64,000 nt of DNA from Anaerolinea thermophila (GTDB lineage Bacteria > Chloroflexota > Anaerolineae > Anaerolineales > Anaerolineaceae). The notes beneath the pieces are model-generated. The model was given only the letters and a program-made list of their open reading frames with translations, did no database searches and had not been told where the DNA came from. Shown here in pieces: positions 1 through 64,000 of this stretch (position 1 is the first letter of the stretch; every line of letters begins with the position of its first letter). The stretch lies in NCBI RefSeq assembly GCF_020723905.1, contig NZ_DYHZ01000004.1:62001-126000 (forward strand), written 5' to 3'. A program made the position numbers and the translations under genes.

Positions 1-393
1 GTCCACGATGATGACCTTCTTGCCCTTCATCATCTCGCGGTCTTTTTCATCGAGATACAGGGTTTGCGGCTGACCGGTGGTGATGGAAAGCGTCTCGGCG
101 CGCAGGGCATCGCCCATGTAGGGCTTGTAGGACTTGCGCAGAATCACGTAAGGCTTGCCGGTTTCCACCGAAAGGGCATGCGCCAGCGGGATGCTCTTGG
201 CTTCGGCGGTGACCAGCACGTCGTAGTCCACTGCCTTCAGTTTTTCCGCCAGGGCGCGGGCGCAAGCCGTCACCAGTTCGGTATCGCCCAGAATGTTGAG
301 GATGGCGATGCGCAAACCGGGCTTGATTTCAAACAAAGGCAGTTCACGATGCACACCGGCAATGTCAATCGGATAGGTTTCGCGTTCGGTCAT
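1..393 (-). CDS. Phosphoribosyltransferase, adenine/xanthine type (partial, C-terminus outside window)
   Basis: Translated on the minus strand from ATG at 393, behind a GGAGGAG ribosome site, this gives 131 residues before the window ends. The visible part has the type I phosphoribosyltransferase layout: a hood and core region, then VTAEAKSIPLAHALS, resembling the Apt/Xpt substrate loop, and the start of the PRPP motif (VIIVD) at the very edge. By family it would make a purine nucleotide from a base plus PRPP in the cytoplasm (salvage). Whether adenine or xanthine is used cannot be told from this fragment. It is followed upstream on the same strand by small housekeeping genes with short gaps, so it may be the distal gene of that run. 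Confidence 0.8.
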   Translation of the reverse strand, partial: MTERETYPIDIAGVHRELPLFEIKPGLRIAILNILGDTELVTACARALAEKLKAVDYDVLVTAEAKSIPLAHALSVETGKPYVILRKSYKPYMGDALRAETLSITTGQPQTLYLDEKDREMMKGKKVIIVD

Positions 394-399
394 GGAATT

Positions 400-657
400 T
401 CACTCCTCCAGATTCAAAGGTAAGGCGCACAGCGCCTGTTTTTGAGCATGGGAAAGGCGTTTAAGTTGACGTTCGCGGCGCATGGCGGCGGCGCGGTCGG
501 GCTGAGGTTCGACATACGCCAGGCGCACCGGCAGGCGGGTGCGCGTGTAACGCGCCCCGCGTCCGGCATTGTGCTGACGGGCGCGCCGATCCGGGTCGGT
601 CGTCCAGCCGGTGTAGTAGGTGCCGTCGGCGCACTCCAGCAGATAGCAGTAACACAT
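400..657 (-). CDS. GIY-YIG domain protein (UPF0213-like)
   Basis: This 85-residue protein is essentially one GIY-YIG nuclease domain: CYLLECADG, then YYTGWTTD as the GIY-YIG pair, an RR..QHN segment, GARYTR, and AAAMRRERQLKRLS with the conserved Arg and Glu. Small single-domain members are widespread and mostly uncharacterised; a nuclease role is inferred from the fold only. I chose the ATG at 657 instead of an upstream in-frame start because that would run into the end of the preceding gene (stop at 689-691), and GGGGAG lies upstream of 657. Confidence 0.85.
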   Translation of the reverse strand: MCYCYLLECADGTYYTGWTTDPDRRARQHNAGRGARYTRTRLPVRLAYVEPQPDRAAAMRRERQLKRLSHAQKQALCALPLNLEE

Positions 658-688
658 GCCCACGCCAGTGCACTCCCCGGTGATGGGT

Positions 689-1675
689 TTAATCGCGTTT
701 GGGACGGATGCCCAGCAGGCGCCCAATGGATTCGCCAAAGCGCGGCATACCGGGCGATTTTTCCTCGCTGGCTTCGGGATACTGATTCTTCAAACGCTGG
801 CTCCACCACGACTGGCGCGCCTGACGCGCCTGCTCAAAGCGGGCGTGCAGGGCTTCGCCATCCTCGCGGGCAATCGCATCGCGAATATCCACCAGCTCGC
901 GGATAAAGTGATCCAGCACCGCCACCAGGGTGGTATGGCTGAAGATTTCGTTTTGTCCCAGTTTGCCCTTCTCGGCAAAGAAGAAAGCGGGTTCGGTCAT
1001 GCGGGCGTACATCTGCCCGGCAATCTTGCGGATATCCGACCAGCCGGGCTGTCCGGCGGTGGCGTTGACCAGCGCCGCCGAAAGCACCTCCGGTAGCAGG
1101 TGACTGGACGCCAGCAACCCGCTCACCTCCACCGCATCGGAGAAGATGGGCTTGGCGCCGAGCATCTCGGCAAGGCTTTCCGCCAGCGTCAGCGCCGAGG
1201 AATCGGTTCCGGCGGGCGCGGTGATCATCATGATGGTATCTTTGAACAGGTCTGCCTGAGCCGATGCCGTGCCGCGGTCGCTTTCCAGCAGGTACTTTGC
1301 CGCCACCGTCGGCGTAAGAGTGACGAAGTAGCGGTCCTCGCGGGGGAGCGCCTTCTGCGCCCATTCCGTCGAGGCGGCAGGAATGGGAGAGGTATCCACC
1401 ACGGTACAGCCGGGCTTGAGGTGCGGGGCAATGGCTTCCAGCGTAAAGCGCAGTTCATCGGCGGGCAGGGAGAGGATGACCACATCGGCGTTCTCTACCG
1501 CCGCCGGAAGGGTGAAGACCACCTTATCCACCGCGCCCATCTTCTGCGCCATGCGTGCCATGTCGGGGTCTTTATCGTGTCCCACCCGGTAAATTTGCTC
1601 CGCGGCGTTTGCCAGACCCAGCCCGAAAGATGCACCGGTTTGATCCAGACCAATCAGGGTAATCTGCACACTCAT
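689..1675 (-). CDS. Prephenate dehydrogenase-like NAD(P)-binding protein
   Basis: A 328-residue protein starting at ATG 1675 behind GGAGGTG. The N-terminus has a Rossmann nucleotide site with the pattern LIGLDQTGASFG, where Asp replaces the second Gly of GxGxxG. The VVILSLPADEL and GCTVVDTSPI segments are typical of prephenate dehydrogenases and 6-phosphogluconate dehydrogenase relatives. The second half is helical, as in the dimerisation domain of TyrA. By family it would oxidise prephenate or arogenate in tyrosine synthesis, but no other aromatic pathway gene is adjacent and the usual catalytic His region is not clear. It could be a broader beta-hydroxyacid dehydrogenase-like protein. Confidence 0.7.
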   Translation of the reverse strand: MSVQITLIGLDQTGASFGLGLANAAEQIYRVGHDKDPDMARMAQKMGAVDKVVFTLPAAVENADVVILSLPADELRFTLEAIAPHLKPGCTVVDTSPIPAASTEWAQKALPREDRYFVTLTPTVAAKYLLESDRGTASAQADLFKDTIMMITAPAGTDSSALTLAESLAEMLGAKPIFSDAVEVSGLLASSHLLPEVLSAALVNATAGQPGWSDIRKIAGQMYARMTEPAFFFAEKGKLGQNEIFSHTTLVAVLDHFIRELVDIRDAIAREDGEALHARFEQARQARQSWWSQRLKNQYPEASEEKSPGMPRFGESIGRLLGIRPKRD

Positions 1676-1760
1676 GGGTTATGCACCTCCATTTCCACAA
1701 ACTTGCCAGACAGACAGAATGGGACTGCTTTATTCAAGGGAACATCCTCAATTCGGAGAA

Positions 1761-2399
1761 TCAGTACACCAGAGCCCGCAACAAATTGCCAATGGGCGGG
1801 TAAAGCAGAGCGCCAAAGACATCAATGCCCACCCACGGCAGGACGAACAGCACCACCATGAGGATGGCAGGTCCCATCGGGCGAATGCGTTCCAGCACCT
1901 GCGCCCACGCGGGGGGCAGGAAGAACTCGATGATTTTGTCGCCATCCAGCGGCGCCAGCGGGATGAGGTTGAAGAGCATCAACAGCAGGTTGATGACAAT
2001 GAAATTCAGCAGGAACTGCGGCAGAAACCCAAAACCACCCAAAGCCTCGCCCACCGAAAACAAACCCACACGGAACGGGATTGCCGCCACCAGCGCCAGC
2101 AAAAAGTTGGAAAACGGACCCGCCAGCGAAACGAGCATGTACGCCGCCGGAGAACGCCGGTTGAGGATGTAAGGGTTGACCGGCACCGGCTTCGCCCAGC
2201 CAAAACCGACAAAAATCATCATCAGCGAGCCCAGAGGGTCGAGATGTGAAAGCGGGTTAAGCGTTACCCGCCCGTACATGCCGGGAGTAGGATCGCCAAA
2301 GGCTTGCGCCGTGCGCGCATGAGCGTACTCATGCAGGGTCAATGCCACCACCAGGGTAATAACACGAGAAATCAGGGAAATAGGGTCTAAATCAAACAT
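1761..2399 (-). CDS. Site-2 protease family membrane metalloprotease (M50)
   Basis: About 212 residues with four to five hydrophobic segments. Zinc site: HEYAHA (HExxH) within the first transmembrane helix near residue 22. The second metal and active-site motif is FNLIPLAPLDGDK near residues 125-145, the NxxPxxxLDG pattern of rhomboid-like M50 proteases. The family cuts substrates within the membrane. The short form without PDZ or CBS domains matches the compact family common in Chloroflexota and Firmicutes. A GTG at 2405 is possible, but ATG 2399 with AGGCGG upstream is preferred. Confidence 0.85.
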   Translation of the reverse strand: MFDLDPISLISRVITLVVALTLHEYAHARTAQAFGDPTPGMYGRVTLNPLSHLDPLGSLMMIFVGFGWAKPVPVNPYILNRRSPAAYMLVSLAGPFSNFLLALVAAIPFRVGLFSVGEALGGFGFLPQFLLNFIVINLLLMLFNLIPLAPLDGDKIIEFFLPPAWAQVLERIRPMGPAILMVVLFVLPWVGIDVFGALLYPPIGNLLRALVY

Positions 2400-2436
2400 G
2401 AACACACCGCCTGTATGGAGCGATTATAACATGGGG

Positions 2437-2442
2437 TATAAT
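2437..2442 (+). promoter_or_regulatory. -10 box for a leaderless DUF951 transcript
   Basis: Perfect TATAAT whose predicted start point (about 7 bases on, near 2449) falls on the ATG at 2450. No ribosome site fits, which suggests a leaderless mRNA. The -35 is poor. Confidence 0.5.
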
Positions 2443-2449
2443 GAAGCGC

Positions 2450-2662
2450 ATGCTTCCGGACATTCAATTGAACGATATCGTCACCCTGCGCAAACCGCAT
2501 CCCTGCGGGGGGTACGAGTGGAAGGTGATTCGCCTCGGCGCCGATATCGGGCTGGAATGTCTGACCTGTGGGCGGGTCGTCCTGCTCTCGCGCCGCGAAC
2601 TTTCCCGCCGGATGAAGAAAATCCGCTCTGGAGAATCGCATGATCCCACCCCTCCCCGCTGA
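2450..2662 (+). CDS. DUF951 family small protein
   Basis: A 70-residue protein beginning [21 protein letters not shown]. It has the LRKxHPCG...W and L.C..CGR pattern of DUF951 (YyzM-like), a small beta-barrel-like family of unknown function found in Firmicutes and Chloroflexota. Two Cys in the LTCGR part could bind metal. ATG 2441 lies inside the -10 box, so ATG 2450 is preferred and implies a leaderless message. The 3' end overlaps the next gene by 23 bases, so the two are probably co-transcribed. Confidence 0.8.
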
Positions 2663-3785
2663 ACCCCGCCGGATTGTATTCCTGTTCTCCGATACCGGCG
2701 GCGGACACCGCAGCGCCGCCGAAGCCATCATCGAAGCCCTCGACGCGCTGTATGAAGGACGTATTTCCTGCGAGATGGTGGACTTTTTCAAGGAATACGC
2801 TCCCCCGCCGATGAATCTGGCGCCCGAAATTTACCCACCGCTTTCGCGCATGCCTGCCCTGTGGGGCATGGGCTACCGCATCTCCGATGGACCGCGCCGC
2901 ACGCGGGTGTTCTACTCCGCCATCTGGCCCTACGTGCGCCGCCACATCCAGAAATTGATGGCAGAACACCCTGCCCACCTGTACGTTTCGGTGCATCAGT
3001 TGATCAACACCCCCATGGCGCGGGCGCTGGCAGGCACGGGGATTCCGCTGGTGACAGTAGTGACCGACATGGTCACCACGCATGCGGCATGGTACGCGCG
3101 CGGCGCCTCGCAGGTCATCGTGCCCACCGAAGAAGCCTTCCGCCGCGGCTTGAACGCCGGCCTGGAACCCCACCAGATGACCGTAGTGGGGATGCCGGTA
3201 GCGCTGCGCTTTCAGCGCCTGAGCGAAGCCCGCGAGGACATCCGCCGGCGTCTGGGCTGGGATGAGCGCCTGCCGGTGGCACTGATGGTGGGCGGCGGCG
3301 AGGGGATGGGTCCCCTGGAAGACATGGCGCACGCCATTGACGAAGCCCGCCTGCCGGTGGCGTTAGCCATCGTCACCGGTCGCAACCACGCCCTGCGCAT
3401 GCGGCTGGAACGCCATCCATGGCACATTCCGGCGCATGTGTACGGGTTCGTCACCGAAATGCCCGCCTTCATGCGCGCCGCCGACATCCTCATCAGCAAA
3501 GCCGGACCCGGGACAATCAGCGAAGCCTTCATCTCCGGCTTACCCATCCTGCTGTACAGCAAAATGCCGGGGCAGGAAGACGGCAACGTGACCTATGTGG
3601 TCGAGACTGGCGCCGGTCTGTGGACGCCCACCCCCGAAGAACTGGTCTCTGCCCTGCGCCGCTGGCTGGAGCGCCCCGAAGAACGCCAGCACGCCGCACA
3701 GGTTTCACGTCAACTTGCCCGCCCCGATGCCGCCAGCGAGATTGCCCGCATCCTTGGGCGCTACGCAGGCATTCTCCAGACATAA
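2640..3785 (+). CDS. MGDG synthase/MurG-type glycosyltransferase (GT28)
   Basis: A 381-residue glycosyltransferase of the GT-B fold. The N-terminal acceptor domain has [14 protein letters not shown], the glycine-rich motif of MGDG synthases and processive diacylglycerol glycosyltransferases. The C-terminal nucleotide-sugar domain has [28 protein letters not shown], with the sugar-nucleotide site in KAGPGT. By family it transfers a sugar from a UDP donor to a lipid at the inner face of the membrane. TGGAG lies before ATG 2640, which overlaps the end of the DUF951 gene. No lipid-synthesis neighbour helps to fix the acceptor. Confidence 0.85.
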
Positions 3786-3941
3786 ATTGCCCCGCACGAA
3801 GCGGGGCAACGGACTGCGCACCGGGGAATCCTGTTGATTTAGAAGACCATATCGGGTTTCCAGACCTTCCAGACCTTGCCCGCCAGTTCCCGACATTGTC
3901 CCTCCTTTCCCCCGGTGCCAGTCCCAGCGGGAACGATTCCC
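3784..3941 (-). ncRNA. Candidate structured small RNA, family unknown
   Basis: Minus strand: a promoter with TTGAGG, an 18-base spacer and TACAAT (3953-3948) would start a transcript near 3941. The RNA begins with a small GGGAA/TTCCC hairpin, then a long stem of about 17 bp (3907-3924 with 3811-3828), and an inner helix ATGTCGGG/CCCGATAT that contains a G-U pair only on this strand. It ends in a perfect 9-bp GC hairpin (3787-3809) followed by TTTAT. The rod-with-bubble shape and size recall 6S RNA, but I cannot match a family. A minus-strand ORF of 63 codons preceded by AAAGGAGG also lies here and would be an alternative reading. Confidence 0.4.
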
Positions 3942-3982
3942 TTTTTCATTGTAGCACATGGACGAAAAAATCCTCAAAACCG

Positions 3983-4011
3983 TTGACGATTTCCCCGCAG
4001 GCTGGTATAAC
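3983..4011 (+). promoter_or_regulatory. Sigma-A type promoter for the leader of the SNF transporter
   Basis: TTGACG (3983-3988), exactly 17 bases, TATAAC (4006-4011). The expected start is near 4018-4019, at a GTG codon. Confidence 0.7.
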
Positions 4012-4018
4012 CGTGCCC

Positions 4019-4102
4019 GTGCAACTGACCCATCTGCCTCACAGTCCTTTCTGGATGATTAAGATGATTTCCCCCTGCCACTCATCCCACAGGGGAGATT
4101 GA
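4019..4102 (+). CDS. Candidate leaderless leader peptide (27 codons)
   Basis: A GTG at the predicted transcription start opens a 27-codon frame ending in TGA at 4100-4102. The peptide includes the run P-F-W-M-I-K-M-I in its middle and four His codons. Its last codons (AGG GGA GAT) contain GGGGAG at 4092-4097, which can pair with CTCCCC in the 5' arm of the terminator downstream. Ribosome position could therefore switch terminator and antiterminator. The aromatic and hydrophobic codons fit an amino-acid transporter as the controlled gene. Translation is not proven, and the frame could be fortuitous. Confidence 0.35.
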   Translation: MQLTHLPHSPFWMIKMISPCHSSHRGD

Positions 4103-4129
4103 GGCTGTTTACCGATCGTGAATGTCCAG

Positions 4130-4159
4130 ACTCCCCGGAACATGCCGGGGAGTTTTTTT
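4130..4159 (+). terminator. Strong Rho-independent terminator / attenuator before the SNF transporter
   Basis: ACTCCCCGG and CCGGGGAGT form a 9-bp stem followed by seven T. It lies between the 3983 promoter and the transporter start at 4197, so it must be read through for transporter expression from that promoter. Confidence 0.8.
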
Positions 4160-4196
4160 ACGGGCACAATCTTTTTGATTTGGAGGTCTGTTCATC

Positions 4197-5579
4197 ATGG
4201 CAAAAGAAACCGTTGGCACCGAAGCCCCAGCCGGACGCAGTGGTTTTGCCACCGCACTGGGCGCACTCATCGCCACCCTTGGCTCTGCTATCGGGCTGGG
4301 GAACATCTGGAAGTTCCCCTACCTGACCGGCGAGAACGGCGGGGCGGCATTCCTTCTTCTGTATTTACTGGCTACCTTTCTGGTAGGTTTACCGGTGATG
4401 ATCAGCGAAATTCTGCTCGGGCGGGCAGGACGCGCCAACGTCATCACCACCATGCGCAAACTGTCCCCCTCTCCGCGCCAGCCCTGGTGGTTGATCGGCG
4501 CGGCGGGCGCGCTTTCGGCATTCCTCATCATGGCGTTTTACACCGAGGTGGCAGGCTGGGTGTTCGCCTACGTGGCACGCTCGCTCACCAGCAACATTCT
4601 CTCCACCGACCCGCAGGTGACCATGCAAACCTTCAATGCGCTGGTCACCGACCCGGTGCAGTCTCTGCTGTGGCAGTGGGTGGTGCTGATTCTGGTGGGT
4701 GTCATCATCACCTTTGGGGTTGCCAGGGGCATTGAAGCCACCACCAAACGTCTGGTTCCCCTGCTCTTCCTCCTCCTGCTCATCGTGGACGTGCGCGCCC
4801 TCACCCTGTCCGGCGCCGGACAGGGACTGGCGTTCCTCTTCCAGCCCGATTTCAGCAAAATCTCCGCCACAACCGCGCTGGTAGCCCTGGGACTGGCGTT
4901 CTTCAAACTGTCCATCGGCATGGGCGCCATGATTACCTACGGCAGTTACTGGAAGGATGATCAGGACATCCCCTCAACCACCCTGCGCGTGGCGCTGTCC
5001 GATCTGGCTGTCTCTCTGCTGGCGGGCATTGCCATCTTCCCGGTGGTCTTCACCTACGGCTTTGAACCCGCCGCCGGACCCAAACTGCTCTTCATCACCC
5101 TGCCCGCCGTCTTCGCGCAGATGCCGCTGGGCAACGTCTTCATCTTCCTTTTCTTCCTGCTGACCAGTTTTGCCGCCACCGGCGCAATGGTCTCGCTGGT
5201 AGAGGTGCTGGTGGCTTATGCCAACGAGCAGTTCCGCCTTTCGCGCAGGTCTGCCACCTGGATCACCGTGGGATTGCTGGCGCTGGTCGGCTCAACCGCC
5301 GCGCTTTCCAACAGCACCCTGGCAGGCTTCACGCTTTTCGGAAAAACCCTCTTTGACCTGTACGACTTCGTCACCTCGAACGTGCTCCTGCCGGTGGGCG
5401 GGCTGTTCATCGCCATCTTCGTCGGCTGGGTGCTCAAACCGGAACTGGTCATCGCCCAGTTGACCAACAACGGAACGCTCTCCAACCACCGGGTGGTGCG
5501 CTCTTTCCTGTTTGTGGTGCGCTACATTTCCCCCCTCCTGGTGCTGGTGGTCCTGCTGAACAGTCTGGGAGTGTTCTGA
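4197..5579 (+). CDS. Sodium-dependent transporter, SNF (neurotransmitter:sodium symporter) family
   Basis: A 460-residue polytopic membrane protein with 11 or 12 hydrophobic helices. The first helix carries the family signature LGSAIGLGNIWKFPY, followed by NGGAAFL, which in LeuT builds the Na+ and substrate site. The family imports amino acids with sodium (LeuT, MhsT, TnaT), and the short bacterial form fits. The start is ATG 4197 behind GGAGG. It sits alone behind a promoter, short leader ORF and terminator, an arrangement suggesting amino-acid-controlled attenuation. The exact substrate cannot be read from sequence; the leader's Phe, Trp, Met and Ile codons hint at hydrophobic amino acids. 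Confidence 0.92.
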   Translation: MAKETVGTEAPAGRSGFATALGALIATLGSAIGLGNIWKFPYLTGENGGAAFLLLYLLATFLVGLPVMISEILLGRAGRANVITTMRKLSPSPRQPWWLIGAAGALSAFLIMAFYTEVAGWVFAYVARSLTSNILSTDPQVTMQTFNALVTDPVQSLLWQWVVLILVGVIITFGVARGIEATTKRLVPLLFLLLLIVDVRALTLSGAGQGLAFLFQPDFSKISATTALVALGLAFFKLSIGMGAMITYGSYWKDDQDIPSTTLRVALSDLAVSLLAGIAIFPVVFTYGFEPAAGPKLLFITLPAVFAQMPLGNVFIFLFFLLTSFAATGAMVSLVEVLVAYANEQFRLSRRSATWITVGLLALVGSTAALSNSTLAGFTLFGKTLFDLYDFVTSNVLLPVGGLFIAIFVGWVLKPELVIAQLTNNGTLSNHRVVRSFLFVVRYISPLLVLVVLLNSLGVF

Positions 5580-5590
5580 CAGAAGGCGTC

Positions 5591-5720
5591 CGGTGAGCCT
5601 GTCAGGCGGGCATACCCCGTAGGGAGACCGCCGCATCTGTATGAAGGATGCGAACCCCTCGCGTTCCCTCATCCGGTAAGGGGGCTGGCTTCCTTCGGCA
5701 GGCTCAACCAGCGCACGGTG
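5591..5720. repeat. REP-like inverted-repeat element
   Basis: CGGTGAGCCTGTCAGG (5591-5606) and TTCGGCAGGCTCAACC (5694-5709) are near inverted copies of a CAGGCTCA core. A related piece, TTCGACAGGCACGGTGAACC, occurs at 12621-12640. This looks like a degenerate dispersed intergenic repeat; no coding capacity is seen. Confidence 0.4.
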
Positions 5721-5732
5721 CCCTTCTTCTGA

Positions 5733-5764
5733 AAATCGTAGGGAAATCGTAGGGGAATCGTAAG
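5733..5764 (+). repeat. Three helically phased AATCGTAGG repeats
   Basis: AAATCGTAGGG, AAATCGTAGGGG and AATCGTAAG follow each other with an 11-12 base period, about one helical turn, just upstream of the small-RNA promoter. This is an operator-like arrangement. Confidence 0.45.
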
Positions 5765-5808
5765 TTTTTCGTCAAGATTTTCTTACCCGGTTTGCCTATA
5801 ATAGCAGT

Positions 5809-5920
5809 CAAGGGCGACTTCTCTTCTTCTCCTCCTTTAAAGATTGCCGGGGTCGGCGTCCCCGGCAATCGCGATTTAACCCACAGTCTTGCGGAAACGG
5901 TTCTGCGAGACTGTGTTTTT
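5809..5920 (+). ncRNA. Candidate trans-acting small RNA with an anti-Shine-Dalgarno segment
   Basis: A -10 box TATAAT at 5797-5802 predicts a start near 5809. The roughly 110-nt RNA has a pyrimidine-rich 5' part with CTTCTCCTCCTTT (5826-5838), which is complementary to ribosome binding sites. A perfect 11-bp hairpin follows (5842-5852 with 5860-5870). It ends in a terminator (5882-5892 with 5905-5915, then TTTTT). No ORF of note lies inside. The arrangement is typical of C-rich regulatory RNAs, but the -35 is weak and no family is recognised. Confidence 0.5.
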
Positions 5921-5985
5921 ATTCTTGACAAACAATCTTTTTTGTAACATTTCTTTTGACATGTCTAACCTGTGGCTTTTGTCCA

Positions 5986-6016
5986 TTGTATTTTAAGAGC
6001 GGTTTGGGGCTATAAT
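5986..6016 (+). promoter_or_regulatory. Promoter of the HemN-like gene
   Basis: TATAAT at 6011-6016 with TTGTAT at 5986-5991 (19-base spacer), about 38 bases before the start codon. The AT-rich stretch upstream (5927-5990) also contains a TTGACA hexamer at 5935-5940. Confidence 0.5.
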
Positions 6017-6053
6017 AGCATTCAGTTTTTCCTATCCTTTTCAAGGCGCATCC

Positions 6054-7355
6054 ATGATCATCGATACCCTCTTTTCCGAAACCTTTCGACTCGCTTCAGG
6101 CGTTCTGCTCAACCTGAAATCTGAACATCTCCCCCAGTTGCCCGCTCCACAGGCAGGGAAAGCCTACATGCTCTACGCGCATGTACCTTTCTGCGAGAGT
6201 CTGTGCCCGTACTGTTCCTTTAATCGTTTCCTGTTCGACGAGCGCAAAGCCCGCCTGTATTTCAGTTCCCTGCGCGAAGAGATGCGCATGGTGGCAAAAC
6301 AGGGCTATACCTTCGACACCCTCTACATTGGCGGGGGCACGCCTACCATTCTTATGGACGAACTGGTGGGAATCATGGATCTGGCGCGCGATCTGTTCGG
6401 GGTGCGCGAAATTTCCTGCGAGACCAACCCCAACCACCTTGACGACCGTCTGGTGGACCTGCTGGCGCCGCGCGTTCAACGTCTTTCGGTGGGGGTGCAG
6501 TCCTTCGATGACGACCTGCTCAAACGCATCAACCGCTACGAACGCTTCGGCTCTGGCAGGGAGATTCTGGAACGCATTCAGCGCACCGCTCCGGCGTTCA
6601 ACGCCTTCAACGTGGACCTCATCTTCAACTTTCCCGGACAGGACGAAGCCAGCATTGACCGCGACCTGCGCCTGGTAATGGAATCGGGTGCCACACAGAT
6701 CACCTGCTACCCGTTGATGACCTCGCCCTCGGTGCGACGCTCTCTGGAAAAGACGGTGGGAAACGTGGAGTTTTCCCGCGAGGCGGCACTGTACGAACGC
6801 ATCGTCGAGACCCTTTCCAGCGTTTTTGAACTCTCCACCGCCTGGACCTTCTCGCGCAAGGGCAAAAGCCTGATTGATGAGTACATCGTCAAAAGCGAGG
6901 AATATGTGGGGGTGGGGTCGGGGTCGTTCAGTTACCTGAACGGCACCCTGCTGGTCAACACCTTCTCCCTGCAATCGTACCAGCGCTGGATTGGCGAACG
7001 ACACGCTCCCATTGCGGGGAAACGTCGCTTCAGCCGCGTGGATCAAATGCGCTACCGCTTCATGATGGACCTGTTCGGTCTGCGCCTGGACAAACGCCAG
7101 TGGCAGCGCGATTTTGGCAAGCCCATTGAACAGTGCCTGCCGTTGGAACTGCTGGCTTTTGAGAAAGCCGGAGCGTTTGCCGAAAACTCCTCCGAAGCCA
7201 TCACCCTGACGCCGCGCGGGCGCTACCTGCTGGTGGTGCTGATGCGCGAGTTCTTCTCCAGCATTAACCGCGTGCGCGATCAGGCGCGGCGCGCAGTCCA
7301 GGCCAGTGAATCTCTCTATAAACCGGATACCCGCCTCTCCAATGCCAAAATTTAG
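6054..7355 (+). CDS. HemN-family radical SAM protein (coproporphyrinogen III oxidase-like)
   Basis: A 433-residue radical SAM enzyme. The iron-sulfur cluster motif is C47-x3-C51-x2-C54 (CESLCPYC) followed by Phe, as in HemN and HemW. YIGGGTPT is the SAM-binding glycine motif, and SVGVQSFDDDLLK and the FNVDLIFNFPGQ segment match the HemN family. By family it would decarboxylate coproporphyrinogen III anaerobically, or act in heme handling (HemW or HutW type). The basic C-terminus and absence of other heme genes nearby leave the exact role open. It has its own promoter. Confidence 0.85.
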   Translation: MIIDTLFSETFRLASGVLLNLKSEHLPQLPAPQAGKAYMLYAHVPFCESLCPYCSFNRFLFDERKARLYFSSLREEMRMVAKQGYTFDTLYIGGGTPTILMDELVGIMDLARDLFGVREISCETNPNHLDDRLVDLLAPRVQRLSVGVQSFDDDLLKRINRYERFGSGREILERIQRTAPAFNAFNVDLIFNFPGQDEASIDRDLRLVMESGATQITCYPLMTSPSVRRSLEKTVGNVEFSREAALYERIVETLSSVFELSTAWTFSRKGKSLIDEYIVKSEEYVGVGSGSFSYLNGTLLVNTFSLQSYQRWIGERHAPIAGKRRFSRVDQMRYRFMMDLFGLRLDKRQWQRDFGKPIEQCLPLELLAFEKAGAFAENSSEAITLTPRGRYLLVVLMREFFSSINRVRDQARRAVQASESLYKPDTRLSNAKI

Positions 7356-7401
7356 TCCTTATCGGCATCCGCCAACCCTTTTTCATCAAATCTTTTCAGG
7401 G

Positions 7402-7430
7402 TTGCAAAAAGGGTGATTCACCTTTATAAT
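7402..7430 (+). promoter_or_regulatory. Sigma-A promoter of the S1 gene
   Basis: TTGCAA, exactly 17 bases, TATAAT (7425-7430), followed by a leader of about 33 bases to ATG 7470. Confidence 0.75.
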
Positions 7431-7469
7431 CAGTCTGAAATTCTAACAACCTCCGGAGAAACTAGTCGT

Positions 7470-8696
7470 ATGGACGAGAAAGACACCCAACTCGAGCAGG
7501 GAATGCCCCAGCAAACGCAAGACAACGCCGAGAACCATGAAAACATGGCTTCCTTGCTGGAGAAGGAAGGCCTGGGGCTGGATTTGCCCAAAGTGGGCGA
7601 AATCCGCACTGGCGTTATTGCAAGCATTACCCCTCAACAAATTTTAGTCAGCGTTGGAACCAAATCGGAAGGCGTCATCAGCGGGCGTGAACTGGAAGCC
7701 ATTCCTCCTGAAGAACGCGAAAAACTGCAGGTCAACCAGGAAATCCCGGTGTATGTGGTTCACCCCGAAGACTCCAATGGCAACATTGTCCTCTCTTATG
7801 TAAAAGCCCGCGAAGAAACCGACTGGAAAAAAGTCGAAGAAATGCGGGACAGCAAAGAGGTTTACCACTCCAAAATTATCGGTTACAACAAGGGCGGTCT
7901 GATTGTGCCTGTCTTTGGCTTGCGCGGCTTCATTCCTGCCTCTCAAATCAGCCTCTCGCGGCGTGCGGCAATGGGAAGCGGCGAAAGCCCTGAACAGCGC
8001 TGGAGCAAGATGGTGGGCGAAGCGATTGACGTCATCGTCATCGAAGTGGACCGCGAACGCCGCCGCCTGATCCTCTCCGAGCGCGCCGCCACCCCCGAAA
8101 CCCGCGAAACCCTCAAAGAGCGCGTCATTGAAACCCTGACCGAAGGCGAAATCCGCACCGGGCGCGTTACCAGCCTGGCAGATTTTGGCGCCTTCGTCAA
8201 CATCAGCGGCGCCGATGGGCTGGTGCACCTCTCCGAAATTTCCTGGGATCGCATCAAGCACCCCAGTGAAGTCCTTGAGGTTGGGCAGGAAGTCAAGGTC
8301 AAGGTCATCAGCGTGGATCGCGAAAAGCGCCGCATCGGTCTGTCCATCCGACAGACCCAGAACGACCCCTGGCTGGAGCGCGCCGCCAAGTATCAGGTAG
8401 GCATGCTGGTGGAAGGCGTGATCACCCGCCTGACCAAGTTCGGCGCCTTTGCCAGACTGGAAGAGGACATCGAAGGGTTGATTCACATCTCCGAAATCAG
8501 CGAGAAGCGCATTGAACACCCCAAAGAGGTGCTCAAAGAGGGCGAAAAGGTCACCCTGCGCATCGTCAAAATTGACCCCGAAAATCACCGCATCGGCTTA
8601 AGCCTGCGCCGCGTGGACTCTCAGGCGTTCACCGACCTGGACTGGCAGGCGCTGGAAGAAGCCCTCAAAGACCTGGACGCTTCCGAAGAAGCCTGA
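7470..8696 (+). CDS. rpsA: 30S ribosomal protein S1-like, four S1 domains
   Basis: A 408-residue protein with an acidic N-terminal tail and four S1 RNA-binding domains at about residues 41-108, 126-203, 220-290 and 306-375. Domains 3 and 4 are the most canonical, with TGRVTSLADFGAFV...GLVHLSEIS and EGVITRLTKFGAFA...GLIHISEIS. S1 binds mRNA upstream of the start codon and promotes initiation on structured messages. The four-domain form is shorter than the six-domain enterobacterial S1 and typical of this phylum and Gram-positives. ATG 7470 follows CCGGAG; the upstream in-frame ATG 7413 precedes the -10 box and is rejected. Confidence 0.92.
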   Translation: MDEKDTQLEQGMPQQTQDNAENHENMASLLEKEGLGLDLPKVGEIRTGVIASITPQQILVSVGTKSEGVISGRELEAIPPEEREKLQVNQEIPVYVVHPEDSNGNIVLSYVKAREETDWKKVEEMRDSKEVYHSKIIGYNKGGLIVPVFGLRGFIPASQISLSRRAAMGSGESPEQRWSKMVGEAIDVIVIEVDRERRRLILSERAATPETRETLKERVIETLTEGEIRTGRVTSLADFGAFVNISGADGLVHLSEISWDRIKHPSEVLEVGQEVKVKVISVDREKRRIGLSIRQTQNDPWLERAAKYQVGMLVEGVITRLTKFGAFARLEEDIEGLIHISEISEKRIEHPKEVLKEGEKVTLRIVKIDPENHRIGLSLRRVDSQAFTDLDWQALEEALKDLDASEEA

Positions 8697-8713
8697 TCCT
8701 TAACGGAATCGAC

Positions 8714-8746
8714 AAGAGCGCATCGTCGCCGGTGCGCTCTTTTTTT
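8714..8746 (+). terminator. Rho-independent terminator after the S1 gene
   Basis: AGAGCGCA (8715-8722) and TGCGCTCT (8733-8740) form an 8-bp stem followed by a run of T. Confidence 0.85.
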
Positions 8747-8758
8747 CCCTCAAACCCT

Positions 8759-9898
8759 ATGAAACCCCACTGGATGATTGACGGTCACCTGGATCTGGCA
8801 TACAACGTCCTCACCTTCGGACGCGATCTTTTCCGCTCCGTACAGGACATCCGCCAATCCGAGCGCGGCACGCTGACCCCCCGGCGCAACAACGGCGAAT
8901 GCACCGTCGCCGTGCCGGACATGCAACAGGCTCGCACCGCGCTGGTGATTGCCAGTCTGTTCGTCGTGCGCGCCGGGGTACTGGAAGACTGGGAAACGCA
9001 GGTGTACCGCACCCCGCAGGAAGCCCGTCAACGCTGGATGGAACAACTGGACGTGTACCGCCGCTGGTGCGAGGATCATCCCGAAACCTTCCGGCGCGTG
9101 GAAACCCGCCGCGACCTGCAAACGGTGCTTCAGGCGTGGCAAGACTTTCCCCTCCCTGAACCGCTCCCTCCCGAAGCCGAACCCGACGAGCGCCCTGCAC
9201 CTGCCTGCCCACCCATCGGGCTGGTGGTGATGATGGAAGGCGCCGAAGGTCTGCGCGAACCCCGCGAAATCGAAGACTACGCCGCTCAGGGCGTGCGTCT
9301 GGTGGCGCCGGTGTGGGCGGGTGGACGCTTCTGCGGCTCCAACCGCGACGAGGGCGCCTTTACCCGCGAGGGCTGGGAACTGCTGGACATCCTCGCCGAC
9401 CTGGGCATGGGACTGGACCTGGCGCACATGAACGAACGCTCGTCTCTGCAGGCGCTGGACCGCTTTGAAGGCTGGCTGTGCGCCTCGCACAGCGCCTGCC
9501 GCGCGCTTGCCCGCCAGCCCGATAACCAGCGTCTGCTCAGCGATACCCAGATTCGCCGCATCGTCGAGCGCGACGGCGTCATCGGCATTGCCCTGAACGC
9601 CCGCTGGCTGAGACCGGGCTGGTCTGCCGGCGATCCGCGCGAGAGCACCACGCTGAAACACGTAGCCGCTCATGTGGATCACATCTGCCAGATTGCCGGA
9701 GACGCCCGCCATGTGGCACTGGGCTCCGACCTGGACGGCGGCTTTGGGCTGGAGCGCATCCCCGCCGGGGTGGATACCATTGCCGACCTGCCCCGACTGG
9801 CTGACGTGCTGGCAGAAGCCGGGTATAATGAAATGGATCTTGCCGCAATCTTCGGGGGAAACTGGCAAACTTTTCTGGAAAGGATTTTGCCTCTGTGA
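8759..9898 (+). CDS. Membrane dipeptidase family M19 (renal dipeptidase-like)
   Basis: A 379-residue amidohydrolase-fold protein. The first zinc ligands are in DGHLD (His10, Asp12). Further expected features are the MMEGAEG segment (bridging Glu), LDLAHMNE and ASHSACRAL (metal His), DTQIRRIVERDGVIGI and GSDLDGGFG near the C-terminus. Family members hydrolyse dipeptides, including some with D-residues at the C-terminal position. No signal peptide is seen, so it is probably cytoplasmic. The start was set at ATG 8759 because the only earlier in-frame start lies inside the S1 terminator. It overlaps the next gene by one base (TGATG). Confidence 0.87.
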   Translation: MKPHWMIDGHLDLAYNVLTFGRDLFRSVQDIRQSERGTLTPRRNNGECTVAVPDMQQARTALVIASLFVVRAGVLEDWETQVYRTPQEARQRWMEQLDVYRRWCEDHPETFRRVETRRDLQTVLQAWQDFPLPEPLPPEAEPDERPAPACPPIGLVVMMEGAEGLREPREIEDYAAQGVRLVAPVWAGGRFCGSNRDEGAFTREGWELLDILADLGMGLDLAHMNERSSLQALDRFEGWLCASHSACRALARQPDNQRLLSDTQIRRIVERDGVIGIALNARWLRPGWSAGDPRESTTLKHVAAHVDHICQIAGDARHVALGSDLDGGFGLERIPAGVDTIADLPRLADVLAEAGYNEMDLAAIFGGNWQTFLERILPL

Positions 9899-10416
9899 TG
9901 ACTGCCCAGATTTCCCCAACTTCTCCCCCGCCCGTCGCCGCGACCAATTCGGTCACGCGCCCGTACCGCTACTGGCACCGCCGCGCCCGCACCGGTCTGA
10001 TCCTCACCCTGTTTGGCTTTCTGGTCTTCCTGATGGGCGCGCGCCCCGGGTTGTTCGGGCTGGATCGCAGTCCGGTAATCGGGTTTGTGCAGATTGCCGT
10101 GTTCCTCATCGGGCTGGCAATCATCTGCATCGGCGGGTATATCAGCCTGCTGGCGCTGTGGAAGGGCGAGCCCCTCAGCATCGCCGCCGATATCGGTCAG
10201 CGCCTGGTGGCAACCGGCTACGTCATCGCCGTCTTTGCCGGCATGGCAGATGTCTTTGGGATGGGCAGTCACTCCCTGCCAGCCATCCCTTACTTCGGGC
10301 AGTGGCAGGCACGCGGGGTCGAAGTGGGGCAGTTACTGATTGCCATTGGCTTTATCTTGATGTTACCTTTCACCCTTCACCGGCACTCCCCGCCTTCTGA
10401 ACCGCCCCAGACATGA
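9898..10416 (+). CDS. Hypothetical membrane protein, four transmembrane segments
   Basis: A 172-residue protein that I do not recognise. After a 30-residue Pro/Thr-rich N-terminus it has hydrophobic stretches at about 32-52, 63-88, 104-125 and 143-158, the third containing GYVIAVFAGMADVFGMG. The ATG overlaps the stop of the M19 gene (TGATG), so the two are translationally coupled. It is followed by a bidirectional terminator. Confidence 0.65.
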   Translation: MTAQISPTSPPPVAATNSVTRPYRYWHRRARTGLILTLFGFLVFLMGARPGLFGLDRSPVIGFVQIAVFLIGLAIICIGGYISLLALWKGEPLSIAADIGQRLVATGYVIAVFAGMADVFGMGSHSLPAIPYFGQWQARGVEVGQLLIAIGFILMLPFTLHRHSPPSEPPQT

Positions 10417-10490
10417 ACCCCCTCGCCCGAGAAACTGCCGCCCGCTCCCCGCAAAGTGCAGGGTCTGGAAGGCTCACAGCAACAACACAC

Positions 10491-10521
10491 AAAAACCGGC
10501 GGGTATTGCCCGCCGGTTTTC
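10491..10521. terminator. Bidirectional terminator
   Basis: AAAACCGGCGGG and CCCGCCGGTTTT form a perfect 12-bp stem around TATTG, between the converging genes ending at 10416 and 10539. Confidence 0.85.
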
Positions 10522-10538
10522 ATGCGTCAGGTACAGTC

Positions 10539-12563
10539 TTATGGTTTGAGCACCGCCGGTAAATACACATTTCGCGGACCCGCCCACAGCGCCACCGTTG
10601 CCTCGGGCATGCGGGGATCGTCGCTGGGAATGATCACCTGCGCGGTAAACTCCCCCACCTCCTCGCCATCCAGAATGAACGCCTTCACCGCAAGCGTACA
10701 GCGCCCTGATGAGCGCGGCACACCGTTAATGGCGGCATCCAGCGTCCTGTTGGAACATCCATCCGCGGTGATCTGGAAATAAGCGTCATCCCTCCCGCCA
10801 ATGGAAATCTTACCAATGGTTACGGGCATATCGCCAAAGTTGGTCAGGATGATGTTCTTGCCTGCCGTTTCCTGACCGGGCAGGGCGTAGAAAGACAGCC
10901 TCGAGGGCGCATACGTCAGTTGAGGGGCAGGCGGGGGGACATCAAAGACTCGCGCCCACACGTCAAAACGTTCATCAAGATTGAACGCCTCTCCATCCGG
11001 CAGGTCGCGGTCCTGACTGGAGAAGGTCACCAGCGAGCGGTTCCCGGCAATCACCGGGAAGGCGGAGGTGTTGCACACCTGCAGAGGATTGGGACAGTTT
11101 GTCGGGTCAGGGGGGGTATCCAGCAGAACCGGCATCCCTTGGCCTGTACCTTCCGGCGGCGGGGACGGCGGGTTATTGCGCACGTTGAGCAGGAACAGTA
11201 GGTCGGCGTCACTGCCTGCCAGACGGTCATAGATGAACAAATCGCGGTGTGAGCACACCCACTTTGCCTGTTGCTCATCGTAGGCGCAGTACACATTCAC
11301 ATCTTCCGGCACCACATTGCCCGCCTCAGAGGTGAAGGCAATCCAGCGCCCGTCGGCGGAGATGGTCGGGCTGAAACTGGGTTCTTCCAGCGCCTGGTCG
11401 GGGTCGGTATGGTAGCGCGCGGAGATCAGACGGGTGCGCCCGCTCAGACGATCCCACAGGTACACATCGCGCTTGCCGTTGGTGTCTGCTGGAATGGCGG
11501 AGTTCTGCGTCTCCAGGTTGGAAGCATCCGAAGCAAAGGCAATGTACACCCCATCGGCGGAGATGGCGGGGTAGAAGGACAGCGCATTGCCGGGCTTGCC
11601 GTCTGCGGCACGCGAGACCAGCGTGTACGCCGGAAGAGTGTTATCCAGCGTACCGTCGTTATCCGGGTCGCGATCCATCAGATAGACCTGAATGCCGCTC
11701 ACCCCCGGCACCAGATTGGTGGCATCGGAGGTAAACGCCACCCAGCGCCCATCGTACGACACCACCGGATGCCAGGCATCGCCGTTGATATTGCCGCCGG
11801 AAGCGGTGCGGGTGAGCAGTTTATTGGTGACATTGCCGGTTGTGGCATCCACAAGGCTCACGTACAGGTCACGCCGGTTATTGCCGTCGGTCACGCTCAG
11901 GTCGAGGTTGCTGGCATCGCTTTGAAAGATCACCCGCGGGTTACCACTCTCGGTGTACAGCGCCAGCGAGGGCTGAAGCACCAGGTACTTGGGGTCACAC
12001 GTCTGTCCCGGCGGGAGCGGCACCGGACAGGTGTAGCCCGAATCGTCGTTGGCGGGCGTACCCGCACTGCGCCGCGAGGCTTGAATGGACTGGCTGACCG
12101 TGCCGTCAGGCTCCACCTTCACCACGTAGATATCCAGCCGCGAGTCGGTATCGGTGGATTTCAACTGCGCCGAGGTCTGGAACGCCACCCACTGCCCGTC
12201 GGGGGAGATGACCGGGAACATCGAGTTGCCCTGCCCTAACTGGTTCTGGTAGGTTGCTGAGAGCGCAATGGTCTCATTCCGGGTACGGTCACGCAGGAAG
12301 ACGTCCCAGGTGTTGAGGGTATCGGGAAGGCTGGAGAGGTTGGTGGTCACCTCAATGTACTTGCAGTAAAACACCACCCGCGAACCGTCATAGGACGCCG
12401 AGGCATGGTAACAGTCCTCGTTGGCAGTTTGCCCCGATGTTGACGGGACGGACACCAGCAGGGTGGTAGCGGGCGGCGCATCGGCACGCACCAGCACCGC
12501 GCCAAATGCCAGCGCAAGGGCAGTAATTAACAGGCGGTTGAACAGTTGAAAAGCGCTTTTCAT
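10539..12563 (-). CDS. Secreted WD40-like (TolB/PD40) beta-propeller protein with C-terminal Ig-like domain
   Basis: A 674-residue protein with a signal peptide (about residues 1-25, hydrophobic LLITALALAFGAVL). The body repeats the motif SYDGRWVAFTSDATNL (also PAISADGVYIAFASDASNL and PTISADGRWIAFTSEAGNV), the PD40 blades of TolB-like propellers. Residues from about 540 on resemble a choice-of-anchor or Ig-like domain (LSFYALPGQ...ITLTNFG pattern). It ends in RNVYLPAVLKP, a YLP motif seen at the ends of many Chloroflexota surface proteins. The likely location is the cell surface. ATG 12563 follows CAGGAG; a longer upstream reading frame lacks a ribosome site. Confidence 0.8.
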   Translation of the reverse strand: MKSAFQLFNRLLITALALAFGAVLVRADAPPATTLLVSVPSTSGQTANEDCYHASASYDGSRVVFYCKYIEVTTNLSSLPDTLNTWDVFLRDRTRNETIALSATYQNQLGQGNSMFPVISPDGQWVAFQTSAQLKSTDTDSRLDIYVVKVEPDGTVSQSIQASRRSAGTPANDDSGYTCPVPLPPGQTCDPKYLVLQPSLALYTESGNPRVIFQSDASNLDLSVTDGNNRRDLYVSLVDATTGNVTNKLLTRTASGGNINGDAWHPVVSYDGRWVAFTSDATNLVPGVSGIQVYLMDRDPDNDGTLDNTLPAYTLVSRAADGKPGNALSFYPAISADGVYIAFASDASNLETQNSAIPADTNGKRDVYLWDRLSGRTRLISARYHTDPDQALEEPSFSPTISADGRWIAFTSEAGNVVPEDVNVYCAYDEQQAKWVCSHRDLFIYDRLAGSDADLLFLLNVRNNPPSPPPEGTGQGMPVLLDTPPDPTNCPNPLQVCNTSAFPVIAGNRSLVTFSSQDRDLPDGEAFNLDERFDVWARVFDVPPPAPQLTYAPSRLSFYALPGQETAGKNIILTNFGDMPVTIGKISIGGRDDAYFQITADGCSNRTLDAAINGVPRSSGRCTLAVKAFILDGEEVGEFTAQVIIPSDDPRMPEATVALWAGPRNVYLPAVLKP

Positions 12564-12709
12564 GCGGATTCTCCTGTGCGTGGAGTTTAACAGATCCATG
12601 ACGTATCCAGTGCCCGCATCTTCGACAGGCACGGTGAACCTGTACATCCCTCAATACCCTCGAAAGACTCAGGCACAGCCCGGCGTACGGCAAGACGCCT
12701 TCACTTTGC

Positions 12710-12715
12710 ATTGTA
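12710..12715 (-). promoter_or_regulatory. -10 box upstream of the propeller gene
   Basis: TACAAT on the minus strand predicts a leader of about 140 bases before ATG 12563. The -35 is weak. Confidence 0.35.
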
Positions 12716-12749
12716 GCAGAGAAAATCCACAGAAAAGTTTACATTTTGC

Positions 12750-14255
12750 TTAACTTTTCCCCGTCCACACCGAAAAACCCTCCACCCGCAGGTTTCCATC
12801 CCGCCACTTCACCCGTTCCAGACGCACCGGCACACTCAACCCCGCGCTCAATTGCAGGCATGCCCAGCGCCCCACCGGCGGCATGGACAGCCCCCAGGGA
12901 CTGCCGTCCGGCAGGCGCAGACCGCCATTTGCGTCCAGCCTCAGGGTCAGCACAGACGGCGGAGCCGTGCGGCGCTCCACCACCAGATGCCGCTCCGCGG
13001 TGACAAACGCATCCAGATCGTCCAGAGCAAGCAAATCTCTGCACACGTCCAGCGCGATGTGCCTGCCGTCCCGGTACAGGCGCACCCGCTTCGTGGAAGG
13101 CTGGCGCACAAACACCCCCCGCAGGCACTGACCGGCGCCATCCTGCCCCGCCAGGCGCGCCAGATGATTGGTGAGAACTTCTTCGCCGAACAGGTTTGCC
13201 AGCAGACTGCCCGAACCCAGGCTTTGCCAGGCACTGCCGTTAAACGCCATCAGCCCGGGCGGCGTTCCAAACGCACCGTCGGCATCCACCCGGGTAAGGT
13301 AGGCGTTCTGGGCGTCCAGCGCGCCGGTGCGCCGCAAAACCAGCCAGTAGCGGCTGGTGCTGTTCAGGCGCAGTGCCGAAGACGGGCGCAGACGCACCCA
13401 CCCCAGCGCCGGATCGCGGCTGAGGGAACTCCCCGACAGGGTAAAGGTCATCAGCGCGGCGCCGGGTTGTGCGCCAGCATCGGCGCACAGGGAAATCTGC
13501 ACATCATCCACGGGATTGCCCGTGCGAATCAGCCAGACCCACACCTCGCCGCAGTCCCAGCCATCCCCGTCGGGGGTAAAGGCTTGCGCCACCCGCTGAA
13601 CCGCGCTGGAATGCCCCCAGGTCAGAGACGCCCCCTCCCGGTGTGCGCTCCCCAGCCACCCCTGCGGATGACTGGCATAGCGCCAGCCGAGGGTGTGCCA
13701 CCAGCCGCGCCCTTCCAGAAGCACCAGCCCATCGGCGCCGGAGAGGGGCGGTAGAATTTGCAGGTGCGGGAACGCCCGCTCTGCCAGCAGGGCATCGCGG
13801 CGGGCAAAGGCTTCGGCTTCGCTGGCTTCTCCCACAGAGAAGATGCGCTCGCGCACCCCAAACCGCCGCTGACTGCGCCCATCCTCCGCCCAGGGTGTCT
13901 GGAACGGACCGGCGCCGCCCTCCCCACCCCACGGCGTGGGCGCGCGGTAGCGCACCGCACAGCGATTGACCACCTGCGCCAGATCCCACCGCCAGCGCAC
14001 TCTGCCGCGCTGAACCTCTACCCCGTGCAGGTAGCCCCACCAGCAGGGCGCGCCGCCCGCCGGAGCCAGACTCATCTCCGCCCCCAGCCAGCGGCGCAGG
14101 TCGTCCTGATCCGCCAGCGCACCGTCCAGGCGCACCTGCGCCGTATCTGCCCCGCCCGGCATCTGCCAGGTCAGTTCCTCCACCTGCGGATGGAACGCCT
14201 CCAGCGCCAGATGAGAGCAGGCATCCACCCGTACCGTCCACGCGCTCACAGCCAC
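12750..14255 (-). CDS. Phage tail-like protein
   Basis: A 501-residue protein, last in the phage-derived operon. Its N-terminal third (VDACSHLALEAFHPQVEELTW..., a Trp/Arg-rich beta pattern) is in the place of a distal tail or baseplate protein. The middle (about residues 215-330: AQAFTPDGDG...CGEVWVWLIRTGNP, then RYWLVLRR) resembles a choice-of-anchor carbohydrate-binding-like beta-sandwich. A receptor-binding or adhesin-like role is plausible but unproven. It overlaps the preceding gene by 10 bases. Composition and codon use are like the host, suggesting long residence. Confidence 0.55.
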   Translation of the reverse strand: MAVSAWTVRVDACSHLALEAFHPQVEELTWQMPGGADTAQVRLDGALADQDDLRRWLGAEMSLAPAGGAPCWWGYLHGVEVQRGRVRWRWDLAQVVNRCAVRYRAPTPWGGEGGAGPFQTPWAEDGRSQRRFGVRERIFSVGEASEAEAFARRDALLAERAFPHLQILPPLSGADGLVLLEGRGWWHTLGWRYASHPQGWLGSAHREGASLTWGHSSAVQRVAQAFTPDGDGWDCGEVWVWLIRTGNPVDDVQISLCADAGAQPGAALMTFTLSGSSLSRDPALGWVRLRPSSALRLNSTSRYWLVLRRTGALDAQNAYLTRVDADGAFGTPPGLMAFNGSAWQSLGSGSLLANLFGEEVLTNHLARLAGQDGAGQCLRGVFVRQPSTKRVRLYRDGRHIALDVCRDLLALDDLDAFVTAERHLVVERRTAPPSVLTLRLDANGGLRLPDGSPWGLSMPPVGRWACLQLSAGLSVPVRLERVKWRDGNLRVEGFSVWTGKS

Positions 14256-15526
14256 CTCCGCCGGAAGAACGGGCGCGCCTGCAGAGTCAGGGCATCGCCC
14301 ACATTTATCGCCCCGTTGCGCTCCACCAGCGTATACAGCCGGTGCGTCTGCGCGGGCTGCAGGAACACCCCGCTGCCCTCAACGGCATGGGTGAGCAGCG
14401 GCGCCCCCGAGAACTTCACCCCGCGGGTACGCGAGTCACAGGTCAGCGCCAGCGTTGAAAGGCTCAACAGCGGGCACAGGCGCACCTGCGCCTCCACCGG
14501 AAACAGAAAGAGGCAGTCCAGATCGAGGACGTGCGTACCGGCGCTCTCCGCCTGCCCTTTCAGCGCCAGCGTCACGCCCGCGCTGATGCCATGCACATCC
14601 CACGGCGGCAGGCGGATGGGCGCAAGCCGCAGGGTCTGCGCCCCGATAGAAAGCACCACCGGTTCGCTGGCGTAAAGCGCCTCAAACCCGGCAGTGCCCT
14701 CAAACCCCGCCTCCCCCCAGAACAGCACCGGCTCGCTCAGAGGCGCATGCAGGCGCGCCATCAGGGTGTAGAACCTGCCCTGCGCGGATGCGGTCTGCGC
14801 GGCGGTAAGGGAATAGCGTTTGAGGGTCACTTCGTCTGTCCCGCTCCACGTCAAACGGCGGTATGCCCCCGCGCTGGCGGCGCTGGCGGTGAGGGTCGTC
14901 CCGCTCACCCCGCTGCCCTCCACACCCTGCTCGCCCTCCAGCACATGCGGAAAAGGCGCCTCCGGGTCGTGCATACCCGCCGCCAGCAAAATGTCTGCCT
15001 TTCCTGAGAGCGCCCCGCTCAGGGTGATCTCCAGCGGCGCGGGCAGACTGCCCTGAATCTGACTGGCAGGGATGTCCACAAAGTTGTCATGGTCGCCATC
15101 GCTGTGATTGTAGAGGGTGGCGTTCGTTCCTGCGCCGTGGCGGTTGATGAGCGTCAGCGGCGCGCCAGATTGCTCCCAGTAAGGCTCGCGCTCCACCTCC
15201 AGCAGAATCATCTGGCGGTGCATGTGCCGCGCCGCCGGATGAGGTACGCTTTCCAGCGTTCCACCCCGCAGTGGCGAGCGCCACTCCTGCCCATCTGGCA
15301 GGGTGACGCCCAGCCAGCAGATGGGATGCGCCGGCAGGTGCGCCGTGGCGCGGGCAGTGTGCAGGTACGTCTCCAGCGTCTGCAGTGCGGCGGCAATGGC
15401 ATCGGCACTGCCTTCCAGCGCCACCTCCAGACGGGTCAGGTGGCTGTTGGTGAAGCGCGCCGCGCGCAGGGCGCCGTTCTCCTGCAGGGAAATGCCCATC
15501 TCTCCGGTGAGCAGTTGCAGGTTCAT
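14246..15526 (-). CDS. Phage tail-like protein (distal-tail type?)
   Basis: A 426-residue protein of the phage operon with no family I can name with certainty. The N-terminus (MNLQLLTGEMGISLQENG, then DAIAAALQTLETYLHTAR and IPASQIQGSLPAPLEITLSG) has the look of siphophage distal-tail proteins that join tube and tip. The rest is beta-rich with no membrane segment. It lies between the connector-like gene and the last tail-like gene, with overlapping ends. Confidence 0.5.
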   Translation of the reverse strand: MNLQLLTGEMGISLQENGALRAARFTNSHLTRLEVALEGSADAIAAALQTLETYLHTARATAHLPAHPICWLGVTLPDGQEWRSPLRGGTLESVPHPAARHMHRQMILLEVEREPYWEQSGAPLTLINRHGAGTNATLYNHSDGDHDNFVDIPASQIQGSLPAPLEITLSGALSGKADILLAAGMHDPEAPFPHVLEGEQGVEGSGVSGTTLTASAASAGAYRRLTWSGTDEVTLKRYSLTAAQTASAQGRFYTLMARLHAPLSEPVLFWGEAGFEGTAGFEALYASEPVVLSIGAQTLRLAPIRLPPWDVHGISAGVTLALKGQAESAGTHVLDLDCLFLFPVEAQVRLCPLLSLSTLALTCDSRTRGVKFSGAPLLTHAVEGSGVFLQPAQTHRLYTLVERNGAINVGDALTLQARPFFRRRWL

Positions 15527-15541
15527 GGCGTACCTCTCCCA

Positions 15542-15991
15542 TCAGGCAAAATCATGCGGATGACTTTCCCCCAGATCCCCATCCCAGCGCACAAACGGCG
15601 TTGCGGCGCGCTGTTCGTGCAGGCGCGCCGTCTCCGGCGGGTACAGGGTGCACAGGATGCGGCGGAAGTCTTCCATCACATTGCGGCTCCACAGCGTCAG
15701 CGATAGTTCTTTCTGCGGAGAGAGTTCCCACTCTGCCTGTGCCGCCGCCCGCGCGGTAGCGGCATAGCCCGCCGCCCCCATTCCCAGCAGATGATGCAGG
15801 CGCTCCGGCAGGGTGGTTTCGATCACCCCGTCCAGCCCTGCCAGCGTGAACGCCTGCGCCGAAACCAGATTGATCTCCATCAGCGCCATGCGTACCGCCG
15901 CGGTCAGATCATCCTGGCTGTAGCGGGCACCCTCGCTATCGTGCAGAAACAGACGCACCCGATTCAGCAAATCGCTCAGTGTGAGGGTCAT
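15542..15991 (-). CDS. Putative head-tail connector protein
   Basis: A 149-residue mainly helical protein starting at ATG 15991 behind AAAGGAGG. It reads TLSDLLNRVRLFLHDSEGARYSQDDLTAAVRMAL, a layout typical of head-tail adaptor proteins (gp6 or gp15 type, with an early LxxVRxxL helix and a YSxxDL turn). Its position after the capsid genes and before the tail-like genes supports this. No enzyme motif is present. Confidence 0.5.
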   Translation of the reverse strand: MTLTLSDLLNRVRLFLHDSEGARYSQDDLTAAVRMALMEINLVSAQAFTLAGLDGVIETTLPERLHHLLGMGAAGYAATARAAAQAEWELSPQKELSLTLWSRNVMEDFRRILCTLYPPETARLHEQRAATPFVRWDGDLGESHPHDFA

Positions 15992-16056
15992 GTGCCTCCT
16001 TTGGGCGCGCCGCCCTCCGGAACACACTCCAGAAGGCGGCGCAGTCCCGATGAACC

Positions 16057-16239
16057 TTACAGGCGCGCCCCTTCAATCGCCACGCCCAGAATGTACGCCA
16101 CCAGCAGGGCAACCATGCCGCTCAACTGCTCCTCATCCAGCGGAAAATCCGGTCGGTAGGCTTTCACCACCATCAGAATCAAGCCGATGAGCATTGCCCA
16201 GAACTTGCGCGAACGCAACAGGTCTTTCCACTTTTCCAT
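16057..16239 (-). CDS. Holin-like small membrane protein
   Basis: A 60-residue protein beginning MEKWKDLLRSRKFWAMLIGL at ATG 16239, behind AAAGGAG. It has two hydrophobic segments (about 14-26 and 41-55) separated by the PDFPLDEEQLSG turn, the pattern of small phage holins that permeabilise the membrane. A longer frame in the same register has no ribosome site. No endolysin gene is adjacent; the operon may use a host enzyme or have lost lysis. Confidence 0.6.
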   Translation of the reverse strand: MEKWKDLLRSRKFWAMLIGLILMVVKAYRPDFPLDEEQLSGMVALLVAYILGVAIEGARL

Positions 16240-16255
16240 GGCGGGTCTCCTTTCG

Positions 16256-16762
16256 TTACAGGCGCAGGTCAAAGTACACCACCGCGCCGTACAGAGTGAA
16301 CTGGGTGGAAGCCGAGGCATCCACGTTGACATACAGGTAGTACGCCTCATCGTCATCCAGCCATGCCGGACTGTTCAGGGTTACCATCATGCGGTGATCG
16401 CCCAGCGCTTTCCGTTTGGCGTCGGTATCGTGCCCGCTGTCCAGCGTTACCGACACGGCCGCGCCGCCTGCCGTGCCGCCCGCCGAGAAGGTCATCTTTT
16501 CCACCTCCACGGTGGGAATCGAATCGCAGACACCCCCTGCCACTTTGTACAGCAAATCCACCCGCTTGATGCGCGCCCCCTTGAAAGCGGCGGCGTTGCC
16601 GTTCACCCCCAGCGGTACGATGAGGTTGAAGACCCCATCGGCGGGTGTGCGGTCTTCCCTGACCACGTTCGCCGAGAGGCTGGTTGTCCACGTCCCGGCG
16701 GTTTTGACGATATCCGCCGGAGGGATGAACACGCTCATTTGCGTATCGCACACGTACCCCAT
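16256..16762 (-). CDS. Putative capsid decoration or structural protein
   Basis: A 168-residue beta-rich protein starting at ATG 16762 behind GGAGGAG. It lacks catalytic motifs and membrane segments. The repeated FNLIVPLGVNGN, IKRVDLLYKVAGG and YYLYVNVDASAS pattern suggests a beta-sandwich. Its place directly after the capsid gene is where head decoration or stabilisation proteins are usually encoded. The function is inferred from position only. Confidence 0.45.
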   Translation of the reverse strand: MGYVCDTQMSVFIPPADIVKTAGTWTTSLSANVVREDRTPADGVFNLIVPLGVNGNAAAFKGARIKRVDLLYKVAGGVCDSIPTVEVEKMTFSAGGTAGGAAVSVTLDSGHDTDAKRKALGDHRMMVTLNSPAWLDDDEAYYLYVNVDASASTQFTLYGAVVYFDLRL

Positions 16763-16781
16763 GATCTCTCTCCTCCTTTAC

Positions 16782-18692
16782 CTAGCCCGCCACGTTGTTC
16801 TTGTGGAGCGGGCGGAAATCATTCACCCACACCGCCAGATAATGGCGCACCTTCAGACGATGCTCATCATTGGTGAAAACCGCCGGGCTGAGTTCATCGC
16901 CGGCAATATAGACTTCCGGCAGGATGCCAAAGCGCTCGCCGATGAAAATGGCAGGCGCAATGCGCGGGTCGGCAACCGCTGCCCAGTCGGTCGGATCGGT
17001 CCACTCCGGCACGGTGATGACGTCGCCCGGTTCCCCGCGCTGAAGGTTCTCGCTGAAGATGTTGGCGGCGCGCTCCATGCCCGGGTAGAGAATCTGCATG
17101 GCGGTCAACTGCAGTTCGCGCGGCACCAGCAGGTATCTGGGACTGATCGCCATGCGCGGACCCACGCCGTAAAAGCCAGAAGCGTTCTTCACCAGCATGG
17201 GCTGGCGGTACATGGCTTGCCCCACCGCCTCCCACTCCGCCGCCGAAAGCGCCCCCGTGCGCAGGTTGGCATGCCCGCCCGCGGCGGTCACCGGATTGGC
17301 GTTGAACAGCGCCCCGCCGTCCGCCATCGTCGGTCCCACCCCACCGTTCTGGGTGAACACCTCTGCCACCAGACGGCTGATTTTGCGCAGACCCGCGGCG
17401 GCAAGTTCGCGGGCATAGGCTTTGAGTTTGCGGGTGTCATCGCGGTCAATCAATTCCAGGGTGAGCGGCACGTACCCGCCGTACTTCTTGAAGGTGGCAA
17501 TCTCGGCGCTGTCGCCCACCGCCAGTTCGGTGTACTCGGCACCCTCCGCCACTTCGGGCAGGTCGCCCACCGTGCCCACCAGAATACCGGTGATCTGATT
17601 CAGCGTGGTGAAGTGCTCCTGCACGGTCACCTTGCGCCACCAGTCATAGCCCGCGCGCCCCAGTTCCTCCCACGTATTGACTACAATCTTGTTAAGCGCG
17701 TTCTTGACCAGCCCGGTGAAGTCGGCGGTGGTGGCAAACTGCGCGCGGGAGCGGTCCCAGCCGCCGTGAAAGTCATAATCGCCGGTGAGCATGAGGTACA
17801 GTTCACGGATGCCCTGCAGGCGGTGCACCTTGAGCGTTTCCATGCCCTTCTCGCGCGGCACGCCGAACAGATCATCCACCGCCGCCTGCAGTTGATCGCG
17901 GGTGTCCGCCATCTCCAGCCGCCCGGGACCCAGCGCCGTCTGCGCGCCGGTACAGTCCGAAACCCAGCGGCGGGCTTCTTCGATGCGCTGATGCAGTTCC
18001 TGCGGTTCAAAAGCCCGCCCCTGAAACTGCGCCCGCACCGCCTGTTCCACGGGAGCAGGCAGATGCGCCCCCTGAAGTGCCAGTTCCAGAAACGCCCCGC
18101 ACCAGCGGGTTTGCTCCTCCTGCGCCCGGGCTTCCCCCTGCGCCGAAGTCTGCAGGACCGGCACTGCCGGTTCAACCGAGTGAGAATCCATAGCCATCCC
18201 TCCTGAAAAGTTAAGCGCCCGCACGAAAGCCCCGCCCCGTGCGGGTTGAATCACCAGATCGAGCGAATTGATGCGCACGATGCGCTCCACCTGTTTCCCG
18301 CTGGCAGTGAAGACCACATCGGCACTGAAACCGATTTGCGGCGTCACCTCGCCGCGCGCCAGCATTTGCCGCCCCAGATCGCTCAACAGATGCCCCGAGG
18401 GTCCCATGGCGCGCAGATGCACGCGCACCCCCTTTGCCTGCTCATCCCAGACTGGCTGTGTACACACCCCCGCCAGATCGCGCACACTGCGTGCCCCCCA
18501 GGCATGGTCAATGAAGCATGCCACACCCTCCCACAGCGGGAGCGAACGGCGCAGCACCGCCTCATCGAATCGCCAGCCGTTGCCCTCCCCGGCGGTGATC
18601 GCCAGCACCTCGAACTCCCCGGCGGAAGTTACCCCACCCAGCGCGGTGAACCACTCCCGCCGCGGCAGATGGACAACCTGCCCAAAGGTCAT
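16782..18692 (-). CDS. Fused prohead protease and major capsid protein (HK97-like)
   Basis: A 636-residue fusion. Residues 1-170 look like a prohead serine protease (ACFIDHAWGARSVRDLAG, TPQIGFSADVVF and SLDLVIQPARGGAF near the domain end). A Gln/Glu/Ala-rich scaffold-like stretch follows (about 185-275). The C-terminal part from about 290 is a capsid-like domain (LVGTVGDLPEVAEGAEYTE, KKYGGYVPLTLELIDRDD, PRYLLVPRELQLTA, VYIAGDELSP). In HK97-type phages the protease matures the head during assembly. The start ATG 18692 follows AAAGGAGG and touches the stop of the portal gene. A self-cleaving protease-scaffold-capsid polyprotein is known in some phages and prophages. Confidence 0.7.
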   Translation of the reverse strand: MTFGQVVHLPRREWFTALGGVTSAGEFEVLAITAGEGNGWRFDEAVLRRSLPLWEGVACFIDHAWGARSVRDLAGVCTQPVWDEQAKGVRVHLRAMGPSGHLLSDLGRQMLARGEVTPQIGFSADVVFTASGKQVERIVRINSLDLVIQPARGGAFVRALNFSGGMAMDSHSVEPAVPVLQTSAQGEARAQEEQTRWCGAFLELALQGAHLPAPVEQAVRAQFQGRAFEPQELHQRIEEARRWVSDCTGAQTALGPGRLEMADTRDQLQAAVDDLFGVPREKGMETLKVHRLQGIRELYLMLTGDYDFHGGWDRSRAQFATTADFTGLVKNALNKIVVNTWEELGRAGYDWWRKVTVQEHFTTLNQITGILVGTVGDLPEVAEGAEYTELAVGDSAEIATFKKYGGYVPLTLELIDRDDTRKLKAYARELAAAGLRKISRLVAEVFTQNGGVGPTMADGGALFNANPVTAAGGHANLRTGALSAAEWEAVGQAMYRQPMLVKNASGFYGVGPRMAISPRYLLVPRELQLTAMQILYPGMERAANIFSENLQRGEPGDVITVPEWTDPTDWAAVADPRIAPAIFIGERFGILPEVYIAGDELSPAVFTNDEHRLKVRHYLAVWVNDFRPLHKNNVAG

Positions 18693-19985
18693 TTAGCCTC
18701 CTTTCGTATCAGATGAATGGGTGATCAGCGCGGGCGCGGTCTCTCCGGCAAAGCGGTACACCAGCCGGAGCAGTTCGCTTTCCCCGATCAGCCCGCGTTC
18801 GTACAGAGGAATCAACGCGCCGCTTACCTGCGCCATTGCCGCCGCCAGCGAAGCGTTATCCCGCGCGGAGAGGTCTGCCCCCCGGACAGACACGCCAAAC
18901 TCCTGCGGCTGTCCCCTCATCCACGCCCAGCGGCGCAGACAGGCGCGGGCAACGTCCTCCACCAGCCAGCAGAAGAACTTCTGGCGCTGTTCCAGGCGGC
19001 GGTACGCCGGTCCGCCGGCGGCTTCTGCAGTGGTGCGGGTGGCGCTCTCCGGTTCTGCCAGAAAATGCAGCGGGATGCCCGCCCCGGCGGCAATCATCTT
19101 CTTCAATGCCAGCCCGTCCTCGCCCGCTTCGTGGCTCTCCAGATGCGGCTGGATGACGCTCCACTCCTCGCCCTCATCGGTCACCAGAATACTGCCCGGC
19201 ACGGGCGGGTTTGCCGCCAGCGCCTGCTGGCGCGCCAGGCGTTCCGCCTCGCTGGCGTAGCGGGAGCGCACGGTGAACAGAAAGGTGTTGCGGTAGCGGT
19301 TAAGGCGGGCGCGGTCTTCCAGCCATCCGGCATAGCGGTTGAGCCAGCGCAGGAGCGGCGCCAGATCGCTCTCCCCGCGCACTGCCCCCACCGGACGGTT
19401 AACGGCGTAGTGCAGCATGGCGGGCGCAAAGCGCCCCTGTTCATCCGGGCGATCGTCCAGCGGGTTATACGCCTGCCACCAGCGCTCCTCGCCCGCGCCG
19501 TCCACCTGAAGATAGGCAAGTTCCTGCTGAAGGTCGTTTTCGGCGGTGCGGATGGCGCGAATCTGCATCGCCGGAATGGCGCGCACGTAGGTCATCCCGC
19601 CCGCATCGGTACTGAGCAGCAGAAACAGTTCTCCCGCCCGGCTCAGTTCGTCGCACCATTCGGGCGTACGCATGGGCAGGCGGTTGAGCGGATGCTCCCA
19701 CCAGCGCTGTAAAAACGCCTGCGCCTCCGCCTGCGGACTGACCACCGCCAGCCCGCCGCCAATGACGTACTGGGTGGTCAACTCGACAATGCGCCGCGCC
19801 AGCGGATGAACGCGCCAGGCTTGCAGAGCCTGTTCCAGCACCTGCTCGCGGTCAGGCGCAAAGCGTTCCGTCTCGCCCCACACCTGCGCGCGCACCAGCA
19901 GGGTGTTGTCCGTCTCCGCCAGCGCCATCTGCACCCGGCGGCGCACCTCCGGCTCAATCCAGCGTTGAAAGATGGTTTTCCACAT
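18693..19985 (-). CDS. Phage portal protein
   Basis: A 430-residue portal-like protein. Features include RRIVELTTQYVIGGGLAV in the N-terminal third (the clip and wing region), WCDELSRAGELFLLLS, and AGAGIPLHFLAEPES in the stem region, typical of HK97-type or SPP1-type portals. The portal forms the DNA entry ring on which the head assembles. It lies between terminase and capsid, the canonical order. The C-terminus overlaps the capsid ribosome site. Confidence 0.75.
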   Translation of the reverse strand: MWKTIFQRWIEPEVRRRVQMALAETDNTLLVRAQVWGETERFAPDREQVLEQALQAWRVHPLARRIVELTTQYVIGGGLAVVSPQAEAQAFLQRWWEHPLNRLPMRTPEWCDELSRAGELFLLLSTDAGGMTYVRAIPAMQIRAIRTAENDLQQELAYLQVDGAGEERWWQAYNPLDDRPDEQGRFAPAMLHYAVNRPVGAVRGESDLAPLLRWLNRYAGWLEDRARLNRYRNTFLFTVRSRYASEAERLARQQALAANPPVPGSILVTDEGEEWSVIQPHLESHEAGEDGLALKKMIAAGAGIPLHFLAEPESATRTTAEAAGGPAYRRLEQRQKFFCWLVEDVARACLRRWAWMRGQPQEFGVSVRGADLSARDNASLAAAMAQVSGALIPLYERGLIGESELLRLVYRFAGETAPALITHSSDTKGG

Positions 19986-20024
19986 GCCTCTGGGTCATCT
20001 CCCTCCTTACTACAGTTTTTTTTG

Positions 20025-21545
20025 CTACCCCCCGCCGTCCAGTTCCCTCAATGGGTCGCGGGCAGGGATAACCCCCGCATACGCAGGAGGCGTCCCTCCC
20101 CAGCCCCACGCCATGCGATCCAGCAGAGCGCACAGCGCCCCCGCCATCAGCAGGTCGTCGTGCAGATAGCCCCCCTCGACGGGATGGCGCGCCCCTTCGG
20201 GTACCCCCCATCGCAAACGCTGATGCGGTGAGGCGTCCATCTCGTAGGTACAGCCGCGGCACTGCGCCAGAAACCGCTCCACCAGCGCCCGGGCACGTCC
20301 ATCCGGCGCCTGCGGCAGGTGAAACCGCCCGCTCTCCACCACCTCCAGAAAGCGGTAGCCCAGATCGCTCTTGCTGGCAGGGCTGAAGAGAAAGCGCACC
20401 ATCCGCCCCGGCAGGGCGCGGTCGAGGAAATCTGCCAGCCCCGCACCCACGCCGGTAGCATCCACCACCATGCGCCGTGGATTCCACTGCCGCGCCAGCG
20501 CCAGAATCTGCTCGAACAGGCGCGTCTGACTGACCCCCGTCCACTGGCAGAGATGCACCACCCGATAGCGCGGTGCCGGGCGGTCGCCCTGCGGCGGCTC
20601 CACCTCGACAATGACCAGCGCACTGGAATCGCGGCGGTTGCCTGCCCATTCCTCCATCAGCGGCAGTTGCACAGGCGCAGTCCCGCCCACATCCAGCAGA
20701 AAAGCATAGGTCTTGCCCGGCAGAGGCGCATCCTGCCAGGCGTGAGCCCCCTGCATCAGCGCCAGGCGCTCCTCCGGGAAGAGCGTACCCGCCGCATCCA
20801 CTTCCTCGGAGAAGTACTGCGTGCGCACCGCCGGGTGATTGCGCCCCAGTTGCTGAATGGCGCGCTCCACCGTGCGGGCATAGCGGGGATGATCGGCAAT
20901 GACCTCGGCGGCGGTCAGGCGGAAGACCCGCCGGATGCCGTCGCGGGCTTCCTCCGCCTGCGCCAGGCGCAACTCCCGCCCCAGCAGGGTAGACGCCGTC
21001 CACGCCGTCCCCCAGAAAACGCGCACCGCACCGGTTGACGCCGTCATCGGCGCAATTTCCGTGTCGAACTTCTCCACGCTCACCGACTGGGCTTCGTCCA
21101 CCTCCAGCAGCAGCGAGGCAGTGGCGCCGACAATGTTCGAGCCGGGCGCGGCAGAGAGAAAGTGGATGCGCGCCCGCCCCAGCCGGAAGGTGTTGCCGCT
21201 CTCCCGCCGCCAGCGTCCGCGGGTCAGCGGATTGGCGTTGAGCACACGCTCCAGGCGGCGCATGGCGGTCAGGCTTTGCGGGCGCAGGGTGGGCGAGGCT
21301 TTGACCATCTCGGCGGTGGTACCGCTGAAGAGGGTGAGCAGGTAGGCTTCCAGATGAGCCTGCACCTCGTTCTTCCCGCTCTGACGGGGGAACATCACCA
21401 CAAAGGACAACCCGCGGTCGTGCAGCACCGCCTCCACCACGGCGCGCGCCACCTGCGCCTGATACGGGCGCAGGCGCACCCCGCTCAGGCGGGCAAATGC
21501 CGCCACATCGCTCAAGGTCTGGCGTAAAAGGCGCACTTCGTCCAT
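20025..21545 (-). CDS. Phage terminase large subunit
   Basis: A 506-residue DNA-packaging motor. The ATPase half has Walker A FPRQSGKNE, Walker B LLLEVDEAQ and a coupling motif near FWGTAWTAST. The nuclease half has LLDVGG, VVDATGVGAGL and HDDLLMA, matching the RNase H-like metal Asp residues. All key residues are present, so the enzyme could be active. ATG 21545 follows GGGGGACAGG; a GTG at 21590 is an alternative. Nothing else in the window encodes a terminase. Confidence 0.85.
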   Translation of the reverse strand: MDEVRLLRQTLSDVAAFARLSGVRLRPYQAQVARAVVEAVLHDRGLSFVVMFPRQSGKNEVQAHLEAYLLTLFSGTTAEMVKASPTLRPQSLTAMRRLERVLNANPLTRGRWRRESGNTFRLGRARIHFLSAAPGSNIVGATASLLLEVDEAQSVSVEKFDTEIAPMTASTGAVRVFWGTAWTASTLLGRELRLAQAEEARDGIRRVFRLTAAEVIADHPRYARTVERAIQQLGRNHPAVRTQYFSEEVDAAGTLFPEERLALMQGAHAWQDAPLPGKTYAFLLDVGGTAPVQLPLMEEWAGNRRDSSALVIVEVEPPQGDRPAPRYRVVHLCQWTGVSQTRLFEQILALARQWNPRRMVVDATGVGAGLADFLDRALPGRMVRFLFSPASKSDLGYRFLEVVESGRFHLPQAPDGRARALVERFLAQCRGCTYEMDASPHQRLRWGVPEGARHPVEGGYLHDDLLMAGALCALLDRMAWGWGGTPPAYAGVIPARDPLRELDGGG

Positions 21546-21723
21546 GTCCTGTCCCCCTGAAGGTGGAAACGGCGGCGGCACAGCCTTCACGGCGATCGGA
21601 TCGAACCGGGGGAAGCCGCTCAGTATCTCCCCGCCTGAGGCGGTCTGCTGGCTGGCTGAAAGCGAATCGTCTCATCCGCCGGAACACCCGCACTGGCGCA
21701 ACCGCACCGCCGTGGAACCGGGC

Positions 21724-22020
21724 TTAACCGCCGCCGGTTTTCCCGCTCATCTCGCGGAAAATCTCATCCGCCATGTGGAAAATTTCATCCAGCGCGCCGC
21801 GATCCTCGCTCAACTCGCTCTGCACCTTGAGCATCTGCGCCAGCCGCGCGCACGCCTGACTGAAGGCTTCCAGCAAACGCACCTGATGGGGCAGAGGGTT
21901 CTCCTCTCCGGCGCGCTCTGCCGTCTTGCGGATGAGGGATCTCAACATTTCAATTTCCTCCTGCAGGGTCTGATCCTGCGGAGGGCAGGTCTCGCGCCGG
22001 GTTTTGCGTCTGCCTGCCAT
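21724..22020 (-). CDS. Small phage-operon leader protein (terminase small subunit-like?)
   Basis: A 98-residue, highly charged, helical protein and the first gene of the phage operon. ATG 22020 follows AGGGAGG. It contains QEEIEMLRSLIRKTAE and LLEAFSQACARLAQMLKVQS, likely coiled coils. The position directly before the large subunit suggests a small terminase or DNA-binding role, but it has no recognisable helix-turn-helix. About 180 bases without a convincing gene separate it from the terminase. Confidence 0.5.
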   Translation of the reverse strand: MAGRRKTRRETCPPQDQTLQEEIEMLRSLIRKTAERAGEENPLPHQVRLLEAFSQACARLAQMLKVQSELSEDRGALDEIFHMADEIFREMSGKTGGG

Positions 22021-22036
22021 GTCCCTCCCTTTTTAT

Positions 22037-22052
22037 TAGAAAATTTGTTCTA
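22037..22052 (-). promoter_or_regulatory. Palindromic operator at the phage-operon promoter (LexA-like?)
   Basis: TAGAAAATTTGTTCTA on the plus strand lies directly against a -10-like TAATAA (minus strand) upstream of ATG 22020. It matches 13 of 16 bases of the site at 46152-46167, which has the same placement. Confidence 0.4.
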
Positions 22053-22188
22053 TTTTCAAACACAGCATACCATACCCCCCTGCAGGCGGCAACCTGTCAA
22101 AATGTGCAAACCCACACTGCACCCCGTCTCCTCTTCCCCACCGGGTTGCTCTGCTCCCGAAGGCAGGGTGAGACGCCCGGTTCGGGCA

Positions 22189-22194
22189 TATAAT
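22189..22194 (+). promoter_or_regulatory. -10 box of the membrane-protein gene at 22219
   Basis: TATAAT 24 bases before ATG 22219, followed by an AGAAAGGCAGG ribosome site. Confidence 0.5.
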
Positions 22195-22218
22195 GGAAAT
22201 ACAGAAAGGCAGGCGCAT

Positions 22219-22794
22219 ATGACGCCCCGAAAACTCCCCCTCTGGCAAATCGTGAGCCTGTGGACGGCGGCAAACGCCCTCGGCATTGCCGCCTCCATGC
22301 CGCTCTCTCTCCTCGCCTCCCTGCTGAGTCCCCTCCCCGGCATGGTGGGCGGCGCCCTGCTCATCGGGCTTCCCATTGGACTGGCGCAGTGGCTGGCGCT
22401 CCGCCGTATTTCCCCCGTCTCCCCGCTGTGGGCGCTCACCGTTTTTGCCGGCATGCTGGCAGGCGTGTGGCTGGCGCCTTTCCTCGTCCCGGGCGATGAC
22501 GAGTCCATTCTGGGTCTGTCTGTCGCCTATGCCCTTGCCGGCTTGCTGATCGGTCTGGCGCAGTGGCTTTTCCTGTTCAAACGCTTCCGCCGTTCCTTCT
22601 GGTACCCGTTGAGCAGCGCCCTCGGGCTGGGACTGGCACTGTGGATGGTGCTGGTTACCGGTCTGGTCAACTGGAACGGCTCGTTTGCCCTCGCCCTGGC
22701 AATTTTGATTTACTCGGTTGCCACCGGCGGAACGCTTGCCTGGATGCCCGAAATTCCCCCTGCCTCTCCTCCTCAACCGGAATCGCCTGCCTGA
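22219..22794 (+). CDS. Hypothetical membrane protein with internal duplication
   Basis: A 191-residue protein of unknown function with about six hydrophobic segments. Two halves each contain a G-L-P/L-I-G-L-A-Q-W-L motif (LIGLPIGLAQWLALRR and LAGLLIGLAQWLFLFKRF), so the gene probably arose by internal duplication. Similar paired motifs occur in small integral membrane proteins of Chloroflexota and Cyanobacteria. The start ATG 22219 has a ribosome site and its own -10. A longer in-frame extension upstream is not translated convincingly. Confidence 0.7.
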   Translation: MTPRKLPLWQIVSLWTAANALGIAASMPLSLLASLLSPLPGMVGGALLIGLPIGLAQWLALRRISPVSPLWALTVFAGMLAGVWLAPFLVPGDDESILGLSVAYALAGLLIGLAQWLFLFKRFRRSFWYPLSSALGLGLALWMVLVTGLVNWNGSFALALAILIYSVATGGTLAWMPEIPPASPPQPESPA

Positions 22795-22809
22795 GTACGT
22801 GGATTGCGC

Positions 22810-22815
22810 TATAAT
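22810..22815 (+). promoter_or_regulatory. -10 box of the serine hydrolase gene
   Basis: TATAAT, 34 bases before ATG 22850, which follows AGGAATGGAG. Confidence 0.5.
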
Positions 22816-22849
22816 CGTTCCATCCCTCTGACAGGAATGGAGTACAGAC

Positions 22850-24043
22850 ATGGAACGCATTTTACCGGAGCAAGTCGGGTTTTCTTCCGCTCGTCTGGAG
22901 CGCATTACGTCTTTCTTTCAATCACTGGTCGAACGCCGGGTCATTGCCGGCGTAGATGCGCTGGTGGCGCGCCACGGCAGAGTGGCATACCGTCAATGTG
23001 TGGGGTTTGCTGACCTTGAAAGCGCCAGACCCCTCGCCGAAGATGCCCTCTACCGCATTTACTCGATGACCAAACCCATCACCAGCGTGGCAGTGATGAT
23101 GCTCTTCGAAGAAGGCGCGTTTTTCCTGCATGACCCGGTTGCCCGCTACATCCCCGCTTTCAGCGAGGTGAAGGTGTATCAACCGCGCAACGGCGGAGCA
23201 TGTTACGACCTCGTTCCGCCCCATCGCCCCATCACCATCCACGATTTACTCACCCACACCGCCGGGCTTTCCTACGGCTTCGATGAACATTCCTTCATCG
23301 ACGACCTTTACCGCAAACAGGTCTGGCACCGGCTGGAAACAGACCCCGACGTGACCCTGGGAACGCTTGTCGAAGAGATTGCGAAAATCCCGCTGGCGTT
23401 CCACCCGGGCACGTCCTACCGCTACAGTACCGCCATTGACGTGCTGGGGTATCTGGTCGAGGTGGTTTCGGGCAAGCCCTTTGATGTCTTCCTGCGCGAG
23501 CGCATCTTTGAGCCGCTGGGTATGACCGACACCGATTTCTGGGCGCCGCCGGAAAAAGCCCATCGTCTGGCAACCCTGTATGGACCTTCGGAAAGCGGCG
23601 GGTTGAAGGTGCTTCAGACCACCGAGAACTTCCTGCGCAAGCCCTCGGCGCCCAGCGGAGGCGGTGGACTGGTCTCCAGCATGGCAGATTACTACCGCTT
23701 TGCCCAGACCCTGCTGAACCGCGGCGCGTGGAACGGCGTCCGCCTGCTGGGGCGCAGGACGGTGGAGTGGATGATGACCAATCACCTGCCCGAGGGCATG
23801 CGCCTGCCGGATGATCCTGCCTGTGGATTCGGGTACGGCGGCAGTGTGATTGTGGATGCGGCGCGTCACTTCCACATGGGCTCGCCGGGCAACTGGGGCT
23901 GGGGCGGCGCCGCCAACACCTGGTTCTTCCTCGACCCCGTCGAAGACCTGCTGGCAGTGATGATGCTCCAGTACATGCCGGGATTCTCCATCCCCTTCCA
24001 TCACACCTTTGCCAATCTGGTCTATCAGGCGCTGGTGGATTAA
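22850..24043 (+). CDS. Serine hydrolase, beta-lactamase/penicillin-binding (class C) family
   Basis: A 397-residue serine hydrolase. The SxxK motif is SMTK, giving nucleophile Ser and general-base Lys within YRIYSMTKPITS. The second motif, Y-S-T, lies in SYRYSTAIDVLGYLVE. The third is probably HMGSPGNWGWGG near the C-terminus. By family it hydrolyses esters or D-amino-acid peptides, more often as an esterase than as a true beta-lactamase. No signal peptide is visible, which is unusual for penicillin-binding relatives and favours a cytoplasmic esterase. It precedes the nucleoside hydrolase by seven bases, probably in one operon. Confidence 0.88.
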   Translation: MERILPEQVGFSSARLERITSFFQSLVERRVIAGVDALVARHGRVAYRQCVGFADLESARPLAEDALYRIYSMTKPITSVAVMMLFEEGAFFLHDPVARYIPAFSEVKVYQPRNGGACYDLVPPHRPITIHDLLTHTAGLSYGFDEHSFIDDLYRKQVWHRLETDPDVTLGTLVEEIAKIPLAFHPGTSYRYSTAIDVLGYLVEVVSGKPFDVFLRERIFEPLGMTDTDFWAPPEKAHRLATLYGPSESGGLKVLQTTENFLRKPSAPSGGGGLVSSMADYYRFAQTLLNRGAWNGVRLLGRRTVEWMMTNHLPEGMRLPDDPACGFGYGGSVIVDAARHFHMGSPGNWGWGGAANTWFFLDPVEDLLAVMMLQYMPGFSIPFHHTFANLVYQALVD

Positions 24044-24050
24044 GCAGGGT

Positions 24051-24965
24051 ATGTCCCGTCCCATCCCGCTGATTCTCGACACCGACATCGGCACGGATAT
24101 TGATGACACCTGGGCGCTGGCGGTTCTCCTGCGCTCGCCCGAAGTGGATGTGCGTCTGGCGCTCTCCGCCACCGGCGATACCGCCTACCGCGCCCGCCTG
24201 CTGGCAAAATTCCTGCAGGTTGCCGGCAGAGAGGACATTCCCGTGGGCGTGGGACTGCCCACCGTGGATGAATCCACCCCCCGGCGCCTTCAGGAAGCCT
24301 GGGTGCAGGGCTACACGCTGGCAGACTACCCCGGCACCGTGTACGCCGACGGCGTGACTGCCCTCATCGAAACCATCCGGCATGCGCCCGAACCGGTCAC
24401 CCTGCTGTCCATTGGACCGCTGACCAACCTTGCCGCGGCGCTGGAGCGCGACCCCGCCATCGCCCGCAACGTCCACTTTGTGGGCATGCACGGAAGCGTG
24501 TACCGCGGCTACGGCGGCGCGCCCGAACCTCACCCCGAGTACAACGTTCGTCTGGATATTCCCGCCAGCCGCAGGGTCTTTTCCGCCGACTGGTTGAGCC
24601 TCACCCTCACCCCGCTGGATACCTGCGGGCTGGTGACGCTGAAAGGCGAAGCCTTTGCCGCCGTGCGCCACTCCCGCCACCCCATCACCCGCGCCCTCAT
24701 GGAGAACTACTCCGTATGGTGCGCCGCCTCGCCAGACTGGCTGAAAACACCCCTCGACCCCGCGCGCGAGTCCAGCACACTCTTCGACGTGGTGGCGGTG
24801 TATCTGGCTTTTGCGGACGACCTGTTAGACATGCAAACCCTGCCGCTGATCGTGGATGAAGCCGGATTCACCCGCGTTCACCCCGCAGGCAAACCAGCCC
24901 GCTGTGCCATGGCGTGGAAGAACCAGCCCGCTTTTGAGCAGTGGATGGTGGAGCGTCTGCGCTGA
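24051..24965 (+). CDS. Nucleoside hydrolase (inosine-uridine preferring family)
   Basis: A 304-residue protein with the defining calcium/ribose motif DTDIGTDIDDTWAL at residues 9-22 (DxDxGxDDxxA pattern). TLLSIGPLTNLA and a late Asp complete the usual site. The family cleaves the N-glycosidic bond of ribonucleosides, giving ribose and base for salvage. ATG 24051 follows AGCAGG; an earlier in-frame start lies within the preceding gene. The putative phosphoribosyltransferase at the window start may use the released base, but this is speculative. Confidence 0.88.
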   Translation: MSRPIPLILDTDIGTDIDDTWALAVLLRSPEVDVRLALSATGDTAYRARLLAKFLQVAGREDIPVGVGLPTVDESTPRRLQEAWVQGYTLADYPGTVYADGVTALIETIRHAPEPVTLLSIGPLTNLAAALERDPAIARNVHFVGMHGSVYRGYGGAPEPHPEYNVRLDIPASRRVFSADWLSLTLTPLDTCGLVTLKGEAFAAVRHSRHPITRALMENYSVWCAASPDWLKTPLDPARESSTLFDVVAVYLAFADDLLDMQTLPLIVDEAGFTRVHPAGKPARCAMAWKNQPAFEQWMVERLR

Positions 24966-25096
24966 ATTTGTGACATTTAACCTTCAAATGCGTGACAATT
25001 GACAAGAACCCTTTCCCGGAAAATCGGGTATGCTACAGGCGGAAAAAAACACAGCCCTCAGGCTGTGATGACGCAAATACTGATAAGGAGTGTGTC

Positions 25097-25270
25097 ATGA
25101 CCCACGTAATTTCAAAGGACGATTGCATTCAGTGCGGTGCTTGTGAAACCGAGTGCCCCGAAGGCGCCATCTACATGGACGGCGAGTACTATGTGGTGGA
25201 TGAATCCAAATGCAAGGACTGCGGTTCCTGCGTGGATGTCTGCCCCACCGGCGCCATTGCCCCGAAATAA
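25097..25270 (+). CDS. 2[4Fe-4S] ferredoxin
   Basis: A 57-residue bacterial-type ferredoxin. Two cluster motifs are present: [14 protein letters not shown] and [14 protein letters not shown]. It carries low-potential electrons in the cytoplasm. ATG 25097 follows AAGGAG. Upstream, 24967-25010 contains GTGACA repeats that may be regulatory. It is monocistronic and ends at a strong terminator. Confidence 0.95.
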
Positions 25271-25284
25271 ATCCGAATCTGCGG

Positions 25285-25320
25285 AACGAAAAGGGCGGGA
25301 ATTCTCCCGCCTTTTTCGTT
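25285..25320. terminator. Bidirectional terminator
   Basis: AACGAAAAGGGCGGGA and TCCCGCCTTTTTCGTT pair over 16 positions with one mismatch around ATTC, separating the converging ferredoxin and SDR genes. Confidence 0.9.
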
Positions 25321-25321
25321 T

Positions 25322-26086
25322 TTAAACTGCGCTGTCTTTTCCCAGATGATTCCAGCGTTCGCCCCCGTCCACCACCAGCACCTCACCGGTGATGAAGTCG
25401 GAGCGCGCCAGGAACAGCACCGCCCCGGCAACGTCCTCGGGATTACCCCAGCGCCCCATCAGATTGCGCCGGGCAATGGCGGTACGGCGTTCCTCGCTCA
25501 GGTACTCCGGCGGCAAAACTGCCCCCGGCGCTACCGCGTTCACCCGCACGGCAGGCGCCAGTTCCAGTGCCAGTTGCCGGGTCAGCGCCAGCAGACCGGC
25601 TTTGCCCACCGCATGGGCAGTGAAATCCCGCCACGGCTCGTAAATGACCAGGTCGAGGATATTTACAATCGCCCCCTGCCCGCGCGCCAGCATCCCCGGC
25701 GCCACCGCGCTGGCGCAGTACGCCGCCCCGTAAATGAGCACGTCCAGCACCCGTTTCCACCGCTCCCAGTCCGCCTCATTTTGCACCGGGAAGGGCGTCT
25801 TCAAGAAGGGTGAGGCGCTGTTGACCAGCACATCCACCCCGCCCAGTTGACGCTCCACTTCGCGCACCATCTGCTCCACCTGAGCGCGGTCGGCAATATC
25901 CGCCCGCAGAGGCAGGGCGCGCACCCCCAGGGCTTCGGCTTCATGGGCGGTCTTCACCACCTCTTCCTGTGAGGAGAAGTAGTTGATCACCACATTCGCG
26001 CCTGCCCGCGCCAGCGCCAGGGTGATGGCTTTGCCCACCCGCACCGCGCCGCCGGTAATCAATGCTGTTTTTCCTGTCAGTTCCAT
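25322..26086 (-). CDS. SDR-family oxidoreductase with non-canonical active site
   Basis: A 254-residue short-chain dehydrogenase. The cofactor motif is TGGAVRVGKAI (TGxxxRxG), VLVNSAS matches the NAG region, and VNAVAPGAV follows. Overall it most resembles the FolM/pteridine-reductase branch. The catalytic YxxxK motif appears as HAVGK, with His in place of Tyr, and the usual catalytic Ser is also not obvious (ILDLVIYEP). It may have altered or lost chemistry. ATG 26086 follows GGAAAGG, and the gene faces away from the gamma-synthase gene across a short promoter region. Confidence 0.82.
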   Translation of the reverse strand: MELTGKTALITGGAVRVGKAITLALARAGANVVINYFSSQEEVVKTAHEAEALGVRALPLRADIADRAQVEQMVREVERQLGGVDVLVNSASPFLKTPFPVQNEADWERWKRVLDVLIYGAAYCASAVAPGMLARGQGAIVNILDLVIYEPWRDFTAHAVGKAGLLALTRQLALELAPAVRVNAVAPGAVLPPEYLSEERRTAIARRNLMGRWGNPEDVAGAVLFLARSDFITGEVLVVDGGERWNHLGKDSAV

Positions 26087-26121
26087 CCGTTTGACCTTTC
26101 CACTGGCTGATATCGGTATGT

Positions 26122-26127
26122 TATACT
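26122..26127 (+). promoter_or_regulatory. -10 box of the PLP enzyme gene
   Basis: TATACT in the divergent region, 40 bases before ATG 26168. Confidence 0.45.
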
Positions 26128-26167
26128 GACATTGTACCGAAAAATCCCACCTCAGAAATGGAGTTGT

Positions 26168-27403
26168 ATGACTTTTTCTCCCCGCTTTGGTCTCAGCACG
26201 CTGGTCAATCATGTTGGAGAGGGCGAAGCCCCTCTGGACGCCCACTCCAATCCCATCTTTCAGACATCCACCTTCCGTTTCCCCGATGTCGCCACGGGCG
26301 CGGCGCGCTTCCGCGGTGAGGAAGACGGCTTTATCTACACCCGCTTCGACAACCCCAACTTTCGCCAGGCGGCGGCAAAAATCGCCGCGCTGGAAGGCAT
26401 TGACCTTCTGCGCGCCCAGCCCGACACCCCTCCCGAGAAAGTTGTGGCAGGGCGCATGTTTTCCTCGGGCATGGCAGCCATTACCACCGCCATTCTGGCG
26501 CGGGTGCAGAGCGGTCAAACCGTCATTGCGCAGGAAGCCCTCTACGGCGCCACCTACACCTTCCTGCACGATTTTGCCCCCCGCTACGGCATTCGGGTGG
26601 TGTGGCTCAACCACCCCCAGCCCGAAGACTGGGAGCGCGCCTTCCGCGAGCACCCCGACGCCGTCCTGGCATATGCCGAATCGCCCGCCAACCCCACCAT
26701 GGGCGTGATTGACATCACCGCCGCCGCCGAGATTGCCCACCGCTACGGCGCCTGGCTGATGATGGACAACACCTTTGCCACCCCCTACTGCCAGCGCCCC
26801 CTCACCCTCGGCGCCGATGTGGTGGTACATTCCACCACCAAGTACCTGGGAGGGCACGGCGTGGTGGTGGGCGGCGCAGTGGTCAGCCGCCATGTAGACT
26901 ATATCCAGGGCAGTCTGAACGCCACCAATAAACTGCTGGGCGGCAACCCCGGTCCGTTTGACACCTGGCTGACCTCCATGGGACTGCGCACCTTTGAACT
27001 GCGCATGGAACGTCACTGTGCCAATGCCATGCGGGTGGCGCAGTGGCTGGAAGCGCATCCGGCAGTGGCGCAGGTGTACTACCCGGGCTTACCCGGTCAC
27101 CCCGAACACGAACTGGCAAAGCGCCAGATGCACGCCTTTGGCGGGATGATCTCCTTTGAACTCAAGGGCGGGCTGGAGGCGGGTAAAGCGCTGATGGAAC
27201 GCGTGCGTCTGCTGACGCTGGCGGTAAGCCTCGGCACCACCGATTCGCTCATCTCTCACCCCGCCAGTATGACCCACTCGGGCGTCCCCCCTGCCGCCCG
27301 CCAGGCGGTAGGCATCACCGACGGGCTGGTGCGCTTCTCAGTGGGCATCGAAAACGTGGAAGACATCCTCGCCGACCTGGAACAGGCGATGGCAGGGCTT
27401 TAA
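26168..27403 (+). CDS. Cys/Met metabolism PLP-dependent enzyme (gamma-synthase / thiol-lyase family)
   Basis: A 411-residue fold type I PLP enzyme. The PLP Lys lies in VVVHSTTKYLGGHG and the cofactor-binding segment is GAWLMMDNTFATPY. FSSGMAAITTA and ESPANPTMGV also match the family. Members include cystathionine gamma-synthase, gamma-lyase, O-acetylhomoserine sulfhydrylase and methionine gamma-lyase; sequence alone does not separate them here. The start ATG 26168 follows ATGGAG. It is bounded by its own promoter and a strong terminator. Confidence 0.9.
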   Translation: MTFSPRFGLSTLVNHVGEGEAPLDAHSNPIFQTSTFRFPDVATGAARFRGEEDGFIYTRFDNPNFRQAAAKIAALEGIDLLRAQPDTPPEKVVAGRMFSSGMAAITTAILARVQSGQTVIAQEALYGATYTFLHDFAPRYGIRVVWLNHPQPEDWERAFREHPDAVLAYAESPANPTMGVIDITAAAEIAHRYGAWLMMDNTFATPYCQRPLTLGADVVVHSTTKYLGGHGVVVGGAVVSRHVDYIQGSLNATNKLLGGNPGPFDTWLTSMGLRTFELRMERHCANAMRVAQWLEAHPAVAQVYYPGLPGHPEHELAKRQMHAFGGMISFELKGGLEAGKALMERVRLLTLAVSLGTTDSLISHPASMTHSGVPPAARQAVGITDGLVRFSVGIENVEDILADLEQAMAGL

Positions 27404-27451
27404 CCCCCCGCCCTGTCCGGGCGCGCCGCAGGCAGGATATGCTTAAACCAG

Positions 27452-27484
27452 AAGACGGGCTGGAAATTCCAGCCCGTCCTTTTC
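27452..27484. terminator. Bidirectional terminator between PLP enzyme and dnaK
   Basis: GACGGGCTGG and CCAGCCCGTC, 10-bp stem, AAATT loop, then CTTTTC; an A-rich flank on the other side serves the minus-strand gene. Confidence 0.8.
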
Positions 27485-27499
27485 TTCCATCTCTCCGGC

Positions 27500-29359
27500 T
27501 TACGCCTCGCGGAACTCGCCTTCCACCACTTCGCCATCCGAGCCAGCACCGCCAGCCGGTTGACCCTGCGGAACGCTCTGCAAAACCACCGCGGCTTGCG
27601 TCAGCGCCTGCATGCGGTTGCGGATTTGCTCCGCATCCTCACCGCTCATCGCCTGACGCAGATCGTTGATCTTCGCCTGAATCTCCTCGCGGGTCGCCAT
27701 CGGCACGGCGTCGCCGCGCTCTTTGAGCAGTTTCTCCACCTGATAAATGGCGTTGTCCGCCTGATTGCGGGCTTCCACCACCTCTTTGCGGCGCCGGTCG
27801 GCGGCTTCGTTCTGCCGCGCCTCGTTGACCATGCGCTCAATGTCACCCTTGCTCAGGTTGGTCGAAGCGGTGATGGTCACGCGCTGTTCTTTGCCGGTGG
27901 CTTTGTCCTTCGCCGTCACATTGAGGATGCCGTTGGCATCAATGTCAAAGGTCACCTCAATTTGCGGTACACCGCGCGGTGCCGGCGGGATGCCCTCCAG
28001 GCGGAAGCGCCCAAGGCTCATGTTATCCGCCGCCATGGCGCGCTCGCCCTGCAGGACGTGCACATCCACAGCCGTCTGGTTGTCCTCGGCAGTGGAGAAG
28101 ATCTCCGACTTGCGCACCGGGATGGTGGTGTTGCGCGGGATCAGCACGGTCATCACACCGCCCAGCGTCTCCACACCAAGTGAGAGCGGAGTCACATCCA
28201 GCAGGAGCACGTCCTTCACCTCGCCGCCCAGCACGCCGCCCTGAATCGCCGCACCAATCGCCACCACCTCATCGGGGTTGACGCTCTTGTTCGGCTCTTT
28301 GTTGAAGATGCGGCGCACAAATTCCTGCACCATCGGCATGCGGGTCGAACCACCCACCAGCACAATCTCATCCACCTCAGACGGGTTGAGTTTGGCATCG
28401 CGCAAGACGGCTTCCACCGGTCCGCGCATGCGCTCCACCAGGTCGGCGGTCAACTGCTCGAAACGGGCGCGCGACAGGCGCAACTGCAGGTGCTTGGGAC
28501 CGCTTGCATCGGCAGTGATGTAGGGCAGGTTGATCTCCGTCTCCATCATGCTGGAGAGTTCGATCTTGGCTTTCTCGGCGGCTTCGCGCAGGCGTTGAAG
28601 CGCCTGACGATCCTGCCGCAGGTCAATGCCCTGTTCTTTCTTGAACTCATCCGCCGCCCAGTTGACGATGCGTTGATCCCAGTCATCGCCACCCAGGTGC
28701 GTGTCGCCGTTGGTGGCGCGCACCTCGATCACGTTATCGCCAACTTCCAGCAGAGATACGTCGAAGGTACCGCCGCCCAGGTCGAAGACCAGAATCTTCT
28801 CGCTCTTCTTCTTGTCCAGTCCGTAAGCCAGCGCCGCCGCCGTCGGCTCGTTGATGATACGCAGCACTTCCAGCCCGGCGATTTTACCGGCATCTTTGGT
28901 AGCCTGCCGCTGGCTGTCGCTGAAGTACGCCGGAACGGTAATCACCGCCTGCGTCACCTTTTCGCCCAGATAGGCTTCGGCGTCGGCTTTGAGTTTCGCC
29001 AGAATCATCGCCGAAATTTCCTGCGGCGTGTACTCGCGGTTGGTTTGCGGGATGAACACACGCGCATCCCCGGCGGGTCCTTCCACCACTTTGTAAGGCA
29101 CCATCTTGCGCTCGGTCTCTACTTCACTGTAACGCCGACCCATGAAGCGCTTGATGGAGTACACTGTGTTTTCAGGGTTGATAACTGCCTGACGTTTGGC
29201 GGGTTGTCCCACCAGCCGCTCGCCGTTTTTCGTAAAGGCGACCACCGAAGGGCACAGGCGCGATCCTTCCGCGGTGGTGATCACCACCGGTTCGCCGCCT
29301 TCCATCACAGCAACCACGCTGTTGGTTGTGCCGAGGTCAATACCAATAATCTTTCCCAT
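27500..29359 (-). CDS. dnaK: Hsp70 chaperone DnaK
   Basis: A full-length 619-residue Hsp70. [14 protein letters not shown] is the phosphate-1 loop, [16 protein letters not shown] phosphate-2, and [12 protein letters not shown] the adenosine motif; the substrate-binding domain and helical lid follow, ending in a Gly-rich acidic tail ([14 protein letters not shown]). It refolds proteins with DnaJ and GrpE, neither of which lies nearby. The ATG at 29359 follows AAAGGAGAG. No CIRCE element (TTAGCACTC/GAGTGCTAA) is seen upstream; a direct repeat at 29442-29470 may be regulatory instead. Confidence 0.98.
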
Positions 29360-29441
29360 GTTTTCCTCTCTCCTTTCTTTGAGGAAGAATGTTTTCAGTC
29401 ATTATTCCAGTGCAAGGATACCCGCGGCATGCTAGAAAATC

Positions 29442-29470
29442 ATTAACGAAGTGTAGGAAGAGTATTAACG
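29442..29470 (-). promoter_or_regulatory. Direct repeat upstream of dnaK
   Basis: ATTAACG occurs at 29442-29448 and 29464-29470, exactly 22 bases apart (two helical turns), about 83 bases before the dnaK start. Confidence 0.35.
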
Positions 29471-29532
29471 TTTGAGAAGGGTGGTACGCTTTTGCGTGGC
29501 TCTGTTGAACCCTGTCCGTCCGCATTCATCGG

Positions 29533-29538
29533 TATAAT
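29533..29538 (+). promoter_or_regulatory. -10 box for a leaderless HD-protein transcript
   Basis: TATAAT with its seventh following base at the ATG 29545; no ribosome site exists between. Confidence 0.5.
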
Positions 29539-29544
29539 CAAAAT

Positions 29545-30126
29545 ATGCACACACCGCTCTTAATTCCTTTAGACTCCCTGCATCCGGTCGACTGGCTGCT
29601 TGCCGCGCTCTCGTTTGCCGCCGAGCGCCACCGCGATCAGCGCCGTAAGGGCGTCCTGCACGCCCCTTACATCAACCACCTCATCGAGGTGGCGCACCTG
29701 CTGTGGTCCGTCGGCGGCGTGCGCGACCCCGAAGTGCTGGCGGCGGCGATCCTGCACGATGTACTGGAAGACACCCCCACCGCGCCTGAGGAAATCAACC
29801 GCCTGTTCGGCGCGCGGGTGCGCGCCCTGGTGCAGGAAGTGAGCGACGACAAGAGCCTGCCGCAAGCCGAGCGCAAGCGTCTGCAGGAAGAGCACGCCCC
29901 TTACCTCACCCCCGACGCCAAACTTATCAAAATCGCCGACAAAATCAGCAACGTGCGCTCGATTCTGGAAGATCCCCCCGAACAGTGGAGTGACGCGCGC
30001 CGCCGCGAGTACGTCGCCTGGGCGGTGCGGGTGGTGGCGGGCATGCGCGGCATCAACCCGGCGCTGGAAGCCGAGTTCGACCGCATGGTCGAGCGGGCGC
30101 GGGAAATCTGGCAGGACCTGCCCTGA
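29545..30126 (+). CDS. HD-domain (p)ppGpp hydrolase-like protein (MESH1/SpoT-hydrolase type)
   Basis: A 193-residue single HD domain. Motifs match the hydrolase domain of RelA/SpoT proteins: AERHRDQRRKG, PYINHLIEVA, ILHDVLEDT (metal His-Asp and ED pair) and KLIKIADKISNV. No synthetase, TGS or ACT domain is present, so by family it would be a small alarmone hydrolase removing ppGpp. The message appears leaderless. It is divergent from dnaK, which may link it to stress control, though that is inference. Confidence 0.82.
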   Translation: MHTPLLIPLDSLHPVDWLLAALSFAAERHRDQRRKGVLHAPYINHLIEVAHLLWSVGGVRDPEVLAAAILHDVLEDTPTAPEEINRLFGARVRALVQEVSDDKSLPQAERKRLQEEHAPYLTPDAKLIKIADKISNVRSILEDPPEQWSDARRREYVAWAVRVVAGMRGINPALEAEFDRMVERAREIWQDLP

Positions 30127-30227
30127 GGGAGAAAACCTTCCCTGCGGTAATTTATCAAATCGGGTAAAATTACGGGTAATTCAGGTGGGCATTCCCCCGC
30201 CCGATCCTGGTTTTCCCGGAGCATCTC

Positions 30228-31052
30228 ATGACCACAGAAAAACTGGAACGGCTCTTTCACATTCTCGGCGAGATGGACAGCGCCATCGTTGCCTTTTCCG
30301 GCGGGGTAGATAGCACCCTGGTTGCCGCCGCGGCGCACCGCGTACTGGGCGAGCGCGCCGTTGCCGTCACCGCCGTATCGGAAAGTCTGGCGGAAAGCGA
30401 ACGCGCCGAGACCCTCGCCCTGGCGCGTCATATCGGCATCCGCCACGTGCTCATCCACAGCCACGAACTGCAGGACGAGCGCTACCGCGCCAACTCGCCC
30501 CTGCGCTGTTACTGGTGCAAGAACGAACTGGGCACCCTGCTCACGGCATACGCCCGGCAGAACGGCTACCGCGCCATTCTGGACGGCAACAACCTCGATG
30601 ATCTGGGCGATGTGCGCCCCGGACGGCAAGCCATGCAGGAAGCCGGTTTCCGCTCCCCCCTCATCGAAGCCGGCATGACCAAAGCCGACGTGCGCGAGGC
30701 GGCTCGCCTGCTGGGCTTACCCAACTGGGACAAACCCGCCATGGCGTGTCTGGCGTCGCGCATCCCCTTTGGTATGCAGGTGACGCGCGAAAATCTCCGT
30801 CAGGTGGAGCAGGGCGAAGCCTTCCTGCGCTCGCTGGGACTGCGTCAGGTGCGCCTGCGCCATCACGGTCAGGTAGCGCGCATCGAGGTCGAGGAAAGCG
30901 GCTTTGCCCTTGTGCTTCAGCACCGCGAAGCCATCGCCGCGCGGCTCAAGGAAATCGGCTTTACCCACGTGGCACTGGACCTGAAGGGATATCAGCAGGG
31001 CAGTCTGCACGCCGCCCTGGCTTCCCCTTCCCCCGCATCCGCCGGGCAGTAA
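30228..31052 (+). CDS. larE: ATP-dependent sacrificial sulfur transferase LarE
   Basis: A 274-residue PP-loop ATPase. Motifs are AFSGGVDSTL (PP-loop), RCYWCKNEL, LDGNNLDDLGD and KPAMACLASRIPFG; the last contains the Cys that in Lactobacillus LarE gives up its sulfur. LarE uses ATP to activate P2CMN carboxylates and donate sulfur during synthesis of the nickel-pincer cofactor of lactate racemase. No larA, larB or larC is present in the window, so its partner genes are elsewhere or it serves another thiolation. ATG 30228 follows CCGGAG. Confidence 0.9.
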   Translation: MTTEKLERLFHILGEMDSAIVAFSGGVDSTLVAAAAHRVLGERAVAVTAVSESLAESERAETLALARHIGIRHVLIHSHELQDERYRANSPLRCYWCKNELGTLLTAYARQNGYRAILDGNNLDDLGDVRPGRQAMQEAGFRSPLIEAGMTKADVREAARLLGLPNWDKPAMACLASRIPFGMQVTRENLRQVEQGEAFLRSLGLRQVRLRHHGQVARIEVEESGFALVLQHREAIAARLKEIGFTHVALDLKGYQQGSLHAALASPSPASAGQ

Positions 31053-31263
31053 ACATCTCCCACGCATCACTGCCCCTGTCAAACTGCCGGAATGCCCGTT
31101 TTGCCCCCTCGCCGTGCCTGGAAAGAATGCCAATTGCATGGCTAGAATGCGATAAAAGACAGTACCCCCTCAACCCCAAAACAGGGTATGATGGTAGGGA
31201 AGCAACGATGCCTGCATCGCGCCTGCCATCCTTTCCAATTTCGAATCGAGAGGTTCCACGAAC

Positions 31264-32361
31264 ATGAGCACCTACAAACGCGTTCACAACTTCAACGCCG
31301 GTCCTTCCATTTTGCCCGAGCCGGTCCTGTTGCAGGCTCAGGCGGAAATGCTGGACTATCAGGGCACCGGCATGTCGGTGATGGAGATGTCCCACCGCTC
31401 CAAAGAGTTCGAAGCCATCATCCAGACCGCCGAAGCCGACCTGCGTGAATTAATGCGCATTCCCGAAAACTACAAAGTGATGTTCCTGCAGGGCGGCGCC
31501 AGTTTGCAGTTTGCCATGCTGGCGATGAACCTGCGCCCCGCCGGCGCCTCGGCGGATTACATCGTCACCGGCGCATGGAGCCGCACCGCCCTGAAAGAAG
31601 CCCAGAAACTGGGCACTACCCGCGTGGTCTTCAACGGCGAGGGTGAAAACTTCACCCGCCTGCCCGAGCCCGCCGAACTGCAATTCGACCCTCAGGCGGC
31701 ATACGTGCACTTCTGCCACAACGAAACCATCCACGGCGTGGAGTTCAAAACCGAACCGGTTGTTCCCGAAGGCGTGCCGCTGGTATGTGACATGTCGTCC
31801 GATTTCCTCAGCCAGCCGGTGGACGTGAGCAAGTACGGCTTGATCTACGCCGGCGCGCAGAAAAACGCCGGTCCCGCAGGCGTGACCATCGTCATCATCC
31901 GCGAGGACTTGCTGGCGCGCGTTCCCGAAAAACTGCCCGTCATGCTGGATTACAAAGTGCTGGCAGAGAGCGGATCCCTGCACAACACCCCGCCGTGCTA
32001 CGCCATTTACATCACCGGGCTGGTGCTGAAGTGGCTCAAGAACCTCGGTGGGCTGAACGCCATGTACGAGATCAACCGCGAGAAGTCCGAAATGGTGTAC
32101 CGCACCATTGACGAGAGCGGCGGCTACTACCGTGGACATGCCCGCCCCGAAGCCCGCTCCATCATGAACATCCCCTTCCGCATGGCAAGCGAGGAACTGG
32201 AAGACCTGTTCGTCAAGGAAGCCAAGAAAGCCGACCTGATCGGCTTGAAGGGACACCGCTCGGTGGGCGGTCTGCGCGCCTCGCTCTACAACGCCCTGCC
32301 GCTCGACTCGGCGCGCGCCCTGGTGGCATTCATGAAAGACTTCCAGCAGCGCCACGGCTAA
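31264..32361 (+). CDS. serC: Phosphoserine aminotransferase
   Basis: A 365-residue class V aminotransferase. NFNAGPSILPEPVL at the N-terminus, FLQGGASLQFAMLAMNL and the PLP-Lys segment YAGAQKNAGPAGVT define SerC. It converts 3-phosphohydroxypyruvate and glutamate to phosphoserine in serine synthesis. The RSIMNIPFRM and GHRSVGGLRASLYNA segments complete the active site. ATG 31264 follows GAGAGG. A -10-like TATGAT lies at 31185-31190. The gene stands alone and ends at a strong terminator. Confidence 0.97.
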   Translation: MSTYKRVHNFNAGPSILPEPVLLQAQAEMLDYQGTGMSVMEMSHRSKEFEAIIQTAEADLRELMRIPENYKVMFLQGGASLQFAMLAMNLRPAGASADYIVTGAWSRTALKEAQKLGTTRVVFNGEGENFTRLPEPAELQFDPQAAYVHFCHNETIHGVEFKTEPVVPEGVPLVCDMSSDFLSQPVDVSKYGLIYAGAQKNAGPAGVTIVIIREDLLARVPEKLPVMLDYKVLAESGSLHNTPPCYAIYITGLVLKWLKNLGGLNAMYEINREKSEMVYRTIDESGGYYRGHARPEARSIMNIPFRMASEELEDLFVKEAKKADLIGLKGHRSVGGLRASLYNALPLDSARALVAFMKDFQQRHG

Positions 32362-32387
32362 AGCAAATCAGAAATTGGATTCACAGC

Positions 32388-32423
32388 AAAAGCGGCTCTG
32401 TCCATGAAGACAGAGCCGCTTTT
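32388..32423. terminator. Bidirectional terminator between serC and the metzincin gene
   Basis: AAAAGCGGCTCTGTC and GACAGAGCCGCTTTT form a perfect 15-bp stem around CATGAA. Confidence 0.92.
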
Positions 32424-32515
32424 GTAATCGCCGGTTCAATTCCCTGCTGGCGCAAAATCCGATACGATCCCCCACCAGCCCTTGTAGCCCCGGCAGTCGA
32501 GGTTTGCGGGCATTT

Positions 32516-34747
32516 TTAGCCCGGATCGGCGTACTGCACCCGTCCCATCCGCCAGACCTCGCCATCGGCATTCACAGGGATGCGTGTAAGGACAGCATCA
32601 TCGTCGTTAACGGCAAGCAGATCGGCAAAGTTTGTAATCTGCTCTCCGTAGCGGTTGTTCGATCCTTCCAGAATGGCGGCTTCCAACACACCAGTGTGCA
32701 CCTCCTCAACCGTCCGCGGGGACGATACCTCGGGGGTGTGTTCGTAGTTGTAGGCAATGACATCGAAGAACACCGGACGACGCAGTCGGTTGCCGCTCAG
32801 CCGCGTCAACAGCGCTTCTGCAAGTGCTGGATACGGCGTGTATTCGGGGTTTTCCAGCCATGCCGTGATATCGGCCTCAGATACGCTGTAGTCAATGCCC
32901 ACGGCAGCCAGGGCGCCAAGCATTGTCTTCGTTGGCTCCACCTGCACGTTGACCAGTTGACGAAACGCAGTCCGTCCTGCGGCATCAAGCCCCGGCACTT
33001 CGTTGATCAGGCGGGCTGTCTGCACGTACCAGAGCCGCTGGACTTCCTCACGGACGTCAAATCGCCATTCCGGCTCCGGCGTCGGCTTCCGGAACACACG
33101 CGGCATTTGTTGATAGCGTTCGAAAATGCGCCGGAAACACCCCGCAAGGATCGCCTCATCTTCCGGATGAATGCCCTCGAACCAGCCCTGAGCAGTGAAG
33201 GTGGTACTTGCCGTGGCAGTCGTCCCGTCGCCGGTGATGGTGACAGTTACCGGAACTACAAATCGTTCGCCGCCGCGGGAGGTCAGCGAGAGTTCAAAAA
33301 CCACAGGGTCAATCGTGTACTGTACTGCAAACGTCGCACCATTATAAGCCACGTTCAATGTGCCGCCGTTGCCGGTCGCAGGCACACCTCCAACCGTCCA
33401 CGTCACGGTAGCCGCAGGCACGGCTGGTCCGCCATCCCCGCCGAAGCCGGTCGTGCGGATGCGAAACTGGCTAAACGTTGATGTGGCAAACGTTCCTTTG
33501 CGAATTGCGTCGCCGCATGGCGTCCTGATTTGCTGAACCGCTCCAATCACATCCATGACATCATCCGAATGATTGCCCCGGACAATTTCGACACGCCGCC
33601 CCGCGCCTATTGTGACCGAAACCTCAACCCAGTTCCGCTCTGGATCTATATCGTGGATCTGGACAACGAGTGGTGTCGTGGCAACGGCAACATCGGTGTC
33701 CACTGACACCGCCGGGATTGAGCCGCGGTACCAGACCCGCGGGCCGACGTTCGGCCGGTCAACGAGGGAATGCACAACCACACCCTCGCGCGACAGACTC
33801 GGTCCGAGGAGGTCCATACCGGCATCCCATCCGCGGGCTGTGCGGTATTCAACATACACGCGCCCCACACCATTCGCCGGCTCGTTCGGCGGATGCAGGA
33901 TCAAAAGACTCTGACCCTTTGAAGCAGACGCCGGCACCAGGCGCACCCGAACAGCGCCCCCCGGAGGGGGAAAGGGGCGCTCGACAACCCGACCGGCAAG
34001 GGCATCGGGCATGAACCGGTGCAGGTTGGCGCGGGACAGGTGAGGTCCCATGGACAGGACACTGTTGGCATTCGGCCAACCACTGACGGCAGGTCCGTTG
34101 AACGTCGGCGAAGCCGCCCAGAACGGGCCTGTCCCCAGCCAGCGGGTGCCGAACGATGCCGAAGACATCAGGTCATACGGCGATCCGTATTCCGGTCCCA
34201 GGATGACATTACTATCGCCAGGATTCCAATCCGTACCATTGTTGTCAAGGCCAAAGGTGTGGTCAAAGCCAAACACATGCCCGATTTCATGGCACATGAA
34301 CGTGTGATTGCTTGTTGACGTCGGCAGGACTGCCACAGTGAATCCCTCGACGCCTGTCGTTCCGCCATCAAAGCCGGTTGTGATCGTCGCAGGCTGTCCG
34401 GGCTGTCCGGCAAGGGGATTCGCCATGGTCCGCGCTCCGGGATGGGTCAGCACCACGAGCCCGTCAAGTCTGGCCAGCGGATCGTGCCCGGGATAACGAT
34501 CGCGCAGCGCTTTAATCGCAGCCTTTGCCTGGGCACTTCGGCTTGTATCCGCGCCGAGGGTGACGTCCACCCAGGGAAACATCGGCGAATCAAGAAAGTC
34601 GAGATAGCCGCGGGTAGTGTTGATCCAGTAACGAAACAGCGCGTGACTGCCGGTCATCACCATGGCGAGACACGCCTGATCGGGAATCTCAGGGACAGTG
34701 GTATCGTGCCGGGCTCGGATGATACCGAGCCGAACATTTTTAGGCAT
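32516..34747 (-). CDS. Large metzincin-type zinc metallopeptidase without a signal peptide
   Basis: A 743-residue protein. HEIGHVFGFDH gives the zinc motif HExxHxxGxxH of metzincins, and SPYDLMSSAS downstream supplies the Met-turn. The catalytic domain fills roughly residues 1-260. Beta-rich regions follow (about 270-560), including one with an Ig-like TVTWTVGG...FAVQYTI pattern, and a helical C-terminal region of about 180 residues. No signal peptide or membrane anchor is visible although most metzincins are secreted. ATG 34747 follows GAGGAG. It is isolated next to an AT-rich gap, suggesting acquisition by transfer. I cannot assign a named subfamily. Confidence 0.75.
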   Translation of the reverse strand: MPKNVRLGIIRARHDTTVPEIPDQACLAMVMTGSHALFRYWINTTRGYLDFLDSPMFPWVDVTLGADTSRSAQAKAAIKALRDRYPGHDPLARLDGLVVLTHPGARTMANPLAGQPGQPATITTGFDGGTTGVEGFTVAVLPTSTSNHTFMCHEIGHVFGFDHTFGLDNNGTDWNPGDSNVILGPEYGSPYDLMSSASFGTRWLGTGPFWAASPTFNGPAVSGWPNANSVLSMGPHLSRANLHRFMPDALAGRVVERPFPPPGGAVRVRLVPASASKGQSLLILHPPNEPANGVGRVYVEYRTARGWDAGMDLLGPSLSREGVVVHSLVDRPNVGPRVWYRGSIPAVSVDTDVAVATTPLVVQIHDIDPERNWVEVSVTIGAGRRVEIVRGNHSDDVMDVIGAVQQIRTPCGDAIRKGTFATSTFSQFRIRTTGFGGDGGPAVPAATVTWTVGGVPATGNGGTLNVAYNGATFAVQYTIDPVVFELSLTSRGGERFVVPVTVTITGDGTTATASTTFTAQGWFEGIHPEDEAILAGCFRRIFERYQQMPRVFRKPTPEPEWRFDVREEVQRLWYVQTARLINEVPGLDAAGRTAFRQLVNVQVEPTKTMLGALAAVGIDYSVSEADITAWLENPEYTPYPALAEALLTRLSGNRLRRPVFFDVIAYNYEHTPEVSSPRTVEEVHTGVLEAAILEGSNNRYGEQITNFADLLAVNDDDAVLTRIPVNADGEVWRMGRVQYADPG

Positions 34748-35241
34748 GGGTTACTCCTCAAATGTCTGTCGAGACGTCGTTCCCGTATGGAGGCCGCCTC
34801 ATGGATGAGAAACAGAATATTTCTGCAACTGCCAAAAGACCCCGTTAAGGCATAGGACAATTAAGGCTGAGAGAAGCCATAAATCGAAGCCATTGCGACT
34901 GTTCCGGGACCAGTGGGCTGAAGCCATGGAAAACACGCCTTCATGGCTCCCAGACAGGGTAAATTTTTATAATCAAAGCCTCCTCAAATCTATTATATAT
35001 TATTTTGATTAATTATATCTGTATTGTAAAGAAGTAAATGGATAAAAAACCAGTCTGTCCAGATCGTCAGAAAACAAAACCTCATTACGGGATGGTGAAA
35101 AACGGTATCCGGAGAGCCCGCATAAAATTTATCATTTTGTTTTATTGTGTAGTAAAATTTTAATCAACCTCTTCCCATTTTCCTCCCCACCTTTTCCGGA
35201 CTGAAGAGACATGTTTTACTCAACCCATCTCTGGAGGACCC
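34748..35241. other. AT-rich gene-free interval
   Basis: About 490 bases with no convincing gene. The central part (34960-35040, 35110-35165) is very AT-rich, unlike the surrounding genome. A short inverted repeat, AGCCATG/CATGGCT, sits at 34922-34948. No transposase fragment or target-site duplication was recognised. Confidence 0.6.
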
Positions 35242-35646
35242 GTGAACAAAACCCGTATTCAAATTCTCATCGCCGCGCTGGTGCTGATGCTGGTCACACT
35301 GGCTTGTGAGTTCAGCGCCAGCACTGCTAAAATCCAGGAAGTGTGGATGTCCACCGACGACGCAGGAGAACAGCGCACCACTGTATACGCCCCGGATGCC
35401 GTTTTTTACGCACAGGTGGACCTGCGCAACGCCCCCGACGATACTCAACTCAAAGCCGTGTGGACGGCTGTGGACGTGGAAGGCGCCGACCCCAACACAG
35501 TGCTGGCAGAAACCGAGTTCACCAGCGGGAGTGGTCAGGTCACTTTCAACCTGACCAACGACCAGTTATGGCCACCCGGCACATACCGTGTGGAGATCTA
35601 CCTGAACGGAAAACTGGATAAGAGCGTGGACTTCTCCGTACAATAA
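35242..35646 (+). CDS. Hypothetical lipoprotein
   Basis: A 134-residue protein with a lipoprotein signal (hydrophobic helix then lipobox LVTLAC, Cys at about residue 22). The mature part is a single small beta-sandwich-like domain (FYAQVDLRNAPDDTQLKAVW and TYRVEIYLNGK), common in Chloroflexota lipoproteins of unknown role. The start is GTG 35242 behind GGAGGACCC. No operon partner is obvious. Confidence 0.75.
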   Translation: MNKTRIQILIAALVLMLVTLACEFSASTAKIQEVWMSTDDAGEQRTTVYAPDAVFYAQVDLRNAPDDTQLKAVWTAVDVEGADPNTVLAETEFTSGSGQVTFNLTNDQLWPPGTYRVEIYLNGKLDKSVDFSVQ

Positions 35647-35791
35647 CCAGGTCAGCAGGCGGCGACGATCTCCATCAGGCAACGGGTGAGGTACGAGCCG
35701 CCTTCACCACTGCCCTGCCCGGCTGCCGCCAACCTGGCAGGGTTTTCCCATAAACCGGCTGACCATCCCCTTCTGTTCCAATGGAGCAGTC

Positions 35792-36619
35792 ATGAACAAC
35801 GCAAAACGCCCTGAGTTTCCGCTTCTCTTCTTCCTGCTGACACTGGGCTTTTCCTGGCTCTTCTGGATGCCCCTGGCTTTCCAGGCACAGGGATGGCTCG
35901 CTCTGCCCCAACCGCTGGCAGATTTCCTCGCCAGCCCGCTCAACCCCGCGCCGTGGGCGCCCACCCTGATGGGCTTCCTGATCACCCTCATCGGCGCTGG
36001 CTGGCGGGGACTGGGCGCCTGGCTGAAGGACGGCTTGAACCCGCGCAATCCGGGGCGCCAGGGATGGAGCATGGCAATTTTCCTCCCTCTGGTCATCTTC
36101 CTGGGCGCGCACCTCATCGAAGCGCTCATCCGTCAACACCCGCCGGACCTCTCCATCCTCAGCAACCCGCCCATGGCGCTGATCGCTCCCTTTGTCATTC
36201 TGCTCACCGGCGGCCCGCTCCAGGAAGAATTCGGCTGGCGCGGTTATGCCCTGCCGCGCCTGTTGCACCGTTACAACGCCCTGACCGCCAGCCTCTGGCT
36301 GGGATTCTTCTGGTGGCTGTGGCATCTGCCACTGGTGTTCATCCCCGGGCGTTTCATGGTCAACAGTTTGCCCCTGTTCCTGCTCCTGCTGGTGGAGATA
36401 ACCCTCACAGCAACCCTGATGACCTGGGTGTACCGGCGCACCCGTCAAAGCATTCTGGCGGCGCTGGTCTTCCACACCCTGATGAACTACTCCATCTGGG
36501 TGCTTCTGCCCTCCATGCAGGTCTCCGCCGGGCTGATTCTCATCACCTGCGCCCTGCTGGCTCTGGCGGTGGCAGGGCTGGTCCTGCGGGAAGAGACCCA
36601 GCACATTCACCAGGGATAA
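35792..36619 (+). CDS. CPBP family intramembrane metalloprotease (CAAX protease/ABI type)
   Basis: A 275-residue membrane protein with about seven hydrophobic segments. The first motif is QEEFGWRGYALPRL (EExxxR), and the second FWWLWHLPLVF supplies a His; FHTLMNYSIW near the C-terminus gives the third motif with His and Asn. The family contains CAAX prenyl proteases and bacteriocin self-immunity proteins; many members have unknown substrates. No bacteriocin gene is visible. The ATG 35792 has no strong ribosome site close by (AATGGAGCAGTC). Confidence 0.85.
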   Translation: MNNAKRPEFPLLFFLLTLGFSWLFWMPLAFQAQGWLALPQPLADFLASPLNPAPWAPTLMGFLITLIGAGWRGLGAWLKDGLNPRNPGRQGWSMAIFLPLVIFLGAHLIEALIRQHPPDLSILSNPPMALIAPFVILLTGGPLQEEFGWRGYALPRLLHRYNALTASLWLGFFWWLWHLPLVFIPGRFMVNSLPLFLLLLVEITLTATLMTWVYRRTRQSILAALVFHTLMNYSIWVLLPSMQVSAGLILITCALLALAVAGLVLREETQHIHQG

Positions 36620-36772
36620 ACCCTGCCGCAATGGACGCACACCTCCGGCGAGTGGAACGCCGTGCTGATCACCTGGACCTTCTTGCTGATATGGATGACC
36701 CTGAACACGTTCATTGTCGGATGGCTTTTCCTGCGCCGTCCCTCAAAAGGGCGGGGAGAAACCCCGTCCTGA
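36620..36772 (+). other. Open in-frame segment after the CPBP stop, possible 36-residue membrane peptide
   Basis: The CPBP reading frame continues 50 codons past its TAA, with a hydrophobic stretch TFLLIWMTLNTFIVGWLFL. It could be read from GTG 36662 as a 36-residue single-helix peptide, or be the decayed tail of a membrane gene. No good ribosome site is present. Confidence 0.25.
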
Positions 36773-36904
36773 AATGCTTGAGAAGCACAGCATTCTTTAT
36801 ATTCACGGGTGGAAAAACTGCCTGCACGGGGCAAGCCAGCCCGGATTCGATCTCCAGGGGGATTTGTAATGAATCTGAAAGGTGCTTAAGCGAAACAAAT
36901 TTTC

Positions 36905-36910
36905 TATAAT
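36905..36910 (+). promoter_or_regulatory. -10 box of a long structured leader RNA
   Basis: TATAAT, 209 bases before the ATG of the 39-residue membrane peptide; no good -35 was found. Confidence 0.5.
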
Positions 36911-36916
36911 AGAAAT

Positions 36917-37118
36917 AACTCAAATGGGGGAGAGACCAGCCTGCCGGCGCCAGCATTTCAGCAGGATTTCCTCCATTTGATCCGCCGGGACTTTGAAAAT
37001 TGCCTGAAACTTTTTTACCCGCCCGGCGTTATATCTCATAGAGGATTGCAGACGGCAACGCCGATGCCCGCGCAATCCGGTCGCCCTTCGGTTTTATTGT
37101 TGTACGGAGGAGGTCTCT
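36917..37118 (+). ncRNA. Structured leader RNA before a small membrane peptide
   Basis: A leader of about 200 nt with defined helices: TCAAATGG (36920-36927) with CCATTTGA (36973-36980) enclosing CCTGC/GCAGG, then CGCCGGG (36983-36989) with CCCGGCG (37022-37028), then a short CGGC/GCCG hairpin. It does not match a riboswitch that I know. It may be a cis-regulator of the downstream ORF, or part of a larger structured RNA running to the 37374 terminator. Confidence 0.4.
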
Positions 37119-37238
37119 ATGTGGATCGTTTACCTGGCCGTCGCGTTTGTTGTGCTGGTCTTTGGCGCCATCAGCCTGTTCGCTCTGGAGACTGAAACAA
37201 AGAGCAATGAGCAACATCAACGCAAACCAACCCTGTAA
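37119..37238 (+). CDS. Small single-helix membrane peptide (39 residues)
   Basis: A short ORF with an excellent ribosome site (GGAGGAGG, then six bases, ATG). The peptide is one hydrophobic helix (MWIVYLAVAFVVLVFGAISL) followed by a polar tail rich in Glu, Lys, Asn and Gln. No family is recognised. It lies between a long structured leader and a structured 3' region ending at a strong terminator. Similar small membrane proteins can act as regulators of membrane complexes or as toxins; nothing here decides between these. Confidence 0.6.
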   Translation: MWIVYLAVAFVVLVFGAISLFALETETKSNEQHQRKPTL

Positions 37239-37274
37239 GGCGCATCGCCGCCCATCGAGCCTCCCCGGAGCCGG

Positions 37275-37335
37275 TTTCTCGTCCTGAGATGTCCGTCTCC
37301 GGGTGGGGACCCCCCCTTTACCCGGGGACGTTGTA
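37275..37335 (+). other. Stable nested hairpins 3' of the membrane peptide
   Basis: CCGGGT/ACCCGG enclosing GGGG/CCCC at about 37302-37325, and CCCGGAG/CTCCGGG across 37274-37306, are mutually exclusive strong helices. They may belong to the same transcript as the structured leader. Confidence 0.35.
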
Positions 37336-37338
37336 GAG

Positions 37339-37374
37339 AAAGGCTCCCGTCTGCCATCGTGGACGGGAGCCTTT
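37339..37374. terminator. Bidirectional terminator
   Basis: AAAGGCTCCCGTC and GACGGGAGCCTTT form a perfect 13-bp stem between the membrane-peptide transcript and the peroxiredoxin gene. Confidence 0.85.
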
Positions 37375-37379
37375 GCCGT

Positions 37380-38129
37380 TTAACACCCTCCCAGCACCTC
37401 CGCCAGTTTGTCCGGTTGAAAATCCACGATAACCGTGCCGTTGATGTCGAACGTCGGGGTGGTCAGGTTGCCGTTTGCCCAGCGGCGCACCTGTTCGGCG
37501 GCTTTCCGGTTGCGGCTGATATCCACCTCCACGAACTTAAAGCCCCTCTGCATCAACCACTGACGGGCTTGCTTGCAGTCATCGCACCACGGCGTGCAGT
37601 ACATCACGATACCGCCGTGAGGCAGTGGCTCATCTTCCACCAGGGCGTGGGGTTCGTTTGCCGCCGCTTCGGGATCCACCTGCCGCAGGATGGCGCGCAA
37701 TTCCTCGTTATCGGGTTGCTGGTCAATATCGTGAATATCAATATAGCGAATGATGCCCTCGCGGTCAATGACGAACAGGGCGCGCTCGCTGGTGCCGTCG
37801 GCGCGCAAAACACCGTACTGTTCGGCGACCTTCCCGTGAGGGTAAAAATCGGAAAGCAGAGGGTAAGAGATTCCCCCCAGTGAATCCGCCCATGCCTTCA
37901 GGCAGGGCACGCTGTCCACGCTGATCCCCAGAACCTGGGTGTTCAATCCCGCGAAGAGAGCCTGTTCAGCCTCATACGACGGGATCTGGCTCGTTCATAT
38001 CGGTGTCCATGCCAGCGGAAAAAACGCCAGCACCACATTGCGTCCGCGCAGACTGCTGAGGGTAACCTCTTTGCCCAGATGCGAAGGCAGGGTAAAATCA
38101 GGTGCAGGATCACCAACGCTCAGGCGCAT
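37380..38129 (-). CDS. Selenocysteine-containing peroxiredoxin-glutaredoxin fusion (in-frame TGA as Sec45)
   Basis: Read through one TGA (37997-37995), the frame encodes 249 residues. Residues 1-45 are the start of an AhpC/TSA-type peroxiredoxin ([19 protein letters not shown], then [13 protein letters not shown]). The TGA occupies the position of the peroxidatic Cys in the family motif TPxCT and is followed directly by [10 protein letters not shown] in the same frame. The domain continues to about residue 160. A glutaredoxin domain follows ([15 protein letters not shown], with CDDC as CxxC; TPTF is the cis-Pro loop). By family it reduces peroxides, with the fused glutaredoxin probably resolving the oxidised Sec. 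ATG 38129 follows GGAGGTG. Without Sec insertion only a 44-residue stub would form. A frameshift or nonsense mutation is less likely because frame and flanks are intact. Confidence 0.85.
37968..37997 (-). promoter_or_regulatory. Possible SECIS region of the peroxiredoxin gene
   Basis: Directly after the TGA, AGCC (37991-37988) can pair with GGCT (37971-37968), with an inner TC/GA pair and a CCGTCGTAT loop. The fold is weak; the claim for Sec rests mainly on the Cys position. Confidence 0.4.
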
Positions 38130-38252
38130 CGTATTTCACCTCCATAACCGGTATTGTACTGCGTTTTTATGCGCACAGCGGGGTGATGTCTCATCCTGTT
38201 TGCATGGAAAGGGGCGGTTGGAACGCAGTCCACCCCCCGCGGAGAGACCGAT

Positions 38253-39221
38253 TTGCACACCATAGGGATTGTCGTCCCCGTCTTTAACGAAGAAGAAGCC
38301 CTGCCGGCATTCCACCGTTTGCTGTGCCAGACGATTGATTCGCTTCCCTACCGCTTCCTCATTTACTACGTCAACGACGGCTCGCGCGACGGCACCATGA
38401 CCATCCTGCAGTCCATCTGCGCGGCGGATGCCCGCGTGACCGCGCTGGAACTCTCGCGCAACTTCGGGCATCAGGCGGCGCTGACCGCCGGGCTGGACAT
38501 CGCCGAGGGCGACTTTGTCATCTCCATGGATGGCGACGGTCAGCACCCCCCCGAACTGATCCCTGAGATGCTCAGACTGGCGCAGACAGGTTACGACATC
38601 GTCCTCACCCAACGCCTGGAAGATGAGCGTCTGCCGCTCTTCAAACGCCTCACCGCCGGGTGGTTCTACCGCCTCCTCAACCGCATCAGCGACACGCCCG
38701 TCCTGCCGGGTGGAGCCGATTTCCGCCTCATGTCCCGCCGTGCGGTGGATGCCCTGCGCGGCATGCGCGAGTACCACCGCTTCCTGCGCGGCATGGTCTC
38801 ATGGATGGGCTTCCGCAGCGTCATCCTGCCCTACCAGCCGCCCGAGCGCATCGCCGGACGTTCCAAGTACACCCTGCGCAAAATGCTCAAACTGGCGCGC
38901 GATGCCGTCTTCTCGTTTTCCCTCGTCCCCCTGTACATCGGGCTTTCGCTGGGCGGGGTCATGCTCGGTCTGGCGGTGCTGGAGGTCATTTACGTGCTCA
39001 GTCTGTGGCTCAGCGGAGATCGCTCCAGCCTTGCCCCCGGATGGAGTTCGCTCATGTTCATGTTGCTCTTCACCAACGGCATCCTGATGATTCTGCTGGG
39101 CTTTGTGGGCGTGTATGTGGGCTACATCTTTCAGGAGGTCAAACGCCGCCCCATTTATCTGGTGCGCTCGGTGCTTCGCACCCCTCAACCTTCGGCGCAG
39201 GAGGACTGGGAAGGCGAATGA
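38253..39221 (+). CDS. Glycosyltransferase family 2, polyprenyl-phosphate type
   Basis: A 322-residue GT-A glycosyltransferase. The N-terminus GIVVPVFNEEEALPAF, the metal motif SMDGDGQHPPELI and the R-S-K-Y-T-L-R-K-M segment match the DPM1/GtrB group. Two C-terminal transmembrane helices (about 233-255 and 268-292) follow. Such enzymes attach a sugar to undecaprenyl phosphate on the cytoplasmic face for later use by membrane GT-C enzymes. The start is probably TTG 38253 behind GGAGAG. It overlaps the next membrane gene by 4 bases, so the two form one pathway step. Confidence 0.88.
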   Translation: MHTIGIVVPVFNEEEALPAFHRLLCQTIDSLPYRFLIYYVNDGSRDGTMTILQSICAADARVTALELSRNFGHQAALTAGLDIAEGDFVISMDGDGQHPPELIPEMLRLAQTGYDIVLTQRLEDERLPLFKRLTAGWFYRLLNRISDTPVLPGGADFRLMSRRAVDALRGMREYHRFLRGMVSWMGFRSVILPYQPPERIAGRSKYTLRKMLKLARDAVFSFSLVPLYIGLSLGGVMLGLAVLEVIYVLSLWLSGDRSSLAPGWSSLMFMLLFTNGILMILLGFVGVYVGYIFQEVKRRPIYLVRSVLRTPQPSAQEDWEGE

Positions 39222-41272
39222 AGCGGTTCCGTAACGGGGTCATTCCGCTCTTTCTGCTGGCGCTGGCAGGGCTGGCATACGGGCTGTGGGCAACCCGTCT
39301 GGGCATTTACTGGGACGACGTTCCCATCACCTGGATTTACCACACCTACGGCGCTTCAGGGCTGACCCGCTACTTTTCCACCAACCGTCCCGTGTGGGGC
39401 TTGCTCTATCAACTCACCGTGCCCGTGCTGGGCATGCATGCTCTGGCATGGCACATTCTGGCAATTCTGGGGCGCTGGCTGAGCGGCGTTTTGCTGTGGC
39501 GGTTCCTGCTTGCCGTGTGGCGCGACCGCAAGGACTTTGCCGCATGGGCGGCGGCGCTGTTCATCCTCTACCCCGGCTTCAGCCAGCAGTTCATCCCGGT
39601 GGTGTATTCCCATTTCTTCATTGTGCTGAACGTCTTCCTTGGCTCGTTCCTGCTGAGCGTGCTGGCAGTGCGACAGCCCCGCCGCCGACTCATCTACTCC
39701 CTGCTGGCGTGGGCGCTGGGGCTGGCAAACCTGCTCTTCATGGAGTACTTCTTCTTCCTCGAACTCACCCGTCCGCTGTGGCTGGCGGTGGTGATCTGGC
39801 AGGAAAGCCCCACACCGCGTTCGCTCTGGCAGACTCTCAAACGCGCCTTCATCCTGTGGCTCCCCTATCTGGGATCACTGGTGGGTGTCATGCTGTGGCG
39901 GGCGCTCTTTTTTGGCTATGGCTTATACAGACCCATCTTCTATGAGATGCTGGCGCAGAATCCCCTTAACGCGCTGGCATACTGGCTCAACCGCACCGTG
40001 CAGGATGCCATCCTCACCGCAGTGATGGCGTGGGGCAATGCCTTCCAGACCCCCGGCGCGCAGGAAATGGTGCCGCGTCTGCTCATGGGCTACTACGCCG
40101 TGGTGGGAACTGCCTTCCTGCTGGGACTGGCGGTCATCTGGCTCACCCGCACCCCGCGCGAATCGGCGCCCCCGCGCCCCCGCCTGTGGGTCACCCCCTT
40201 CCTGCTGGGACTGGCAGGGCTGACGGTGGCGGGCGTGCCCTACTGGCTGACCGGTTTGCCGGTGCAGTTGTACTTCCATGCCGACCGGTTCACCCTCTCC
40301 TTCATGCTCTCCGCCGTGCTGGTGACGTGCGGACTGTTCTTTGCCCTGCCCCTGCCGCGCGGACTGCGCCTGGTGGTGTTGAGCGTGTTCCTCGCCTTCT
40401 CGGTGGGTTATCAGTATCGCAGTGCGGTGGTGTACCTGCGCGACTGGGTGGTGATGCAGAGGATGTTCTGGCAACTCTCGTGGCGCATGCCCGCTTTACA
40501 GCCCGGCACCACCCTGTTATCGAACGAACTGCCCATGCGCCACTATTCGGATAACTCGCTCACCGCGCCGCTCAACTGGATGTATGCGCCCGACAACACC
40601 GAACCCCGTTTGCGCTACATCCTGTTCTATCCCACCGTGCGGCTGGGCGCCAACCTGCCCGGTCTGGAGAAAGGCTTGCCCTTCGAACTGGATTATCTGG
40701 CGGCAACCTTCCAGGGCAACACCGCTCAGGCGGTCACCTTCTGGTACAAACCGCCTGCCTGCGTGCGGGTGCTTGACCCGGAGATTGACATCGAGAACTG
40801 GACACTGCCCATCTACCTGCGCGATGCCATGGCCATTCACGATACTGCCCCCATCCTGCCGCAGGGCAACCCCTACCTGCCGGAGATCCTCTTCGGCACA
40901 GAACCACAGCCCAACTGGTGCTATTATTTTGAAAAAGCCGATCTTGCCCGCCAGCAGAAGGACTGGGAAGCAGTAGCGCGCTGGGGAGAGCAAGCCTTTG
41001 CCACCGGCGATTATCCCAACGACCCACTGGAGCGCTTCCCCTTCATTGAAGCCTACGCCCATCTCGGCGAGTATGACCGCGCCATGGAGCAGACCCGCCT
41101 GGCAGGAGACATCTCCCCCGTCTATCAGCGCCTGCTGTGCCGCCTGTGGCGGCGCATCGAACGCGAAGCCCCGCCCACCCCGGAGAGAGATGCCTCATAC
41201 CAACAGGTGATGAACGATTTTGCCTGCGATGAACCGTTTACCCCGCCGCCGGGCATCACCCCGGAGCGCTAA
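39218..41272 (+). CDS. Large integral membrane glycosyltransferase-like protein (GT-C)
   Basis: A 684-residue protein with about 10-12 transmembrane helices in its first 420 residues, then a soluble region of about 260 residues. YWDDVPITW in the first outer loop, with acidic residues in the GT-C position, fits a dolichyl-phosphate-mannose-type transferase that uses a lipid-linked sugar. The C-terminal part looks TPR-like (KADLARQQKDWEAVARWGEQA, AHLGEYDRAMEQTRLAGD). The ATG overlaps the GT2 stop (ATGA), coupling donor synthesis to use. The acceptor is unknown. Confidence 0.78.
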   Translation: MKRFRNGVIPLFLLALAGLAYGLWATRLGIYWDDVPITWIYHTYGASGLTRYFSTNRPVWGLLYQLTVPVLGMHALAWHILAILGRWLSGVLLWRFLLAVWRDRKDFAAWAAALFILYPGFSQQFIPVVYSHFFIVLNVFLGSFLLSVLAVRQPRRRLIYSLLAWALGLANLLFMEYFFFLELTRPLWLAVVIWQESPTPRSLWQTLKRAFILWLPYLGSLVGVMLWRALFFGYGLYRPIFYEMLAQNPLNALAYWLNRTVQDAILTAVMAWGNAFQTPGAQEMVPRLLMGYYAVVGTAFLLGLAVIWLTRTPRESAPPRPRLWVTPFLLGLAGLTVAGVPYWLTGLPVQLYFHADRFTLSFMLSAVLVTCGLFFALPLPRGLRLVVLSVFLAFSVGYQYRSAVVYLRDWVVMQRMFWQLSWRMPALQPGTTLLSNELPMRHYSDNSLTAPLNWMYAPDNTEPRLRYILFYPTVRLGANLPGLEKGLPFELDYLAATFQGNTAQAVTFWYKPPACVRVLDPEIDIENWTLPIYLRDAMAIHDTAPILPQGNPYLPEILFGTEPQPNWCYYFEKADLARQQKDWEAVARWGEQAFATGDYPNDPLERFPFIEAYAHLGEYDRAMEQTRLAGDISPVYQRLLCRLWRRIEREAPPTPERDASYQQVMNDFACDEPFTPPPGITPER

Positions 41273-41303
41273 GTTTCACATCCTTGAGGGAGGAGCACTG
41301 GTC

Positions 41304-42314
41304 ATGAAAGTACTGGTTACTGGAGGAGCAGGGTACATTGGCAGTACCATTTGCTCGGCGCTGGAAGATCACGGACACACCCCGGTCATCCTCGACTCGC
41401 TGATTACCGGCAGGGAGGAATTTACCCGCGGGCGCATCTTCTACCGCGGCGATATCGCCGATGCGGCGCTGGTGGAGCGCATTTTCCGCGAACACCCTGA
41501 CATTTACGCTACCATCCACTGCGCCGCGCTCATCGTCGTCCCTGAATCGGTGGAGAAACCCTACGAGTATTACACCGAGAACGTCTGCAAATCGCTGTCG
41601 TTGTTCCACACCCTCAACCGTCTCGGGTATGGACGGGTGGTCTTCTCCAGTTCGGCTTCCATCTACGACGTGGTGCCGGGCTTCATGGTCACCGAGGAAT
41701 CGCCGCTCAAACCGGGCAGTCCCTACGCCCGCACCAAGTACATGATGGAGATGATTCTGAAGGACTTCTGCACCGCCTACCCCATGAAAGGCATCGCCCT
41801 GCGCTACTTCAACCCCATTGGCGCCGACCCGAAAATGCGCTCGGGCATTCACGTGAAAGAGCCATCCCACGTGCTGGGCAAACTGGTGGATACCGCCCTG
41901 GGCAAACTGCCCTGCTTTGAAATCACCGGCACGAACTGGCCCACCCGCGACGGCACGGGCATCCGCGACTACATTCACGTGTGGGATCTGGCACTGGCGC
42001 ACATCCAGGCAGTGGAGCAGTTCGAGCAGGTCTTTGAGCGTCTGGGCGGAAACACCCGCTACGCGGTTATCAATCTGGGTACCGGACGCGGCGTGACCGT
42101 GCGCGAACTGGTGACCGCCTTCGAGAAGGTGTACGGCAAAGAAATCTGCAAGGTGGAGCGTCCCCCGCGCCCGGGCGATGTGGCGGGAGCCTACGCCAAC
42201 GCCGACACCGCCCGCCGTCTGCTGGGTTGGGAGGCGCGTCTGCCCATCGAACAGGGCATCGCCGACGCCCTGCGCTGGGGAGAAATCCGCCACACCATTT
42301 TGAAATACGATTAA
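41304..42314 (+). CDS. galE: UDP-glucose 4-epimerase family protein
   Basis: A 336-residue extended SDR. The NAD site is VTGGAGYIGSTI, catalytic residues lie in VFSSSASIYD and PYARTKYMME (YxxxK), and ALRYFNPIGAD matches the GalE sugar-binding segment. It interconverts UDP-glucose and UDP-galactose. GAGGGAGGAG precedes ATG 41304, and the gene follows the GT2/GT-C pair by 31 bases, consistent with sugar-nucleotide supply. The IVVPESVEKPYEYY segment is typical. Confidence 0.88.
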   Translation: MKVLVTGGAGYIGSTICSALEDHGHTPVILDSLITGREEFTRGRIFYRGDIADAALVERIFREHPDIYATIHCAALIVVPESVEKPYEYYTENVCKSLSLFHTLNRLGYGRVVFSSSASIYDVVPGFMVTEESPLKPGSPYARTKYMMEMILKDFCTAYPMKGIALRYFNPIGADPKMRSGIHVKEPSHVLGKLVDTALGKLPCFEITGTNWPTRDGTGIRDYIHVWDLALAHIQAVEQFEQVFERLGGNTRYAVINLGTGRGVTVRELVTAFEKVYGKEICKVERPPRPGDVAGAYANADTARRLLGWEARLPIEQGIADALRWGEIRHTILKYD

Positions 42315-42321
42315 ACGCCTG

Positions 42322-42327
42322 TGTTAT
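42322..42327 (+). promoter_or_regulatory. -10 box of the FHA/PP2C operon
   Basis: TATAAT in the gap after galE, about 85 bases before the preferred start 42412. Confidence 0.45.
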
Positions 42328-42411
42328 AATGACTCTACAGGTCGCCCGCAATGCCCTGCGAAACGCCGTCGCTGGGGTGCAGTGTTGGTGTGTGGTAGGG
42401 CAGGCTGGAAA

Positions 42412-44319
42412 ATGGGTGCGCAATCGTTGAAGTCCTCACTTCGTCTTCCCCTTCTGGTTCTTCTTCTGCTGTCCCTGTTGGCTACGCCTCTTTCAGTTCA
42501 GGCGCAGGGACAGATGCAATTGCTCGCCTATGGACTGCGTACCGACGCCTTTCCCTCCATCTCCTTCTTTCTGGAAGCCTACGATCCTCAGGGCAACTTC
42601 CTCACCGACATTCAACCTGCCGAAATTACCCTGAGCGAAGACGACGCCCCGGTTGCCGTCTCCTCTGTGGAGGAAATCGAACCGGGCATTGAGTTTACTC
42701 TGGCGTTTAACCCCACCCGCGACCTCGCCCGCCGTTTTGGCGACACCACTCAGTTCGATCAGATTCGCCAGACCCTGCTGGACTGGGCAGGACAGCAGCA
42801 ATCCCGCGGAGGGAGTACCTTCAGCCTGTCCACCGAAGGAGGCTTGCAACTCATCCGCGCCCGCCAGCCCGCCGAGTTCAGCGGCGCCTTGAGCGCCTAC
42901 CAGCCCGCGCTGGAACGCCTCACCGTCCCCACCCTCTTCCCGCTGGTGCAGGCGGTCAACCTCGCCGCCGATCAGATCAACGACCCCACCATCAAACGGG
43001 CAGTGCTGTTCGTCACCCCGCCGTTGCAGGGCGAGCAACTCAACGGGCTGGAAGACCTTGCCGCGCGCGCCGTGCAGTTGCGCGTGCGCGTCTTCGTCTG
43101 GGTGGCAGTCCCCTCGCTGGACGGCACCGCCCCCGATACCGCCGCCCTCCAGCGGCTGACAGACGCCACCGGCGGCAAACTGGTGCTGATTGCCGGGCAG
43201 GAAACCTTCCCCTTGCTGGAAGAGTGGCTCAAGCCCCTGCGGCGGGTGTACCAGGTGCGCTTCCTTTCGGGGGTGCGCGCAAGCGGAACGCACCGCCTCA
43301 CCATTGCCCTCAACCGCTCCGGCATGCAATCCCTGTCCCCCGCCACGCTGACCTATGCCATCCAGATTGCCCCGCCCAACCCCATCTTCCTTGCCCCACC
43401 CAATCAAATCGAACGCCGCTGGACGCAGGAAACCGCCCAGCAAGCCAGCCAGTTGACTCCCCAGAAAACCTCCCTGCAGGCGCTGATTGAATTTCCCGAC
43501 GGCTATGCCCGCGGACTGCGCTTCTCCCGCCTGTATGTGGACGGCACCCTGGTGGATGAGAACACCACCCCGCCCTTCGATCAATTCGAGTGGGATCTGG
43601 CGGCGTTCAACACCCCGCGCACCGCTTACCTGCAACTGGAAGTGGAAGATGAACTGGGCTTGACGGCAAAGAGCATCATCCTGCCGGTGGAAGTACTGGT
43701 GGAAGAACCACCCCGCCGCACCCTGTGGGAGCGCATTTCTTACCGCGGAGTCATTGCCATCGGCGCGGTACTGCTGGCGGCGCTGGTGCTGACCATGGTT
43801 TTGCTGGGCGAAAGCCGCGCCCGCCGACAGCGCACCCCGCGCCTGCGCCGTTCGCTGACCGACCCGCTCACCCAGCCGGTGAGCATCGTTCAGGATGCCG
43901 CCCGCCCCGTGCAGGAACGTGCCCGCCCCGTCACGCGGACGGGCTTTGAGACCCCACCTGTCCCGGCGTATCTGGTGCGTCTGGGCGAGGACGGCGAAGC
44001 CCTGCCGGGCACGGTGGTGCCGCTTTCCCGCACGGAGTTAACCCTGGGAAGCGACCCCCGCGAGGCAATGGTCATTGTGGACGATCCCAGCGTTTCGGGT
44101 CTGCACGCGCGTCTGGTGCAGGAAGAAGAAGGCAAATACCGGCTCTTTGACGCCGGTTCGCAGGCGGGCACCTGGGTGAACTTTCAGCCGGTGCTGCCAG
44201 AAGGAGTGCTGTTACAGCACGAGGATTGCATCCATCTGGGACGGGTAATGTATCGCTTTGACTGCACTCAACCGGAAAAGAAACGGGAATGGCACACACA
44301 ACCTGTTCAGGGGGAATGA
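42412..44319 (+). CDS. Secreted-domain, membrane-anchored FHA protein
   Basis: A 635-residue protein with a signal peptide (LLVLLLLSLLATPLSVQA), an extracytoplasmic vWA-like region (about 55-290) and a beta-rich segment (about 315-420). One transmembrane helix follows (about 440-460: GVIAIGAVLLAALVLTMVLL), then a basic linker and a cytoplasmic FHA domain (about 530-625, with ELTLGSDPREAMVIVDDPSVSGLHARL). The FHA domain reads phosphothreonine. The topology suggests a receptor coupling outside sensing to Ser/Thr phosphorylation. The PP2C gene follows by three bases; no kinase is in the window. Start ATG 42412 follows AGGCTGG. Confidence 0.82.
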   Translation: MGAQSLKSSLRLPLLVLLLLSLLATPLSVQAQGQMQLLAYGLRTDAFPSISFFLEAYDPQGNFLTDIQPAEITLSEDDAPVAVSSVEEIEPGIEFTLAFNPTRDLARRFGDTTQFDQIRQTLLDWAGQQQSRGGSTFSLSTEGGLQLIRARQPAEFSGALSAYQPALERLTVPTLFPLVQAVNLAADQINDPTIKRAVLFVTPPLQGEQLNGLEDLAARAVQLRVRVFVWVAVPSLDGTAPDTAALQRLTDATGGKLVLIAGQETFPLLEEWLKPLRRVYQVRFLSGVRASGTHRLTIALNRSGMQSLSPATLTYAIQIAPPNPIFLAPPNQIERRWTQETAQQASQLTPQKTSLQALIEFPDGYARGLRFSRLYVDGTLVDENTTPPFDQFEWDLAAFNTPRTAYLQLEVEDELGLTAKSIILPVEVLVEEPPRRTLWERISYRGVIAIGAVLLAALVLTMVLLGESRARRQRTPRLRRSLTDPLTQPVSIVQDAARPVQERARPVTRTGFETPPVPAYLVRLGEDGEALPGTVVPLSRTELTLGSDPREAMVIVDDPSVSGLHARLVQEEEGKYRLFDAGSQAGTWVNFQPVLPEGVLLQHEDCIHLGRVMYRFDCTQPEKKREWHTQPVQGE

Positions 44320-44322
44320 TTC

Positions 44323-45477
44323 ATGAGGCGAATGGAACGCCCGGCAGTTCCGGTGGCGGCAATCAGCCACCCCGGAATGAAACGCCGCGGCAATGAAGAC
44401 CGTTTTGGCGTCTTTGCGTACCGGCAGCACCCGCCTTTTTCCCTGCCGGTCGTTTTGCTGGTGCTGTGCGACGGGGTGGGCGGTCACCGCGCCGGCGAGG
44501 TGGCGGCGGAGATTGCCGTGGAGCAAATTGACGCCGCCGTTGCCGCCAGCGACGGTTTGAATCCGCCTCAGATTTTGCGTCAGGCAATTCAGCAAGCCAG
44601 CGAAGCCATCCGCCAGCAGGCGGAGCAAAACCCCGATCAGATCGGCATGGGCGCGACCTGCGCCTGCGCCTGGATTGCCGGCAGACGCCTCTACACCGCC
44701 ACGGTGGGCGATTCGCGCATTTACCTGATTCGTGACGGCAAAGCCCACCGTCTGAGCATTGATCACACCTGGGTGCAGGAAGCCCTTGAACAGGGCATTC
44801 TGAAACCGGACGAGGTAGAGGGGCACCCCAATCAGCACGTCATCCGCCGCTATCTGGGCTCGCCTCAAATTCCCGAGGTGGATTTGCGCCTGTGCTGGGA
44901 CGAAGCCCCCGCACAGAACGACGCTCAGCGTCTGGAAAATCAGGGGTTGTTGCTGCAGGACGGCGACCTCGTCCTGCTGACCAGCGATGGGCTGACCGAT
45001 CTGGTCTCGGATGGCGAAATTGCTGCCACCTTCACCTCCCAACCTCCCAGAGAAGCCCTGTCCCGTCTGGTGGAGATTGCCAACACCCGTGGCGGTTTCG
45101 ACAACATCACCATGGTGGCGGCGCATATCCCGCCGGCGCAGTACCGCGAGGAAGCCACCCGACCGCTGAAAACGCACACACCCTCCCGTTCCCGCCGTTC
45201 CCGTGAGTGGCTGGGATGGTTGGGGGTGATTCTGCTCCTGCTGGGCGTTGCGGCGATTGCCGGATGGTACCTGATCGGCGGCGTACAACCCCCACCGGTC
45301 ACCCCGACGGTTACAGCAGTTGCCTCGCCTCAGGCGGTACCAGCCACCAGCCCGTCCCCGCCATCCACGGCGACATCCTCTCCCCCCACCGCCACGCCTG
45401 AAACGCTTTCCTCGCCCACGGCGCAATCTGGCGCCGCGCCGACCTTCACCCCCTGGCCCACCCGGCTCCTGCCTTAG
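44323..45477 (+). CDS. PP2C-type Ser/Thr phosphatase with membrane anchor and Pro/Thr-rich tail
   Basis: A 384-residue PPM phosphatase. Metal and catalytic motifs are GNEDRFG, LCDGVGGHRAGE, ATVGDSRIYLI, LLTSDGLTDLV and FDNITMVA. A single transmembrane helix (about 298-320) and an outer tail rich in Pro, Thr and Ser follow. It would dephosphorylate phosphothreonine or serine proteins at the inner face, including perhaps the ligands of the neighbouring FHA protein. ATG 44323 follows CAGGGGG. Its 3' end overlaps the converging transglycosylase gene by four bases. Confidence 0.9.
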   Translation: MRRMERPAVPVAAISHPGMKRRGNEDRFGVFAYRQHPPFSLPVVLLVLCDGVGGHRAGEVAAEIAVEQIDAAVAASDGLNPPQILRQAIQQASEAIRQQAEQNPDQIGMGATCACAWIAGRRLYTATVGDSRIYLIRDGKAHRLSIDHTWVQEALEQGILKPDEVEGHPNQHVIRRYLGSPQIPEVDLRLCWDEAPAQNDAQRLENQGLLLQDGDLVLLTSDGLTDLVSDGEIAATFTSQPPREALSRLVEIANTRGGFDNITMVAAHIPPAQYREEATRPLKTHTPSRSRRSREWLGWLGVILLLLGVAAIAGWYLIGGVQPPPVTPTVTAVASPQAVPATSPSPPSTATSSPPTATPETLSSPTAQSGAAPTFTPWPTRLLP

Positions 45478-46139
45478 TCGCGGAAGCGTTCGTAAATTGC
45501 CAGCACCTTATCGGCGTAGGAATAACCCACGTTCATGGGACCGTATGCCATCAGCCCGTCGCGCACCGAGCCGCGCTTGCTGATCAATCCGGCAAGCATG
45601 CGTGTACCGTAGCGGATGTTGAACTCCGGGTCGAACAGTTCTGCCATGCTGGGACGCGAGGCAAAGCACGGTCCGTTGACACAGCGGAAACTGGCGGCAA
45701 TGCCATCGCGCGGCATCACCTGCATCAAGCCCACCGCACCGCTCCTGGAGTATGCGTCGGGTTTGCCGCCGCTTTCCTGCACAATCAGCGCCGCAATCAG
45801 GTCGGGATCCAGCCCGTTCTCGTTGGCGTAACGGGTGATGAGCGCGCACCAGCGGTAAACCGCCTCGGGAAAACGCGGGCTGACCTCGCAGGCAGAGTCA
45901 TCGGATGCCGGGGGGTCTTCCCGGGGTGCGGGCGCATCTGCGGCAGGAGGTGTCTCTACCGCTTCGGCGGCATCGGCGGTCTCGGCAGGCGCAGAGAGCG
46001 TCTCAGCAGGCGCGGAGAAAGACGGCTCCTCGGTGGATGCCGCCACCACCTGAATCTGCCCGATGGCGTTGGCGGCAAAGATGAGGAACGCCGCTCCCAG
46101 GGCAATCCCGCTCAAAATCCAGCGAAATGGGATGGTCAT
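45474..46139 (-). CDS. SLT-domain lytic transglycosylase, membrane-anchored
   Basis: A 221-residue protein with an N-terminal membrane anchor (WILSGIALGAAFLIFAANAIG), an Ala/Glu/Pro-rich linker (about 30-85) and a C-terminal SLT domain. The catalytic Glu is in VQESGG, and SGAVGLMQVMP and NIRYGTRML match the goose-lysozyme-like transglycosylases that cleave peptidoglycan. The message looks leaderless: ATG 46139 lies seven bases after TATAAT. A palindrome at 46152-46167 abuts the promoter and resembles the site before the phage operon. Confidence 0.87.
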   Translation of the reverse strand: MTIPFRWILSGIALGAAFLIFAANAIGQIQVVAASTEEPSFSAPAETLSAPAETADAAEAVETPPAADAPAPREDPPASDDSACEVSPRFPEAVYRWCALITRYANENGLDPDLIAALIVQESGGKPDAYSRSGAVGLMQVMPRDGIAASFRCVNGPCFASRPSMAELFDPEFNIRYGTRMLAGLISKRGSVRDGLMAYGPMNVGYSYADKVLAIYERFRD

Positions 46140-46145
46140 ACCTTT

Positions 46146-46151
46146 ATTATA
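46146..46151 (-). promoter_or_regulatory. -10 box of a leaderless transglycosylase transcript
   Basis: TATAAT on the minus strand, with ATG 46139 at the predicted start. Confidence 0.55.
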
Positions 46152-46167
46152 TAGTACATATGTTCTA
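46152..46167 (-). promoter_or_regulatory. Palindromic operator at the transglycosylase promoter (LexA-like?)
   Basis: TAGTACATATGTTCTA, reading TAGAACATATGTACTA on the gene strand. Its GAACATATGT core resembles the Gram-positive SOS box. It lies directly upstream of the -10. Confidence 0.45.
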
Positions 46168-46250
46168 TTTAGCAAGGATGATTCGGGGAGATTTTCCGGG
46201 ATAAACCGGGAACCAACCTCTCAAGAACCTCCCATTCTCCATCTCTCTGG

Positions 46251-46256
46251 TACAAT
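46251..46256 (+). promoter_or_regulatory. -10 box of a leaderless DUF3054 transcript
   Basis: TACAAT with ATG 46263 at the seventh following base. Confidence 0.45.
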
Positions 46257-46262
46257 ATTTGT

Positions 46263-46643
46263 ATGCGTGCGCGGTGGATGGATTTCCTCCCCCTCTTCCT
46301 CGGTGATACCCTTGCCATCCTCGTCATCAGTGTGGTTGGGTTTGCCTTTCACGGGAGCGCGCTTGCCCGCGTGTGGAGCACCTTCCTGCCCCTGCTGATC
46401 GGCTGGGCGCTGATTGCCCCCTGGCTGGGACTGTATCAACCGGTGGTGTTCACCCGCATTCCTCAGGCATGGCGCGCCGGGCTGGCGGCACTGCTCGCCG
46501 CACCCATCGCCGGCGTCCTGCGCGGATGGTGGCTGAACAGCGCGGTTCTGCCCGTCTTCGTGGGCGTACTGGGAGCCACCGCCGCCCTGGGGATGATCCT
46601 CTGGCGGGCGGTGTGGGCATGGCGCGCTGGAAAGCGGATGTGA
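46263..46643 (+). CDS. DUF3054 family membrane protein
   Basis: A 126-residue protein with four hydrophobic segments. FLPLFLGDTLAILVISVVGFAFHG at the N-terminus and PFLIGW/APLLGLY-like patterns match DUF3054, a small membrane family of unknown function common in Actinobacteria and Chloroflexota. It is the first gene of a tight operon with the ECF sigma factor (one base gap), which may be a functional link. Confidence 0.8.
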   Translation: MRARWMDFLPLFLGDTLAILVISVVGFAFHGSALARVWSTFLPLLIGWALIAPWLGLYQPVVFTRIPQAWRAGLAALLAAPIAGVLRGWWLNSAVLPVFVGVLGATAALGMILWRAVWAWRAGKRM

Positions 46644-46644
46644 C

Positions 46645-47253
46645 ATGGACGAACTGGCATTGATTCAGGAAGCCCGCAACGGCGATTTCAACGCCTTTAA
46701 CCGTCTGGTGCTGGCATATCAGGATATGGCGTATCATCTCGCCATGCGCATGCTTTCTGACCCCGATCAGGCGGAGGATGTCACCCAGACGGCCTTCCTC
46801 TCGGCGTACCGCCACCTCTCCTCTTTTCGCGGCGGCTCGTTTAAAGCCTGGGTCATGCGCATGGTCACCAACGCCTGTTACGACGAACTGCGCCGCCGTC
46901 AGCGCCACCCCAGCACGCCGCTGGAACCGCTGGATGACGACGACGAGAGCATCGAAAGCCCCTCATGGATGGCAGATGATGGGCTTTCTCCCGAAGAACA
47001 ACTGGAACAAAAGGAACTCGACCGTGCCATTCAGCGCTGTCTTCAGCAACTGGATGAGGAATTCCGCGCGGTGGTGATCTTCATTGACCTGCAGGGCATG
47101 GATTATCAGGAAGCCGCCGAGATTCTGGGCAAACCGCTGGGCACGGTCAAGAGCCGTCTGGCGCGCGCCCGCCTCAAACTGCGCGACTGCCTGCACCGCT
47201 TCTGGGAACTTTTACCCCCGCTGTTGCGTCTAAACACTCAGAGAGACGATTAA
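46645..47253 (+). CDS. ECF-type RNA polymerase sigma factor
   Basis: A 202-residue sigma-70 family protein. Region 2 has YQDMAYHLAMRMLSDPDQAEDVTQTAFLSAYR, and region 4 has AEILGKPLGTVKSRLARARLKL (helix-turn-helix). There is no region 3. It directs polymerase to stress or envelope genes. The anti-sigma gene starts three bases after its stop. Confidence 0.93.
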   Translation: MDELALIQEARNGDFNAFNRLVLAYQDMAYHLAMRMLSDPDQAEDVTQTAFLSAYRHLSSFRGGSFKAWVMRMVTNACYDELRRRQRHPSTPLEPLDDDDESIESPSWMADDGLSPEEQLEQKELDRAIQRCLQQLDEEFRAVVIFIDLQGMDYQEAAEILGKPLGTVKSRLARARLKLRDCLHRFWELLPPLLRLNTQRDD

Positions 47254-47255
47254 CC

Positions 47256-48254
47256 ATGAACGGCGACCTTTCCTTCCGCGAGTATGAACGCTTTTCCGCC
47301 TATCTGGACGGACAACTGTCCCCGGAGGAAGTTTCGCGTCTGGAAGAGGATTTACGCCGCAACCCGCAGTGGCGTCTGGCGCTGGACGAACTGCGCGAAA
47401 CCCGCGCCCTCTTACGCCGGGCGCCGCGATACCGCGCCCCGCGCAACTTCACCCTCACCCCGGAGATGGTAGGAAAACCAGCCCGTCAGGGCTTTTTCTC
47501 GTTCCTCTCCGCGCGTCTGGCTACCGGCATGGCGGCAGCCGCACTGGTCGCCACCCTGTTACTGCAATTCCTGCCTGCCCTGCGCTTTGCCGCCCCCATG
47601 GCGGCGGCGCCTGCCCCGCAGGTAGTGGAAAAAGCCGCTGAAATGCAAACCGTCCCTCAGGAAACCCAACCCGCCATCCTTGCCCCTGAAAGCGCCATGC
47701 GTGCCGCAGTACAGCCCACCGCAACCGCACCCATCATCATCTGGAACGCGCCGGGCGGTCTGGGCGGCGGCAGTGGCGCCCCCGAAGGCTACGGCGGTGA
47801 AGCCATGAAAGCCGCAGGCGCGCCCTCTCAGGAAGGCATCGTCACCTATCAGCAGGAGACCACCGCTCAGGGCATGGGCGGCGGAGGAGCCGAAGCCGGA
47901 GCCAGCGGCATGGCAACCCCCGGCGAAGGCATTGTCCATTACGGCGATCAACCGGCGCCGGGCACGGTCCCACCGGTAGTGCCCACCGAAGCCCCCTCCC
48001 GCGCGCTGACGTCCGAAGCCACCCCCGCCGAACCCGTGGAGGGCAATGGTCCCATTCTGGGCGTGCCTGCCTCCGGAGAAGCCGGGCAGGTGATTGCCGC
48101 CCTCCCCGCACCGGAGGAGAGCGAACGCCCGTCTGCCGCGCCCCTCGAAGCCCCCGCCCCCTTCTGGACACCCGTGCGGGTGGCGCAAGCCGTGTTGCTG
48201 GGCATGGCGGCGCTCTTCGCCGGCATGGCGGTATGGCTGCGCCGGAAAGGATGA
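47256..48254 (+). CDS. Anti-sigma factor-like membrane protein with two membrane segments
   Basis: A 332-residue protein. The N-terminal 75 residues (SAYLDGQLSPEEVSRLEEDL, then LALDELRETRALL) form the anti-sigma domain seen in zf-HC2 proteins, but the metal HxxxCxxC motif is absent. A membrane segment lies at about 86-108. A long Ala/Pro/Gly/Glu-rich low-complexity outer region (about 112-300) follows, with a second hydrophobic segment (about 308-326) ending in LRRKG. It presumably holds the ECF sigma factor at the membrane. Operon spacing supports the pairing. Confidence 0.82.
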   Translation: MNGDLSFREYERFSAYLDGQLSPEEVSRLEEDLRRNPQWRLALDELRETRALLRRAPRYRAPRNFTLTPEMVGKPARQGFFSFLSARLATGMAAAALVATLLLQFLPALRFAAPMAAAPAPQVVEKAAEMQTVPQETQPAILAPESAMRAAVQPTATAPIIIWNAPGGLGGGSGAPEGYGGEAMKAAGAPSQEGIVTYQQETTAQGMGGGGAEAGASGMATPGEGIVHYGDQPAPGTVPPVVPTEAPSRALTSEATPAEPVEGNGPILGVPASGEAGQVIAALPAPEESERPSAAPLEAPAPFWTPVRVAQAVLLGMAALFAGMAVWLRRKG

Positions 48255-48772
48255 ACCCCGTGGCAGGAAAAGCGCACTTTTGCATTCAATGTGGAGCGCG
48301 GCTGGAGACGCGCTTTTTGTTTGGCAGAGATCATCAGACCTGCCCGCAGTGCGGCTGGATTTTCTTTGAAGACCCCAAGGTGGCGGTGGCGGTGCTGGTG
48401 GAGCGCGGCGAGGAAGTCCTGCTGGTTCAGCGCCTCAACCCGCCCCTGCAGGGATTGTGGTCCCTGCCCGCCGGATTCATGGATGCTTACGAAAACCCCG
48501 CCCGCGCCGCCGAGCGCGAATGTCTGGAAGAAACCGGGCTGGTGGTACGGGTCACCCAGTTGCTGGGCATCGTTCCGGGACGCGAGCACCCCAACGGTGC
48601 CGATCTGGTCATCGCCTACCGCGCCGAGGTCGTATCCGGAGACCTGCAGGCAGGCGACGACGCCGTCAAAGCGGCATTCTTCCCGCGCAGTGACCTGCCG
48701 CCGCTGGCGTTCCGCGCCACACAGTTGATTTTAGAGGGCAAAATTCCCCAGACGCATCAGCACATGGAATAA
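48251..48772 (+). CDS. Nudix hydrolase with N-terminal zinc ribbon
   Basis: A 173-residue protein. CIQC and CPQC form an N-terminal zinc ribbon. The Nudix box is GFMDAYENPARAAERECLEETGL, matching Gx5Ex7REUxEExGU with intact metal Glu residues. Such proteins hydrolyse nucleoside diphosphates linked to another group; the zinc ribbon recalls NudC but the protein is shorter. ATG 48251 overlaps the stop of the anti-sigma gene (ATGA), so it is translationally coupled to it. Confidence 0.88.
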   Translation: MNPVAGKAHFCIQCGARLETRFLFGRDHQTCPQCGWIFFEDPKVAVAVLVERGEEVLLVQRLNPPLQGLWSLPAGFMDAYENPARAAERECLEETGLVVRVTQLLGIVPGREHPNGADLVIAYRAEVVSGDLQAGDDAVKAAFFPRSDLPPLAFRATQLILEGKIPQTHQHME

Positions 48773-48778
48773 ATCGGG

Positions 48779-50872
48779 TCAGCGCACCCAGCGCCGCAGT
48801 GTCCCGCTCTCGGTGGTGAGGAAGAACATCCAGTGCGGCTCTGCCGGGTCGGCACGCACGGCGTTCACGTTGAGGGCGCGCAGTTGCGGTTCCAGTTCCA
48901 CCCAGGTCATTCCCCCATCTTCGGAGAGGAAAGCCCCGCCCTGTCCGGCGGCAATCCAGCGCCCCGCCCTCGCCGCATCCGCCCACAGCGCAAAGATGGC
49001 GCGCCCGGTCAATCCCAGCGCGCTCCAGGCGCTCCCGTCCCAGCGGTACACCCCGCTGGCAGTGCCGGCGTACACACGGACAGGCTCGGCAGGATCGGTT
49101 GCCAGCGCGTACACACTGCCCCCCGGCGCCGGTATCGGCGTCCAGGTGGATCCGCCGTCTTCGCTGCGTTGCACCGCCCCGCTGGAGGTTGCCGCATATA
49201 CCTGCTGTGGACTGGCGGGATGCACCGCCAGCGCCGTCACGCTCTGCCCGTTCAGCCCCGCCGCGTTCCAGGTCAGTCCGCCGTCCATACTTTTATACAC
49301 CCCCGCACCGCCCGTGCCCAGGTAAGCCACGCCGGCATCCGAAGGCGCAAAGGCAAGCGTCAGCATGGCAGTAGAAGGCAGGGCGCTGGTCTGCATGGCA
49401 GGAGCCCCATCGGGCATCAGCAGGGTCAAAGGGTCAGGAGGAGAAACCGGCAGAGGCGGCACCGATCCCTTTGCGGCAGTCCCCGTGTCCTCACCCACCA
49501 GCGTTAACTTCATCCATGCAGAAGAGGGAGCATCCAGCCGGTACAGCCCGCCCTCGGTCAGGGCAAACAAACGCGTCGGACTGGTGGGATGAGAGAACAG
49601 CCCCCGCAGATTCAGGTTGCCCAGCCCGCTGTTGACCGGCGTCCAGGTCTGCCCCTGGTCAGTGCTGAGGAAGATGCCCCTGCCGTACACCGCCGCATAC
49701 CAGCGCGGCGGAATCCCCGGAACAATTGCCAGCCCGGTCACATTCAGGTGCGCCAGCCCGCTGGACATGTTGCTCCAGGATTTTGCCCCGTCGCTGCTGC
49801 GGTAAATGCCGTTGCTCACCACACCGGCATACACCAGCGCGCTGTTGTCCGGGTTGACCAGCACGCTGTACACCAGTTCGTTCGTCAACCCGGTTACCGC
49901 CCACGACTGCCCGCCGTTGCCGCTCTTCAGCACCCCGTGATTGGAGAAGGTGGCGGCATACACATTCTCGGGCGCCTGCGGGTCAAGCGCCATGCCGTAC
50001 ACCTTGACATTGGGGTAAGCCAGCAAATTCCAGGTGACCACGTCATTGGTGGATTTGTAGAAACCGGTGCGGTGCCACACCCCCATGTACGCCACACTGG
50101 GATTGCGGTAGCGCGGATCGAACAGCACCGCCCGTCCGGAGAGGTCATCCACGCCGGTATTGGCAGGACTCCAGGTGCGCCCGTAATCACGGCTCAGGTA
50201 AGCCCCATGCTCATGCGTGGCGGCAAGAAGAATGTTGGGGTCGCGCGGCAGCAGCGCAATCGAGTACACCCAGTCCTGCTGATCGCTCCCCCCCACGTTT
50301 TCCAGCACCGCCCGCCAGGAATTGCCCCCGTCCTCGCTCTTGTAAAGGATGCCCTTCCAGGGGGGAAGGGCTTCGTCTTTGTAAATGCGCGTCCCTGCGT
50401 ACACGCGGCTGGAATTCTCCGGATCCACCGCCAGCGTGTACACAATCGCACCGGCGGCAATCCCGTTGTTCACCGGCGCCCATGTCAGCCCGCCATCGGT
50501 GGACTTGAACACCCCACTGCGGTACGTGCCGGCGTACAGCGTGGACGGATGGAGAGCATCCACCGCCAGCGAGTTGATCATCAGATTGGTCAAGCCGTCC
50601 CGCGCGGGGAACCAGTGCACCCCGCCGTCGGTGCTTTTATACACCCCCGCGCCAAACGTCCCCGCATAGACGATGTTGGGACTGCGCGGATCGGTTTCCA
50701 GCGCCACCACCGAACCGCCATAGGGACCCACCCACTGCGGCGGCGGTTCGCTGGAAATCAGAGGGAGATAGGTGGAGAACGGCGGCTCTCCCTCTCCATG
50801 AACGGGCAAGAACAGAAGGAACAGGGAGGCAAAGCAAGCCAGCAAAACCAGCCACGCACGCAGTTTCACCAT
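48779..50872 (-). CDS. Secreted BNR/sortilin-like beta-propeller protein
   Basis: A 697-residue protein with a signal peptide (LVLLACFASLFLLFLPVHG). FSTYLPLISSEPP just after it is the YLP motif seen in Chloroflexota surface proteins. At least ten repeats follow, with the Asp-box pattern S-x-D-G-G-x-x-W (for example YKSTDGGVHWFPA, YKSEDGGNSWRA, FLSEDGGMTWVE) and VYAGT strands, the blades of a BNR or exo-sialidase-type propeller. No catalytic residues of a hydrolase are evident; binding is more likely. ATG 50872 has no strong ribosome site. Confidence 0.82.
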   Translation of the reverse strand: MVKLRAWLVLLACFASLFLLFLPVHGEGEPPFSTYLPLISSEPPPQWVGPYGGSVVALETDPRSPNIVYAGTFGAGVYKSTDGGVHWFPARDGLTNLMINSLAVDALHPSTLYAGTYRSGVFKSTDGGLTWAPVNNGIAAGAIVYTLAVDPENSSRVYAGTRIYKDEALPPWKGILYKSEDGGNSWRAVLENVGGSDQQDWVYSIALLPRDPNILLAATHEHGAYLSRDYGRTWSPANTGVDDLSGRAVLFDPRYRNPSVAYMGVWHRTGFYKSTNDVVTWNLLAYPNVKVYGMALDPQAPENVYAATFSNHGVLKSGNGGQSWAVTGLTNELVYSVLVNPDNSALVYAGVVSNGIYRSSDGAKSWSNMSSGLAHLNVTGLAIVPGIPPRWYAAVYGRGIFLSTDQGQTWTPVNSGLGNLNLRGLFSHPTSPTRLFALTEGGLYRLDAPSSAWMKLTLVGEDTGTAAKGSVPPLPVSPPDPLTLLMPDGAPAMQTSALPSTAMLTLAFAPSDAGVAYLGTGGAGVYKSMDGGLTWNAAGLNGQSVTALAVHPASPQQVYAATSSGAVQRSEDGGSTWTPIPAPGGSVYALATDPAEPVRVYAGTASGVYRWDGSAWSALGLTGRAIFALWADAARAGRWIAAGQGGAFLSEDGGMTWVELEPQLRALNVNAVRADPAEPHWMFFLTTESGTLRRWVR

Positions 50873-50911
50873 GCCGGTCAGGGATTTCCTCTCTACAGGC
50901 GTTTCACAGGC

Positions 50912-51361
50912 TTACCGTGCAACCTCTGTGCCACTGCGTTCGACCAGCGCGCGCAGTGCCAGCGCATACGACAGCCAGCCAAACCCCGCAATCGTACCCA
51001 CGCACACCGGCGCAATCAGCGAGCGCTGACGAAATGCTTCGCGGGCATGCACGTTGGAGAGATGCACCTCAACCACGGGAATGCCGATGGCGGCAATGGC
51101 ATCGCGCAGGGCAATTGAAGTGTGCGTGTATGCCCCCGGGTTGAACACCACCCCCTCTGCCCATGCCCGCGCGCCGTGCAGGGCTTCAATGAGTTCCCCT
51201 TCATGGTTGGACTGAAAACAACGGATGGACACACCCAGTTCCTGCGCCAGCATCTGCAGGCGCGCGTTGATCTCCGCCAGCGTCAGCGCGCCGTATACCT
51301 GCGGCTCACGGGTGCCCAGCAGGTTCAGATTGGCACCATGTAAGATCAGATAGGCTTTCAT
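50912..51361 (-). CDS. aroQ: Type II 3-dehydroquinate dehydratase
   Basis: A 149-residue enzyme with [44 protein letters not shown] and [15 protein letters not shown], all type II dehydroquinase motifs. The catalytic Tyr (in VYG) and His (in VHAR) are present. It makes 3-dehydroshikimate in aromatic synthesis. ATG 51361 is preceded by TATAATTCTTCTTC, so the message may be leaderless. It lies directly downstream of the LysR gene in the same direction. Confidence 0.95.
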
Positions 51362-51369
51362 GAAGAAGA

Positions 51370-51375
51370 ATTATA
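51370..51375 (-). promoter_or_regulatory. -10 box of a short-leader or leaderless aroQ transcript
   Basis: TATAAT on the minus strand, eight bases before ATG 51361 and inside the last codons of the LysR gene. Confidence 0.4.
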
Positions 51376-52309
51376 CAACAGGGGCGCTTTCGCCCAGCAT
51401 CTGCCGCTGTATCGATTCGCGTTCTACCGTGATAAACCGCCAGAAAGCCGCTCCAGCGCTCCCTGTGGGGTTGAGGCGGTGACGACACATGTAAATTTGC
51501 TGTTCAAAGGTCATCCCCCGCACCCGCACAACCGCCACATTGGGCAGGTATAAATGCCGCAGGACCATGCCAGAAACAAACCCCACCCCCGCCCCCTGCG
51601 AGACAGCAATGGCAATGGCTTCCGAATTGCCCATCCGCAGGACCACCGGCAGGTCGTAGATGTTAAAGCCTCGTTTTGCCAGTTCGCTCTTCACCACGCA
51701 GTACGTACCGGCAGTATCTTCGCGCAGGATGAAACGCTCGCGCGGCAATTCCTCCAGGTCAATCTCCCCTCGCCTCGCCCAGGGATGATTTTCAGGCGCA
51801 ATTAAATGCACCGGATCGGTGAGGAAAGGGAAAAACTCGTAATGGTGGTCAAATTCTTCGATACTGCTGGAAAACGCAAACTGAGCATGACCGCTTTCCA
51901 ACGCTTCCAGCGCAGCAGCGCGGCTCACCACCAGACACTGCGCGCTCACCCGCGGATAGCGGGCAAGGAACTGGCTCAGAATCACCGGCAGGACGTACTT
52001 GCCCGGTGTGGTACTGCAGGCAATGATCAACTGCCCGTTAACCTGATCGCGGCTGGCTTCCACCAGATCGCGGGCGCGAATGTTCAGCGCCACCAGTTGA
52101 TGCGCCACCGGTAGAAAAGCCTGTCCTTCCTCGGTCAACGCCAGTTTGCGTTGCTGACGGTGAAACAACGCCTTGCCCAGTTGCGCTTCCAGCGATTGGA
52201 TGGTCTGCGTGACGGCAGGCTGGGAGAGGTTCAGTTTTCGGGCGGCTTGCGAGAAATTGAGCGTTTCGGCGGCAACGATAAACACCCGTAATTGATGAGG
52301 GTCAAACAT
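51371..52309 (-). CDS. LysR-family transcriptional regulator (CysB/CbbR-like)
   Basis: A 312-residue LysR protein. The N-terminal helix-turn-helix is FSQAARKLNLSQPAVTQTIQSLE; the effector domain follows (LIIACSTTPGKYVLPVIL, PHWARRGEIDL-like segment). It faces away from the cytochrome-rhodanese pair across 147 bases, the usual arrangement for a LysR regulator of a divergent operon. A T-N11-A palindrome (ATAAG-N5-CTTAT) at 52328-52342 is a likely autoregulatory site. ATG 52309 follows GGAGATGGAGG. It may sense a sulfur compound, as CysB does, but this is inference. Confidence 0.88.
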   Translation of the reverse strand: MFDPHQLRVFIVAAETLNFSQAARKLNLSQPAVTQTIQSLEAQLGKALFHRQQRKLALTEEGQAFLPVAHQLVALNIRARDLVEASRDQVNGQLIIACSTTPGKYVLPVILSQFLARYPRVSAQCLVVSRAAALEALESGHAQFAFSSSIEEFDHHYEFFPFLTDPVHLIAPENHPWARRGEIDLEELPRERFILREDTAGTYCVVKSELAKRGFNIYDLPVVLRMGNSEAIAIAVSQGAGVGFVSGMVLRHLYLPNVAVVRVRGMTFEQQIYMCRHRLNPTGSAGAAFWRFITVERESIQRQMLGESAPVV

Positions 52310-52327
52310 ACCTCCATCTCCCTGATA

Positions 52328-52342
52328 ATAAGATTTACTTAT
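52328..52342. promoter_or_regulatory. Candidate LysR binding site
   Basis: ATAAG-ATTTA-CTTAT, matching the T-N11-A rule with 5-bp inverted arms, 19 bases upstream of the LysR start. Confidence 0.5.
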
Positions 52343-52395
52343 CGAATTTTATCACACTTCAAAATAGCAGGATATGACCATTCACACTTACAGAG

Positions 52396-52423
52396 TTGGA
52401 TGAATATCCTTAAAATTGGATGA
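52396..52423 (+). promoter_or_regulatory. Direct repeat upstream of the cytochrome gene
   Basis: TTGGATGA at 52396-52403 and 52416-52423, 20 bases apart, within 60 bases of the start codon; a candidate regulator site. Confidence 0.35.
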
Positions 52424-52456
52424 GATTTGTGAAAAATACCACAAAGGAGAATGCGC

Positions 52457-53815
52457 ATGAGGAACTGGCGTCTCTGGTTAGGACTGGTGGGGTTGACTCT
52501 GGTACTGCTCAGCGGCTGTGCGCGCACAGCGCAGGTTGCCGAGCCCACCGCTCAGCCCACCCCCGAAGTCCCACCCACGGCGATTCCCACACCCACCCCA
52601 AAAGTGGATTACTGTCTGGAATGCCACACCGACAAGGATCGCCTCATTGACACCGCCAAACCCGAGGAAGAGGTCATCTCCGAATCCGAAGGGGCTGGCT
52701 GAGGGGGCGAACTGGCTCCGTTGGAGCCATGGGAAAAGGTGCTGGTCAGCACCGACTTCAAAGAAACCACCCACGGGCGCTTTACCTGCGTGCAGTGCCA
52801 CGGCGGCACGCAATCGCCGGATAAAGACACCGCTCACACCGGTATGGTTGCCGATCCTCTCACCGAGGGCAAGGGGCGCTGTGATCTGTGCCATAAGGAA
52901 ATTACCGAGCAGTACCCCGACAGTTTGCACGCCTCGCTGGCGTCTTACAAAATTTCCATGTATGCCCGCAGTGTGCCGGAGAATCACCCCGCGCTGGATG
53001 AAGCCTACAACAACCACTGCAGCACCTGCCATTCTTCCTGCACCGACTGCCACATCACCCAGCCCCAGCACATGGGCGGTGGTTTCCTGGATGGGCACAA
53101 ATTCGTGAAAACCCCGCCGATGACCCGCACCTGCACGGCATGCCACGGGACGCGCGTGGGCAATGAATACCTTGGCAAGAACGAAGGCATCCCCGGCGAT
53201 ATCCACTTCCGCCAGGGGCGCATGAACTGCGTATCCTGCCACGAAGGCGCCACCCTCCACACCACCCCCGAAGATGCCCGCGGCAACCGCTACTGGGGCG
53301 AGCAAACCCCCGCCTGCGAGGACTGCCATCAGCAGGTTGGCGCATCAGGCGACCCCATTGCTCAGCACGTCCTGCATAAGGATAAACTCCAGTGTCAGGT
53401 ATGCCACTCGGTGCAGTACACCTCGTGCGATGGCTGTCACGTTGCCATCAGCCAGAAAACCGGTAAGCCCTTCTTTAAGACCGAAGCCACTTACCTGACT
53501 TTCTTCATCGGAAAGAACGCCACCGATAACCCCAACCGCCCCTATGAGTACGTGACCGTGCGGCATGTACCGGTGGCGCCCACCAGTTTCCAGTACTACG
53601 GCGAGAACCTCCTGCCGAACTTTAACCTGCGTCCCACCTGGATGTACACCACCCCGCACAACATTCAGCGCAAGACGCCCCAGAATTCGTCCTGTAACAG
53701 TTGTCATGGCAACAGCGAACTGTTCCTGACGGCTGATAAGGTCAAACCGGAAGAGTTGGAAGCCAACCGCAGGGTCATCGTCGAAGAAATCCCTGCACCC
53801 ATTCCGGGACAATAA
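52457..53815 (+). CDS. 11-heme lipoprotein cytochrome c with in-frame TGA (candidate selenoprotein, Sec82)
   Basis: Read through TGA 52700-52702, the gene encodes 452 residues. A lipoprotein signal (LVLLSGC) leads a Pro/Thr-rich linker and 11 CxxCH heme motifs: CLECH, CVQCH, CDLCH, CSTCH, CTDCH, CTACH, CVSCH, CEDCH, CQVCH, CDGCH and CNSCH. The TGA sits between motif 1 and motif 2 in the context ESEGAG-TGA-GGELAPLEPWEKV, with the frame, codon style and heme motifs intact on both sides. A SECIS-like hairpin follows. Sec would thus lie in a GUGG turn on the outer face, possibly as a heme ligand or sulfur carrier. Alternatives are TGG-to-TGA mutation of a Trp or a sequence error. ATG 52457 follows AAAGGAG. 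No named octaheme or nonaheme family fits exactly; electron transfer at the membrane surface is the safe statement. Confidence 0.8.
52700..52729 (+). promoter_or_regulatory. SECIS-like hairpin following in-frame TGA
   Basis: TGGCTCC (52713-52719) and GGAGCCA (52723-52729) pair perfectly around the loop GTT (52720-52722). The loop starts 18 bases after the TGA and begins with G, within the spacing and loop rule known for bacterial SECIS elements. Confidence 0.65.
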
Positions 53816-53842
53816 CACACCATTCTTATCGAGGAGAGAAGT

Positions 53843-55567
53843 ATGTCTCGCAAATTGTCTTTACCGCTTATCGTTCTGGTACTGATAGCGCTGGTATTGA
53901 ACGCCTGCGCTCCCGCCGCAACCCCCACGGTTGCCCCCACCAGTACCACCGCGCCGGTGGTGGTTGAACCCACTGCCACCCCGGAACCCACCGTTGCCCC
54001 CGATGTGGCGGCGCTGTGGAACGATTTGATTGCCAGCCTGCCCGCCGATAAGGGCTATGGACTGGTCTCTGCTGCCAAACTCAATGAGGAACTGGCAGAG
54101 AAAGCCCCCTTCCTGCTGGACGTGCGCGAAGCCGCCGAACTGGAGAAGGACGGCTACATTGAAGGCGCCGTGCACATCCCCGTGCGCCAGGTGCTGGACA
54201 ACCTCGACAAACTGCCCCCCCAGGATCAACCCATCGTGGTCTATTGCGCCTCCGGTCACCGTGGCGCCTTTGTGATGGCATCGCTGAAACTGCTGGGCTA
54301 CACCAATGTGCGCAATCTGGCGGGCGGTCTGGGTGCCTGGAAGAAAGCCGAACTGCCTGTGGTCACCGGCTCCATGCCCGAAGCCCCCAAAGCCGGCACC
54401 GCTCCGGAGATTAAAGATCAGGCGCTGTATGAACTGCTCAAGGGCTTCTTCACCAGCCTGCCCGATGGCTTCTACTCCATCAAAGCCGACAAACTCAACA
54501 CCGAACTGGCAGAAGGCAAAGCCTACAACCTGATTGATGTTCGCCGCGAAGACGAATTCCAGAAGAACGGCTACATTGCGGGCGCCGTCAACCTGCCCAT
54601 GGAAACCCTCTTCGCCAGCCTGGACAAACTGCCCGCCAAAGACGCCCCCATCGTGATCTACTGCGCCTCCGGTCACCGCGGTGCAATTGTCGCCATGGGC
54701 TTGCGCCTGCTGGGCTACACCAACGTCATCAATCTGGTGGGTGGCATCAATGCCTGGAAGGCGGCAGGCTTCCCGCTGGAAGGCGTGGTGGACTGGAACG
54801 CCCTGTGGGGTGACTTCCTCACCAACCTGCCTGAGAATTTCTACACCATCACCGCTGCGAACCTGAACAGCGCTCTGGTGGAGAAAGCCCCCTTCCTGCT
54901 GGACGTGCGCGAAGCCGCCGAACTGGAGAAGGACGGCTACATTGAAGGCGCCGTGCACATCCCCGTGCGCCAGGTGCTGGATAACCTCGACAAACTCCCT
55001 GCCCAGGATCAACCCATCGTGGTCTATTGTGGCTCCGGTCACCGCGGCGCCTTTGTGATGGCGGCACTGCGCTTCCTGGGTTACACCGATGTGGTCAATC
55101 TGGTGGGGGGGCTGAATGCCTGGAAGAAAGCCGAACTGCCTGTGGTTACCGGCTCCATGCCCGAAGCCCCCAAAGCCGGCACCGCCCCGCAGGTGGATGC
55201 CCTGCGCCTGGAAGGGCTGAAAGCCTTCTTTGCCGGTCTGCCTGAGGGCTTTGGCACCATCAAAGCCGGTGATTTGAACGCCGCCCTGGGCGAAGCCACC
55301 AAACCCTTCATTCTGGACGTGCGCACCGAAAAAGAATATACCGAAGACGGGCACATTGAAGGCTCCGTGCACATCCCGATCAATACGTTATGGGCAAATC
55401 TGGACAAACTGCCCGCCAAAGATGCCCGCATTGTCGTGCTGTGCAAATCGGGTCACCGCGGCGCGCTGGCTATGATGGCACTGCGCATGAACGGCTACAC
55501 CGATGTGGTCAACCTGTTGGGCGGCACCAATGCCTGGGTGGCAGCAGAACTCCCGCTGGTGAAGTAA
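53843..55567 (+). CDS. Lipoprotein with four tandem rhodanese domains
   Basis: A 574-residue lipoprotein (lipobox LVLNAC, then a Pro/Thr-rich spacer) with four rhodanese domains. Active loops are CASGHRG (Cys135), CASGHRG (Cys274), CGSGHRG (Cys396) and CKSGHRG (Cys534), so all four nucleophiles are present. Rhodaneses move sulfane sulfur through a Cys persulfide. Domains 1 and 3 are nearly identical at DNA level over about 150 bases, showing recent duplication of a two-domain unit. It starts 27 bases after the cytochrome, behind GAGGAGAG, and the pair ends at a strong terminator. An outer-surface sulfur-transfer role with the cytochrome is likely. Confidence 0.9.
   Translation: MSRKLSLPLIVLVLIALVLNACAPAATPTVAPTSTTAPVVVEPTATPEPTVAPDVAALWNDLIASLPADKGYGLVSAAKLNEELAEKAPFLLDVREAAELEKDGYIEGAVHIPVRQVLDNLDKLPPQDQPIVVYCASGHRGAFVMASLKLLGYTNVRNLAGGLGAWKKAELPVVTGSMPEAPKAGTAPEIKDQALYELLKGFFTSLPDGFYSIKADKLNTELAEGKAYNLIDVRREDEFQKNGYIAGAVNLPMETLFASLDKLPAKDAPIVIYCASGHRGAIVAMGLRLLGYTNVINLVGGINAWKAAGFPLEGVVDWNALWGDFLTNLPENFYTITAANLNSALVEKAPFLLDVREAAELEKDGYIEGAVHIPVRQVLDNLDKLPAQDQPIVVYCGSGHRGAFVMAALRFLGYTDVVNLVGGLNAWKKAELPVVTGSMPEAPKAGTAPQVDALRLEGLKAFFAGLPEGFGTIKAGDLNAALGEATKPFILDVRTEKEYTEDGHIEGSVHIPINTLWANLDKLPAKDARIVVLCKSGHRGALAMMALRMNGYTDVVNLLGGTNAWVAAELPLVK
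54098..55063 (+). repeat. Near-identical internal repeat in the rhodanese gene
   Basis: A stretch of about 150 bases starting at 54098 recurs from 54881 (783 bases, 261 codons apart) with only a few changes, covering the front and active loop of domains 1 and 3. The GSMPEAPKAGTAP linker after each is also repeated. Confidence 0.85.
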
Positions 55568-55590
55568 CGCAGAACCGAAAATAGCCTCTC

Positions 55591-55627
55591 AATCTCCCCG
55601 AAAGGACTCTTTCGGGGAGATTTTTTT
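55591..55627 (+). terminator. Terminator of the cytochrome-rhodanese operon
   Basis: AATCTCCCCGAAAG and CTTTCGGGGAGATT form a perfect 14-bp stem around GACT, followed by T residues. Confidence 0.95.
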
Positions 55628-55694
55628 AAATCTCTTTTCTGGAGCGGTGGTAAAATGTTCTTACTCCATTCATTTCATCCGAAAGAGAATTTCC

Positions 55695-56807
55695 ATGGCA
55701 GACTCAAACGTGACCCGAATGGCACAGGTGCTGGTGGACTACTCCACCGCCATCCAGCCCGGTGATACCGTGCTGATTGAAGCCACCACGCTGGCAGAAG
55801 AACTGGTGCGCGAGGTGTACCGCCGGGTGCTGGAACGCGGTGGGCATCCGCACCTGTTGCTGGCGCTCCCCGATCAGGATGAAATCTTCTACGCCGCGGC
55901 ATCCCGCGACGAGCAACTGGATTTCGTCCCCGCCCTGCATCACTACGCCGCCGAAAACTTCGACGCGCGCATCCGCATCTACTCCGAGGGCAACACCCGC
56001 GGCTTGAACAGCGTCAACCCCGCACGCCAGGCACGCCGCCAGAAAGCCCTCTCGGTGGTTCAGCGGGCAGTTTTCCGCCGCGCCGCCGCCGATCAACTGC
56101 GCTGGGTGAGCACCCTCTTCCCCACCCAGGCATACGCCATGGAAGCCGGTATGGGCTGGCATGAGTACTGCCAGTTCGTCTTCTCCGCCTGCGCGGTGGA
56201 CGGTTCGGTTGCCGACCCGGTTGCCTACTGGCAGGAAGTGGGCAAACAGCAGCAGAAGTTCATCACCGCATTCCAGGGACACGACCGCGTCACCCTGCGC
56301 GGTCCCAACGTGGACCTGACCCTCTCCATTCGCGAGCGGCGCTTCCTCAACTCCTGCGGCATTCACAACATGCCCGACGGCGAAATTTACACCGGTCCGG
56401 TGGAAGATTCGGTAGAGGGCTGGGTGCGCTTCACCTACCCCGCCATTTACGGCGGGCGCGCCGTGGAAGGCGTGGAACTGACCTTCCAGAAGGGTCAGGT
56501 GGTCCGGGCAACCGCACGCACCAACCTTGAATTTCTGGAGCAAACCCTGAACAGCGACCCCGGCGCGCGTTATCTGGGTGAATTTGCCATTGGCACCAAC
56601 TTCCACATCCATCGCTTCACCGGCAACATCCTCTTCGATGAGAAAATTGGCGGCACGTTTCACATGGCGCTGGGCAACAGTTACCCCGAAACAGGCGGAC
56701 GCAACCAGAGCGCCATCCACTGGGACATGATCTGCGACCTGCGCACCGACTCCGAAATCCTGGTGGACGGCGAGGTGGTTTACCGCAACGGAGAGTTTTT
56801 AATCTAG
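55695..56807 (+). CDS. M29 family aminopeptidase (thermophilic aminopeptidase type)
   Basis: A 370-residue metallopeptidase. Core motifs are RGPNVDLTLSI, NMPDGEIYTGPVEDS (Glu metal ligands), LGEFAIGTN and FDEKIGGTFHMALGNSYPETGG (His and Glu ligands), all typical of AmpS/PepS/aminopeptidase T. It removes N-terminal residues in the cytoplasm with two metal ions. It has its own start region after the rhodanese terminator; ATG 55695 follows AAAGAGAA. A longer frame upstream starts in the promoter region (TAAAAT at 55650) and is rejected. Confidence 0.92.
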   Translation: MADSNVTRMAQVLVDYSTAIQPGDTVLIEATTLAEELVREVYRRVLERGGHPHLLLALPDQDEIFYAAASRDEQLDFVPALHHYAAENFDARIRIYSEGNTRGLNSVNPARQARRQKALSVVQRAVFRRAAADQLRWVSTLFPTQAYAMEAGMGWHEYCQFVFSACAVDGSVADPVAYWQEVGKQQQKFITAFQGHDRVTLRGPNVDLTLSIRERRFLNSCGIHNMPDGEIYTGPVEDSVEGWVRFTYPAIYGGRAVEGVELTFQKGQVVRATARTNLEFLEQTLNSDPGARYLGEFAIGTNFHIHRFTGNILFDEKIGGTFHMALGNSYPETGGRNQSAIHWDMICDLRTDSEILVDGEVVYRNGEFLI

Positions 56808-56830
56808 GGTTATCTTTCCTGAAATCAACT

Positions 56831-56860
56831 GAACCTGCCCACAGTGGGGCAGGTTCTTTT
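56831..56860. terminator. Terminator between M29 aminopeptidase and DUF6062 genes
   Basis: GAACCTGCCC and GGGCAGGTTC, 10-bp stem with TTTT; works for the plus-strand gene. Confidence 0.85.
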
Positions 56861-56895
56861 GTTCTTTACAGGAGATGGGGGATGATTCGAGCGTC

Positions 56896-57624
56896 TTAAA
56901 ACTCCGGCAGGTGATGATCGAAACGCTCGGCGGGCAGACCGGTAAACAGCGTCAACACCTTTAACCAGGCGCGGCGCTCCTCGGGCGTCAGCGGTTCTTC
57001 GCGGTATTCCCAGTTTTGCTTGCGGATAAACTCCAGCATCTCGGCGCGGTGCTTTTTGAGACGCTCAAGGGTGTCTTCCAGCACAAAATCGGTGGCGCGC
57101 GGGAAACGATCTCCCGCTTCGTCCATCCAGCCACGCAGATGCTTCAGACAAATCCCATCCGATTGCAGGTAGGCTTCGCGCAGGCGCGAATCGCGCTCCT
57201 CCAGCGCCTGCATGAAACTGGAGAGCACGTTCATCCCCGCCTGTTTCATCTGCTGGCAAACGGGACATTCCACCGCCGGAGCATGTCTGGTGCGCCGGAA
57301 CAGCCCCATCCCCGGAGACATCCTGCGCGCCGTCCGCCGTTTGCGCAGGTCTTCCAGCGTGTTTTCAACCAGCGACTCGTAGATGAGATTCACCCCCAGC
57401 GCCGGACCGCTTCGGGAAAGTTCCATCGCCACCAGCAACCGGGTGTGGGCAGGACAAAACCCGCCTGCACTGCGCACCTCGCGGCGCGTCTGCGGATCAT
57501 TGGTGTGTTCCCACAGCAAATGATCCACGGCGTTCAACGCGGCTTCGTGCTCCAGTCGGCACACCGCACAACCCGGCTTGCGCAGGGCTTCTTCCAACCG
57601 CACCAGCGTCAGAGCAAACGGCAT
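56896..57624 (-). CDS. DUF6062 family protein (Cys-rich)
   Basis: A 242-residue helical protein. Cys pairs occur as CAVCRLEHE, CPAH, CPVCQQM and CLKH, a repeated C-x2-C/H arrangement that looks like two metal sites. The pattern matches the DUF6062 family of Chloroflexota and Firmicutes, whose role is unknown. No membrane segment is seen. ATG 57624 follows AAAGGAG; a longer upstream frame is not supported. It is monocistronic. Confidence 0.75.
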   Translation of the reverse strand: MPFALTLVRLEEALRKPGCAVCRLEHEAALNAVDHLLWEHTNDPQTRREVRSAGGFCPAHTRLLVAMELSRSGPALGVNLIYESLVENTLEDLRKRRTARRMSPGMGLFRRTRHAPAVECPVCQQMKQAGMNVLSSFMQALEERDSRLREAYLQSDGICLKHLRGWMDEAGDRFPRATDFVLEDTLERLKKHRAEMLEFIRKQNWEYREEPLTPEERRAWLKVLTLFTGLPAERFDHHLPEF

Positions 57625-57692
57625 GGGCACTCCTTTAGGGGAATAAACTGAAGCAAATATATCATTTCCTGAGTCGAACAAACGAAAAAGAA

Positions 57693-59252
57693 TTACTCCT
57701 TGAAAAGATTTTCATAAACTGTAATAGCAGGAGTTTGATACACAGGTATCCAATTTGCCTGGACTTCTTTCAGCATTTTTTGGGTTTCTGGAATAACATA
57801 TTGCCCCCAACTGAGAACAATAGTATCGACTATCCAATATCTCGCCTTATGATAATCTGTATCAAAACGCAATCGTTCCTTGGGAATTCCCAGTGGGAAG
57901 TGAACGGTACCTCCCTGGTTTACCGCTATGGAAATTTGATAATCTGTTGAATTTGCATGGATTGCCCATGCAATAGCAGGTGATGCAAGTACCAGATCAT
58001 CAGTTGATACATGGCGATTCACATATTCCGTAACTGCGCGGAATTCATCTAGGGGAATCATCAGCGAGTCAAAATCTGTTGAAAAATGTGTCATCACCTG
58101 TTGAAATAAATTGAATAAACTGCCAAAAAAAGGGAAAATAAAAACAAGCAGTAAACATATTGTAAGGAAGGCTCTGACATAACCCGTTCCAAAACCTGTT
58201 AATCGATTCAACGAGAAAACCTCTAAAATTTTTCCTGGAAAAGACACAATGTATTCAATTCCCCGTGCAGACAAAACCCCTATACCCAAAAAAACGAGAG
58301 GATAATAAGGCAAAAGATAATAAAAACTTTGATACCCCATTGAAACACTTCTCAATAAAATTACAAGAGGAACAAAAAAAGCGGTAAACGATAAAATCGC
58401 TAACCGTTTATTAGACAGCAACAAGAATCCAAACATACCTAAAAGGAGCAAAGGATTTTTATCCAAATCAAAAGCATAAACTACCATTATTCTTCCCAAT
58501 TGCATCACAATCGGAGCATTTATCCTCAAAGAGGTAAATTTCCAGTCAAATAAAAAGGAATCCCCAAATGCCATCCATGATAAAAAAAAATGAAAAAGTA
58601 AGGGCAAAACCAGAATCAAGAAAACCCAACCGCTCTTTTTCCAATTCACCAATATGGCTGTTAAAGCGATGAAGATCAAATACCCGACATAAGCCAGTTC
58701 AATTAGCACCCCAATTGAACCTAAGAAAGCAGCCATTAGAAACCATCTAAATTTATCTGTCTGAATCGCTTTCCATAATAACCAGAAAACCACAACCGTC
58801 AAAGGAGCGAGCAAATTGTAACCGAACCCCATTCGGGAAAATAAAACGGCTTTGGGATCAACGGCTAAAAGAAATGACGCAAGATAAGGCACCAGTGGAA
58901 AATCTTTTGAAAGGATATCCTTAAGACAATAAAATAGCAGGATTACCGTTAAGACCCCCGCAAAGGCTGTGACTGCTCTTAATGTCAGCAAATTTACAGG
59001 GAGAAATCTTGCAAGTATCGTTAAGAGGTGAGGAAAAACGGGCATACGCCCCAGTAACAACAAACTTCCTTGTACTCCCAAGTACTCAGAACGCCCCTTA
59101 ATTAAGTTGTCGACCACATTCAAAATAGTCCCTTCATCAGAATAAATTCCCGGATTGCTTTCCAGTTTGTAGAAACGGGTAAAAACTGCTGCTGCAACAA
59201 TCAATGAAAAAATAAAAATGTGCAGAATTCGTAAAAATTTTCCTGAAACCAT
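57693..59252 (-). CDS. GT-C membrane glycosyltransferase (GT39/ArnT-like), AT-rich
   Basis: A 519-residue protein with about 10-12 hydrophobic helices. The first outer loop has NPGIYSDEGTILN, with the Asp-Glu pair of GT-C enzymes that use lipid-linked sugars. The last 120 residues form a soluble C-terminal domain. Base composition is far more AT-rich than the surrounding genome and codon use is shifted (many AAA, ATT, TTT), a sign of lateral transfer. It follows a second GT-C gene by three bases. The sugar and acceptor are unknown; surface polysaccharide or protein glycosylation is likely. Confidence 0.8.
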   Translation of the reverse strand: MVSGKFLRILHIFIFSLIVAAAVFTRFYKLESNPGIYSDEGTILNVVDNLIKGRSEYLGVQGSLLLLGRMPVFPHLLTILARFLPVNLLTLRAVTAFAGVLTVILLFYCLKDILSKDFPLVPYLASFLLAVDPKAVLFSRMGFGYNLLAPLTVVVFWLLWKAIQTDKFRWFLMAAFLGSIGVLIELAYVGYLIFIALTAILVNWKKSGWVFLILVLPLLFHFFLSWMAFGDSFLFDWKFTSLRINAPIVMQLGRIMVVYAFDLDKNPLLLLGMFGFLLLSNKRLAILSFTAFFVPLVILLRSVSMGYQSFYYLLPYYPLVFLGIGVLSARGIEYIVSFPGKILEVFSLNRLTGFGTGYVRAFLTICLLLVFIFPFFGSLFNLFQQVMTHFSTDFDSLMIPLDEFRAVTEYVNRHVSTDDLVLASPAIAWAIHANSTDYQISIAVNQGGTVHFPLGIPKERLRFDTDYHKARYWIVDTIVLSWGQYVIPETQKMLKEVQANWIPVYQTPAITVYENLFKE

Positions 59253-59255
59253 TTC

Positions 59256-60749
59256 TTACCGCTCCAACAGGTAAATATTTACAGGCGCTGCCTGTGGATA
59301 TTCGATTTTTCCATAGTAGTTTGCTGACCGAATATAAAAATTCATTCTTTGATGAATATGAGGAGAAAGTTGAGAATCATTGCTATATATAATCCAAACC
59401 CTTTGATTTTCGAGTTTCTCCAGAGGTACTTTCTGTAAGTTAAACGCCTCCTGAAAAGGCGGAATCATAAAGCCAGGAGGAAATTTTTCGTCAAGCAAAT
59501 AATGAGAATGTCCATCTAAATAAAAAGCAAAAGGCAATAACGTGGTTGCAGTGGCATGATAAAAAATATCCCCCGATTGAATTTCAGGTTTCAGGTTCTC
59601 TAATTTTTCTTTCAAATATCCCCCTTTTTGGTTTGGACTCCAAAAGAGGAGATACAGAACCGATAGAGCAATCAATACACCCAATATAATCTTGCCAGTT
59701 ATTTTATACTCATTCAGAAGATACGCCAGAAACAGGATAGTTACCGCTGATATGCCACTTAAGGAACGATATACTATTAAATGTCCACTATGGTAAAACA
59801 TACCTGCAATAAAAATCATGAGGATCGGAAATACACAAAGAAGCCCAGGTACAAACAACAACCTGAGATGACTGGCTTTTTGAATAATCCCCAGTAAGAA
59901 AAAAGAGAGGAATATTACAATAAGAAAGATAAGACCACTTATTGAAAGGATAAAGTTAAGTAGAGACATGTTATCAATCCAAAATACATGACTCAACTGG
60001 AAAAACAATCTCTCACCATTTACCTCTGGCACATTGATTCCAGAAAAAAATCTTCCTTCTAATGCCTTCCCCCATATAAAAATCCAAGGAAAAAAAGAAA
60101 GGATTGCCCCAAAACCTGTGTAGAAAATTTTTCTCCATTCATGTGGATGGTTCAGGAAGGCAATGATAAAGAGAGTCATCACATAAAATGGTGCAGCACT
60201 ATTTGAATAGAGAAGTAAGCCACTGCATGCCAGAAATCCCCAAAATTTTTTTTGAAGGATAAATAAAAAACCTTGTAAATACAGATAACTCATCAGAGCA
60301 TATACACGAGCATCTTGCGCCATCCAGATTTGATACGGTAATAAACCAAGCAGCAGTAAAGTCATAAAGCGAAGGGATTTTTGCACCTTATAAAAAGCCA
60401 GTATTTGCTCACCAACCCAGAGTATCCCAATACTGAACAAAAATGAAAGAATGCGATATCCCCATGCTTGTTGAGGAAAAATCAACACAACCACCTTTTC
60501 CAGAATTTCCCATAATGGGGGATTGAGTTCAAAAGAGATGAGCCGAATCATTGGAAACAAAGGCAAACGAGTGAGAAAAATTGTCAATGCTTCATCATAC
60601 CAGACTGAATTTTGTTCCAGACCATGCGCTCTCAGAATAAATCCAATGCCTAAAGGAAACCATAAATAGAATTTTCCAGAATAAAGAGAGGAGAGTATTC
60701 TCTTATACTTGCCTTTTAAAATAGACTTTATCATAATCTCTTTTTTCAT
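59256..60749 (-). CDS. GT-C membrane glycosyltransferase (GT39/ArnT-like), AT-rich
   Basis: A 497-residue polytopic protein, second of an AT-rich pair. The conserved loop reads NSVWYDEALTIFLTRLP, with Asp-Glu in the catalytic position. About ten transmembrane helices follow, and a C-terminal soluble part ends in VNIYLLER. The start is uncertain: ATG 60749 or ATG 60734, the latter preceded by AAAAAAGAG. It lies next to, and divergent from, the rhamnose genes, fitting a surface-glycan locus where dTDP-rhamnose is one donor. Confidence 0.8.
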   Translation of the reverse strand: MKKEIMIKSILKGKYKRILSSLYSGKFYLWFPLGIGFILRAHGLEQNSVWYDEALTIFLTRLPLFPMIRLISFELNPPLWEILEKVVVLIFPQQAWGYRILSFLFSIGILWVGEQILAFYKVQKSLRFMTLLLLGLLPYQIWMAQDARVYALMSYLYLQGFLFILQKKFWGFLACSGLLLYSNSAAPFYVMTLFIIAFLNHPHEWRKIFYTGFGAILSFFPWIFIWGKALEGRFFSGINVPEVNGERLFFQLSHVFWIDNMSLLNFILSISGLIFLIVIFLSFFLLGIIQKASHLRLLFVPGLLCVFPILMIFIAGMFYHSGHLIVYRSLSGISAVTILFLAYLLNEYKITGKIILGVLIALSVLYLLFWSPNQKGGYLKEKLENLKPEIQSGDIFYHATATTLLPFAFYLDGHSHYLLDEKFPPGFMIPPFQEAFNLQKVPLEKLENQRVWIIYSNDSQLSPHIHQRMNFYIRSANYYGKIEYPQAAPVNIYLLER

Positions 60750-60854
60750 AAAAATCTTCTGAACAAGGATAACCTCCTCCTGAGATTTTACTCGTACTTT
60801 CTCTTATTATCCACTCACTTATTCATCTCAACTGTATTGCGATTTCTCTTTCCA

Positions 60855-60885
60855 TTGACCCTTTTTATCCAGAATCCGCTATAAT
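60855..60885 (+). promoter_or_regulatory. Promoter of the rfb operon (short or no leader)
   Basis: TTGACC, 19 bases, TATAAT (60880-60885). ATG 60895 is only nine bases after the -10 box, so the leader is at most about three bases. Confidence 0.6.
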
Positions 60886-60894
60886 CACTTCAGT

Positions 60895-61443
60895 ATGCAC
60901 TGTCTCTCAACCGCCATACCCGATGTGATGATTCTCGAACCGCAGGTATTCCGGGATGAGCGCGGCTTCTTCATGGAAGTCTTCCACGAGGAAAAGTTCG
61001 CCGCTCTGGGATTGCCCACCCGCTTCGTCCAGGACAACCACTCCGCTTCGCGGCGCGGTGTCCTGCGTGGACTGCACTACCAGGTCCGGCAGGCGCAGGG
61101 CAAACTGGTTCGGGTGATCATCGGCGAGGTGTTCGATGTGGCGGTGGACCTGCGCCGCTCTTCCCCCACCTTCGGGCAATGGGTGGGTGAGTTGCTCAGC
61201 GCCGACACCCCCCGCATGATGTGGATTCCCGCCGGTTTCGCCCACGGCTTCCTGGTGCTGAGCGAATGGGCGGAGGTGCTCTACAAAACCACCGATTTCT
61301 ATGCCCCCCAGTGGGAGCGCACCCTGCTGTGGAACGACCCCGCCATTGGCATCCGCTGGCTGCTTCAGCCGGGAGAAGAGCCCCGCCTCTCCGAAAAAGA
61401 CCGCCGCGGCTTACCGCTGGCACAGTGCGAAACGTACCCTTAA
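60895..61443 (+). CDS. rfbC: dTDP-4-dehydrorhamnose 3,5-epimerase
   Basis: A 182-residue cupin-fold epimerase. FRDERGFFMEVFHEEKF, FVQDNHSASRRGVLRGLHYQ (catalytic His and Arg), EVFDVAVDLRRSSPTFG and IPAGFAHGFLVLSE are all RmlC motifs. It converts dTDP-4-keto-6-deoxyglucose to the L-rhamno form. It opens the operon rfbC-B-A-D and appears almost leaderless. Confidence 0.96.
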   Translation: MHCLSTAIPDVMILEPQVFRDERGFFMEVFHEEKFAALGLPTRFVQDNHSASRRGVLRGLHYQVRQAQGKLVRVIIGEVFDVAVDLRRSSPTFGQWVGELLSADTPRMMWIPAGFAHGFLVLSEWAEVLYKTTDFYAPQWERTLLWNDPAIGIRWLLQPGEEPRLSEKDRRGLPLAQCETYP

Positions 61444-61449
61444 CCTTCT

Positions 61450-61476
61450 GTCCCACCCGTGTGGGACGCCTTTTTT
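61450..61476 (+). terminator. Weak intra-operon terminator between rfbC and rfbB
   Basis: GTCCCAC and GTGGGAC, 7-bp stem with CCGT loop, then GCC and six T. It could set rfbC above rfbBAD in expression. Confidence 0.55.
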
Positions 61477-61488
61477 CTGGGAGGATGT

Positions 61489-62577
61489 ATGCCTCGTTCT
61501 CTACTGGTTACCGGCGGAGCCGGGTTTATCGGTTCCAACTTCGTGCGCTATCTGCTCGCGCATGACCCCGCCGTCCACATCATCAATCTGGACCTGCTGA
61601 CCTACGCGGGCAGTCTGGAAAACCTGAAGGATTTGCCCGACCCAGCCCGTCACACCTTTGTACAGGGCGATATCTGTGACCGCGCCCTGGTGGATGACCT
61701 CTTCCGCCGCTATCGGATTGACACCGTGGTGCACTTTGCCGCCGAATCGCACGTGGATCGCTCCATCCTTGGTCCCGCGCAGTTCATCCAGACTAACATC
61801 GTCGGCACCTTCACCCTGCTGGAAGCAGCCCGCGAAGCCTGGCTGAAAGAGGGCATTGTCCCGCGCGAACAGACCCGCTTCCACCACGTCTCCACCGATG
61901 AGGTTTTTGGCTCGCTGGAACCGGATGACCCGCCCTTTACCGAAACTACCCCCTACAATCCGCGCTCGCCCTACTCTGCCTCCAAAGCCTCCAGCGATCA
62001 TCTCGTGCGGGCGTACCACCACACCTATGGCTTACCCGTCAGCATCACCAACTGCTCCAACAACTACGGACCCTATCAGTTCCCCGAAAAACTCATCCCG
62101 TTGATGATCTTCAACGCCCTCAACGGCAAACCCCTGCCCGTTTACGGTGATGGTCAGCAGGTGCGCGACTGGCTCTATGTGGAAGACCACTGCGAAGCCA
62201 TCTGGAAAGTGGTTACCGAAGGCACTCTGGGCGAGACCTACAACATCGGCGGCGGCAACAACCCCACCAATTTGCAGGTCGTGCATACCCTGTGTGACAT
62301 TCTGGATGAACTCCTCCCGCACTCGCCGCACACCCCGCACCGTCAACTGATCCAGTTCGTCGCCGACCGCCCCGGACACGACCGCCGCTACGCCATGGAC
62401 ATCACCAAGATTCAGACCCAACTGGGCTGGAGCCCCCGCGAAACCCTCGCCAGCGGATTGCGCAAGACCGTGCAATGGTACCTGAATCACCCCGAATGGA
62501 TTGAAGCCATCCGCCAGCATTCCGACTTGAGCGGGTGGATGGAGAAGAACTACGCCCGCAGAGGAGGTAACCCATGA
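61489..62577 (+). CDS. rfbB: dTDP-glucose 4,6-dehydratase
   Basis: A 362-residue extended SDR. The NAD site is [25 protein letters not shown] is the RmlB signature, STDEVFGSL supplies the Thr/Asp/Glu catalytic triad, and [13 protein letters not shown] has the YxxxK motif. [17 protein letters not shown] is also typical. It forms dTDP-4-keto-6-deoxyglucose. ATG 61489 follows GGGAGGATG; the longer in-frame start is inside the terminator hairpin. It overlaps rfbA by four bases. Confidence 0.97.
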
Positions 62578-63446
62578 AAGGCATCATCCTGGCTGGCGGG
62601 AAAGGCACCCGCCTGTATCCCCTGACGCTGTCCATCAGCAAGCAAATTCTGCCGGTGTACAACAAGCCGATGATTTACTACCCCCTGTCCATCCTCATGT
62701 TCGCCCGCATTCGCGAGATTCTGGTCATCAGCACCCCCGATGACCTGCCCGTGTTTCAGCGCCTGCTGGGCAATGGCAGTCAGTGGGGACTGTCCTTCTC
62801 GTACGCCGAACAGCCCCAGCCCAACGGACTGGCAGAAGCCTTCCTCATCGGGCGGGACTTTCTGGCGGGTGAACCCGCCGCGCTGATTCTGGGCGATAAC
62901 ATCTTCTACGGGCACGGCTTGCCGGAGCAGGTTCAGCGCGCCGCCAGCCTGACCCGCGGCGCGGTGATCTTTGCCTATCCAGTGCGCGACCCCGAACGCT
63001 ACGGCGTGGTGGAGTTCGATGGTAACGGCAGGGCGGTCAGCATTGAGGAAAAGCCCCGACAGCCGCGCTCGCGTTATGCTGTGCCCGGTATGTACTTCTA
63101 CGACGAACGGGTGTGCGACTTCGCCGCCGCGCTCAAACCCTCACCGCGGGGCGAACTGGAAATCACCGATCTCAACCGGGTCTATCTGGAGCGGGGCGAA
63201 CTGCAGGTGGAACTGCTGGGGCGCGGCATCGCCTGGCTGGACGCCGGCACGCACGAATCGCTCATGCAGGCATCCAGTTTCGTGCAGGCAGTGGAAGACC
63301 GCCAGGGGCTGATGATTGCCTGCCCGGAGGAAATTGCCTGGCGCATGGGCTTCATTGACGACCAGCAATTACTGGCGCAAGCCCAACACTACGGACAGAA
63401 CGAGTACGGCGCCTATCTCCTGCGCCTGCTGGAGGAAAAGATTTGA
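62574..63446 (+). CDS. rfbA: Glucose-1-phosphate thymidylyltransferase
   Basis: A 290-residue nucleotidyltransferase. [19 protein letters not shown] is the pyrophosphorylase signature; [24 protein letters not shown] and EEKPRQPRS complete the active site. It makes dTDP-glucose, the first step of dTDP-rhamnose synthesis. The start overlaps rfbB (ATGA) and the stop overlaps rfbD (TGATG), so translation is coupled across the operon. Confidence 0.97.
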
Positions 63447-64000
63447 TGCGCATCCTCCTGCTGGGTCACCACGGACAGGTGGGCTGGGAATGCCGCCGCA
63501 CGCTGGCGCCGCTGGGCGAAGTGGTCACCGCCGATTATCCTGAGGTAGATTTTGCCCAACCAGAGCGCCTGCCCGCACTGGTGGAGCGCGTGCATCCACA
63601 GGTCATTCTCAATGCCGCCGCCTACACCGCCGTAGACCGCGCCGAGAGTGAGCCAGAGGTGGCACGGCGGGTCAACGCACTGGCGCCCGGCGTGCTGGCA
63701 GAATCTGCCCGGCAGGTAGGAGCGGCGCTCGTGCACATCTCCACCGATTACGTTTTTGACGGAAGCAAAGGCGCGCCTTACACCGAGCAAGACCTTCCCC
63801 ATCCCCTCAGCGTGTATGGACAGACCAAATGGGAGGGCGAGCAAGCCGTCCAGCAGGCAGGCGGGGCGTATCTCATCTTTCGCACCTCGTGGGTGTACAG
63901 TTTGCGGCGGGAGAGTTTCGTCCGCAAGGTACTGGAGTGGGCGCGCCAGAACGACACCCTGCGGGTGGTAGAGGATCAGGTTGCCGGTCCCACCTGGGCG
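63446..64000 (+). CDS. rfbD: dTDP-4-dehydrorhamnose reductase (partial, runs off window)
   Basis: 185 residues are visible. LLLGHHGQVGWECRR is the NAD(P) glycine motif (GxxGQxG of RmlD), NAAAYTAVDRAESEP is the RmlD signature, STDYVFDGSKGAPY and VYGQTKWEGE give the catalytic Thr/Tyr/Lys. It completes dTDP-L-rhamnose synthesis. The C-terminus lies beyond the window. ATG 63446 shares a base with the rfbA stop. Confidence 0.95.
   Translation, partial: MRILLLGHHGQVGWECRRTLAPLGEVVTADYPEVDFAQPERLPALVERVHPQVILNAAAYTAVDRAESEPEVARRVNALAPGVLAESARQVGAALVHISTDYVFDGSKGAPYTEQDLPHPLSVYGQTKWEGEQAVQQAGGAYLIFRTSWVYSLRRESFVRKVLEWARQNDTLRVVEDQVAGPTWA

Follow-up and report, generated by a model that had tools for sequence, protein, structure and literature searches.

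The in-frame TGA at positions 52700-52702 of the window (the whole 64,000-nucleotide stretch of Anaerolinea thermophila DNA analyzed here) is, on comparative grounds, almost certainly decoded as selenocysteine (Sec), a reading to which we give a probability of about 0.96. The frame from 52457 to 53815 very probably encodes one continuous polypeptide with this Sec and eleven hemes. The relevant features are as follows:

52457-53815, plus strand: predicted 11-heme lipoprotein cytochrome of 452 aa with Sec at residue 82; the frame is open apart from a single TGA and has lipobox C21 and 11 CxxCH motifs
52700-52702, plus strand: TGA codon probably read as Sec, in GAG-U-GG; TGA is conserved in aligned relatives, with no Cys in the other nine
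52713-52729, plus strand: putative SECIS hairpin TGGCTCC-GTT-GGAGCCA, with G as the first base of the loop; frozen codons and covarying pairs

By direct reading, the frame begins at an ATG (52457) with AGGAG seven bases before it, ends at a TAA (53813-53815), and contains a single in-frame TGA, at codon 82. The lipobox reads LSGC, its Cys being C21. The first-pass annotation had described two ORF pieces in the same frame, split by one TGA at 52700-52702, with the signal and heme motif 1 upstream and motifs 2-11 downstream; both the coordinates and this division (one CxxCH before the TGA and ten after it) are confirmed. It had also held that the two pieces make up one protein. Nine homologues without Sec have an uninterrupted frame, with no TGA or other stop from 60 residues before the column to 360 after it (within the frame available); these copies read straight through, which argues that the window's two pieces are parts of one protein. 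Sec82 would lie between hemes 1 and 2, in the context ESEGAG-U-GGELAPLEPWEKV. The Pfam models Cytochrome_C7 and Cytochrom_c3_2 match the protein above cut-off, and no NCBIfam model exceeds its own cut-off for it. Among the matches listed, the closest named relatives are Anaerolineaceae, namely Bellilinea caldifistulae (76% identity) and Thermanaerothrix daxensis (64%).

Two overlapping sets of homologues were aligned at codon 82. In the first set (query included), 78 of 83 rows have TGA there; homologue stretches that do not contain the column were left out (L014, L052, L054, L055, L056, and the second frame of L045). TGA is likewise found in 76 of 80 rows of the second set, which consists of named loci among the matches listed; the alignment-query search behind it found at least 80 such loci, and Chloroflexota is the one well-sampled phylum. 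Pooling gives TGA in 154 of 163 rows, or 136 distinct TGA windows when identical rows and rows lacking the full 144-nt window are dropped, while removal of duplicate proteins brings the 163 rows down to 146. The strains Bellilinea caldifistulae GOMI-1 and Thermanaerothrix daxensis GNS-1 (L114 and L115) are among the carriers, and three further copies, with one TGA each, are found in two genomes of the phylum that lie outside the class. Single-protein scans of genome contigs and viral contigs yielded no relatives of the cytochrome. Recurrence of TGA at one column, together with the hairpin described below, is more than chance would produce.

Could the TGA simply be a stop? One would then have two proteins, or a pseudogene arising from a nonsense mutation or sequencing error; several long frames in the window do end in TGA, and the upstream piece has its own signal and heme 1. 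Against this stand the TGA rows just counted, the conservation of in-frame residues on both sides of the column, the uninterrupted frame of the nine Sec-less homologues, and the purifying selection acting on the hairpin codons, and we regard a true stop as having next to no chance of being correct. The first-pass annotation had looked to homologues for either TGA or Cys at this position. The former is abundant, but no Cys homologue was found, the nine Sec-less copies of the two aligned sets included. Cys homologues at the Sec column are the usual support and are seen in many selenoprotein families, though they are not a strict requirement.

Bacterial SECIS elements are hairpins located just downstream of the TGA, at about the distance seen here, with G first in the loop. 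In the window, a gap of ten bases lies between the TGA and the hairpin, and the loop G is base 18 when counting starts just past the TGA; sequence, spacing, and loop G are all as the first-pass annotation gave them. Its 7-bp stem is present in the window. Among the 136 distinct TGA windows of the family, the inner six pairs are formed in 133-136, whereas the seventh pair of the window's own stem is formed in just 87. The outer two stem pairs are looser overall (87/136 and 107/136).

Conservation of the hairpin extends to the codons. The first loop base is G in 135 of the 136 distinct TGA windows, and synonymous sites are frozen at codons +5 to +8 downstream of the TGA (Ala GCT 85/85, Pro CCG 132/132, Leu TTG 127/129, and Glu GAG 134/136), whereas other codons near the TGA mostly vary freely among synonyms. 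Beyond the frozen set, bias is seen at Val +4, which forms the foot of the stem (GTG 98/107), and at Glu -6 (GAA 87/98) and Glu -4 (GAA 64/69). Judging from these codon counts, the hairpin codons are under purifying selection. The stem pairs +14/+28, +15/+27, and +19/+23 covary; the second of these is GC in 85 windows, CG in 50, and mismatched in one. This covariation of the stem also explains why the protein has Ala-Pro in some copies and Pro-Ala in others.

Across 67 distinct 27-mers, 483 of 536 cells are paired, a value that 1000 shuffles, which disregard the relatedness of the sequences, never reached (they averaged 436 and peaked at 450); controls in which the register was slid reach at most 287 paired cells, compared with 483/536 at the true position. 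The stronger evidence for the hairpin thus comes from the frozen codons and the slid controls rather than from the shuffles. Folding energy is unconvincing by itself (z -3.46 for the 22-nt hairpin, but -0.32, which is not significant, for the 46-nt stretch from the TGA), so the case for a SECIS element rests on conservation. Rfam gave no match within the window at gathering scores.

The source genome (3.29 Mb, completeness 99.96%) contains all of the sel genes for which the first-pass annotation had proposed to search: selA, a selB that scores above its cut-off, a tRNA-Sec with anticodon TCA, and selD. The selD gene (G000:C5:63188-64123, L194) has, by translation, one TGA of its own at CAG-U-ASK, a UxxK motif. 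UxxK is the motif of Sec-type SelD in Table 1 of PMC13188914, and the SelD of this genome likely contains Sec itself. With the TGA column conserved, the hairpin conserved and covarying, and the sel genes present, the earlier inference of a Sec codon served by a SECIS element has stood up well. SelB and tRNA-Sec would decode UGA 52700-52702 under the direction of the hairpin at 52713-52729.

The presence of selA discriminates little, since it is found in 334 of 396 genomes of the class. When compared by eye, five genomes carrying the TGA are absent from the selA matches (G257, G332, G366, G368, and G445) and G344 has a weak match; selB is above cut-off in G257, G332, G344, and G445, and the incomplete genomes G366 and G368 have neither gene above cut-off. 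Among genomes with Sec-less copies, selB is above cut-off in G115, G120, G166, G324, and G316, and present only as pieces in G108.

The nine copies without TGA at column 82 (both sets) have TTG in L045, TGG in L049, L157, and L182, CAC in L050, CTC in L159, and TTT in L166, which places Trp, Leu, Phe, or His where Sec would be; in L051 and the second copy in L053 the Sec loop is rebuilt or misaligned. These replacements imply that some copies can do without Sec. Of the six inner hairpin pairs, all are kept in L049 and L157, five in L045, four in L050 and L182, and three or fewer in the remaining four. The intact hairpin of the TGG copies L049 and L157 may reflect recent loss of Sec or some other use of the hairpin. 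In L157, a C-G to G-C exchange is seen within the hairpin. On a tree of 144 rows, the Sec-less state needs nine changes, at least eight of them forced by starred branches; this is a quick tree with SH-aLRT support only, built without the Sec loop and after two rows that were too short had been dropped from the 146, and the placement of L051 and the second L053 copy, both on long branches, is unsure. About nine separate changes are scattered changes, most simply explained as losses. On the contig of L053 (G316:C10), a Sec copy at 2591-3829 is accompanied by a multiheme relative at 7417-8565 that is distant and lacks Sec.

The TGG copies are also the evidence for a different decoding, in which a near-cognate tRNA inserts Trp at the UGA, or UGA means Trp throughout the lineage, and the hairpin merely stimulates readthrough. 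The first-pass annotation had itself named Trp homologues among the observations that would refute Sec. Such homologues do exist, in three genes, but beside the 154 rows with TGA and the frozen hairpin they read as scattered losses; TGG is one base from TGA, and Trp is thus an easy loss product. The full Sec machinery, a SelD with its own TGA at UxxK, and a hairpin whose position and G-first loop fit the bacterial SECIS rule all speak for Sec, and we consider Trp insertion very improbable.

A structure model of the cytochrome built from 47 rows has a mean pLDDT of 87.6. The best chain found by VIA-align is the octaheme tetrathionate reductase 1sp3 (260 residues, 4.5 A rmsd, 18% identity), with a Z of 9.8 that, according to the tool's own note, is only moderately above unrelated models and can reflect a common arrangement. 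This match spans model residues 103-452, with the Sec loop outside it. The next matches lie well below it, with hydrazine dehydrogenase at 3.1 followed by hydroxylamine oxidoreductases and MccA, and Foldseek returned no fold at E 0.001.

If Sec82 served as an axial heme ligand, possibly to heme 1, it might tune or form the active heme. The His of heme motif 1 precedes it by 25 residues, and in L050 its replacement is His (CAC). However, eleven His positions outside the motifs, each present in 40-47 of the 47 rows, already equal the eleven hemes in number, and we think ligation by Sec unlikely. Outside the heme, lipobox, and Sec positions, no Cys reaches 70% conservation. Given this and the His count, Sec is probably not required to ligate a heme, nor does it probably pair with a Cys in a CxxU motif. 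It probably acts alone, as a nucleophile carried on the Gly-rich loop that lies between hemes 1 and 2.

The genes on either side of the cytochrome gene are:

53843-55567, plus strand: four-domain rhodanese lipoprotein, 574 aa, the next gene and in the same direction; PF00581 in 4 stretches
51371-52309, minus strand: divergent LysR regulator; best NCBIfam match NF040786, selenium-metabolism LysR

A rhodanese relative is found in 76 of the 80 second-set loci (among the matches listed); those without one are the Sec-less L157, L159 (for which just 2 kb of downstream DNA was available for the call), and L166, and the Sec copy L190, which lies at a contig end. In both sets together, 119 of 133 assessable Sec genes have a rhodanese gene nearby, compared with 1 of 8 Sec-less genes, and 14 of the 133 have none in the DNA examined. 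Here the gene was scored as present if it was anywhere in the locus and as absent only with at least 2300 nt downstream, and three rows with no rhodanese and too little downstream DNA were dropped (144 to 141). After tree correction, the link between Sec and rhodanese is no more than suggestive, with a median p of 0.06 over 7 independent pairs. The rhodanese lipoprotein exceeds NF041203, rhodanese-related (seleno)protein, at 156.1 bits against a cut-off of 115. Each of the four domains retains its catalytic Cys in every copy aligned there (70-74 copies per domain); the window's own rhodanese has Cys at all four active sites, and the rhodanese portions aligned from the second-set loci listed contain no TGA.

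The LysR neighbor scores 200.3 bits with NF040786, below the cut-off of 250. It has a relative in 67 of the 80 second-set loci (among the matches listed), in varying orientation, the largest LysR cluster having 42 ORFs on the minus strand and 25 on the plus strand. Further neighbor clusters recur among these 80 listed loci, namely one of multiheme cytochromes (in 34), one of NrfD-type membrane proteins (in 30), and one of 4Fe-4S proteins (in 18). Identities taken from one representative each place the NrfD-type protein nearest QrcD and the 4Fe-4S protein nearest DsrO. Examples are the QrcD-like NrfD at L133:7665-8687 and the DsrO-like 4Fe-4S protein at L135:2747-4478, which lies beside a second multiheme cytochrome. 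A scan of ten ORFs of the window flanking the cytochrome gene turned up no member of these three kinds, NrfD- and DsrO-like genes included.

The predicted product is a membrane-anchored, extracytoplasmic lipoprotein with eleven c-type hemes, perhaps a terminal reductase with a fold like that of octaheme tetrathionate reductase. The Sec, with no conserved partner Cys, might take sulfane sulfur (or selenium) from the persulfide Cys of the rhodanese, and the hemes would supply electrons for its release as sulfide or selenide. Menaquinol may be the electron source in some relatives, by way of a neighboring NrfD/DsrO-like module. This role in sulfur or selenium transfer, substrate included, is a tentative proposal that we hold at somewhat less than even odds. 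The direction of flow may also be the reverse. More tentative still is the broader idea of an undescribed, Anaerolineae-wide class of respiratory multiheme reductases, in which a lone Sec and a four-domain rhodanese would form a relay passing sulfane sulfur or selenium onto an eleven-heme wire, in some members linked to menaquinone through the NrfD/DsrO-like module and possibly under selenium-sensing LysR control.

The nearest known system is the ext cluster of Geobacter. The available text of PMC5877670 and PMC6148476 describes ExtKL as a multiheme c-type cytochrome with one predicted Sec, clustered with a rhodanese-like lipoprotein, ExtH; according to the latter, ExtKL is pentaheme, and its TGA separates the cytochrome ExtK from the small ExtL. 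As far as these sources go, ExtKL (Geobacter sulfurreducens GSU2937-2936; NF040886) is likewise a Sec multiheme cytochrome with a rhodanese lipoprotein in its cluster, but it has five hemes and its TGA after the cytochrome part, whereas the family here has eleven hemes and its Sec between hemes 1 and 2. The two are set apart by description and profile rather than by direct sequence alignment: NF040886 (cut-off 250 bits) has no match to the query cytochrome at E up to 10, bearing in mind that HMMER filters drop weak matches. The only NF040886 match in the source genome is a weak one (E 0.003, 16.5 bits) to another multiheme-like locus on the same contig (G000:C13:189348-189842, L107).

One may ask whether the Sec is real and the protein nonetheless serves chiefly to conduct electrons, or reduces selenite/tellurite in the manner of Geobacter ext, rather than being a sulfane-sulfur reductase. 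The pairing of a rhodanese lipoprotein with a Sec cytochrome parallels ExtH/ExtKL, the LysR neighbor is nearest the selenium-metabolism LysR model, and in the part of PMC5877670 consulted, extI deletion in the ext cluster impairs selenite/tellurite reduction. Some members of alignment A1 also have weak profile matches to ExtM (NF040943; 12/20, best E 3.6e-12), ExtN (NF040967; 3/20, best E 1.2e-13), and ExtS (NF040971; 4/20, best E 0.0097), which in the ext literature at hand are not described as Sec proteins. The query cytochrome itself, however, matches none of these three models (E up to 10 for ExtM and ExtN), nor ExtKL, and no porin-like gene is evident in the 16 largest neighbor clusters, most of which have no profile annotation. 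Either of these roles is a serious alternative, though less likely than not.

The best structural match, octaheme tetrathionate reductase (TIGR04315; 1sp3), has presumably eight hemes, as its family name says, compared with the eleven CxxCH motifs here. TIGR04315 does not match the query cytochrome at E up to 10 and matches 2 of the 20 A1 members (best E 0.0005). The decaheme families DmsE (TIGR03508) and GSU2203 (NF041028) give weak heme-repeat matches of 30.5 and 25.5 bits, far below their cut-offs of 192.2 and 325. Table 1 of a 2026 inventory of 119 families (PMC13188914) lists a GenBank-annotated, Sec-containing TIGR04315 octaheme entry, which is known here from that listing alone and may overlap with the family here; no entry for the 11-heme Sec family was recognized in the table. 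The selenium-related regulators LysR_Se and HrsM, as presented in the accessible text of PMC5322559, sit by selA/selB/selD, whereas the LysR here sits by a selenoprotein gene.

The first-pass annotation could recall no multiheme cytochrome selenoprotein of this type. That holds for the 11-heme family, which was not found in a literature search based mostly on listings (most subscription journals lay outside its scope), but not for the kind, given ExtKL and the listed TIGR04315 entry. Sec multiheme cytochromes are thus already known, and the 11-heme family appears to be unlisted. It is different from the known ones in heme number, in profile matches, and, relative to ExtKL, in the position of Sec.

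These results add a well-supported selenoprotein family, with the same TGA and hairpin in more than 100 related Chloroflexota genes, and suggest that automatic annotation probably splits such genes, or calls them broken, in many Chloroflexota genomes. The family is a rare example of a multiheme cytochrome that has both a Sec and a rhodanese partner, an arrangement shared with ExtH/ExtKL although the protein family is a different one, and it gives selenium a candidate respiratory role in Anaerolineae. The absence of Cys versions raises the question of which chemistry only Sec can do here, and since the carriers B. caldifistulae GOMI-1 and T. daxensis GNS-1 are named strains, direct testing is possible.

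The first-pass annotation also claimed a second TGA-containing redox gene in the window, for which it gave no position. We did not find it: TGA-split frames with pieces of at least 60 aa, and long frames extended across a TGA, gave no convincing candidate when the lists were judged by eye. Elsewhere in the window, between 44323 and 56807, Pfam identifies a PP2C phosphatase (44323-45477), a sigma-70-family (ECF-like) factor (46645-47253), a Sortilin/BNR-repeat protein (48779-50872), and an M29 peptidase (55647-56807).
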